From contig MHTV01000013.1 in NCBI GenBank assembly GCA_001823215.1, positions 1-34,966 of the forward strand: 34,966 nucleotides of DNA. The letters are read 5' to 3'. Below the pieces are notes generated by a model. The model worked only from the letters and a program-made list of their open reading frames with translations. It was not told the DNA's origin and did not search any database. The stretch is from Candidatus Wildermuthbacteria bacterium RIFCSPHIGHO2_02_FULL_45_25 (GTDB taxonomy: Bacteria; Patescibacteriota; Minisyncoccia; Minisyncoccales; UBA10102). The position numbers and the translations under genes are program-made. Of this stretch, positions 1 through 34,966 are shown piece by piece (positions within the stretch are counted from its first letter, which is position 1; each line of letters starts with the position of its first letter).

Positions 1-1536
1 CAAAATATAGTCTTTGCCCGGATTGATGGAATGGGCATTCGGAGTTTTATCACTCATCTTAATCGTCAGCAATCCTTCCCGAATATGCTGATCGCTTCTT
101 CCTTTGCCGTCCCAATTTCCAACCGCAACAACGGATGGAGAAAAGCCGTATTGGAGCCCTCTCGCGGCAATCAGCACATTATCGCCATCGGTAATATCAG
201 CGTTCAACGTGCGTCCCGCGCCTCCGGCAACATCGGCAAGAATTCTGAATCTCCTTGTTTCTCCACGCTTTAAGACAATCTTCAAGTTATCCCATATTAC
301 CCTTCCATCAGCTGACCAAAAAGAAACTGTCTTGATAAGCTTTTTGTTTGTCAGATCATAGAGTTTAAGATTTTTACTCTCTGACAAAAAACTTGAACCT
401 GCATGCAAAGCGGTTATCCGATCAATCACAACCGCTTCTTCATCTCCTGTCATAACCGCAAATTGATTCAGAAACGCTTCTTTTCTGCCCACATTTGGAG
501 CAACATCAAAAATGGGATCGTCCTCCCGAACTTGCATACTCGCAATACCCATCTGAAGAACGGAAAAACTTTTCCCTTGCAAAGGAAACATCCCTTGCAC
601 ACTCATATTCTCTGCCTGAATATCCACTGTTTCCTGAATCCCCAACACCACAGTTTTGCCGGTAGTTACGCCAGAAGGAATATCCGCCTGAATAGAAAAA
701 GTCCGCTTTGCGCCAACAGGAACACGCAACGCAGGCAAGAATATCATTGTTGCTTTTGCATTCGCATTCAAAGAAACATTGTTGCCCAGAGGAATTCCAT
801 TTTCATCGAGAAGTTGAATATTTTCAACGTCCTCGTTCGTGCTCAAGCCAGAATGCGATATCGTCAGAGAAATGATCCTTGCCTCTCTCTCGAGAGCAGT
901 CATCGTGAATTTTGTAAATATGCTTCGAGTACCGCTTGCGATCGTGCCGCCCATGGGAGTATCTGGAGCCAACGCAATCAATACGCCCGCAGTTGGCGAG
1001 ACAGAGGGTGAAGCCACGGCTGATGGAGAACCTGCCGGGATCCCTGCAAGAATTCTGTTGAGCTTTGCTTTCGTAAACTCATCGAATACTCCCGTTGCCA
1101 GCGTTTTTCCTTGAGGAGTTAAAATTTCCGAAGCGTATTTCTGCTGAAAGCGGATAAGCCCTGCTTTCGTGCGATTGCCAAAATAGGAGCTTTCATTCCC
1201 CGGCGCGCCAAATCCTTCAACCGCTACTTGTGTTGCAGTATCCATATTCAGCGCGATCTGAAGATATTTCACCTCTGTCGAGGTTGTTCCTTCCGCCAAA
1301 TCGCTTGCAAATACAAACCCTTGCGGAATACGATTCGGCAAACCATTCATCTGCTGTCCAGATTGAAAAGCAATAAGTTGCTGCTGAAGTTTTCCAAGCT
1401 GCAAAAGCAAATTATTAATTTGCGCATGGAGATCCGCCGATCCTTGAGCTGATAGAGAGGAAGGCATCCCTATTACGCCAATCAATCCGATAATCACATA
1501 TACCAAAATCCATGTTTTAAGTTTCCGCAAATCCAT
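1..1536 (-). CDS. Secreted/surface protein with N-terminal signal/TM segment and peptidoglycan-binding-like domain (partial, runs off left edge)
   Basis: Not in ORF track because it is open at the left edge. Minus-strand frame from ATG at 1534-1536 reads MDLRKLKTWILVYVIIGLIGVIGMPSSLSAQGSADLHAQINNLLLQLGKLQQQLIAFQ... with PGB-like ...EVKYLQIALN...SSYFGNRTKAGLIRFQQKYASEILTPQGKTLATG... and no stop to base 1. Confidence 0.8.
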   Translation of the reverse strand, partial: MDLRKLKTWILVYVIIGLIGVIGMPSSLSAQGSADLHAQINNLLLQLGKLQQQLIAFQSGQQMNGLPNRIPQGFVFASDLAEGTTSTEVKYLQIALNMDTATQVAVEGFGAPGNESSYFGNRTKAGLIRFQQKYASEILTPQGKTLATGVFDEFTKAKLNRILAGIPAGSPSAVASPSVSPTAGVLIALAPDTPMGGTIASGTRSIFTKFTMTALEREARIISLTISHSGLSTNEDVENIQLLDENGIPLGNNVSLNANAKATMIFLPALRVPVGAKRTFSIQADIPSGVTTGKTVVLGIQETVDIQAENMSVQGMFPLQGKSFSVLQMGIASMQVREDDPIFDVAPNVGRKEAFLNQFAVMTGDEEAVVIDRITALHAGSSFLSESKNLKLYDLTNKKLIKTVSFWSADGRVIWDNLKIVLKRGETRRFRILADVAGGAGRTLNADITDGDNVLIAARGLQYGFSPSVVAVGNWDGKGRSDQHIREGLLTIKMSDKTPNAHSINPGKDYIL

Positions 1537-1819
1537 ATTGTTTTATATTACCACAAAAGTAAGCATGTAAAGACCCAACTCATTTCAATTGAGCCGCCTC
1601 TTAGATGCGCTCAATAGGTTGATAGACACGGAGTCACAAAAAATTCAGGCGGCCTATGTCTGATTTGTCCGGGTAATGCCTGCGGCTTAGATGCCGAGGA
1701 ACATTCTCCTCATTAAGGAATCAGCTTCAGCCGCATAACGTAGACACCGCTGTCCAGCAACTGATCCTTCTAGCCGACCTTGCCGCGCTATCGGATATAT
1801 GCCTTTCCGATCGTCAGTA

Positions 1820-1862
1820 AACAAAAAGCCGGCTTGCGATTCGCTTGCCGGCTCTTTTTTAT
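1820..1862 (-). terminator. Intrinsic terminator (probably bidirectional) downstream of the ABC-F gene
   Basis: GCCGGC(1828-1833)...GCCGGC(1847-1852) stem; T-rich tail on minus (TTTTTGTTT) and on plus (TCTTTTTT). Confidence 0.75.
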
Positions 1863-1927
1863 CAAAAACGATCCAAATAGAACTTGGAAGAACACATATC
1901 ATTCCCACTGGTTCAATACCGTTCTAT

Positions 1928-3388
1928 TCAGGATATATATTTTTCCAAGTCCAATGTCTCGTCAATCCTAACTTGTTTTACAAAATCCGGCACATGACTT
2001 ACTAAAATCATCGCTCCTGCATATCTATTGAGAGCCGCGGCGATCACCGGAATGTGGCGAAAGTTGATATGGTTTGTTGGCTCGTCCAAAATCAATAGCC
2101 CCGGCTTTTGCAGAACTAAACGGGCAAAAGCAACCAACCCCTTTTGGCCTTCAGACAAACTTCCGATTTTGGAATGCATCATTTCTGACGTGATCAAGAA
2201 TCCTGCCGCCACGGCTCGAAGATTTTCTTCTGATTGTTCTTGAGATACGCGGCCAAGAGATTCGTAGACCGTATCTTCAAAGTTCAGCGTGGAAAAATCT
2301 TGGCGGTAATATCCCACTCTTACGCCAGCAGCAATCGTAGCTCCCTTGGATATTCCCGAAGCTAACGATTCTAGCAATGTTGTTTTGCCGATTCCGTTTG
2401 GCCCGGTGATGAGCAAATGTTCATTTTTCCTCACAGAAATTTTCGCCGCGCATTCCACTGCTTTATGATCCTTGATAATCGAAAAAGATCGAATACTTAC
2501 GATTTCCCCGGCCATTTCCTCTTGCGCAGGAATTATAAATTTGCGGATTGTTTTATCTTCTTTGCGCACCTCTACCATTTCTTCTTCCGCCTGTTCCACC
2601 CGATCTCTCATTTTTTTTGCCACCAATCTCATTTTTCCTCCTTTGTGGGAGAAGAAGTTCGCTTTATCTTTGCTTTCCTGAATCTTCTTTGCCAATTGTG
2701 CGTTTTTGCGATTTTCTTTTTCAATGCGCGCGGCAATTTCCTCCAATAAATCCAGATAGTTTCCCACGTATTGCTCAACCTTTCGAGTAAACACATCCAA
2801 ATATAAAACACCTTGCGTAAAAGCGTTTAAGAATTGAGCGTCATGGGAAATGACGATACAGGTTTTGGGATAATCAATAAGAAACTGGGTAAGATGAGCA
2901 ATGCCGGATTTATCGAGATTATTGGTTGGCTCATCTAGCAAAAGTAAATCGGGGTCTTGAATCAACGCGGATGCTAGCAGCAAACGCGCTTGTTGGCCGC
3001 CCGAAAATGATTTCACCAACCTCTCCTTGGGCGCTGCCAGATTTACCACCTTCAAAACTTGATCAATCTTTGGGTCAATATCATATATTTTCCTGTTGAA
3101 ACATTTTTCAAAAAATTCCCTCACGGTCAACTCAAGCTGATTACGCGGGATAACTTGCCTAGCGGTGGCAACCGATAAGCCGGGAGCCAAATGCGTAGCT
3201 CCGGATTCCGCTTCCAATTGCCCGCAAATCAGTTGAAAAATCGTGCTTTTGCCAGCTCCATTCTGTCCCATCAGCGTAATTTTAGCTCCCCGGCGCACCG
3301 TAAAACTTACCTCATTCAGAATGGGCTTTTTGGGTCCGTATTCAAACGTAACGTCATCAAATCGTAAAATAACTTCGCCTTGCGCCAT
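1928..3388 (-). CDS. ABC-F family ATP-binding protein
   Basis: 486 aa; two Walker A motifs (GQNGAGKST, GPNGIGKTT), SFSGGQQ and SLSEGQK signatures, LLLLDEPTNNLD and LLILDEPTNHI; no TM domain. Confidence 0.93.
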   Translation of the reverse strand: MAQGEVILRFDDVTFEYGPKKPILNEVSFTVRRGAKITLMGQNGAGKSTIFQLICGQLEAESGATHLAPGLSVATARQVIPRNQLELTVREFFEKCFNRKIYDIDPKIDQVLKVVNLAAPKERLVKSFSGGQQARLLLASALIQDPDLLLLDEPTNNLDKSGIAHLTQFLIDYPKTCIVISHDAQFLNAFTQGVLYLDVFTRKVEQYVGNYLDLLEEIAARIEKENRKNAQLAKKIQESKDKANFFSHKGGKMRLVAKKMRDRVEQAEEEMVEVRKEDKTIRKFIIPAQEEMAGEIVSIRSFSIIKDHKAVECAAKISVRKNEHLLITGPNGIGKTTLLESLASGISKGATIAAGVRVGYYRQDFSTLNFEDTVYESLGRVSQEQSEENLRAVAAGFLITSEMMHSKIGSLSEGQKGLVAFARLVLQKPGLLILDEPTNHINFRHIPVIAAALNRYAGAMILVSHVPDFVKQVRIDETLDLEKYIS

Positions 3389-3491
3389 ACAAAGAAAACA
3401 GCTTTAAATTATACCCCCATATCCTACCTTATTTCGCAAAAAATTGCACCCTTCGAGAACAATTACCGCATTGCGCATTCCATCTTACCAT

Positions 3492-3535
3492 AATGAAACA
3501 GACCCCAAACACTTTTCTCGCGGGTCTGTTTCATT
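3492..3535. repeat. 14-bp perfect inverted repeat upstream of ABC-F gene
   Basis: AATGAAACAGACCC (3492-3505) / GGGTCTGTTTCATT (3522-3535), 16-nt loop. Confidence 0.85.
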
Positions 3536-3575
3536 CGGCTTTCTTCGCACTCATAACTTTTCACTTATCTTATCT

Positions 3576-3722
3576 TTATGCGCTTGTGAATGTGCTCTGA
3601 TGGAATTTCTCTGGCATTCCATCCTCGCCCTTTTCATCCTGCGCAGGATCTTCTTTCTGCGGAAGAGGAGTAATCTCCCAACTCCTCATTCCTCCACTTT
3701 CTCCCTCCTCTTCCATACTCAT
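3576..3722 (-). CDS. Candidate 48-aa small ORF/leader upstream of ABC-F gene
   Basis: ATG at 3720-3722, stop at 3576-3578; MSMEEEGESGGMRSWEITPLPQKEDPAQDEKGEDGMPEKFHQSTFTSA; preceded by TTGACT-16nt-TATTAT promoter-like sequence; no SD. Confidence 0.3.
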   Translation of the reverse strand: MSMEEEGESGGMRSWEITPLPQKEDPAQDEKGEDGMPEKFHQSTFTSA

Positions 3723-3876
3723 AATAACACAATTATACATTTAGTCAATATCATGCCGTGTAACTTTTTGCTTTAACGCGGAAAAGTTATCAAATAACGA
3801 AACGAACATTCAACATACGGAGGATTTCCTTTGTTCCTCTTCTTACTCGATAGTTTCCTCTCTTTGGATTGAGCTT

Positions 3877-4095
3877 TTATTCGCTGCCCTCTTTTTTCAT
3901 GGTTTCGAGCTCTTCCTCTGAAAAAGAAGTAAGCCAAAAAATAAATGGCCGCCGAAGCTTATCTACCGACCAATTATTATCTTTAAACAAAGACGGCTTA
4001 TCCACCTTAAAACGGGAAAGCAAATAGGGGGTTGCTTGAAGCGCCCGGGAAGACAATCTGTTATGCTCTTGAAGAAATTGCTGTTTTTTCGTCAT
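3877..4095 (-). CDS. Small uncharacterised protein (MTKKQQFLQEHNRLSSRALQATPYLLSRF...)
   Basis: Track ORF 3877..4110 uses a TTG start inside a U-tract; the first ATG gives 72 aa ending in MKKEGSE. Confidence 0.5.
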   Translation of the reverse strand: MTKKQQFLQEHNRLSSRALQATPYLLSRFKVDKPSLFKDNNWSVDKLRRPFIFWLTSFSEEELETMKKEGSE

Positions 4096-4102
4096 AAGAA
4101 AG

Positions 4103-4127
4103 AAAAACAACTCCGATGAGGAGTTGC
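4103..4127 (-). terminator. Terminator/attenuator hairpin immediately upstream of the small ORF ATG
   Basis: Minus strand CAACTCC-tcatc-GGAGTTG followed by TTTTTCTTTCTT then ATG. Confidence 0.6.
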
Positions 4128-4252
4128 GGGATTGCGAATTTTTTATAGATTTCTAAAGACCTCAACTCTTATGCTCAAGATATCATAGAAATTAATATAC
4201 GTCAATGAAACTATCCTCGAACACCATACCTCTTCTGTGATAGGATAACTAT

Positions 4253-4861
4253 ATGGAACAGCTTGTGAAATTTCTTACTGAACAAGGAATCCTGAAAAGT
4301 CCGCATATCATTGACGCTTTTCATACTGTTGACCGCAAAGATTTCGTATTGGCTGAATATCAAGAACAGGCGTATGAGGATTATCCCCTTCCCATTGGAC
4401 ATAGCCAAACAATCTCCCAACCCAGCACCGTGGGCTTTATGCTCGAACTTCTTGGACCAACGCAAGGAGAAAAGATTCTTGATATGGGATCGGGTTCGGG
4501 CTGGACAACTGCTCTTCTGGCACAAATCGCAGGCGATCAAGGAAAAGTTTTTGGCATGGAAATTATTCCGGAACTTGTGAGCTTTGGCCAGAAAAATCTC
4601 CAAAAATATCATTTTTCAAATGCCGCCATTCTGCAAGCCACAGACGTATTGGGATATCCAAGCCAAGCTCCATTTGATAAAATTCTGGTTTCCGCCGCCG
4701 CAAAAGAAATTCCCCAACAACTGATTGATCAGCTTGTCATTGGCGGCATCATGGTTATCCCGATTGAAAACGCGGTATGGAAAATAAAAAAAGTATCTCC
4801 CAAAGAAACCGAAACGCAAAAATTCGAAGGATTTGTTTTTGTTCCCCTTGTTACCAAATAA
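4253..4861 (+). CDS. pcm: Protein-L-isoaspartate O-methyltransferase
   Basis: 202 aa; PLPIGHSQTISQPSTVGFMLELL and ILDMGSGSGWTTALLA (SAM motif I). Confidence 0.9.
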   Translation: MEQLVKFLTEQGILKSPHIIDAFHTVDRKDFVLAEYQEQAYEDYPLPIGHSQTISQPSTVGFMLELLGPTQGEKILDMGSGSGWTTALLAQIAGDQGKVFGMEIIPELVSFGQKNLQKYHFSNAAILQATDVLGYPSQAPFDKILVSAAAKEIPQQLIDQLVIGGIMVIPIENAVWKIKKVSPKETETQKFEGFVFVPLVTK

Positions 4862-5750
4862 TGGGAACGCCAAAAAACTGCAGCACATATCCTGTCGTAG
4901 AATCTTTGTTATTGCTCACGGAAGCAGAATTAAAAGTTCCCATCGGGAAATTGCTTGTCGCTCCCATACTCTTTACCGCCGCCATCATCGCCACAAGAGA
5001 TTGAGGGGAATCCGCTTCCACAAGTCCTGCTAACTTTGGCTCCATAAATGTGAGCGAATAAGCTGACTGTTCATCAAGAGGTCTTGCCTGTTCTTCCGGA
5101 AGATAATGAGAAAAATCCACGCTCGCGATAATAAACGTATTTGGTGTGGCTATCGAAGCAAGAAATTCCCCAAAAGATTCCGCCATCTCATTGGTACTGC
5201 TCGAACGGAATACAATAGGGACAACTGTTGCCTTTGGGAAAAATTTACCGATCAAGAGCATCTGCGAGTGGATCGAATGATCGTTAAACGGAAGCTCGTC
5301 ATGAACGGCAAATGTTTGCTCCTCGAGTTTATTAAGTAATGCTAAATCCGGCTTCAATCTTCCAAATGGCGTCAGAAACGGAGCTTTTGAGAAACTCACA
5401 TCGCCTTCTCCTCTCTCAAAATGGTCAGGGCCTAGGATGATAAAAGTATCCACTTGTTTGCTTTTTTGCAGTTTGGCATAAAATTCAACAAGCAAGGGAA
5501 TTGCGGTTGGAATATGATGGGGAACAACTCCTCCCATAAGATATTGCGCGGCTATAGCTTCCACATTCTCAAATTTTTCCGTTTGAGTTTCAATGTATCC
5601 CGCCTCTTTAAAGTACGCAGATACATGCGTTACACCCGACCCCTCTTTCTTGCTGGGAGTAATATCGTTATGAGCGCCACTCAAGGAAAGCGCAATGCCC
5701 GCAAAAACAACAATACAAACAGTTTGGAAGATGACAATTTTTCTTTTCAT
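4851..5750 (-). CDS. MEMO1 / AmmeMemoRadiSam protein B family, with N-terminal signal/TM anchor
   Basis: 299 aa; MEMO motifs VPHHIPTAIPLL, ILGPDHF, NDHSIHSQMLL, IIASVDFSHYLP; N-terminal hydrophobic segment. Confidence 0.85.
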   Translation of the reverse strand: MKRKIVIFQTVCIVVFAGIALSLSGAHNDITPSKKEGSGVTHVSAYFKEAGYIETQTEKFENVEAIAAQYLMGGVVPHHIPTAIPLLVEFYAKLQKSKQVDTFIILGPDHFERGEGDVSFSKAPFLTPFGRLKPDLALLNKLEEQTFAVHDELPFNDHSIHSQMLLIGKFFPKATVVPIVFRSSSTNEMAESFGEFLASIATPNTFIIASVDFSHYLPEEQARPLDEQSAYSLTFMEPKLAGLVEADSPQSLVAMMAAVKSMGATSNFPMGTFNSASVSNNKDSTTGYVLQFFGVPIIW

Positions 5751-8700
5751 TCGCGAATGCTTATTCGATCCGGAGCAGACACATTCAAACTTTGGGAACT
5801 TTTTGCGGACTGAATCAATACGGGTTCCGCCTCATATTCGCCTTTTGTCACCACTCTCGCATAATAAGAAAGCGCGGAGCACGATCCGAATTTCGGATTC
5901 CAATCTAAAAAGGTAACGGTCTGATCTTCAATGCGAGCTGGATATCGCACGCAATCGCCCTCTTTGCTCTGTATAACGTTGAGCCGTGTTACCGCTCGCA
6001 ACCCACTGGGCAAATGATCTATAACTTGATAGCGCCCCTTCAAAGCCCCTAATCCAAATGAATCGGATAATTCAATTTTTACGATATCTCCTTCTTTGAA
6101 TTCTGTCGTTGGCATCCCGTTTACCACATATCTTCTCGTAACACGCAAAGATTCATCCATTGCAAGCTCTTCTGGATCAACCGCTTGGTCATACCTGCTC
6201 ACTACATCAACTCGTCCGCTCACATTCTCAAAACGCAAAGTTTGCAATTCTTCTGGCGCCATCGCGAGCCGCACGCTTTCGCCTGCTTTCAGAGTATGCG
6301 AATCCGCGCGATCCTTTGTGCGATAGGCAAAACTCACATCTTCTCCTTTCAAGCGAGGCAACACAGCTTTCAGATATCCAAGTAACTCAAAGTTAATGAG
6401 CTTCTCTTTGGGCTGCTGTTCAAAAACATACGAAGCCAAACCTTCAGCTTCCGGCTCTTGAAGACTGCCCGCCAATTGAGCGAGAAGCGCAGTGAGAATA
6501 ATATTCTCATCTGCTGACTTTAATTCCTCCACAAAAAAATAGGGAGATTTGCTCACAAGTTTTTGTTTCAGATGCTCTTGATAATATGCGCGCGCCTCTT
6601 CTTTTGCTCCTATCGTATCGAGCGCAAGAGCAATATACGCCTTGTCCATAAGAGTCAAATCCTTTTCATCCTTGATATGTTGCAAACTCACCAACACCGG
6701 TTCTTTCAGCGCAGCCAATCCATACAAAGCCAAAACTACTCGAGAGGCATCTGCCTTTCTATCATTCAACGATTGAGTGAAATAGGTTTTGAGCATTTCT
6801 CGGGAAATATCTATATTCTCTTCTTTCATGAGATCGGCGAATTGAGCGCTCACTCGCAAATCCTCATCGCTATAAGGAAGCAAGGCAATACCTCCGCTTC
6901 CCGGCTGATACGCGCGAAATTCAGGAGATTCATCCTCTTGTTCTTCGCCAAAGAATTTTTTGAGCAAAAGCCCGCCGAAATACCGGCTTGAAACCTGATC
7001 CACTCTTACTCCACCGCTTTGAGCAAGAGCAAGAAGCGGCCAATAGTAGATTGCTCTTTCTTGCGAAGTGAAGATCAACTGCGTAAATCCCTTTTCGTTC
7101 CCTTTGATTCCTTCAAGCGAAGAACTCACTTGATGGTATTCAGCCGCACTTTGAGTAAAGTAACTATCGAGCACTCTTATCTCTTTTACGATCGCGTCGC
7201 TGAACCCTCCCGCATTCGCTGACACTTTTATCTGATGAGTTCCGACCGAAAGCTGTCCCAGATTAAATTCTTCCGAGCGAGATCCGGATTTTTCGAGCAA
7301 CTTGAAAGGCAACGTATCACTTTCCACGCGATAGGTTACAGGATATTGAATTTCTTCCGTGCCGAATACTCGCGTTCGAATAATAAGTTTATCGCCATCC
7401 AGATACGTTCGATTCAACGATGCCTCCACAAAGAGAGGCAATCCAACAGGAACAAACTCAATTGTTTTGCCCGCGAGCCAATCTTTACTCACTGCCTGCA
7501 ATGTTACTCTCCACGACGTGATATTGTCTGGTAACGCAAAGGAAACATTCGCGCGGCCGTCAGAATCCGTCAAAATAGATTTATATATCGCGACATCCTC
7601 AAATTCTCCCCGCGCTTCGCCTCCTCCTTTCTCTTCGTTATGAACATACAAGGTATCCGCAAAATAGGTATGATTGCCTTCCACTTCAAAGTTATGCACG
7701 TTCACCCACTCATCCACTTTTTGGATAGAAGTTACCGCAACTTGCTTGCCCATGGAATTTTGGAGCATATCGCCGATCTTCAATTGGCCGGCTTTGTTCC
7801 ATTCTCCATTGATATACAAGCGATGATTTTCGGTTACCCGAAGCTTGTCATTCACAATTACATATCCCCTCACCAAATGAGAAGTTACCCTTGCCACTTT
7901 TGCCTCCACCAATGCGCTTGAATCTTCCGATTCTTTTGTGAGAATTGTTTCGCCCGCATGCACGTCTTCAATGGATTTGGATCCCAACGGTGTCAAAATC
8001 TGTGTCCCCGACAAGAAACATCCTCCAAGCTCCGCGCCAGATTCCAATGGAGTGAGATGGGAAGATCTCGTCAAAAGGGAAACATACACGTCATTGTATA
8101 ACGCGCTTGTAATATCTTTTTCTGTAGGATTTAAGGTAAAAACCGCTTCATCCAAAGCGCCGATATGCACTTGAGCTTCTTTGGGATTGCCGTTGGGATC
8201 GGTTACTTCAATATTCAGCCGCACTTCTTCTCCCGGCTTATACCGTTCTTTATCTTTGCTTACGTTAATCTGTAATCTTTTTTCTTCCGCCTCAAAAGAC
8301 AAATTCATCGGCCAACTGTCATGAAATCTCTTGCCGCTAAACCAAACCCCAATGACATTCACATTCGGGATATACATATCCTGGAACGTATCGGTATAAT
8401 TTGGCTCATCGGCAAGCTCATACGAATGCACTCCGCCTACCACTCTTATAAACAGGAAATCACGAGGAGATGATGCCACCGCATTGCCAGCGTTATCCTG
8501 AAGCTCAAGAGAAATTTTCTCTCCAAGCTTGTATTGCTTTTTCTCTTCGTCTCTATTCTTTAATGCTACTCCAGAGGTATCATACCCGGAGAACGGCGAA
8601 CGAGAATATCCAAACGCATAGCGCTGAACTTCCACTGCGCGACCATTCGTGTCTCGCGTCGTAAAAATAATTTTATAAGTTTTGTCTTCTTCGAGCTTCT

Positions 8701-11065
8701 GTTCAAAAGACGTTTCCCCTTTATCGTCTGTTGTTACACTCATTTGTCGTACGGTGTGTTCCTCGGTCGAATAGTCGTAGATAGGGTACGTTGCCTTATT
8801 AATAATGTCGTATCTCGTGCCTATCTGCGTTTTCTTGAAGATCACTTCTTTAACCTCAACATTCACCGCGTTATTCGCAACCGCGGCGCCCAAATAATTA
8901 TTTTGAACCCAAAACGGCTGACCCGCTTGAATCTTCTCTAATGTAACTTCGCGCAATTTCAGATTGAACTTAGAACTATTGCTCCCTACCTGCTGATCTG
9001 CTTGCAGATCCATATTCGGTCCAAACACAAGCACCGACACGCTTTGAGCAATTTCTCCTTCCTCTGCCAACACCGGCGAAACTGTTATACGAAGATACTT
9101 TGGCCAATACGCGCTTGCGATATAATCGGTTTTCACGGTAAAGTTTCCTTCTCCATTTTCATCGAGTTGTACGCGCGAGCTAAGCGGACCGTTCAAATAC
9201 CCCGCGTATTTCATTTGTCCATTGGAAACCGGCGTGCCGTCAAAAAATTCTCCGCGCACCTTCATATTCACGGAATCTCCCGCGAAGATCGCATTTTTAT
9301 CTGGCGTTAGCGTCAAGCGATACGCAGGCGCAACATACGTTTCCACGCTGACATTTTCAGAAACAATAATCTCATCCCCTCTCTTCATGCTCAATTGATA
9401 CAACCCCGGCTTTAATCCGGAAAAATTCATCTCGCCTGTGAGCGTGTAAAAATCGCTTACCTTTGCCTTTGTTTGCGCATACACCGTTACGTCATCTCTC
9501 GACGTGCCGTACCAAAAAGGAGTGGAAAGTTGCATTGTAATTTCTTCCCCTTTCACGTCCGAGCCGTTTCTTTGCTTCATCACGCCCCAAAACCTCAATG
9601 TGTCATCTGGCTGATACACCGTCTTATCCAAAGATAGATAATCCCACCATTGATCAGGAGAATTTATTTTATAAAACCCTCCATATCGAGATTCAATCGG
9701 GATTGCCAATTCCTTGCCCTGCGCTTTGACGATATAAAAAAATGCGGGCTCCTTCCAATAAGAGTAAGCGTCATCGCGAGCAGAAACAAGATCTGCGGGA
9801 GTTTCAAATTGAGCTACTCCATCGGCATTTGTCTTTCCAATTTCACGACCCTCAAAACTTACATGGGCATCGGCTTCTCTCTGCCCTCGTATCAATGAAC
9901 GCAACCAAATCAAACTTTGACTTCCGCTTACCGCCACATAGTTTGAAAAATTCGTGACCTGAAACCACGCCTGATGTGGTTTTTTATCCACTGTTATCGT
10001 TAGAACATAATATCCTTCATCAAACTTTTGCGGAATTCGAATAAACTTCACGTCCAACTGATTTTCCATGGAAACATTGCTTTCAAAAATTTTCTTTTCG
10101 TCCGGAGCTTCATACGGAACAAACCGATTAAATCGGGACCAGTTTGTTTGGAATCGCAAAGAACTTTTATACGACTCGACAAATTGGTTCACGGTATCAA
10201 AACGAGCTACATTCACTGATAATTGAGAAGCGTTCGGGACGTTGGAGGCATATACGGCAAACGCTGGTTCATTTGCCAAAGGAAATTCCCAAAACGTTTT
10301 ATCGAAGCCAAACTGCGCCATGGAATAACTCGGGCTTTCTGCTTCAGTTTCAAATTGAAAGACGTGATTTTCAGATAATGCGTCTTCACTACCTTCACTC
10401 TTCAGCCCCTTTTTCACGGTAACCGTGTATACTTTTTGAGGATCCAACGGACGGTTGGGAATAAACACGAGTACATTTCTGTGCTGTTCAAACTTTCCCT
10501 GAATTTGGGGAAAAAATTCCACGTAATCCTGCGGATGAATCAGCTTCTCTCGGTTAAACGTTATCTCAATGCCAGTTGGAACGGAAACTCCAGACCCCTT
10601 GTCTCGCGGAAGCGTTGAGATAACCTGAAAAGGAGCTTTCACCTGATACGCCCAGCTATATGTTTTTTCCGAGATAGGACTCTCGTCAATTTTAAACGTT
10701 ACAATCGCGTTCTCTGGCAGCTTCTCTTTCGGCTTAATCTCAAAACCTCCCAAAACCTTCTTAACCTCTATTTTCACATCGGGATCCAAGGATAAATATC
10801 TCTCAACTGCGCTCTCATCAATATCCGCCGCACTCTTTAAGGTAAAGGTTGTGGAAGGATGAATGCCAGCCGCATCCGCGACATCGGCACGAAGCTCGAA
10901 CTGCGAAAACGCGACTTTTTCTTTTTTTACAGCGCCAGACAATGCCAAACCTGCCCCGACAATCAGCGCAAAAGCAATCAGAACATTGAGATGTGGCCGA
11001 TCTTTAAAAAAATCGAAAATTTTTCTCATAGTTGAAACAGCAAAAGGATGACATATCTTCATCAT
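5747..11065 (-). CDS. Alpha-2-macroglobulin-family protein with embedded Hint/intein-like domain
   Basis: 1772 aa; N-terminal TM segment (LNVLIAFALIVGAGLALSGA), MG-type repeats, A2M core GALDEAVFTL...YKSILTDSDGRANVSFALPDNITSWRVTLQAVSKDWLAG, C-terminal receptor-like domain. Probable true start is the internal ATG at 11029 (MRKIFDFF). Confidence 0.92.
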   Translation of the reverse strand: MMKICHPFAVSTMRKIFDFFKDRPHLNVLIAFALIVGAGLALSGAVKKEKVAFSQFELRADVADAAGIHPSTTFTLKSAADIDESAVERYLSLDPDVKIEVKKVLGGFEIKPKEKLPENAIVTFKIDESPISEKTYSWAYQVKAPFQVISTLPRDKGSGVSVPTGIEITFNREKLIHPQDYVEFFPQIQGKFEQHRNVLVFIPNRPLDPQKVYTVTVKKGLKSEGSEDALSENHVFQFETEAESPSYSMAQFGFDKTFWEFPLANEPAFAVYASNVPNASQLSVNVARFDTVNQFVESYKSSLRFQTNWSRFNRFVPYEAPDEKKIFESNVSMENQLDVKFIRIPQKFDEGYYVLTITVDKKPHQAWFQVTNFSNYVAVSGSQSLIWLRSLIRGQREADAHVSFEGREIGKTNADGVAQFETPADLVSARDDAYSYWKEPAFFYIVKAQGKELAIPIESRYGGFYKINSPDQWWDYLSLDKTVYQPDDTLRFWGVMKQRNGSDVKGEEITMQLSTPFWYGTSRDDVTVYAQTKAKVSDFYTLTGEMNFSGLKPGLYQLSMKRGDEIIVSENVSVETYVAPAYRLTLTPDKNAIFAGDSVNMKVRGEFFDGTPVSNGQMKYAGYLNGPLSSRVQLDENGEGNFTVKTDYIASAYWPKYLRITVSPVLAEEGEIAQSVSVLVFGPNMDLQADQQVGSNSSKFNLKLREVTLEKIQAGQPFWVQNNYLGAAVANNAVNVEVKEVIFKKTQIGTRYDIINKATYPIYDYSTEEHTVRQMSVTTDDKGETSFEQKLEEDKTYKIIFTTRDTNGRAVEVQRYAFGYSRSPFSGYDTSGVALKNRDEEKKQYKLGEKISLELQDNAGNAVASSPRDFLFIRVVGGVHSYELADEPNYTDTFQDMYIPNVNVIGVWFSGKRFHDSWPMNLSFEAEEKRLQINVSKDKERYKPGEEVRLNIEVTDPNGNPKEAQVHIGALDEAVFTLNPTEKDITSALYNDVYVSLLTRSSHLTPLESGAELGGCFLSGTQILTPLGSKSIEDVHAGETILTKESEDSSALVEAKVARVTSHLVRGYVIVNDKLRVTENHRLYINGEWNKAGQLKIGDMLQNSMGKQVAVTSIQKVDEWVNVHNFEVEGNHTYFADTLYVHNEEKGGGEARGEFEDVAIYKSILTDSDGRANVSFALPDNITSWRVTLQAVSKDWLAGKTIEFVPVGLPLFVEASLNRTYLDGDKLIIRTRVFGTEEIQYPVTYRVESDTLPFKLLEKSGSRSEEFNLGQLSVGTHQIKVSANAGGFSDAIVKEIRVLDSYFTQSAAEYHQVSSSLEGIKGNEKGFTQLIFTSQERAIYYWPLLALAQSGGVRVDQVSSRYFGGLLLKKFFGEEQEDESPEFRAYQPGSGGIALLPYSDEDLRVSAQFADLMKEENIDISREMLKTYFTQSLNDRKADASRVVLALYGLAALKEPVLVSLQHIKDEKDLTLMDKAYIALALDTIGAKEEARAYYQEHLKQKLVSKSPYFFVEELKSADENIILTALLAQLAGSLQEPEAEGLASYVFEQQPKEKLINFELLGYLKAVLPRLKGEDVSFAYRTKDRADSHTLKAGESVRLAMAPEELQTLRFENVSGRVDVVSRYDQAVDPEELAMDESLRVTRRYVVNGMPTTEFKEGDIVKIELSDSFGLGALKGRYQVIDHLPSGLRAVTRLNVIQSKEGDCVRYPARIEDQTVTFLDWNPKFGSCSALSYYARVVTKGEYEAEPVLIQSAKSSQSLNVSAPDRISIRE
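7637..8020 (-). other. Hint / bacterial intein-like (BIL, A-type-like) domain within the A2M CDS (residues ~1016-1143)
   Basis: 128 codons: CFLSGTQILTPLGSKSIEDVHAGETILTKE (block A) ... LRVTENHRLYINGEW (block B TxxH) ... HNFEVEGNHTYFADTLYVHN (blocks F/G); followed by Glu rather than Cys/Ser/Thr. Confidence 0.88.
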
Positions 11066-11066
11066 A
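11061..11066 (-). promoter_or_regulatory. Extended -10 promoter for the A2M/MEMO unit
   Basis: Minus strand TGC-TATGAT matches TGnTATAAT; it overlaps the ATGATG used as start in the ORF track, supporting the downstream start at 11029. Confidence 0.45.
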
Positions 11067-11125
11067 GCACAAGAATATCGTCACACCCCTCAAAACCAAA
11101 ATAGGTGGACTATTTTTTGAACATA

Positions 11126-12505
11126 TCATTTCTCCATAGAAACTACTTTCACCTGCGTAAGCTCGTGGAATCCGAATTTCCCATGTTCTCGGCCAATGCC
11201 TGATTTCTTATATCCGCCGAACGGATTGCATGGCTTTACATAGCTGATATTGTTTATGCTCACCATTCCAGATTGAAGTTGAGATGCAACTCGCAGAGCG
11301 GTTTCTTTGTTTGAGGTGAACACATACGCGCCAAGCCCGTACGCAGTATCGTTTGCCAGCTCAATAGCTTCTTCTTCGGTCTTAAACGAAACAAGAGGAA
11401 GCACAGGCCCAAACACTTCTTCTTTCCATACTCTCATATCCTTGGTTATCTGCGTAAGCAATGTTGGCTCGTAAAAAGCTCCTCCAAGATTTTCGAGCCG
11501 ATGCCCTCCAATAACTATCTCTGCTTTCTTGTCTAAAGCGTCTTTCACTTGTGCCTCCAGTAACTCAAGTTGACGGCTTGCCACCAACGGGCCAATATCC
11601 GTACTTTCTTCTTCGGGGTTGCCGACTTTCACCGATTTGAGTTTATTTTTCAGTTTCTCCACTACTTCTTCAAATCTGCTTTCATGAACCAACAAGCGTT
11701 TCATTGCGTCGCACATCTGGCCGCAATTGGTAAACCGACTCGCATACATTGTTTCTAGCACATCATCCAGTTTGGCGTCTTCAAAGATTATTCCCGGAGC
11801 TGAACCTCCCAATTCCATCACGATTTTCATCATCCGCTCTGCGTCTGCCACTACTTTATACAGAGCATGGCCAACTTTTGTGCTTCCGGTAAAACTGATA
11901 AGATCAATACTTTCGCGAGCAAGCATATTACCAATATCCCCTCCGCCGTATACTTCCGAAAATACCCCATCTGGCAAACCTGCTTGCGCGATAATTTCCT
12001 CAATCAGTTTTCCGCACAGAGCAGTTTCTTGCGAATCCTTAAAAACAATCGTATTGCCGACAATAAGATTTTGCCCCGCTCCCCAAACAAAATTAGATAA
12101 AGGAAAATTCCACGGCACAATCACAGCCACCACGCCAATTGGTTCGTAGAAAATCTGATCAATGCTTTTTTCATCCTCATAAGTGATTTCCGGAGACAAA
12201 TAGTTTTCCGCGTGTTCCAAATACCACTGGAAGTAAGAGATCGCATCTTTCACGTCAGCTCTGCTTTGAGAAATAGGCATACCCATTTCTCTCGTTGTCA
12301 AAAGCGCAAAATCTTCTTGTCGTTGAGAGAATCCATCAACAACTTTTTTGAGTAATTCCACCCTCTTTTGAACTCCAAGCGCGCTCCATCCGGGAAATGC
12401 TCTTCTTGCCCGCGCTACTTTCTCGTGAATCTCTTTCTGACTTGAAACAGCGACCTCGCCGAGAACTTCATTATTGGCTGGATTGATTGAGATTATTGTA
12501 TCCAT
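11126..12505 (-). CDS. NAD(P)-dependent aldehyde dehydrogenase (succinate-semialdehyde dehydrogenase-like)
   Basis: 459 aa; VPWNFPLSN, SFTGSTKVG, MELGGSAPGIIFED, catalytic-Cys region FTNCGQMCDAMKRLLV, NPFGGYKKSGIGREHG. Confidence 0.92.
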   Translation of the reverse strand: MDTIISINPANNEVLGEVAVSSQKEIHEKVARARRAFPGWSALGVQKRVELLKKVVDGFSQRQEDFALLTTREMGMPISQSRADVKDAISYFQWYLEHAENYLSPEITYEDEKSIDQIFYEPIGVVAVIVPWNFPLSNFVWGAGQNLIVGNTIVFKDSQETALCGKLIEEIIAQAGLPDGVFSEVYGGGDIGNMLARESIDLISFTGSTKVGHALYKVVADAERMMKIVMELGGSAPGIIFEDAKLDDVLETMYASRFTNCGQMCDAMKRLLVHESRFEEVVEKLKNKLKSVKVGNPEEESTDIGPLVASRQLELLEAQVKDALDKKAEIVIGGHRLENLGGAFYEPTLLTQITKDMRVWKEEVFGPVLPLVSFKTEEEAIELANDTAYGLGAYVFTSNKETALRVASQLQSGMVSINNISYVKPCNPFGGYKKSGIGREHGKFGFHELTQVKVVSMEK

Positions 12506-12530
12506 ATATTCTCTTTATCTTCCACAAGTA

Positions 12531-13511
12531 TTATTTCAAAATTTCAAGCCCTGTGCGGCTTTGCAGATGTCTCACAAGCATCTCAAGCCCTTCTCTGTTT
12601 TGATCCGCACTTCGATAGTTAGAATGCACAATTACAAGGATAGTTCCTTTCCCAAGATAACGCATAGCTAGGATATACTCACTTTCATCCACTTGAAAAT
12701 TAAGAGCTTCCCTCTCCAAATCCATCGCTGATTTGTACTCCACTGCGACTCCGGAAATGAAATCTGAAATACAAGGAGCAATCGCGCCCGAATCTTGGAA
12801 TTCACATCCTTTATCCCTCTTGCGTTCATACCCTACCCCATAAACCTTGTTAATACGAGATATATCCACATTACCATATAACTCTCGCCACACTTCTTTG
12901 TCTTCTATAAATCCCGGATTAGAAAATTCGTTATTCCCTTCTTCGTCAATCGCTAAAAGAAATCCTTCCGGCAATTCTGCTATTTGAGGCACAAACCAGC
13001 TCAAATCGTGGTCTGTTACAATAAACTCAAAGCGATATTCTTCCGGTAAAATTTGTTTCTGCGAATATGACACAGGGCTCACGCTTTTAAGCTCCACTTG
13101 CGCATCTGCAAACGAAACCGGATCTCCGAACGGTAAGACAACTTCTTCTCTTGCGCCGGCTGCCTCCAACTTTACGCGAACTCGAACAGTGCCAGCCCAG
13201 ACACATGTAACATCAACAGGACATCTGCTGTCTTCGATAACTTCGAGAGGGGTAACGGAAATTCCTTGCATGGTAATCTTTTCTTGAATACCGGCCGTGC
13301 CGGTATTTTCTGCATTGAGTGAAGGGCATAGCGCAAACTCGCAATTGGGACCCGTTCTTCCAACCGCGCTTCCATCGGGACATATCATTGCCTCCATTGT
13401 GCAACTCATTTCTTCTGGTTCCGTCTGCGTTCTCAAAAATACAAAAAAACTTGCGCCCAACACGCCAAATAGCAAAAGACCTATACATGCGACACTCTGA
13501 TATTTTTTCAT
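12531..13511 (-). CDS. Membrane-anchored/secreted protein with Cys-rich CPDGSAVGRTGPNCEFALCP motif
   Basis: 326 aa; N-terminal TM segment then CTMEAMICPDGSAVGRTGPNCEFALCP. Confidence 0.75.
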   Translation of the reverse strand: MKKYQSVACIGLLLFGVLGASFFVFLRTQTEPEEMSCTMEAMICPDGSAVGRTGPNCEFALCPSLNAENTGTAGIQEKITMQGISVTPLEVIEDSRCPVDVTCVWAGTVRVRVKLEAAGAREEVVLPFGDPVSFADAQVELKSVSPVSYSQKQILPEEYRFEFIVTDHDLSWFVPQIAELPEGFLLAIDEEGNNEFSNPGFIEDKEVWRELYGNVDISRINKVYGVGYERKRDKGCEFQDSGAIAPCISDFISGVAVEYKSAMDLEREALNFQVDESEYILAMRYLGKGTILVIVHSNYRSADQNREGLEMLVRHLQSRTGLEILK

Positions 13512-13550
13512 AATCTTGCTATTTTTTCGCGAGAAAGAAAATAATCTTCT

Positions 13551-13937
13551 TTAGGTAAACCACTCTCGCAACTTCTTAGGCCATGAGATGAGAAGCAACA
13601 ACGCCAATGGAGCTCCCCAGTTTGCCGAACGCTCAACAAAATCCCAGATTGATTCTCCCACAAGAGGCCGAAGCAGTGCCGTCCAAAAACCCCAGAGCGC
13701 CATCCAAAGCAAAGCAATCCGTATGGGTTTTACGAGAACAAGAATCGCCAAAGCAATATCGAGAATGCCAATCGCAAGGAGCAGCAACTTTGCTAATTCC
13801 TCATCAGTAATCCCAAAAACAGAGAACCATTCGATCCATGCTTGTTTGCCTTGGACTGCCAGAACCCCATGGCCGATAAATTCTCCTGCCACTGCGATGC
13901 GTAAAACCCACTGCGTAAGATGTAAATTTTTCATATA
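13551..13937 (-). CDS. Small multi-TM membrane protein (DoxX-like)
   Basis: From internal ATG MKNLHLTQWVLRIAVAGEFIGHGVLAVQG...; about four TM segments. Confidence 0.6.
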   Translation of the reverse strand, partial: YMKNLHLTQWVLRIAVAGEFIGHGVLAVQGKQAWIEWFSVFGITDEELAKLLLLAIGILDIALAILVLVKPIRIALLWMALWGFWTALLRPLVGESIWDFVERSANWGAPLALLLLISWPKKLREWFT

Positions 13938-13983
13938 CTTATAATACCATAGAAGAGAATGTTCAGATAAAGCAAATGGTTCG

Positions 13984-14550
13984 CTAGTCAAGAATAATAA
14001 TGCTCGCAATAAAAAAGTAGATAAGCAAGCTGAATAGGTCCTGTATGATAGTGGCAACCGGGCCGCCGCCCAACGCGGGATCGGTATGCCGCTTGGAAAG
14101 CAAATTCGGAATCAGAACTGCAAGGAATGGAGCTAATGTAAGATTGATAAACATGGTGAACCCGACCGTCAGCCCGATTTCAAAAGAATGAAGCCAATAA
14201 GTAGCGAGCGCCCCCAGAACAGCGCCGGAAATAAAACCAAGACCGGCGCCAACCGCGCTCTCTTTGAGCATATACTTCACCACGCCGACCTTCTTTTTTG
14301 AGAGTACTCGCACGTAAATCGTTTCCGTTTGCGTTCCCACCGCATCGCTCAAATACACAATAATAGGAATAAAAAAAGCGAGACGCACGTCCGCCGAAAG
14401 AATTGCCTCATATTTGGAAACAATAAACGTCGTCAGCACCCCTCCTAAGAGCCCAATAAAAATCCATGGAATGCGCCGTTCAATCAAATGCTCAACGCTC
14501 TCTTGCGTAACATCTTCTTCCTGATATGTTTCGGGAAGTTTTTTGTCCAT
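13984..14550 (-). CDS. MgtE-family divalent cation transporter, membrane domain only
   Basis: From MDKKLPETYQ; MgtE-like PWIFIGLLGGVLTTFIVSKYEAIL, FIPIIVYLSDAVGTQTETIYVR, DPALGGGPVATIIQDLFSLLIYF; no CBS/MgtE_N region. Confidence 0.8.
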   Translation of the reverse strand: MDKKLPETYQEEDVTQESVEHLIERRIPWIFIGLLGGVLTTFIVSKYEAILSADVRLAFFIPIIVYLSDAVGTQTETIYVRVLSKKKVGVVKYMLKESAVGAGLGFISGAVLGALATYWLHSFEIGLTVGFTMFINLTLAPFLAVLIPNLLSKRHTDPALGGGPVATIIQDLFSLLIYFFIASIIILD

Positions 14551-14621
14551 AATGCTCAATGATACTATTTTCCGGCGACTTACATTTCCTCGTTCAATGG
14601 GAGAAAGAATGTGTTCCGTTC

Positions 14622-15041
14622 TTATTGCCTGCAGTTCGAGCACAGACCAAAAAATTCCAAAGAATGTCCTGTAATCTGAAAACCTTTTCCCCTGGCAATT
14701 TTCTTCTCGACAACATCCAAATCCTGCTGCAAGTCCACATCCTCCGCGCGTTTGCACTGCACGCATACCACATGATGATGATGCTTTCCCACAATTTCGT
14801 ATCGTTTTTTCTTGTCTCCAAATTCCACCTCTTGGGCAATGTTTCGCCCCTTTAAGAAATCGAGCTCCCGATACACCGTGGTCTTGTTCACATCAAGTTT
14901 TCGCTTTTTGAGTTCCTCCCGAATTTCATCGGCAGAAAGCGGCGATTTGCTTGTTTCCAAAAGCTCAACTACCGCGCTTCGCACGTTTGTAATTCGGTGC
15001 CCTTGTTCTCGCAATACCGAAATAACAGACTCTTGCTTCAT
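14622..15041 (-). CDS. Fur-family metal-dependent transcriptional regulator
   Basis: 139 aa; winged helix TTVYRELDFL; HHHHVVCVQCKRAEDV; CSNC. Confidence 0.9.
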   Translation of the reverse strand: MKQESVISVLREQGHRITNVRSAVVELLETSKSPLSADEIREELKKRKLDVNKTTVYRELDFLKGRNIAQEVEFGDKKKRYEIVGKHHHHVVCVQCKRAEDVDLQQDLDVVEKKIARGKGFQITGHSLEFFGLCSNCRQ

Positions 15042-15075
15042 ATCGCTATCTTAATGCGCCTTGTCAGCGAAGTCA

Positions 15076-15117
15076 AAATAAGCGATTGGAAGAATCTGGT
15101 GACACAATCGCTTATTT
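15076..15117 (-). terminator. Intrinsic terminator overlapping stop codon of the GIY-YIG gene
   Basis: 13-bp perfect inverted repeat AAATAAGCGATTG (15076-15088) / CAATCGCTTATTT (15105-15117), T-rich continuation on minus. Confidence 0.7.
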
Positions 15118-15434
15118 CATATATATTCTGAATTGCCCAACTTGATCAAATCGAGCTTCTTGGCGCGGCTCCAGCTTTTCATTTCCACTTCCCGGCTTCG
15201 GGCTTGCTTGAAGTCCGAACATACTTCTGAATATCGTAATACCACCGGTCTTCTCATCTTTGTGTAATGCGCGCCTCGTTTTGACTCGTTGTGTTCTTTG
15301 AGACGCTTGGCAAGATCATTGGTGCAACCCACATACAAAGTCTCATCCTTACACTCAAGAATATACACATAAAACGTCGCGCCCTCTGATTTGTTCCCTT
15401 GCTCTTTGTCCGTTACGTCCATGTATCCAATCAT
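15117..15434 (-). CDS. GIY-YIG nuclease superfamily protein (YhbQ-like)
   Basis: 105 aa; FYVYILECKDETLYVGCTNDLAKRLKEHN. Confidence 0.9.
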   Translation of the reverse strand: MIGYMDVTDKEQGNKSEGATFYVYILECKDETLYVGCTNDLAKRLKEHNESKRGAHYTKMRRPVVLRYSEVCSDFKQARSREVEMKSWSRAKKLDLIKLGNSEYI

Positions 15435-15481
15435 ACTGTTTTTCGAGGATACTCAAAAGCGGAACCATCCTTTGCAATTTT

Positions 15482-16582
15482 TCATATTTGCGAAAGAGGA
15501 ATCTCCACGAAAAAGATAGTTCCGTTGGAACTCGCTGCCGGAGGACTTTGGAAAGAAACCTTCCAGCCAAGATAATCGCATATTGTTTTCACGATAAACA
15601 GCCCAAGACCTGTTCCTTTTTCTTTTACTTGTATTACATTCGATGCCCGGAAAAATTTTGAAAATATTCTTGCCTGATCCTGCGCTGGAATTGAAAACCC
15701 ATTATTTTCACAGGAGAAATGATACGAATTTTTTCCTTTTGCAAGCACAACCGCCACGCGCGGATCAGACACATCCGCATACTCTGCCGCATTGTCTAAT
15801 ACATTTTGAAATACCTGCCCGACAAGCGATCGGTTTGCCTTCAAGGGAAATTCTTGCGCATTTTTGCGAAACTGCAGATTCACATGCGTATGCCGCTTCT
15901 TCTCATCTGCCACGATCATCTCGATCTCCTTTTGAAGATCAAATGTTATGGGCGCCTTGTTGATATCTCCAACCTTTGCAAGAACCATCAAATCACCCAC
16001 TAAATCCAACAACGCATCATTTTGACGATAGAGATTTTCCAGAATATACCGATCTTTTTGCTTTGGCTGTTCCTCGTGCAGTAAAAAATCAAGCGCCCAT
16101 TTCATCGTTGCCAAAGGATTTTTCAATTGATGAGCGAGAATCGAGATAAACTCTTCTTTGAATTTTTCTTTTTCTTTTCGATCGCTGATATTCGGTTCAA
16201 TCGCAATAAAAAATTTTATTCCGTTTGCTTCGTCTAAAATCGGAGAAATATGAAGTTCCTGCCAATAGAGCGTTCCGTCTTTTCGTTTGTTTTGCACCTC
16301 TCCCACAAACGGCTGTTTTTCCACTTTGATTCTTTCCCACATTTTTTCATAAAATTCTTTCGTCATTTGCCCGCCCCAAAGATCCCCGGGATTCTTCCCA
16401 AGAGCTTCTCGTTCTGGAAATCCGGTTAGACCTTCCGCGGCTTTATTCATATACAGAATATTCCCGTTCTCGTCGGTTACCACCACATGATCTTGCAAAG
16501 CGTCCAACCCAACTTTCAGAGGTTCTAGCGCTTTTATGCGGGATAACAATTCATTTGATAAAAGAGGGCTTCGCACTGTCAT
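15482..16582 (-). CDS. PAS-domain sensor histidine kinase
   Basis: 366 aa; PAS (VVVTDENGNILYMNKAAEGLTGFPE), H-box ISILAHQLKNPLATMKWAL, N-box, GTGLGLFIVKTI. Confidence 0.92.
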   Translation of the reverse strand: MTVRSPLLSNELLSRIKALEPLKVGLDALQDHVVVTDENGNILYMNKAAEGLTGFPEREALGKNPGDLWGGQMTKEFYEKMWERIKVEKQPFVGEVQNKRKDGTLYWQELHISPILDEANGIKFFIAIEPNISDRKEKEKFKEEFISILAHQLKNPLATMKWALDFLLHEEQPKQKDRYILENLYRQNDALLDLVGDLMVLAKVGDINKAPITFDLQKEIEMIVADEKKRHTHVNLQFRKNAQEFPLKANRSLVGQVFQNVLDNAAEYADVSDPRVAVVLAKGKNSYHFSCENNGFSIPAQDQARIFSKFFRASNVIQVKEKGTGLGLFIVKTICDYLGWKVSFQSPPAASSNGTIFFVEIPLSQI

Positions 16583-16761
16583 AGTATTATTGTATCACAT
16601 CGTTTTTTATTAAAGGTGTTGTATGCATATCCCAAACCTCCGGAAACAATTTACAACGGCTAAGATTATTATATATCCCGCCACGAAATCTGCAAAAAAG
16701 AAAACTCGTCAATGAGGACGAAAAAGTTGCCAAATTCTTTAAAATAGTCCAATATATTCTT

Positions 16762-17496
16762 ATGCTTTCACTTTTGAGAAATGTTTTGCAGAATTTCAAG
16801 ACATGGCAGGCATTCGCTACGCACATATTTTTAGTTCTCTTTGCTGGATTAACTTTTCTTCATCTTCTTGTTTTTACTTTCCAAAACAAAAGTCCTTTTT
16901 GGATAATCTTTGGCGTATACGCAACAGCTACAACACTCTGCATTGTTAATTTACTACTCTCACAAAAATTTAAAAAAAGATTCTTCCGGTGGAGATTCGC
17001 AAAAGATCAGATGATCAATGTCTTCGCGCCTCCTATTTCTCTAGTGCTGATGAGTACTTCATTAAGTTTTGTGCTCTTTTCCTTTATAGACCCAGGCGTA
17101 AAAGAGACATGGAATGAAGGATTACTGGTAACCAGAGAAGCGCAGGAAATAGTGATGCAATACATAGTTACCATACTTTTTCTTTTAGAAATATTCTTTT
17201 TCATCCCCGTAAACATCTACAATTCCCTTATGAGAGAAACCCATATCTCGCGAACAAAAATAGAACTTACTGCCGGAGTTTTTCTTCTCGGAGCTATCAT
17301 ATTTGCTTCTGCCGGCGGACTTCAATTCCTTTCCTCCATGGAAGTATTCCGTATGCTTGCCTTTGTTCTCATTGCAGGAGTAGCTCCCATTGGATGGATG
17401 AACGAATTACTTATAGGATCCATTGCAAAGAGACACTGGGAAAACCTTCAGAAATCTCTTTCCCGCAAAGTTCCCCATGGTCCGGTGTTTGACTAA
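16762..17496 (+). CDS. Multi-pass integral membrane protein, unknown function
   Basis: 244 aa with about six hydrophobic segments. Confidence 0.7.
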   Translation: MLSLLRNVLQNFKTWQAFATHIFLVLFAGLTFLHLLVFTFQNKSPFWIIFGVYATATTLCIVNLLLSQKFKKRFFRWRFAKDQMINVFAPPISLVLMSTSLSFVLFSFIDPGVKETWNEGLLVTREAQEIVMQYIVTILFLLEIFFFIPVNIYNSLMRETHISRTKIELTAGVFLLGAIIFASAGGLQFLSSMEVFRMLAFVLIAGVAPIGWMNELLIGSIAKRHWENLQKSLSRKVPHGPVFD

Positions 17497-17813
17497 TATA
17501 AAAATCTCGTTGAGATGGTTTTACATTCTCTTTGCGTTTTACGCTGAACGCCACAAACTGTTTCCATTTATTTTTCTTCAAAGATTTTTGAGGCAAAGAT
17601 ATTTGCGCAATTAAAACCGCTTTCTCATGTCCATGTATCACAACTTCGCTCCCTTCTTTAAGATAAAGACAATAAGCAATTCTTTGGGCAGGCGGACACG
17701 TAAACTATTTCCCAATTTTTGTAGTCATAGCAATTCGCCTATGTTTATACATTAAGTATACACATACAAAGTAGGCCCGCAAATCATTTTCTTCTATCCC
17801 CTTGTGATGCTTA

Positions 17814-18431
17814 TTAGAACCCAAGCTTCTCGTTGACGATAATAAAGCGGATTTTCCTACCCATCATGGGATTTTCATGTTTGAAGATGACAATCTTAGA
17901 CAGCAAGGTGCCCACGCCGTACAACTTTTTCATGTGCTGGTCTTCGAGCGATACCACGTAATCTTCAAGACGCTTCATGGCGTTCTCAAGGGTTGGTACA
18001 ATCTTCTGCGTGCCCACAACGAATATAAGATTTGGCGAAGTGAAAACAATGTGCGATAGCTGACTGCCTGAATTCGAAGCGATTACAAACTCACCCGTTT
18101 CTGCGATTGCGTGAACGCTCCCAAGATAATAATCAGACAAAACCGCCTGCTTTCTCAATAAAGCCTGTTCTGCGGGGTCCTTTTCTTGAAGAATTTCCTC
18201 ATGCAGATTCTTCCAGTCATGTTTTCCTGATTTCAAATAGTCAACAAAGCCAATTTCTTCAAGCGTACGAGAAGAGCCATTCATGACCGAAGCGCCCTTC
18301 TGAATGAATGATTTAAGTTTCTCAAGGGCTTCCGCGCGATTGTTCACAACAACTGCTTCAATGCCCCGTTTTAGAAGAGCGTCAACGGTTTTCTTAATTG
18401 TTTCTGCGTTAGCCAACGTTTCGTAGTCCAT
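17814..18431 (-). CDS. LUD domain protein (LutC/YkgG-like)
   Basis: 205 aa; VVVNNRAEALEKLKSFIQKGASVMNGSSRTLEEIGFVDYL; AIAETGEFVIASNSGSQL; VVGTQKIVPTLENAMKRLEDYV. Confidence 0.85.
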   Translation of the reverse strand: MDYETLANAETIKKTVDALLKRGIEAVVVNNRAEALEKLKSFIQKGASVMNGSSRTLEEIGFVDYLKSGKHDWKNLHEEILQEKDPAEQALLRKQAVLSDYYLGSVHAIAETGEFVIASNSGSQLSHIVFTSPNLIFVVGTQKIVPTLENAMKRLEDYVVSLEDQHMKKLYGVGTLLSKIVIFKHENPMMGRKIRFIIVNEKLGF

Positions 18432-18512
18432 ATAGTTTTATCTGTAACGTTATTTAAAATTAAAGAGATAGGTCACATATGCGTCTCGGTCAGTTGACTT
18501 AGCATATGACGG

Positions 18513-18583
18513 CTGCGGGACCTGGATTCGAACCAAGATACCGTCCTCCAGAGGGACGTGTCCTACCATTAGACGATCCCGCA
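18513..18583 (-). tRNA. tRNA-Gln (CTG anticodon)
   Basis: Minus strand TGCGGGATCGTCTAATGGTAGGACACGTCCCTCTGGAGGACGGTATCTTGGTTCGAATCCAGGTCCCGCA; 7-bp acceptor TGCGGGA/TCCCGCA; loop CTCTGGA. Confidence 0.93.
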
Positions 18584-18687
18584 AAGGTAAGCTTTTTTCT
18601 CTTGAGACCAAACAATAATCTCAATACGCAGTGATATTATAGCTTATTCCCGAGAAAAATCCACCCTTCAACAAAGTTAGCAAACTC

Positions 18688-18770
18688 AAAAAAAGAAATG
18701 CCCTCCTGGCTTTAAGCAAGGAGGGCTTGAATACTCGGGCAATACCCCGGGGAGGAGAGGATGCCCAAGC
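18688..18770 (-). ncRNA. Candidate free-standing small RNA
   Basis: TTGACA (18799-18804), 16-nt spacer, TAGATT (18777-18782) on minus; ~83-nt product with stem CTTGGGCA/TGCCCGAG enclosing a C-rich loop, then terminator stem GCCCTCCT/AGGAGGGC (18700-18726) and seven Us. Confidence 0.55.
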
Positions 18771-18811
18771 AATTTTAATCTAGCAAAAGACGGGAAATTG
18801 TCAAAGAAAAG

Positions 18812-18835
18812 GGGCGGCCATTTGCATGGCCGCCC
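18812..18835 (-). terminator. Intrinsic terminator of acpP
   Basis: GGGCGGCCAT-4nt-ATGGCCGCCC, followed on minus by CTTTTCTTT. Confidence 0.85.
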
Positions 18836-18861
18836 TTATGATTTCAAAAGCCCTCCTCTCT

Positions 18862-19119
18862 TCAGGATTGGATGCCGTGTTCCCTAAGAAAGACTACGAC
18901 ATCCCTAACATTTTTAATGCCTGCCGCGGCTTCATCGGAGATCTCTACTTTGAACTCCTCCTCGAGCGCCATCACCAACTCTACTATGTCCAGCGAGTCA
19001 GCTTTGAGATCATTGACAAAGGACGCACTCTCGTTCACGTCCTCTTTATCGGCTCCCAGCTTTTCCACCACAATTGCGGCGACCCTTCTTTCAAGGATCG
19101 AGTCGGTTGCTTGTGTCAC
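18862..19119 (-). CDS. acpP: Acyl carrier protein
   Basis: 85 aa; DLKADSLDIVELVMALEEEFKVEISDE (4'-phosphopantetheine Ser in DSLDIVEL); GTG start with GGGGGTG SD. Confidence 0.93.
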   Translation of the reverse strand: MTQATDSILERRVAAIVVEKLGADKEDVNESASFVNDLKADSLDIVELVMALEEEFKVEISDEAAAGIKNVRDVVVFLREHGIQS

Positions 19120-19160
19120 GGAAACACCCCCTTATCTTCGTATTGGTTTTGACTGTTCAG

Positions 19161-19226
19161 ATTATACCTTTTTAAAGCCCCCCGTCAATAACTGAAGTTG
19201 ACAGCAATCTAAACTCCCCATACCAT
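19161..19226. promoter_or_regulatory. Divergent back-to-back sigma70-like promoters for acpP (-) and the acyltransferase (+)
   Basis: Minus: TTGACG (19183-19188) -16- TATAAT (19161-19166). Plus: TTGACA (19198-19203) -17- TACCAT (19221-19226). Confidence 0.7.
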
Positions 19227-19291
19227 AAAAGGTAGCCCTTTGCGCCGTGAGAAACTTTGGTTTTACCCTATCGGTTATCGGTGGAGGTGAT

Positions 19292-20332
19292 ATGTCGCAC
19301 CTGCAAAAAGTTGTCCTCGTTCAAGGAAGCCAACCTTCGTCGGTCTTCCGTCGGTCATTCCCTCCGCTCTTCCAAAGCGCGGACGGTAGGCAAGCGGTAT
19401 ACAATGCTCACGAGATCATTGGCGAGCAAACAGTCGCGGGCCAGAAATTCGACCTCATTACCTATTGCCAGATGAAGAATCCCGAGGAGCATTTCCCGCG
19501 GGTCGTTCGCATCGCGGCCGACCACCTGCTTACCGTTATCTGGATGATGATGTTCTGGGAAAAGCTCGCTCCCACCCTCCAGAATTCCAAGCATTCCATC
19601 ACCCATACGGGGTTGCTCGGCCATAGCATGGGAGTGTGGATTGCCGCGTTCGCGGGCGGTCTTTGCGATTATCCCACATGGCTGAAGATTACAGCCGCGC
19701 GCGCGATTCACTGTGCGCCCATTGAGGGGAATACCATTGTCATCCGAAGCAAACAGCGCGATAAGAATCCCCCCAATCAAAATACTGATGATATAGGATT
19801 GAGCTATCTGGCGGCGCTGTGCGAAGAGCTACGAAGATCAGGAGAGCAAGTTTGGGTCTCTGTGATCAATGACCCCAGAAGGCAAGTCCTCATTTCCGGT
19901 ACTCCAAGCGGCATCGCGAAAGTGTCAAATAGCTTGGAGGGACTGCAAAACCCCAACCGTGATATCGCGGAAATTAACTTGGGGCCGCCATGGCATACCC
20001 AATTACTCGCTCCCGCCAGGGCGGAAATAGCCAAAGCTTTCCCTCCGGCGAGTTCTCTGTATCATCTGTCGGTTCCTCTGCTGGTTCTCAATAAGCGGGG
20101 ACGATTGAGGCAAATCCGCAAGCCAGAAGAGGTCATCGCGGCAATGCTTCATGAACTGACCGAACCCTTCAATTATTTCCGGATGGCGAGCCAGCTCCCC
20201 CCAGTGGAACTGCATGAAGTTTCTGTGGTTGGCCGGCCGTTCTTGCAGAAATTGACCCGCCAGATAAATCCGGAGTTGAATCTCCAACGACAACCACAAG
20301 CATCCACGATCCCGCAGCAAGCGCCTGCGTAA
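19292..20332 (+). CDS. ACP S-malonyltransferase / acyltransferase-domain protein (FabD-like)
   Basis: Start ATG at 19292 preceded by SD GGAGGTGAT; VLVQGSQPSSVF, GLLGHSMGVWIAAFAGG (GHSxG), SVINDPRRQVLISG, GPPWHTQLLAPA. Confidence 0.82.
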   Translation: MSHLQKVVLVQGSQPSSVFRRSFPPLFQSADGRQAVYNAHEIIGEQTVAGQKFDLITYCQMKNPEEHFPRVVRIAADHLLTVIWMMMFWEKLAPTLQNSKHSITHTGLLGHSMGVWIAAFAGGLCDYPTWLKITAARAIHCAPIEGNTIVIRSKQRDKNPPNQNTDDIGLSYLAALCEELRRSGEQVWVSVINDPRRQVLISGTPSGIAKVSNSLEGLQNPNRDIAEINLGPPWHTQLLAPARAEIAKAFPPASSLYHLSVPLLVLNKRGRLRQIRKPEEVIAAMLHELTEPFNYFRMASQLPPVELHEVSVVGRPFLQKLTRQINPELNLQRQPQASTIPQQAPA

Positions 20333-20347
20333 ATAACTGACACAAAC

Positions 20348-20383
20348 AGCCCCGACGGAAACGTCGGGGCTCATTTATTTTTA
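20348..20383 (+). terminator. Intrinsic terminator of the acyltransferase gene
   Basis: AGCCCCGACG-GAAA-CGTCGGGGCT then CATTTATTTTT. Confidence 0.85.
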
Positions 20384-20399
20384 TGTCCTTCTCTTTTTA

Positions 20400-21305
20400 T
20401 TACACCTTCAAATGCTTTCGAATGGCAATCGTGCTGGAGACAATTCCCAGCCCAATGCTTACGGCAAGCATAAGCACCGCAAGCAGAACAAGATTCTCCA
20501 CCAGAAATTCGGCGATCCTGAACCTCGTGAAATGCTCAATCGCATCGGAAGCAAAGTAGCTCATTCCAAAAAGAAGCAAAAAAGTGAACGCTGTTGCGAG
20601 CGCCCCGACAAGAATCCCTTGAATAAGAAACGGCCCGCGGATGAACCAGTTGGAAGCTCCCACCAGCCGCATCACTTCAATTTCCTGCCGCGAATTGTAA
20701 ATCGTAAGCCGAATTGTATTAAACGCCACGAGCACCGCGATAAATGCTAACGCCAAAATCACCGCCAATACTCCTACGCGGATACTGGTTGCCAGCAACA
20801 TCAAACGTTCAATCATTGTGGAGCGATCCTGAAAATCCAAATGCGACACAGACGGCATAAAGGAAGAGTTTTCAATATACATGGCAATATCTTTAAATTC
20901 CCGCGGATTTTTTGCCTGAATTTCCAAAGAAGGCAACAATGGATTTGTGCCGATAATTTCCAAAGAGGCAATAATATCCTCGTCATTTTCTCTTCTTTCC
21001 AAAAATCTTCGGAGAGCTTCTTCTTTCGTGATATATTCCACCAACTGCACTTCTTCTAAAAACAATAGCTCTTCTCTCGCTTTGAGAATATCATCTTCAG
21101 ACGCGGTCTCTGAAAATTCAGCCCTCACATCAATCGTGTCTTCCAGAAGGTCTATCAAAAAAACACTCATCCCCTGCAGGATGAACAAGCAACTTGCCAC
21201 AAAAAGCACCACCGTCATCACTAAAAGAGCGGCTCCTGTGGAACTTCGATCGCGGAGAAACTTATCCCACCCGGATTTGACAACACGTTGAAATGAAATA
21301 AACAT
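20400..21305 (-). CDS. ftsX: Cell division protein FtsX
   Basis: 301 aa, four TM segments, FNTIRLTIYNSRQEIEVMRLVGASNWFIRGPFLIQG; directly downstream of ftsE. Confidence 0.93.
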   Translation of the reverse strand: MFISFQRVVKSGWDKFLRDRSSTGAALLVMTVVLFVASCLFILQGMSVFLIDLLEDTIDVRAEFSETASEDDILKAREELLFLEEVQLVEYITKEEALRRFLERRENDEDIIASLEIIGTNPLLPSLEIQAKNPREFKDIAMYIENSSFMPSVSHLDFQDRSTMIERLMLLATSIRVGVLAVILALAFIAVLVAFNTIRLTIYNSRQEIEVMRLVGASNWFIRGPFLIQGILVGALATAFTFLLLFGMSYFASDAIEHFTRFRIAEFLVENLVLLAVLMLAVSIGLGIVSSTIAIRKHLKV

Positions 21306-21306
21306 G

Positions 21307-21987
21307 CTAGAGAAGAAATTTCCCTTTTTCCTCGTCGCGGATTACACGCCCTTCCGTAAGGGTAAGCACGCGGCGGCCCAAACGGTTAATAATATCTTTA
21401 TTATGCGTGGCAAGAATCATCGTTGTGCCAAGTTCGTTAATCTTCACGAATAAACGCATAATATCACGCGAATGATAGGGATCCAAGTTTCCGGTCGGTT
21501 CGTCTGCGACAATCACATGCGGCCGATGAATCAATGCCCTCGCGATTGCCACGCGCTGTTTCTCTCCTCCTGATAATTGATGGGGATAGTGCTCTGCGCG
21601 TTCCGCAAGCCCTACAATCTCAAGCACTTCCAGTACGTCGCGCTGAATCGTTCCTTCGGGCAAACCAATCACTTCCATAACATACGCGATATTTTCGTAT
21701 GCTGTTTTTGCTTCCAATAATTTGTAATCCTGAAACACCATTCCGATATTGCGCCGCAAGTCTGGAAGTTTGCCACGAGGAATTTTATGAACGTTCAAAT
21801 CCGCGAACAGCACATCTCCGCTTGTCGGACGTTCTTCCGCCAAAAGCAGGCGAAGCATCGTCGTTTTGCCGGCACCCGATTTTCCCACAACCGACACAAA
21901 TTCCCCCTGCTGCACCCGAAAACTTACATCTTGCAACGCAATTGTCTGCTTGCCATATTTTTTTGTAACGTTTCGATATTCAATCAT
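21307..21987 (-). CDS. ftsE: Cell division ATP-binding protein FtsE
   Basis: 226 aa ABC ATPase: VVGKSGAGKTTMLRLL, HQLSGGEKQRVAIARALIHRPHVIVADEPTGNLD. Confidence 0.93.
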   Translation of the reverse strand: MIEYRNVTKKYGKQTIALQDVSFRVQQGEFVSVVGKSGAGKTTMLRLLLAEERPTSGDVLFADLNVHKIPRGKLPDLRRNIGMVFQDYKLLEAKTAYENIAYVMEVIGLPEGTIQRDVLEVLEIVGLAERAEHYPHQLSGGEKQRVAIARALIHRPHVIVADEPTGNLDPYHSRDIMRLFVKINELGTTMILATHNKDIINRLGRRVLTLTEGRVIRDEEKGKFLL

Positions 21988-23087
21988 GATGCTTCATTAA
22001 TCGGATTTCGGCTTCGATAAAAACGTCTAAATCTCCATCTAGCACTGCCTCGGCATTGGATACCTCCACGTCCGTGCGCACATCTTTCACAAGCCGATAC
22101 GGATGCAACACATAGGAGCGTATCTGACTTCCCCATTCAATTTGCCGTTTTTCTCCGCGCGCTTTTGCCATCTCATCCTGCCGCGTTTTCTCCTTGAGAA
22201 CATAGAGTTTCGAGGCCAATACATCCAACGCTTTTTCCTTATTTTGCTGCTGACTCCTCTGGGACTGGGACGTTACGACAATTCCTGTTGGTTTGTGAAC
22301 AATGCGAACCGCAGTTTCCCGCTTGTTCACATTCTGTCCGCCAGGCCCCGAAGCCCGAAAGAAATCTGTCTGAAGGTCTTCCGCGTTCAACGCGATTTCT
22401 GTTTCCTCCTTTAAGCTGACTTCCGGAGTAACTTCCACCGAAGCAAAAGAAGTATGGCGCAAAGACTTGGCGGAAAAGGGCGATATGCGCACGAGCCGAT
22501 GCACTCCGTTTTCTCCTTTCAGCATGCCAAACGCGTATCCACCCTTAATTTCAAAAGATATTTGCTTGATGCCCACTCTACCTTCCTGGCCAGGATCCCC
22601 AAACGATTCATCCACCATTGAAATTTTCCACCCTTTGCGCTCGCAATATCGTTGATACATGCGGGTAAGCAGAGCAGCCCAATCCTGCGCGTCCTGCCCT
22701 CCGGCTCCTGCCGTAATGGTCAGAATCGCGTTTGCGCGATCGTATTTGGCCGAAAGAAACGCTCGAAATTCTTCTTTATCAAGAGCATACTGAAGATTTT
22801 GAATCTGCGATTGCATCTCTTCTTGAGACCCCGACGAAAGCGCAAGCAATTCCTTGAAGTCCTCAAGTTCTTTCCGCAGCTGATCTATTCGTGCAACCTC
22901 CTCTTTTAATTCGGCAAGCCGCTGGCTTTTTTGCGCGGCTTCCCGCGCATTGTCCCAAAAATCAGGACGCGCGATTTCTTGTTCCAATTCTAATTTTTCT
23001 CTTTTTTTGCCCGTAATGTCAAAGACGGTCCTGCAGATGCAGGAGCTTACTTTCTAGCGACTCGATGTTTTGAGAGATATCTGCCAT
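21980..23087 (-). CDS. prfB: Peptide chain release factor 2, programmed +1 frameshift
   Basis: MADISQNIESLESKLLHLQDRL then CTT TGA C (in-frame UGA at 23019-23021), continuing in +1 as DITGKKREKLELEQEIARPDFWDN...; SPF and GGQ motifs present. Confidence 0.93.
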
Positions 23088-23183
23088 ACCTTTATGGTAT
23101 CCCAAATATCGAAAAAATCCAATCCCAGAAACAGGCAAAATACAAAAACTCCGGCAAAAGATATGTTTTTCATGAAAAGTGCG

Positions 23184-23314
23184 GCAAATTCCGAAATGTT
23201 TTTGCCACAAGGGTATAAGCGCGCACGGAGCGCTACTGCGCGAATAAGAACAAAAATTCAGCAGAATTTTATGTGGTGCTTATACCCTTGTGGCAAAAAC
23301 ATTTCGGAATTTGC
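23184..23314. repeat. 131-bp palindromic element with 37-bp perfect terminal inverted repeats
   Basis: GCAAATTCCGAAATGTTTTTGCCACAAGGGTATAAGC (23184-23220) and its exact reverse complement (23278-23314), 57-nt centre. Confidence 0.95.
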
Positions 23315-23338
23315 ATAAGAGTATGATAGGATATAAAA

Positions 23339-24499
23339 ATGCGTATTGGTTTTTTTTCTGACACCTATCTGCCCATTGCTCACGGTATTGAGAATTCCAT
23401 GGAATGGTTCCGAAAAGACCTGGAGAGCAGAGGGCACCAAGTAACGGTATTCGCGCCTTTTTATCCAGGATACAAAGACGAGAATCCCAATGTGATCCGT
23501 TTTCGATCGGTGCGTATTTTGCTTAATCGCAATGTGCGGCTCACATTTCATACTCCAAAAAATTCCTCCACGCGAATCTCCGATATCCCGCTTGATATTA
23601 TTCATGCTCACAGCACCTTTTCTTTGGGGCTTTTGGGTAGAAAAATCGCGCGCGCCAAAAACATCCCATTTGTATATACTCATCATTCCAACTATTTTGA
23701 ATACGCAAAGCTCTTTTACCCCGAGCGCGTCGTCATGCCGTGGATTGCCATGAAATACACCAAATGGTTTTGCAATCGCGCGGACGGTATTGTCGCTCCC
23801 ACATTAAAAATGCAACATTCATTAGAGGGCATCGGCGCGACAAAACCAATCACCGTTATTCCAACCGGACTCACCTATTTCCCCACGTACTCTCCAGACG
23901 CGCGCGCGCGCATTCGAAAGCGACTTCACATTACAGAGAACGCCGCGGTATTCATCTGTGTGGGCCGTTTGGAGCAAAGTAAAAACATCCAGTATCTCTT
24001 GGAAGCATTCAAGATCGCAAAGCAAAACACGGCCTTGAAAGACGCGATATTGATTGTTGTAGGACAAGGCCCGGATCGCGAGAGATTAGAAAAAATCGCC
24101 TCTGCGCTCCCCGCTGGGTCCGTGCATTTTGCCGGCCGCGTTCCCAATGGAGAGTTAGACGCGTATTACTACGCGGCTGACGTGTTCTCGTTCGCCTCCT
24201 GGATTACCGAGACTCAATGTATCGTCATTGCCGAAGCTCTCTCTCACGCATTACCTGTGCTTGTAATGAAAGACGAATTGTTCGAGCAAGCGATTACGCA
24301 TGGAGAGAATGGGTTTTTGGCAGAAAAAAATAATCCTGCAGATTTTGCAGGATATATGGTCAAACTTGCAACAGAACAAGGCCTGCGAAAAAAACTTTCT
24401 CAAAACGCCCTGCAATCTTCCCGCCAGTTCGCGCAAAATCTCCAGACCGACAAACTTCTCGCGTTTTACAACAAACTCTCACAAGCGAAACAAACATAA
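23339..24499 (+). CDS. Glycosyltransferase family 4 (GT4) protein
   Basis: 386 aa; GFFSDTYLPIAHGIENSMEWF, HAHSTFSLGLLG, PTGL, CVGRLEQSKNIQYLLEAF, C-terminal E(x7)E-like region. Confidence 0.9.
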   Translation: MRIGFFSDTYLPIAHGIENSMEWFRKDLESRGHQVTVFAPFYPGYKDENPNVIRFRSVRILLNRNVRLTFHTPKNSSTRISDIPLDIIHAHSTFSLGLLGRKIARAKNIPFVYTHHSNYFEYAKLFYPERVVMPWIAMKYTKWFCNRADGIVAPTLKMQHSLEGIGATKPITVIPTGLTYFPTYSPDARARIRKRLHITENAAVFICVGRLEQSKNIQYLLEAFKIAKQNTALKDAILIVVGQGPDRERLEKIASALPAGSVHFAGRVPNGELDAYYYAADVFSFASWITETQCIVIAEALSHALPVLVMKDELFEQAITHGENGFLAEKNNPADFAGYMVKLATEQGLRKKLSQNALQSSRQFAQNLQTDKLLAFYNKLSQAKQT

Positions 24500-24530
24500 A
24501 AGGGCTGTCTTTTGGCAGCCCTTTTTCTTT
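24498..24530 (+). terminator. Intrinsic terminator of the GT4 gene
   Basis: AAAAGGGCTG-tcttttgg-CAGCCCTTTT TTCTTT. Confidence 0.85.
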
Positions 24531-24553
24531 GCGATTGCTCTTTGTCCACTCGT

Positions 24554-25761
24554 CTATGAGAGTCCTTGCGCAATATCGGTGCGATACCAACTGCCTTCGA
24601 ATGATATGCGCCGCACATTCGCATAGCATACCTGTTGCGCCTCCGCGAAACTCTTCCCGCAAGCGGCTATCGTCAGAACGCGACCTGCGGTTGTTCCTCC
24701 ATTCCGCATTCCACCCTTAAATACAAAGATACGCGGATCAAGGTTTTGCAACCCGTAAACCTGAAACCCTATTTGTGGCGTGCCGGGATATCCCGCAGAA
24801 GCTATCACCACGCCAACACACACCTCCTCCGCCCATTGCAACGAAAGCACATCCAACGTTCCATCAATCGTTGCCTCGATTACAGATGACAACGGAGTAA
24901 TCATGCGCGGCAGTATAACTTGAGCTTCCGGATCCCCAAACCGGACATTAAATTCCAGAACCTTCAACCCTTCTGCGGTCAGCATGAATCCGACATAGAG
25001 CACACCATGGAATGGCATGCCTTTATCGGCCATTGCATCCAGCGTTCGTTGAATACTTTCTTTAGCTTGGCGCTCCAGTTCCTCATTCCAGAATTCAGAT
25101 GGACTGTATGCGCCCATTCCGCCCGTATTGGGACCCGTATTTCTCTCGCCGGCAGTTTTGTAGTCGCATGCAGTAACCAGCGGCCGCGCGAATGTCCGGC
25201 CGTTGCAGAATGCGAATACACTTACTTCGCGGCCAACCAACATTTTTTCAAAGAGAATCGTGTTTCCCGAATCCCCGAACACCTTTTTTCCCATGAAATC
25301 TGTTACTGCATCCGCCGCCTCCTGCCGGGTGCGAACAATCCGCACACCCTTGCCGGACGCAAGCCCATCCACTTTTATAACAATGGGAAGCTCGCATTGG
25401 TAAGCATATTCTTTTGCCGCTGCGAGACCTGCAGTTATGCAAGCTGACGCAGTCGGAATCCCGCATTTTTGCATCAGCAGTTTTGCGAACGCTTTGCTCC
25501 CTTCCAGCTGTGCCGATGCTTTGGAAGGCCCAAACACATGGAGACCAACCCCCCGCAGATAATCAGAAAGCCCTTCCGCCAACGGATTATCAGGACCAAT
25601 AACTACTGTCGCGGGATATCTTCCCGCGGAATTGGCATTTGCGCATATTGCGATATTCCCCCATTCTTCAAGGCAGATATCTTTTCTGCAACGTGCCCCC
25701 GACAGAGCATTTGGAAGATAGCGTCTTCCCTTGCTCCATCTCCCACTACCAGATACCGCAT
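24554..25761 (-). pseudogene. purD: Phosphoribosylamine-glycine ligase (PurD/GARS), disrupted by a frameshift near 25658-25662
   Basis: C-terminal part: FGPSKASAQLEGSKAFAKLLM, VIKVDGLASGKGV, RNTGPNTGGMGAYSP, VLEFNVRFGDPEAQVILPRM. N-terminal part MRYLVVGDGAREDAIFQMLCRGHVAEKISALKNGG is in another frame; one extra base in the G5 run gives a continuous N-domain. Confidence 0.82.
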
Positions 25762-25833
25762 ATCTCCTCCACTTTCTTGGATAGAAGGTTCCACTCTTGA
25801 TATTAAAGTAATGTCTCGAACCGTCAACAAATT

Positions 25834-27264
25834 CTACTTCTTTTTCCGCAATTGATACGCGGCAGCATCAAAGGGAGTGCCTTGCAACGCATCCGTCGTG
25901 TAAATATTGCTCGGGTTCCATATCATATATCCCGCATAATCTTCTCCAAGCGCTTGTTTGGTAGCTTCAATTTCAGCTTGCACCATCACTTTGTCGTAAT
26001 TCGCGCCCAAGTCAAAATCTTGCAGCCAAGGCCGCAACTTGGCAATTTTGCGTTCAGGATATAAAAAGCGATAGTGTCTTAATCGTTCCACCGCGGTTTG
26101 CATGGAATATTGCACAACCTCGTAGGGATATTCCGCAGGGTTTGCATACCCTTTAAATCCGTCAGCATAATGCGATGGATATACCATGGGAGCTATGTAA
26201 TCGAAATATCCATACGCGTCCTCGATCACCTGCCCGATTCCCAAATCATCTCGATTGATTGTTGTCAAACCAAATAAATCGGCAGATATTGGCGTGTCGG
26301 GCAGCGTTTCTCTCAAATATGCGAAAAATTCGCTCAATATCTCCCGCCGAGGACTTATCTCATTCCAAAAGGGAAACGTCATATCCTGCATATCTCCATC
26401 AGAAGGAAAACGGATATAGTCAAAATTTATTTCATCAAAGCCGCGAGAAACTGCGTCTTTTGCCAAAGCTCCCACATATTCCCAGTATTCTTTCGCCGCA
26501 GGATCAATCCATGCCAATTCATTCCGATCCAGCCAAAGAGTCTCAACCGAAAAAGCGGGTTTCTCTTGAACCCATTCCTCATTTTTCTCGAGAAGATTAC
26601 TCCTGCTCTGCACCCCCAAATCAGGTCGTGCTTTTGCCAAAATCGGATCCTGAAAAACCGTAATTCTTGCAATCGCATACATGTTTGCTTCGTGGAAGCC
26701 GCGAATGACTCCTTCGATATCGCGGATTCGCTTTTGTTCTGCGCCATATAATTGAGCTGTTTGCACATTCGTATCGTAAGAAATTGTTCCTGAAAAATCT
26801 TTCACGTCAATAACAACCGCGTTGATCTCGCCCGATCTTGCCAAATTTTTTGCGTATTCAATTTTTGTTGGCGAACCCCCGGACCAACCAGTAAGGTACA
26901 CGGCGCGGATTTGAGAAGGCGCCTGCGCTAATTGCCCCTGTGGATTGTACTCTATGACATCTCTTGCCGGAATGTTGGGAGACGGCAAGGGAGAGGGAAT
27001 TTGAGGAGAAAAAAGCAAAGGAGAAAAAACAGGTGAAGGTTCCTCACTTGCTACCGGCGCAGGGGAAGACCGATAGTCCGAGGAAGAAGGAATCACCTCG
27101 TTTGCTCCCGCGATCGGGATAAAACCTCCCTCTGTCTTTTCATATCCAAATACCCAATAAAACGCTCCAGATTGATAATCTTGCCGCAAAAGAAAACCTC
27201 CCAATGCGAACTCCATCAAGAAAGAGAAAAGCAGGATACAAATAGCAATGCGATTTCTAGTCAC
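25834..27264 (-). CDS. Putative glycoside hydrolase (DUF4015-like), membrane-anchored
   Basis: 476 aa; AVYLTGWSGG, NAVVIDVKDFSGTISYDT, FDEINFDYIRFPSDG, YIAPMVYPSHYADGFKG, RPWLQDFDLG; N-terminal TM plus Pro/Ser linker. Confidence 0.87.
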   Translation of the reverse strand: MTRNRIAICILLFSFLMEFALGGFLLRQDYQSGAFYWVFGYEKTEGGFIPIAGANEVIPSSSDYRSSPAPVASEEPSPVFSPLLFSPQIPSPLPSPNIPARDVIEYNPQGQLAQAPSQIRAVYLTGWSGGSPTKIEYAKNLARSGEINAVVIDVKDFSGTISYDTNVQTAQLYGAEQKRIRDIEGVIRGFHEANMYAIARITVFQDPILAKARPDLGVQSRSNLLEKNEEWVQEKPAFSVETLWLDRNELAWIDPAAKEYWEYVGALAKDAVSRGFDEINFDYIRFPSDGDMQDMTFPFWNEISPRREILSEFFAYLRETLPDTPISADLFGLTTINRDDLGIGQVIEDAYGYFDYIAPMVYPSHYADGFKGYANPAEYPYEVVQYSMQTAVERLRHYRFLYPERKIAKLRPWLQDFDLGANYDKVMVQAEIEATKQALGEDYAGYMIWNPSNIYTTDALQGTPFDAAAYQLRKKK

Positions 27265-27284
27265 GACGATAGGTAAATATTATG

Positions 27285-27356
27285 AGCCAGGAATGGGATT
27301 TGAACCCATGACCTACGGTTTACGAAACCGTTGCTCTGCCACTGAGCTACCCTGGC
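27285..27356 (-). tRNA. tRNA-Thr (CGT anticodon)
   Basis: Minus strand GCCAGGGTAGCTCAGTGGCAGAGCAACGGTTTCGTAAACCGTAGGTCATGGGTTCAAATCCCATTCCTGGCT; loop TTCGTAA. Confidence 0.93.
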
Positions 27357-27406
27357 AAATTTCGGTGAGTTGTTCTTCCCCGAAACCATCTTCATCATTA
27401 CTTTTG

Positions 27407-27477
27407 AGCGGGATACCGGAATCGGACCGGCGCCCTATCCTTGGGAAGGATATGTACTACCATTATACTAATCCCGC
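27407..27477 (-). tRNA. tRNA-Gly (CCC anticodon)
   Basis: Minus strand GCGGGATTAGTATAATGGTAGTACATATCCTTCCCAAGGATAGGGCGCCGGTCCGATTCCGGTATCCCGCT; loop TTCCCAA. Confidence 0.92.
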
Positions 27478-27561
27478 CTACGCCTCGCCAAAGCCCACGA
27501 GGGCGAAGGCGGGCTTTACCGAGGATTTCAGCGTGGCAATGCCCGCTCCCTCCAGCAAGAA

Positions 27562-27972
27562 CTACCAAGTAAACGGATTCCACCATATTCGTTTTTCTTC
27601 TTCGCTCGCGCTATCCGCTTCTCCATTTGCGTTGTCTGACGCTAATACTGTTACCACTTCCTCTCCGTGTTTTTTATACAACCCTTGTTCGCGCAATACC
27701 TTTTCCTGATATTCCTGCGTCTGGATAAGAGTTTCTTTTTGCGCTAACTTCTCTTTTTCATGTTCCATATCTTCCAGAGACGCTTGGAATTGCTCCGCTC
27801 TCTCTTTCAGATCAGAACGTTTCGCATTCAACTTGATATTCTGATAAGAGAAAAAAAGAATAACCAAACATGATAGCCCCACAAACAGTATCGAAAAAAT
27901 GACTTTCCTCTTTGCCAGATGTTTTCTTTGCAATCTCGCTGATTGGCGTACACGTATGTTTTTTGTTACCAT
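27562..27972 (-). CDS. FtsB/DivIC-like septum formation initiator protein
   Basis: From MVTKNIRVRQSARLQ; short cytoplasmic N-terminus, one TM, coiled coil, ...EYQEKVLREQGLYKKHGEEVV. Confidence 0.75.
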   Translation of the reverse strand: MVTKNIRVRQSARLQRKHLAKRKVIFSILFVGLSCLVILFFSYQNIKLNAKRSDLKERAEQFQASLEDMEHEKEKLAQKETLIQTQEYQEKVLREQGLYKKHGEEVVTVLASDNANGEADSASEEEKRIWWNPFTW

Positions 27973-28004
27973 ATCCTTATTACCATAACCAGTAAAAATT
28001 TTGC

Positions 28005-28106
28005 ATGAAAACAAAAACAACGTTGCGTGTCATCTGGATCGTGCTCGTAGCTCTCATGGCATTTAGCATGGTCGGCTTTATGATAGCTCCGCTCTTTGGC
28101 GTGTAA
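28005..28106 (+). CDS. 33-aa single-TM small protein
   Basis: ATG at 28005, TAA at 28104-28106: MKTKTTLRVIWIVLVALMAFSMVGFMIAPLFGV; below the ORF-track size cutoff. Confidence 0.55.
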   Translation: MKTKTTLRVIWIVLVALMAFSMVGFMIAPLFGV

Positions 28107-28158
28107 TGTCTATCGTACCGCGTCTTCCGGATTTATTCAAATGGTACGAAATCTCTTA

Positions 28159-29952
28159 TCAAGCGCGGAACACTTCCAAATATACCCTTGAAGGGATATG
28201 AATTTTCCCTTTTTCGGCCATCTCTTTTTTGCCTTTTTTCTGCCTGTCTAAGAGTTTACGCTTGCGGGTTACGTCTCCGCCATAGAGAGGAGCGGTTACG
28301 TCTTTGCGCTTGGCGCGGATTGTTTCTCTGGCGATAACTTTCCCGTCTGCCGATGCCTGAATAGGAACGGCAAATTGCTGGGGCGGCAGTAAATCTTTTA
28401 ATTTTTCCGCCAACGCTTTGCCCTCCCGATACGCTTTCTCTCGAGAAACAATTTGCGAAAACGCTTCTTCTTTTTCTCCTGCAACCAGCACTTCCAGTTT
28501 CACCAAATCCGCATCTCTCCATTCGGTAATTTGATAATCCATAGACGCCATGCCTTGCGTTACACTTTTGAGTTTATCATAAAAGTCCACCACGATTTCC
28601 CGCAAGGGAACCTCATATAATACAATTAGCGTCCGGTCGTCTAAATTATTCACTTCCAACTGCTGGCCTTCGTAGTTTGCCATGAGCTGAATGATATTTG
28701 AAAAATAAGACGAAGGAGTGATTATTTCAAGCCACACCCACGGCTCTTTGACCGATTGCATCAAGTGTGCTTCCGGAAAATCCGCGGCAGTTTTCACCGA
28801 GAATTGTTTTCCCTTGATATCCCTAATTTCATATTCCACCGACGGGCGGGAAATCACCAAAGAGATTCCGTATTCTCGCTGAATACGTTCTGAAATAATT
28901 TCAGAATGCAAAACTCCCAAAAAACCGCATCGAAATCCGCGGCCCAAGGCCTCATGGGATTCCGGTTCATATTCGAGCGAAGGATCAGACAACTTGAGCT
29001 TCCACAACGCGTCTTTTAAGCTATCGAACAAATCCGTGTCTTCAGGATAAAAACTCACGAATACCACAGGCAATGGCTTTGCGTATCCGGCAAGCGATTT
29101 CACATCCGAGGCCGAGGATAAGGTAATGGTATCTCCAATCCGCACGCGATCTGGTTCTTTAATGCCAGTTGCGATATATCCTATTTCCCCCGCCTTCAAA
29201 CTTTCCGTAGGTTTTTCTTTGGGCGTGAAATATCCGACTTCTTTCGCAGGAGCTTGAAGATTTGTTGCTTTCAAATAGATTGCTTCGTTTGCCAAAACTT
29301 TTCCTTCCATTACGCGCACATACGCCACCACGCCCTTAAAAGCATCAAAGCGGGAATCGAAAATCAGCGCGCGCATGGGAAGCTGTGTTTCCACTTTCGC
29401 TGCAGGAACCTGCCGCACGACTGCTTCCAACAGATGGGGCACGTTGAATCCGGTTTTCCCGGAAATGCGGAAAATTTCTTTTTCATCAATACGCAAAAGT
29501 TCGGCTATAGATTTTGCGACTTCATCAGTTCTGGCAAAAGGCAAGTCAACTTTGTTAACCGCTGGAATAATCACCAAATGTTGTTTCTGCGCGAGTTTTA
29601 GGTTCGCCAACGTCTGCGCCTGAATGCCTTTGGTTGCGTCCACGAGTAAAATAGCTCCTTCCACCGCGGCCAGCGAACGAGACACTTCATAGCTAAAATC
29701 CACATGGCCCGGCGTGTCAATCAAATTCAACATATACTCCTGACCGTCTGCGGGACTTTTGTATGTTAAGCGAATCGGCTGAAGTTTAATGGTAATGCCC
29801 TTCTCGCGCTCCAGCTCCATCTGGTCTAAAAACTGCTCTTTCATGAGACGTTTCTCCACGGTTCCGGTCAATTCCAAAAACCGGTCCGCCAATGTGGATT
29901 TTCCGTGATCAATATGGGCAATGATGCAAAAATTGCGAATTTTTCCTTCCAT
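28159..29952 (-). CDS. lepA: Elongation factor 4 (LepA)
   Basis: 597 aa; IRNFCIIAHIDHGKSTLADRFLE, LIDTPGHVDFSYEVSRSLAA, C-terminal RKRKLLDRQKKGKKEMAEKGKIHIPSRVYLEVFRA. Confidence 0.97.
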   Translation of the reverse strand: MEGKIRNFCIIAHIDHGKSTLADRFLELTGTVEKRLMKEQFLDQMELEREKGITIKLQPIRLTYKSPADGQEYMLNLIDTPGHVDFSYEVSRSLAAVEGAILLVDATKGIQAQTLANLKLAQKQHLVIIPAVNKVDLPFARTDEVAKSIAELLRIDEKEIFRISGKTGFNVPHLLEAVVRQVPAAKVETQLPMRALIFDSRFDAFKGVVAYVRVMEGKVLANEAIYLKATNLQAPAKEVGYFTPKEKPTESLKAGEIGYIATGIKEPDRVRIGDTITLSSASDVKSLAGYAKPLPVVFVSFYPEDTDLFDSLKDALWKLKLSDPSLEYEPESHEALGRGFRCGFLGVLHSEIISERIQREYGISLVISRPSVEYEIRDIKGKQFSVKTAADFPEAHLMQSVKEPWVWLEIITPSSYFSNIIQLMANYEGQQLEVNNLDDRTLIVLYEVPLREIVVDFYDKLKSVTQGMASMDYQITEWRDADLVKLEVLVAGEKEEAFSQIVSREKAYREGKALAEKLKDLLPPQQFAVPIQASADGKVIARETIRAKRKDVTAPLYGGDVTRKRKLLDRQKKGKKEMAEKGKIHIPSRVYLEVFRA

Positions 29953-29967
29953 ACGATAACTTACTCC

Positions 29968-31365
29968 TTATCTACCGCTTTTCCGCCAATTCCGCAATCT
30001 CCGCTTTAGTAGAATCGCCAGCAACATTGCTTGCACTCCTCCCGACACAACCAATGCCAAGGGCAACGCAATCACCACTGCCTCCCTGCTTTGCAGGATA
30101 TTTCCTCCTGCTTGCGCAACAGCCAAAGATGAAAAAAACCGCACCAACAAAAAAGCCAAACCGATATTCAGTATCACGCACGCTCCGCCGATCCACGTTG
30201 GGGTTTTGGTATCCTGAAGAGCGAAAAACGCTCTCGTGAGCAAAGGAATCAATGATTGAAATATGATCCCGAATGAAAACACTCCCAGCGCCGCGCCAGT
30301 CAACACAACGTCGTCAGCGCTAAATTCGCCGCTCTGATACAACACACGAACGATCAATTCTCGCAAGAGTAAAATCACGGCCGCGCTTGGCAACGTAAAC
30401 AAAATAATCTTCCTGAAACTCGAAAGAGTCATCTGGATAAATTTTTCTTTGTCTCCTTGCGCCGCCAACTTGGAAAGCAAAGGGAACACCGCCAACGCAA
30501 CCGAAACCCCGATCAAGCTTGCGGGAACTTGTTGAAGAGAATCTGCCACAGAAAAAATTGTAATACTCCCCGTAGAAATCAGGGAAGCAAAAGCAGTCAT
30601 TGCCACCAAATTGATTTGATAAACGCCAGTTCCCAGCGTGCGGGGCAACGCAAGCCGTACCGCTTTCCATGTTGTCTGGTCCATTCCGAACTTTGGCTTC
30701 CATGAAAATCCCGCGCGGAACGCAGACGGCATTTGCACAAGAATATGAAGCGCCACGCCCGCCACTACGCCAACACCCAATCCCGCCAATCCCCATCTGG
30801 GAAGCAAAAATAAAATGCCGACAATAATTCCAACGTTGTAAAAAATGGGAGCCAACGCGTAAAAAAAGAACTTGTTGAAATATTGCAAAACTCCGGAAAA
30901 AATCGAAGACACTCCGAACAGAATAGGACTTAGCAATAAGACGCGGGAAAGCATGGCAAGTTGGCCTTGTTGCATCTCGCTAAATCCCGGAGCCACAAAA
31001 GCAACCAACCATGGCATAAGAAAAAATAACGCAATCGAGCAAGCGCCCGCGAGCAATAAAAGAATATGCAACAGCCGGCTTGCGAAATTCCATGCTTCGT
31101 CTTTTCCCTTTTCCATTTCTTGAGAAAACAAAGGCAAAAACACCGCGGATATGCCGCCCAATACAAACAACGCGTACAACAAATCCGGCACGCGAAACGC
31201 GGCAAAATACACGTCCGCCTGATCTGCCGGCAAACTTCCCACTAGCAACCGATCGCGCACTACTCCAAGCACACGGCTCGCGCCATACGAGAATGCCAAT
31301 AACACCGTAGAAAACCCGATTGTTTTTGACTGCGCGAAAAGAAAACGAGAAAAGTTTATGCGCAT
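29968..31365 (-). CDS. murJ: Lipid II flippase MurJ (MviN family)
   Basis: 465 aa; SYGASRVLGVVRDRLLVGSLPADQADVYFAAFRVPDLLYALFVLGGISAVFLPLFSQ; multi-TM. Confidence 0.93.
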   Translation of the reverse strand: MRINFSRFLFAQSKTIGFSTVLLAFSYGASRVLGVVRDRLLVGSLPADQADVYFAAFRVPDLLYALFVLGGISAVFLPLFSQEMEKGKDEAWNFASRLLHILLLLAGACSIALFFLMPWLVAFVAPGFSEMQQGQLAMLSRVLLLSPILFGVSSIFSGVLQYFNKFFFYALAPIFYNVGIIVGILFLLPRWGLAGLGVGVVAGVALHILVQMPSAFRAGFSWKPKFGMDQTTWKAVRLALPRTLGTGVYQINLVAMTAFASLISTGSITIFSVADSLQQVPASLIGVSVALAVFPLLSKLAAQGDKEKFIQMTLSSFRKIILFTLPSAAVILLLRELIVRVLYQSGEFSADDVVLTGAALGVFSFGIIFQSLIPLLTRAFFALQDTKTPTWIGGACVILNIGLAFLLVRFFSSLAVAQAGGNILQSREAVVIALPLALVVSGGVQAMLLAILLKRRLRNWRKSGR

Positions 31366-31383
31366 GTTAACATCAAAAAGCGT

Positions 31384-33192
31384 TTAAAATTTGTAATATT
31401 CTTGCAACGCTTCCTGTATTTGCGTTTTTAGCTGAAAAGCATCAGTGCCCCGATAATCAATCCCTTTCGCGTCTAACACATCTTTGATTTGCCGCAATGT
31501 TGCTCCGATTTCATCTGGCGTTATCCTCCCATCTTCCAAGAGGAGCCGCACCGTATTTCGCATCGGTTCCACCCCGGAAAATCCTTGTTTTTTGCGCGTT
31601 CGATCTGGAATAAACAAATCCATAACCTGCTTTCCAATATCCGGTTGCTTCGCCAAAGCCTCTTGCCGCGCTTTTTCCTCCTGTCGAAATTCCTTGAGCA
31701 TGCGCCATGCCTGATTGAAGTTTTCCAGTTTTTCTTGAATACTTCGCTCTGAAGCGAAATTCCCCATATCATCCGCAAGACTCAAAAAAATCAGCTCCTC
31801 GGCGTATGGACTTCTGAATAATTCATTGCGGGTGTTCTTGCGCAACGACTCTCCCCTTGCTCCCGCGATATTATGAGCTTTCGTGTGATTGCCAACTAAA
31901 AAACGAATCTCTTCTTGCGCTTTTTTCGGAAATCGAAAACGATCGAATATCTGTTCTGCCAACTGAACCGAATCGGCTTCATGTCCATGAAACCGATATC
32001 TCACAACCTCGTCATGCTCCTCAACGGACTCCTGCGCCATTCCTTTGCCCACATCATGAAGCAACGCCGCCCATGCCCATTCGCTTCCGTATCTTTGATA
32101 AAACCGCGCCACCACCTCATCATTAGAGAATTCTTCAGAGAGCTGAAATTTTTCTCGTATGACCGACAGGAATTCCGGCCGTGAAATCGCGCGCATTGTT
32201 TCCAGCTCATGCCGGAACACGTTGCCTTCCTTATGAATGCTGGCTTTCTTCCCTTCTGGAGTATGGCGAACCTCCAGTAAATCGCTTATTTCCGGCAAAA
32301 CTTCCTTCAATATCCCCACGCGCGCCATTGTTGCCAAACCGAATGCCGCGCGGGGCAACATAAGAATTCTGTCAAGCTCTCCTTCTTCTTGCTTTAAGCG
32401 TTCGGCAGGTATCTCGTTCAGCACATGCGCGTTTTCCTGAATGACTCCCTTAATCGTTCGATCAAACTTCATGTTAAACTTCGTCAGAAATCTGATATAG
32501 CGAAGCATGCGCAGGGGATCCTCAACAACCAAACGCTCATACGGGTCTCCAATCGTTTTCAAAACCCGGTTCTTTATGTCTTCAATACCGCCGACATAAT
32601 CAATAACTTTTTTCTCCAAGGGATCAAAGTATAATCCTCCGCAGGTAAAATCGCGCCGGGCAACATCTTCTCGAATATCTACGGTATGATTCACTTCTGT
32701 AGGTTTTCGATTCGTCCCGTACGATCCATCTGTTCGGAAAGAAGCCACATCAAATCCTATCTTTCTTCCCTCGATTTCGACATATACTTTCAATACCTTA
32801 AAATTTTTCCCTGTTTCTTTAAAAATTCCATAGCCAGCTTCTTTCAGCACATCCTGTACTTGCTCGTAGGCAAAATTAGTCGCGATATCAATATCGTGTG
32901 GCTTGAAGCGAAAATCCGGATAATGCTCTGCGTCTTGCGACATCAAAAAATCTCGGCCGTATCCGCCCGTAAAATATGCCTCGCCGCCGACGTTTCTGAT
33001 AACTTGGACAATTTCCGCGGCAACTTTTTCTTCTTCAGTATTTGGCTCCCATTCAACCTGCATTTCTCTGGGCAACTCAAAAACACCTTCGGGAGTTTTC
33101 GAAGGATTTTCTTTTATTGCGCTTTCGTTTACGGCCACAACATCTTCTTCTGGCCTTGACGTAGGAAACCGTTCTGGAAGAAAAGAAGGCAT
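31384..33192 (-). CDS. cca: CCA tRNA nucleotidyltransferase / poly(A) polymerase family with HD domain
   Basis: 602 aa; AYFTGGYGRDFLM, HDIDIATN, RRDFTCGGLYFDP, DPLRMLRYIRF, WAALLHDVGKG. Confidence 0.9.
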   Translation of the reverse strand: MPSFLPERFPTSRPEEDVVAVNESAIKENPSKTPEGVFELPREMQVEWEPNTEEEKVAAEIVQVIRNVGGEAYFTGGYGRDFLMSQDAEHYPDFRFKPHDIDIATNFAYEQVQDVLKEAGYGIFKETGKNFKVLKVYVEIEGRKIGFDVASFRTDGSYGTNRKPTEVNHTVDIREDVARRDFTCGGLYFDPLEKKVIDYVGGIEDIKNRVLKTIGDPYERLVVEDPLRMLRYIRFLTKFNMKFDRTIKGVIQENAHVLNEIPAERLKQEEGELDRILMLPRAAFGLATMARVGILKEVLPEISDLLEVRHTPEGKKASIHKEGNVFRHELETMRAISRPEFLSVIREKFQLSEEFSNDEVVARFYQRYGSEWAWAALLHDVGKGMAQESVEEHDEVVRYRFHGHEADSVQLAEQIFDRFRFPKKAQEEIRFLVGNHTKAHNIAGARGESLRKNTRNELFRSPYAEELIFLSLADDMGNFASERSIQEKLENFNQAWRMLKEFRQEEKARQEALAKQPDIGKQVMDLFIPDRTRKKQGFSGVEPMRNTVRLLLEDGRITPDEIGATLRQIKDVLDAKGIDYRGTDAFQLKTQIQEALQEYYKF

Positions 33193-33274
33193 ACCGTATT
33201 ATTTTTCTTGTGCATACTACTCAATCCTTGCTTTATTATAGCTAAAATATGCCATATTTCAAGCTCAAACAAAA

Positions 33275-33331
33275 ACCGCAATTCAATCTTCCGCCCTGAA
33301 TTTATTGAAGAGTGAAAACCTGAATTGCGGT
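33275..33331 (-). terminator. Intrinsic terminator downstream of the 81-aa TM ORF
   Basis: ACCGCAATTCA (33275-33285) / TGAATTGCGGT (33321-33331); minus strand continues TTTTTGTTTG. Confidence 0.7.
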
Positions 33332-33375
33332 GGAGAGGGTTAACGCAAGCATCTTCCCTCTCCATCCTTTGCGCA

Positions 33376-33621
33376 CTATTTAGCGTCCAAGTAGCTTCCA
33401 AGCCATCCAGCTAAATTGTGCACCGCTACTCCAATTATCACAAGGAAGAATACCAAGAGTATTCCCCCTAATACAAGAACAGCATATACGAGAGCTTTCA
33501 CTAGTATAGCGGGGTAAGGCAACCATGCCACCACACCCATAGAAAGAAGGTATGCTATTGCAAATGCAATAGCAATCAGAATGAAATACCCCTTAAAATA
33601 TTTATTCCCCAATATTCCCAT
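33376..33621 (-). CDS. Small two-TM membrane protein, unknown function
   Basis: 81 aa MGILGNKYFKGYFILIAIAFAIAYLLSMG...; SD GAGGAGCAAAAAATG. Confidence 0.65.
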   Translation of the reverse strand: MGILGNKYFKGYFILIAIAFAIAYLLSMGVVAWLPYPAILVKALVYAVLVLGGILLVFFLVIIGVAVHNLAGWLGSYLDAK

Positions 33622-33659
33622 TTTTTGCTCCTCGTTCGCCTCGGCCTTATGATTATTTT

Positions 33660-33719
33660 GTTTCCGAGAGCGACAATCGAACCACGATCATTCGCGATCC
33701 CGTTGCCGCTCTCGGAAAC
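33660..33719. repeat. 13-bp perfect inverted repeat in the leader of the 81-aa ORF
   Basis: GTTTCCGAGAGCG (33660-33672) / CGCTCTCGGAAAC (33707-33719); plus strand continues TTTTTCTTGG. Confidence 0.8.
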
Positions 33720-33947
33720 TTTTTCTTGGAGTTGTATATAATCTGTATGACTTCATATCGGCAAGGCAAACACTAACTCTGTTTCGCCCTTATTATTCAA
33801 CGACCGTAAGCATATCTGGCTAATGTTCACTTTGCCGCTATGAATCCTTTTGTAAGAACACCCTGTTTCTGCCTTTTGGCTTCATCAGTCGAGATACACA
33901 TCTCGAAATAGGGAGGAGTTTTAGGATAACTCCTCGAACCTTTTTCC

Positions 33948-34337
33948 TTAATTTCCCATCTTTGCCCTCGTTCGGTGGCATAACCACCAAATACCCCAAC
34001 GAACCACGAGGATAACCGTGTCCATAAAAGACACAGTCATCACGAGGAGACCTCCGTACACAAGAATATAACATATCCTTGGAAGCCATCCATCTTGCCA
34101 CATAGCATCATGGATAACTCGGGTAGATTCTTGATGCGCGGAAGGTTGTAGGAACCACGGGAAAGCAAGTGCCTCCCGAAAATCGTAGGGCATGAGGATA
34201 GCCCCGAAATACCAACACAGGAATCCGATCATCCCTACGAACCAAAGGCCAGGAGACGACGGGGGACGTTTGTTTATAAGCCGCGTTGCTGAATGCTTTT
34301 TTGGCACCACAATAAGTTCCCACTCATAATGCAACAT
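33948..34337 (-). CDS. Small membrane protein, unknown function
   Basis: MLHYEWELIVVPKKHSATRLINKRPPSSPGLWFVGMIGFLCWYFGAIL...; SD GGAGGGGTGATG. Confidence 0.6.
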   Translation of the reverse strand: MLHYEWELIVVPKKHSATRLINKRPPSSPGLWFVGMIGFLCWYFGAILMPYDFREALAFPWFLQPSAHQESTRVIHDAMWQDGWLPRICYILVYGGLLVMTVSFMDTVILVVRWGIWWLCHRTRAKMGN

Positions 34338-34484
34338 CACCCCTCCATTCTCCGGATTTATTTTGATTTACCAACGTACTTCCACTGTTCAATCTCCAAT
34401 GCTTGTTAGAAATTGAGTTGGAAGGGAGAGGAAGCCGCCGTTTGCTTCTTCCTCTCCACTTTTGCTTCACCTCCTTTTTTCATT

Positions 34485-34796
34485 TCAGACCGACACCTCG
34501 GCGTGTCGGTCTAGTCCGATTTCGGACCAGTTGTCCGAATATGGGATTATATCATTGACGAGATAATCCCTATCCATATCCCCTGCTATAAACCGGAGAT
34601 CGTCGGAGATCCATATCCAAATGATCAGTGGGCATTCAACCCGCTGGATCCCCGCCCTGCGGGGAATTTCCACCCCATAGTACTCATGGTCGTTCTCACG
34701 ACCAAGGTACTCTTTCACCAGTACTTCGACCTGATCTTTTTTGGCCATTTCCTCCATGGCCGCCACATGTGCCTCATACGCTATCCAAAAGTTCAT
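34485..34796 (-). CDS. Small uncharacterised protein (103 aa)
   Basis: From ATG at 34794-34796 MNFWIAYEAHVAAMEEMAKKDQVEVLVKEYLGRENDHEYYGVEIPRRAG...; SD GGGGGTGCAAATG supports this rather than the longer track ORF. Confidence 0.65.
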   Translation of the reverse strand: MNFWIAYEAHVAAMEEMAKKDQVEVLVKEYLGRENDHEYYGVEIPRRAGIQRVECPLIIWIWISDDLRFIAGDMDRDYLVNDIIPYSDNWSEIGLDRHAEVSV

Positions 34797-34893
34797 TTGC
34801 ACCCCCTTTTTCTTTTTCAATGTACTCTGGGAAAGTTTTGCTCTCCCATCAAAATCCACGAATATCTTCTTGAACTTTGATGGGTGGAAGAGC

Positions 34894-34966
34894 TTATCGC
34901 TCTTCCTCAAGATGGACAAAGTAGTCCATGACATTTCCAAGATTATGTACTTCTACGACATCAAAC
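34894..34966 (-). CDS. C-terminal fragment of a CDS entering from the right edge
   Basis: Minus frame ...FDVVEVHNLGNVMDYFVHLEEER* (stop at 34894-34896); open at window edge; stop sits in hairpin GAAGAGC-gataa-GCTCTTC. Confidence 0.4.
   Translation of the reverse strand, partial: FDVVEVHNLGNVMDYFVHLEEER

Follow-up and report, generated by a model that had tools for sequence, protein, structure and literature searches.

An alpha-2-macroglobulin with an intein-like domain at its bait position and an exported MEMO-fold protein: a predicted, co-inherited cell-surface gene pair in Patescibacteria

Introduction

The bacterial alpha-2-macroglobulin (A2M) of Escherichia coli, ECAM/YfhM, works alongside the peptidoglycan synthase PBP1C, and a combination of protease bait and envelope repair has been proposed for the two (PMC4498604). 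A discontinuity of the bait triggers the A2M conformational change (PMC9352918). MEMO proteins are conserved from archaea to humans and their primary molecular function is still unknown; in human MEMO1, the metal ligand C244 occupies the place of a Glu in extradiol dioxygenases (PMC11081632).

The window analysed here is a stretch of 34,966 nucleotides from Candidatus Wildermuthbacteria bacterium RIFCSPHIGHO2_02_FULL_45_25 (GCA_001823215.1, contig MHTV01000013.1). A life attached to the surface of other cells is assumed for many Patescibacteria, and their envelope systems are little known. Like ECAM/YfhM with PBP1C, the window carries a large membrane-anchored A2M in a predicted operon with an exported envelope protein; it differs in that the thioester is lost, a Hint domain stands at the bait and the partner is MEMO(-CapA) rather than PBP1C. 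A literature search found no paper joining A2M with MEMO, an open-access search found no text combining 'intein-like domain' with 'bait region', and the literature on A2M in the CPR yielded just a general mention, in a CPR predator.

Results

Both genes of the pair lie on the minus strand of the window. The ORF listing and Pfam identified the A2M-Hint gene (5747..11065), which encodes a 1772-aa membrane-anchored bacterial A2M without the thioester motif, and the ORF listing, Pfam Memo and TIGR04336 identified the MEMO-family gene (4851..5750), which encodes a 299-aa protein with an N-terminal membrane/signal helix. The likely start of the A2M is Met13 (...STMRKIFDFF), 12 codons inside the open frame. 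The preliminary description had placed an ATGA overlap between the A2M stop and the MEMO start, and indeed, in the ORF coordinates, the A2M TGA (5749-5747) and the MEMO ATG (5750-5748) share ATGA at 5747..5750 on the minus strand. An N-terminal hydrophobic segment was present in both proteins; that of the MEMO, described earlier as a signal/TM segment, was confirmed at residues 5-21 with a Kyte-Doolittle mean of 2.69. Upstream of the A2M, in the same direction and separated by a 60 bp gap, is an aldehyde dehydrogenase gene (11126..12505, minus strand; Pfam Aldedh 4.5e-149), which is possibly co-transcribed with the A2M. It is no conserved partner, and the genes upstream of the A2M vary between loci. 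Linkage of the window A2M to pbpC was not found, the neighbours being MEMO downstream and the aldehyde dehydrogenase upstream.

The MG, BRD and A2M domains present in the window protein place it among the bacterial alpha-2-macroglobulins. Pfam matches were obtained for A2M_BRD (3.5e-10), A2M PF00207 (2.4e-9), Big_5 (4.5e-9) and bMG10 (0.005); A2M_BRD, A2M PF00207 and PT-HINT scored above cut-off, and an MG2 match (2.8e-7) fell just under it. The MG domain that follows the bait (A2M PF00207 core, ...SFALPDNITSWRV; Pfam A2M 2.4e-9) was located at 7346..7588 on the minus strand, aa 1160-1240. In alignment, GGVRVDQ was found at the thioester site where PYGCxEQ was expected, and the thioester CxEQ was lost in all 44 members of the A2M clade to which the window protein belongs.

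The Hint (bacterial-intein-like) domain was found at 7637..8023 on the minus strand, A2M aa 1015-1143 (PT-HINT 1.9e-12), between the A2M_BRD and A2M domains, which is the bait-region position. Its flanks in the A2M model were low-confidence, disordered linkers, and A2M relatives that have no Hint retain these flanks (GGAEMGG...VRRNF). The window A2M is thus not predicted to be a standard protease trap, since the Hint fills the bait position and the thioester is gone. The Hint matched the solved type A BIL domain of Clostridium thermocellum (2LWY) both by sequence (E 6e-10) and by fold (target-normalised TM 0.85), and shares with such domains Cys1 (C1016), TxxH (T1078/H1081), the C-terminal His-Asn (H1142-N1143) and a non-nucleophilic +1 residue, here Glu; it differs from them in lying inside an A2M bait region and in being conserved there across lineages. 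The catalytic residues Cys1, TxxH and C-terminal His-Asn were kept in 39/39 copies. The +1 residue varied (E in 15, D in 10, A in 6, Q in 5, N in 2 and K in 1) and was Cys, Ser or Thr, as expected of a classical intein, in 0/39.

Identification of the downstream protein as a MEMO relative was supported by Pfam Memo (PF01875; E 3.3e-24, 86 bits against a cut-off of 27) and TIGR04336 (E 3.3e-29, 102 bits against a cut-off of 26), and its AF2 model (pLDDT 94.6) gave MEMO1 as best Foldseek match (E 8e-17, TM 0.72). The predicted metal site consists of H78, H110 and D247, with H158, D212 and H215 close by. H78 and H110 align with the human MEMO1 ligands H49 and H81, and the histidines at the metal site, whose conservation in MEMO copies the preliminary description had proposed to check, proved invariant: H78, H110, H158, D212 and H215 were the same in 37/37 MEMO entries. 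D247 aligned with C244 of MEMO1, as read from a larger MEMO1 alignment, the first profile alignment having stopped short of the site. The ligand Cys was replaced by Asp in 37/37 linked MEMOs and retained in 3/3 canonical Patescibacteria MEMOs, so the metal site is predicted not to be that of MEMO1. A hydrophobic export segment was found in 35/37 MEMO entries, one entry being a duplicate locus.

As judged from these alignments, the window protein is a MEMO-fold relative and not a canonical MEMO. With human MEMO1 (7KQ8/7L5C/3BCZ) and TIGR04336/PF01875 it shares the fold, two ligand histidines, H158, D212 and H215, but compared with human MEMO1 and AmmeMemoRadiSam protein B it is predicted to be exported, carries Asp for C244 and has no AMMECR1/radical SAM partner. 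A 2-His-1-carboxylate pattern is visible in the aligned sequence, and both this pattern and, at lower similarity than for MEMO1, the fold (E 1e-7 to 1e-4) recall LigB-type class II extradiol dioxygenases such as DesB and 2-aminophenol-1,6-dioxygenase; in contrast to those enzymes it has Asp rather than Glu, at an identity of about 9-14% and with no sign of catechol chemistry.

The absence of AMMECR1 and radical SAM genes, noted earlier for the window, extended to the full genome assembly, which is 97% complete and was searched by family. Both were also absent in 6/9 pair genomes, and the genomes that do have them carry them at loci apart from the pair, together with a second MEMO. Membership of the A2M-linked MEMO in an AmmeMemoRadiSam system was therefore rejected, as both partners are missing here and stand at separate loci in other genomes. 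A C-terminal CapA domain was fused to 10/36 A2M-linked MEMOs. The CapA/PGA_cap metallophosphoesterase-like proteins (PF09587; 8GQ9 series) match these fused domains as well as L202, a separate gene in the window's genome that shares 44-51% identity with the eight fused CapA domains nearest to it; the window's MEMO gene has no such domain. All 9 pair genomes in the class sample encoded CapA, versus 117/286 overall, a co-occurrence that may partly reflect genome size. CapA is probably a third component of the A2M-MEMO system.

Conservation of the pair was surveyed among about 85 Patescibacteria A2Ms. A MEMO neighbour was found beside 36 of these, directly downstream on the same strand in 35; among the downstream genes, 32/35 were within 30 bp of the A2M, 20/35 overlapped it and 8 did so by the 4-bp ATGA. 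The A2M clade of the window has 44 members, 42 of them scorable for a MEMO neighbour, and the neighbour was present in 30/42 versus 5/37 other A2Ms. In samples not chosen by Hint, 7/8 (class) and 11/21 (phylum) clade A2Ms had it. The A2M and MEMO distances were correlated (Mantel r 0.63, 0/9999 permutations as high, calculated without species-tree correction), the two trees shared one 8-member clade, and the nearest relative of the window was the same locus, L063, for both A2M and MEMO (58% and 62%). Scanning of the genomes' contigs with a single protein gave no relative, and scanning with an alignment found relatives. Within the family to which the window belongs, none of the 24 genomes sampled carried either gene, so the distribution of the system is patchy. 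The check on conservation of the pair proposed in the preliminary description thus found it kept and co-inherited across many Patescibacteria lineages, though absent from those 24 genomes. Given that the genes are adjacent and inherited together, A2M and MEMO very probably represent one previously unnoticed cell-surface system in several Patescibacteria branches, where the bait of the A2M in most cases contains the intein-like domain.

Association of the Hint with MEMO within the A2M clade was not significant (p = 0.7; nor was it with independent pairs), the clade containing 8 A2Ms with Hint and without MEMO and 8 with MEMO and without Hint. As the two are separable, Hint processing is not required for the MEMO partnership. 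The Hint as an obligate MEMO companion, suggested by 9/9 in the class sample, was accordingly rejected on 8/16 scorable in the phylum sample and the within-clade result. The proposal that the Hint substitutes for a lost thioester was weakened by four Hint A2Ms (L053, L054, L142 and L143) that retain YGCxEQ.

Discussion

The earlier reading of the locus was a two-component extracytoplasmic system of A2M scaffold and MEMO-fold enzyme. Neither conservation check refuted the pairing, so the scaffold and the exported MEMO-fold protein stand as a genetic unit; the rest of that reading requires amendment, with a metal site unlike that of MEMO1, a probable third component in CapA and an A2M that is no standard protease trap. 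From the sequence comparisons we put at about even the prospect that the pair is a co-transcribed, co-inherited envelope system in which a self-cutting A2M and MEMO act with CapA. After export, the Hint would cut the A2M at its own bait, with C1016 undergoing an N-S acyl shift and N1143 an Asn cyclisation, a reading based on BIL chemistry (PMC4031507). Because the +1 residue is never Cys, Ser or Thr, the predicted outcomes are cleavage, thioester ligation to another amine or religation of the BIL type A, and not classical splicing. Since a discontinuity of the bait drives the A2M conformational change, self-cutting would open or arm the A2M without a foreign protease. With less certainty, MEMO may bind Fe(II) or a similar metal via the 2-His-1-carboxylate site, and, likewise less certainly, may work with the CapA-type metallophosphoesterase on an envelope peptide or polymer. 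The MEMO-CapA module would then take the place that PBP1C holds beside ordinary bacterial A2Ms.

Only tentatively can this be extended to a new class of macroglobulins with built-in Hint triggers, in which Hint chemistry would replace the thioester within an exported machine comprising dioxygenase-like MEMO and CapA, wired to ECF sigma factors in some lineages. A macroglobulin with a self-cutting bait would separate bait cleavage from protease encounter and so test the purpose of bacterial macroglobulins, a question to which the ECF sigma factors beside other clade A2Ms add weight. For MEMO proteins, an exported member whose genetic partner is constant, to which an enzyme domain can be fused and in which Asp naturally replaces the metal-site Cys offers a concrete route to function.

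Those sigma factors also suggest a different, rather unlikely, arrangement, in which the A2M is the extracytoplasmic sensor of a trans-envelope switch, bait or Hint cleavage frees an ECF sigma from the cytosolic N-terminal tail of the A2M, MEMO is a co-regulated effector and the sigma was lost in the window lineage. Fifteen related A2Ms are immediately preceded by an ECF sigma gene (Sigma70_r2 and r4 in 15/15), within about 20 bp or overlapping in 14/15; in these A2Ms a cytosolic N-terminal tail precedes the single membrane helix, and 8 of the loci also have a MEMO neighbour. However, the window has the aldehyde dehydrogenase in place of the sigma and a short A2M tail, a Pfam search of the A2M N-terminal tails recognised no known anti-sigma domain, and a sigma gene beside the operon is explicable as plain autoregulation.

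It is improbable that the A2M still baits foreign proteases, with the Hint a structured insert and MEMO repairing or modifying the envelope. The overall architecture and fold of the A2M, the canonical Patescibacteria A2Ms, which keep both thioester and glycine-rich bait, and the ECAM-PBP1C precedent (PMC4498604) would accord with such defence, but the thioester is gone throughout the clade (44/44) and a passive insert would have no need of the invariant catalytic residues (39/39). There is similarly little likelihood of a mere operon neighbourhood, MEMO and A2M both serving general envelope housekeeping with no common pathway. MEMO-CapA fusions do exist without an adjoining A2M (L046/G025 and several more), as do the 8 Hint-positive clade A2Ms without MEMO; against this, the gene order is kept, often with overlap, even where the MEMOs of two pairs share no more than 20-30% identity, the A2M and MEMO trees run parallel, and MEMO is the sole recurrent downstream partner found in the A2M clade. 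Very improbable is a selfish intein-like element unrelated to A2M function or MEMO: the Hint is patchily distributed (8 changes on the A2M tree) and occurs in two distant A2M groups, but it has no homing endonuclease in its 129 aa, its +1 residues make classical splicing impossible and would leave the host protein prone to breakage, it shares a history with its A2M flanks (Mantel r 0.70 within the clade, 0/4999 permutations), and it is always inserted at one functional site of the A2M.

As a counterpoint to the self-cutting model, type A BIL domains can religate, leaving the bait continuous.

The A2M-MEMO gene pair

The A2M gene (5747-11065, minus strand, 1772 aa) and the MEMO gene (4851-5750, minus strand, 299 aa) each matched their family profile above curated cut-offs, and the coordinates bore out the ATGA overlap reported in the preliminary description. 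A strong hydrophobic segment was also found at the N terminus of MEMO, where a signal or transmembrane segment had been noted. This segment was present in 35 of the 37 A2M-linked MEMO entries surveyed (one a duplicate locus) and missing from two in the reading frames as called. The MEMO of locus L176 overlaps its A2M by 316 bp, which suggests that its start was miscalled. A protein-L-isoaspartate methyltransferase gene (4253-4861, plus strand) runs towards MEMO and shares 11 bp with the 3′ end of that gene; this may be meaningful, given that cyclisation of the Hint Asn would yield a succinimide, or coincidence.

Conservation and shared history of the pair

The gene-neighbourhood survey proposed in the preliminary description recovered the pair elsewhere in Patescibacteria. 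When 60 relatives were searched with each protein, neither A2M nor MEMO turned up in any of the 24 genomes sampled from the window's family, and the pair looks absent at that level. A2M was present in 24 of 286 genomes of a class-level sample, with MEMO immediately downstream of all nine Hint-bearing A2Ms; among the neighbourhoods fetched from this sample, MEMO adjoined no Hint-free A2M. A species-wide scan (84,980 species), biased to Hint-positive loci by its use of a Hint-end pattern, added 22 loci, all those with a stated taxon being from Patescibacteria lineages, and a phylum sample (380 genomes) supplied A2Ms from 47 additional genomes. Across all samples, duplicates removed, MEMO neighboured 36 A2Ms, in 35 cases as a same-strand downstream gene. 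Of those 35 MEMOs, 32 lay within 30 bp of A2M, 20 overlapped it, and 8 did so as ATGA. The only locus with MEMO upstream, L143 (3500-4570), has MEMO, an ECF sigma gene and A2M-Hint in a row. At locus L146, a DUF1287 gene (6191-6841) lies 2 bp after a Hint-bearing A2M in the place of MEMO, possibly a partner swap.

An A2M tree (84 rows, 721 columns, Hint excluded) placed 44 thioester-less A2Ms, including that of the window, in a single fully supported clade. MEMO was present in 30 of its 42 scorable members and Hint in 31 of 44, each being typical of the clade; in the two samples not chosen by Hint, MEMO stood beside 7 of 8 (class) and 11 of 21 (phylum) clade A2Ms. A second A2M group, which includes the thioester-bearing L053, L054, L142 and L143, also carried Hint and MEMO. 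Distances in the A2M and MEMO trees were correlated (r 0.63; none of 9,999 permutations as high), both trees recovered identical sub-groups, and within the clade Hint shared a common history with its A2M flanks (r 0.70). Since association between Hint and MEMO within the clade was not significant (22 members had both, 8 had Hint without MEMO, 8 had MEMO without Hint and 4 lacked the two; p = 0.7), the conserved unit is A2M plus MEMO, with Hint frequent and separable. A more distant Hint type (E about 1e-13 to 1e-16) occupies the A2M bait at L153 and L157, outside the main clade, suggesting that bait-site Hint domains were gained more than once.

The MEMO metal site and CapA

The MEMO structure model (pLDDT 94.6) was closest in fold to MEMO1 (E 8e-17), followed by LigB-type dioxygenases. 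The metal-site residues singled out for checking in the preliminary description proved conserved: in 37 sequences (36 A2M-linked or A2M-clade-linked, plus L046), H78, H110, H158, D212 and H215 were invariant. In MEMO1, the ligands of Fe or Cu are H49, H81 and C244, the last sitting where dioxygenases have glutamate (PMC11081632). The window's MEMO differs from MEMO1 in having Asp at the C244 position, as did all 37 sequences, versus Cys in 3/3 canonical Patescibacteria MEMOs; a separate profile alignment placed the same Asp on C244. With the ligand Cys replaced by Asp and the His retained, the predicted pattern of this exported branch is 2-His-1-carboxylate.

A CapA/PGA_cap domain was fused to 10 of the 36 MEMOs. 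In the window's genome, CapA is encoded by one gene apart from MEMO (G000:C30:6485-7213; L202:1294-2352), and its membrane-anchored product is 44-51% identical to the eight closest MEMO-fused CapA domains. CapA occurred in all nine pair genomes of the class sample (4 fused, 5 separate) versus 117/286 overall, a contrast of modest weight, since differences in genome size may account for part of it. MEMO-CapA fusions also occur without an adjoining A2M (L046 in genome G025, L097, L100, L102, L104, L106 and L107), and MEMO-CapA thus forms an independent module.

AMMECR1 and the AmmeMemoRadiSam radical SAM enzyme, neither of which had been seen in the window, were missing from six of the nine pair genomes, including the window's. 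In the other three, both lay on contigs other than that of A2M, and a second MEMO adjoined the radical SAM gene. At L048, a canonical MEMO-AMMECR1 fusion (9266-10867) has a hydrophobic helix at its N terminus; AmmeMemo proteins may thus occur in exported form.

A proposed self-cutting bait and its alternatives

In the window's A2M, Hint (aa 1015-1143) lies between the Pfam domains A2M_BRD (aa 841-978) and A2M (aa 1160-1240), the bait-region position. A model of aa 799-1254 (pLDDT 83, pTM 0.53) showed a well-ordered Hint flanked by two disordered linkers; by Foldseek, its MG part matched CD109, A2M and complement, and its Hint part the bacterial intein-like (BIL) domain 2LWY (TM 0.85 by target length) and the gp41-1 intein (0.82). 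The flanks of the site are kept in Hint-free relatives (e.g. ...GGAEMGGSSGGDDVVRRNF in L170). Cys1, the Thr and His of TxxH and the final His-Asn were invariant in 39/39 Hint A2Ms; the residue that follows was E, D, A, Q, N or K, and never C, S or T (0/39). The published scheme for type A BIL domains, which share the His-Asn ending, has a thioester arising at residue 1 and the chain broken at Asn; cleavage is the main outcome, accompanied by some religation (PMC4031507). Because bait discontinuity triggers A2Ms (PMC9352918), self-cutting by Hint would be a candidate trigger.

The best reading, which we hold with about even confidence, is that an exported A2M scaffold would cut its own bait and act in the envelope together with a metal-enzyme module of MEMO and CapA. 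Of the system of A2M scaffold and MEMO-fold enzyme proposed earlier, the conserved, co-inherited pair stands, enzymatic activity of MEMO is putative, and CapA is a probable extra partner. A search of the open-access literature found no paper that links A2M with MEMO or that brings intein-like domains together with bait regions. All component families are already known; the novelty appears to lie in their combination, in the Hint at the bait site and in the MEMO branch with Asp in place of Cys.

The main rival, which we consider doubtful, is a trans-envelope signalling switch whose sigma gene was lost in the window's lineage. An ECF sigma gene lies directly upstream of 15 related A2Ms (L041, L071, L072, L080, L081, L143, L170, L171, L175, L176, L177, L178, L180, L181 and L186), often overlapping, with Sigma70 regions 2 and 4 in 15/15, and these A2Ms have a cytosolic N-terminal tail ahead of the membrane helix, an arrangement that suggests a sensor pair. 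However, the window's locus has no upstream ECF sigma gene, and no anti-sigma domain was recognised in the tails of the sigma-linked A2Ms. Classical protease trapping is unlikely, because the canonical thioester PYGCxEQ is missing in 44/44 clade A2Ms (GGVRVDQ in that of the window) and the predicted self-cutting residues of Hint are invariant. The thioester A2Ms of the same class mostly have a PBP1C-like gene (by sequence inspection) after or flanking them and no MEMO, and in this neighbour they resemble E. coli A2M, which also adjoins PBP1C (PMC4498604).

Follow-up and report, generated by a model that had tools for sequence, protein, structure and literature searches.

The window analysed here, a stretch of 34,966 nucleotides from Candidatus Wildermuthbacteria bacterium RIFCSPHIGHO2_02_FULL_45_25, belongs to an assembly of 868 kb in 46 contigs that is approximately 97 % complete. 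Its reverse strand carries a gene for a protein of the alpha-2-macroglobulin (A2M) family, other members of which trap proteases, with a Hint domain inserted in frame (Table 1). Pfam matches were found in the order Big_5, MG2 (just under the cut-off), A2M_BRD, PT-HINT (residues 1023–1137), PF00207 and a weak bMG10, with A2M_BRD and PF00207 both above their cut-offs on either side of PT-HINT. Macroglobulin domains, a bait domain, a TED and an MG10-like region were all recognized, as in other bacterial A2Ms, and assignment to this class was supported by matches of the structure model to the folds of A2M, C5 and CD109. Elsewhere in the window, positions 25834–27264 encode a DUF4015 putative glycosyl hydrolase (287 bits).

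Table 1. Features of the A2M–Hint locus, in window positions
Feature	Position	Strand	Remarks
A2M-family gene, 1772 aa	5747..11065	(-)	no internal stop
Predicted N-terminal membrane anchor (LNVLIAFALIVGAGLALSGA)	10928..10990	(-)	predicted from sequence alone
A2M_BRD (PF07703), aa 841-978	8132..8545	(-)	40.8 bits; N-terminal part of split bait-bearing macroglobulin domain
N-side bait flank SGAELGG, aa 1009-1015	8021..8041	(-)	
Hint / A-type BIL domain, 128 residues, C1016 to N1143	7637..8020	(-)	Pfam, phmmer, structure models
Cys1 (C1016), first nucleophile	8018..8020	(-)	invariant, 71 homologues
Block B TENH, aa 1078-1081	7823..7834	(-)	T and H invariant
Terminal His-Asn, aa 1142-1143	7637..7642	(-)	invariant, 71 homologues
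C-side bait flank EEKGGG, aa 1144-1149	7619..7636	(-)	+1 = Glu, +3 = Lys
A2M (PF00207), aa 1160-1240	7346..7588	(-)	37.3 bits; C-terminal part of bait-bearing macroglobulin domain and next domain
Thioester-motif site, aa 1351-1357	6995..7015	(-)	GGVRVDQ replaces GCxEQ
Memo-family protein	4851..5750	(-)	start 4 bp inside A2M stop (genes overlap 4 bp); conserved operon partner of A2M subfamily

The absence of CxEQ from the window protein is a point missing from the preliminary description of this DNA. Since xRxDQ stands in its place here and in most of the Hint-carrying relatives described below, these proteins are type II A2Ms in the sense of PMC5764988. MagD of Pseudomonas aeruginosa, the type II protein of that study, likewise has a bait loop and no CxEQ thioester, but the window A2M differs in having a Hint domain in the bait and, in place of mag operon partners, Memo-like and aldehyde dehydrogenase genes as neighbours. 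The type I proteins ECAM (YfhM) and Salmonella A2M share the domain order and a bait within a split macroglobulin domain.

The inserted Hint domain

The domain starts with Cys-Phe after a Gly-Gly pair (GG-CFLSGTQILTPLG), contains HTYF and ends in LYVHN (residues 1139–1143), which is followed by EEKGGG. It scored 48 bits against PT-HINT (PF07591; cut-off 27.7), at the only place in the assembly matched by that family, and phmmer matched it to a solved BIL domain (2lwy, E=2.2e-11). An uninterrupted A2M reading frame with a 128-codon insert at 7637–8020, bearing Cys1, TENH and a C-terminal LYVHN, had been reported in the preliminary description; its coordinates were exact, every hallmark was present, and the HMM searches it had proposed recovered the Hint family and both flanking A2M families above cut-off. 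The proposed structure prediction agreed. In an AlphaFold2 model run with 35 homologues (mean pLDDT 83.8), the Hint domain was confident (pLDDT >90 over most of its length) and was tied to the macroglobulin domain, the flanking strands of which were also confident, by two disordered linkers (model residues 177–189 and 320–331). The whole model matched the folds of CD109, A2ML1, C5 and ECAM, while the top PDB matches of the Hint domain by itself were BIL2 (6y75 and 6tmm) and the BIL domain 2lwy (TM about 0.78–0.84). The predicted Hint fold is closest to those of A-type bacterial intein-like (BIL) domains.

Related Hint classes fit less well. The PF07591 score is above the curated cut-off, as for the pretoxin HINT domains of polymorphic toxins, but what stands C-terminal of it is the rest of the A2M rather than a toxin domain for release. 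Class 1 inteins have a nucleophile at +1, where the window protein has Glu, and they usually, though not universally, contain a homing endonuclease or reside in an essential housekeeping protein; here there is a 128-residue Hint domain only, in an A2M. The reading as an A-type BIL domain, already proposed from the HN end and the missing +1 nucleophile, was supported by the fold, by Cys1, TxxH and His-Asn in 71 of 71 homologues and by the lack of Cys, Ser or Thr at +1 in 70 of these. The same fold and the same combination of Cys1, TxxH, HN end and no +1 nucleophile are found in A-type BILs such as 2lwy of C. thermocellum. The differences lie in the host, an A2M bait loop, which is not among the BIL hosts known to us, and in an active site that is invariant across a widespread A2M family.

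The insertion site was identified by comparison with Hint-less relatives. In the closest two (L082 and L085; 56–57 % identity in the best segment) the empty site reads LDEAVF...GGGGAEKGGGGDDAPRSNIQEMAIFKSV, and its counterpart in the window protein reads LDEAVF...LESGAELGG-(Hint)-EEKGGGEARGEFEDVAIYKSI. Hint-less relatives have a Gly-rich loop at this site, with AExGG and xKGG, and the comparison thus indicates that the Hint domain splits such a loop, which connects the halves of a single macroglobulin domain. Profile alignments with characterized proteins led to the same place. C5 was matched at 505–611 and 785–935 with the Hint domain in between, the gap between these matches containing C5a, and human A2M was matched from 695 and ECAM from 937–954, with the flanks aligned and the Hint domain skipped. 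The ECAM bait is a disordered loop that contains no domain (PMC4498604), whereas the window A2M bait contains a Hint domain; in elastase-cleaved ECAM, bait residues 923–942 are disordered, and this segment stands just ahead of the ECAM profile match. The placement in the bait region made in the preliminary description is supported by the Pfam boundaries, the Gly-rich site of Hint-less relatives and these profile matches.

Loop length was measured from a conserved DEA to a conserved RxxF past the loop. Once the Hint domain was subtracted, the median for type II carriers was 55 residues (44–62, n=61), identical to that for type II relatives with no Hint domain (mostly 52–64, n=26). These equal lengths imply that the insert acts like a precise addition and that the joined flanks, which resemble the native Gly-rich AExGG/KGG bait, would form an ordinary bait, although the equality could alternatively reflect structural limits on each arm. 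As read from these sequences, the Hint domain occupies the bait loop of a predicted surface A2M with no loss of host residues.

Distribution, conservation and A2M types

To cover relatives, 85,462 species genomes were scanned with an MG6-Hint-MG7 profile and the order, class and phylum of the window were searched; phyla beyond Patescibacteria were covered by pattern scan only. Both A2Ms with and A2Ms without the insert, for which the preliminary description had proposed a search, were recovered. In total, 71 distinct complete A2M–Hint proteins were obtained, from Patescibacteria (Kerfeld-, Uhr-, Portnoy-, Peregrini-, Gottesman-, Collier-, Magasanik-, Doudna- and Moranbacteria, among others) and one WOR-1 genome (L055), with a further case in Falkowbacteria (L080) that is partly masked by N. 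Some members were found by a pattern containing VHNEEK; profile searches, which are free of this bias, agreed. No relative was found in the 24 other genomes of the window's own family. As approximately 70 homologues share the insert at the same place, chance is excluded as its origin.

C1-F2, TxxH and HN were kept in all 71 proteins (70 tabulated plus L161), and no A2M with a Hint domain missing a catalytic residue was seen among the homologues found. The −1 residue was Gly in nearly all of the 70 tabulated sequences, and the N-flank ended in Gly-Gly in most. At +1, Asp (24) and Glu (22) predominated, followed by Gln (10), Ala (6), Asn (4), Gly (2), Ser (1) and Lys (1); Cys and Thr were never found there in the 71 homologues, and the single Ser was in L074. 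All 70 of the tabulated C-flanks had a Lys at +1 to +3, and L161 had one at +2. Close pairs with dS <1 gave a Hint dN/dS of approximately 0.06–0.11, similar to that of the macroglobulin core, so the Hint domain is under purifying selection as judged from these substitution rates. A widespread bacterial A2M subfamily is predicted to carry its own cutting domain in the bait loop, with an invariant active site.

Hint domains occurred in both thioester-containing and thioester-less A2Ms, eight carriers (L120–L124 and L156–L158) having kept CxEQ as in type I ECAM and Salmonella A2M. A general role of the Hint domain as replacement for a lost thioester was rejected on account of these eight carriers and of the many Hint-less relatives that likewise have no CxEQ. 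Carriers lay in both deep branches of a core tree reconstructed without the Hint domain, with eight changes of Hint state, and a type II tree had nine. Mean identity within type II was 33 % for cores and 45 % for Hint domains; between types it was 20 and 42 %, respectively. The Hint domains of type I carriers nested among those of type II (moderate support in a tree of 129 columns). Because Hint domains are approximately 42 % identical between types and cores approximately 20 %, the Hint domain has probably been transferred between the A2M types while keeping its site.

This scattered presence and apparent movement would also suit an intein-like passenger that is mainly selfish or inert, in which an ‘intact or absent’ pattern is expected if the passenger splices itself out. 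Alternatively, the domain may be a folded cap giving the bait steric protection, again with no regulatory role. We regard such readings as unlikely. There is no endonuclease and no +1 nucleophile for clean splicing, and a mere cap would not be expected to preserve Cys1, His and Asn. PF07591 was above its cut-off in 9 of 144 sampled Patescibacteria genomes, in 9/9 at this A2M position and in no other host. In addition, a second Hint subtype occupies the same site: L160 and L161 have a longer domain (with an extra DPLVEITFSDGSTLEVTTNH-like stretch) between AEGGG and xKG, in A2Ms of approximately 2000 residues without CxEQ, and this is possibly a separate acquisition.

A separate type I A2M is common in Patescibacteria (L007–L030 and L130–L140). 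It has approximately 2180 residues and no Hint domain, its TKGG bait motif is near-invariant, and three members (L009, L019 and L131) have lost the thioester Cys.

Predicted self-excision and competing readings

A2Ms and complement proteins are armed when outside proteases cut one loop. In complement C3 and C5, too, an entire domain has been inserted where the bait would be, the anaphylatoxin domain, which is excised by other proteases; a Hint domain, in contrast, can in principle cut itself. In Hint chemistry, Cys1 and TxxH produce a thioester at the N-end and His-Asn produces cleavage at the C-end. In type A BILs the freed amine attacks the thioester, giving splicing without a +1 nucleophile, and cleavage dominates (PMC4031507).

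Excision of the Hint domain in one form or another is the favoured reading, to which sequence and model together lend a probability of roughly 0.75. Both reaction ends are conserved, which suits excision better than a Hedgehog-like reaction at the N-end only. Excision is also favoured by the constancy of C1-F2, TxxH and HN, given that identity is only ~33 % among thioester-less cores and ~20 % between the two A2M types. The preliminary description had proposed self-processing at the bait region, a conformational trigger or covalent capture as what the Hint domain may do. The apparently intact self-cutting domain suggests that this A2M trap processes its own trigger. After export, a thioester would form at Gly1015-Cys1016 by N-S acyl shift, and cyclization of Asn1143 would free the C-end of the Hint domain, which would thereby excise itself. 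The thioester may then be attacked by the amine released on the C-half, or by a Lys close to it, which would re-join the halves and leave a continuous Gly-rich bait of native length (AELGG-EEKGGG), and arming of the A2M would be delayed or gated until the Hint domain had gone.

Ligation of the two halves is put forward tentatively, at somewhat less than even odds. The lean towards it comes from the flanks, which stay native, and from the eight thioester-bearing carriers, which constitutive bait cutting would fire. Against it, the +1 residue is D, E, Q, A, N, G or K in 70 of 71 homologues, and known A-type BILs yield mainly cleavage products. Self-cutting without re-joining is nearly as likely. 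It would produce a two-chain A2M with its halves kept together by the split macroglobulin domain, an N-end cut resembling chain maturation in C3 and C5 and a C-end cut at Asn resembling release of C3a or C5a, that is, a self-trigger. The near-absence of a +1 nucleophile and the habit of A-type BILs mostly to cleave suit this reading, as do the location of the Hint domain at the position of the C5 insert and the behaviour of MagD, whose bait-cut fragments remain associated and retain protease (PMC5764988). However, constitutive cuts would disarm the carriers with CxEQ unless gated, and the native length and Gly-rich motifs of the flanks would be left unexplained.

A different use of the thioester is suggested by BIL2 of Tetrahymena BUBL1, the best fold match, which is reported to form a Lys isopeptide and to dispense a ubiquitin-like protein (PMC8616854). 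The Gly-Gly ahead of Cys1 and the Lys past the Hint domain recall this isopeptide splicing, and most carriers are missing the CxEQ thioester. In this reading of covalent capture or transfer, the Gly-Gly-Cys thioester might be attacked by Lys from a target protein or from the C-flank itself, giving an isopeptide link. The window protein, however, has no ubiquitin-like domains, its flanks are macroglobulin strands, and isopeptide chemistry is putative here. Lys was present in 62/62 Hint proteins compared with 15/33 Hint-less type II proteins (raw Fisher p ~1e-10, with L161, a Hint protein, counted as Hint-less), but independent pairs drawn from the tree gave no significant association. Baits that have no Hint domain contain KGG as well, almost without exception in thioester A2Ms and in about half of the remainder, and the post-Hint Lys was not accepted as proof of Lys chemistry, KGG being native bait sequence. 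Furthermore, Hint and CxEQ coexist in eight carriers, and transfer alone would need no terminal Asn. Capture or transfer of the BUBL1 kind is distinctly improbable, and we would give very little weight to the idea that isopeptide self-ligation makes or arms the bait, with the Gly-Gly thioester going to the +2/+3 Lys in the C-flank or to a protease that attacks it. Were an isopeptide reading true, BUBL-like Hint chemistry would constitute a second covalent device beside, or replacing, the CxEQ thioester.

No earlier account of a Hint domain or intein in an A2M was found in the literature searched, which lay mostly outside subscription journals. If active, the preferred self-excising domain would be the first self-processed bait in that literature and would provide a natural case of regulation by BIL domains, the biological roles of which are, to our knowledge, mostly unclear. 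It also provides a hypothesis for protease handling at the surface of episymbiotic Patescibacteria.

Gene neighbourhood

Among loci with enough sequence, the A2M–Memo pair was present in 35 of 49 with and 15 of 25 without the Hint domain. A link between Memo and Hint was therefore rejected, and Memo is tied to the A2M subfamily. We know of no described A2M–Memo operon. Membrane-anchored-looking Memo proteins (PF01875) follow thioester-less A2Ms in Patescibacteria, Clostridia, Chloroflexi and Acidobacteria, the genes usually overlapping or abutting. Of 52 carrier loci, 18 had a sigma-70-family gene (regions 2 and 4, ECF-like) near the A2M–Hint gene (e.g. L049:3303-4079), and this recurrent neighbour suggests envelope-stress control.
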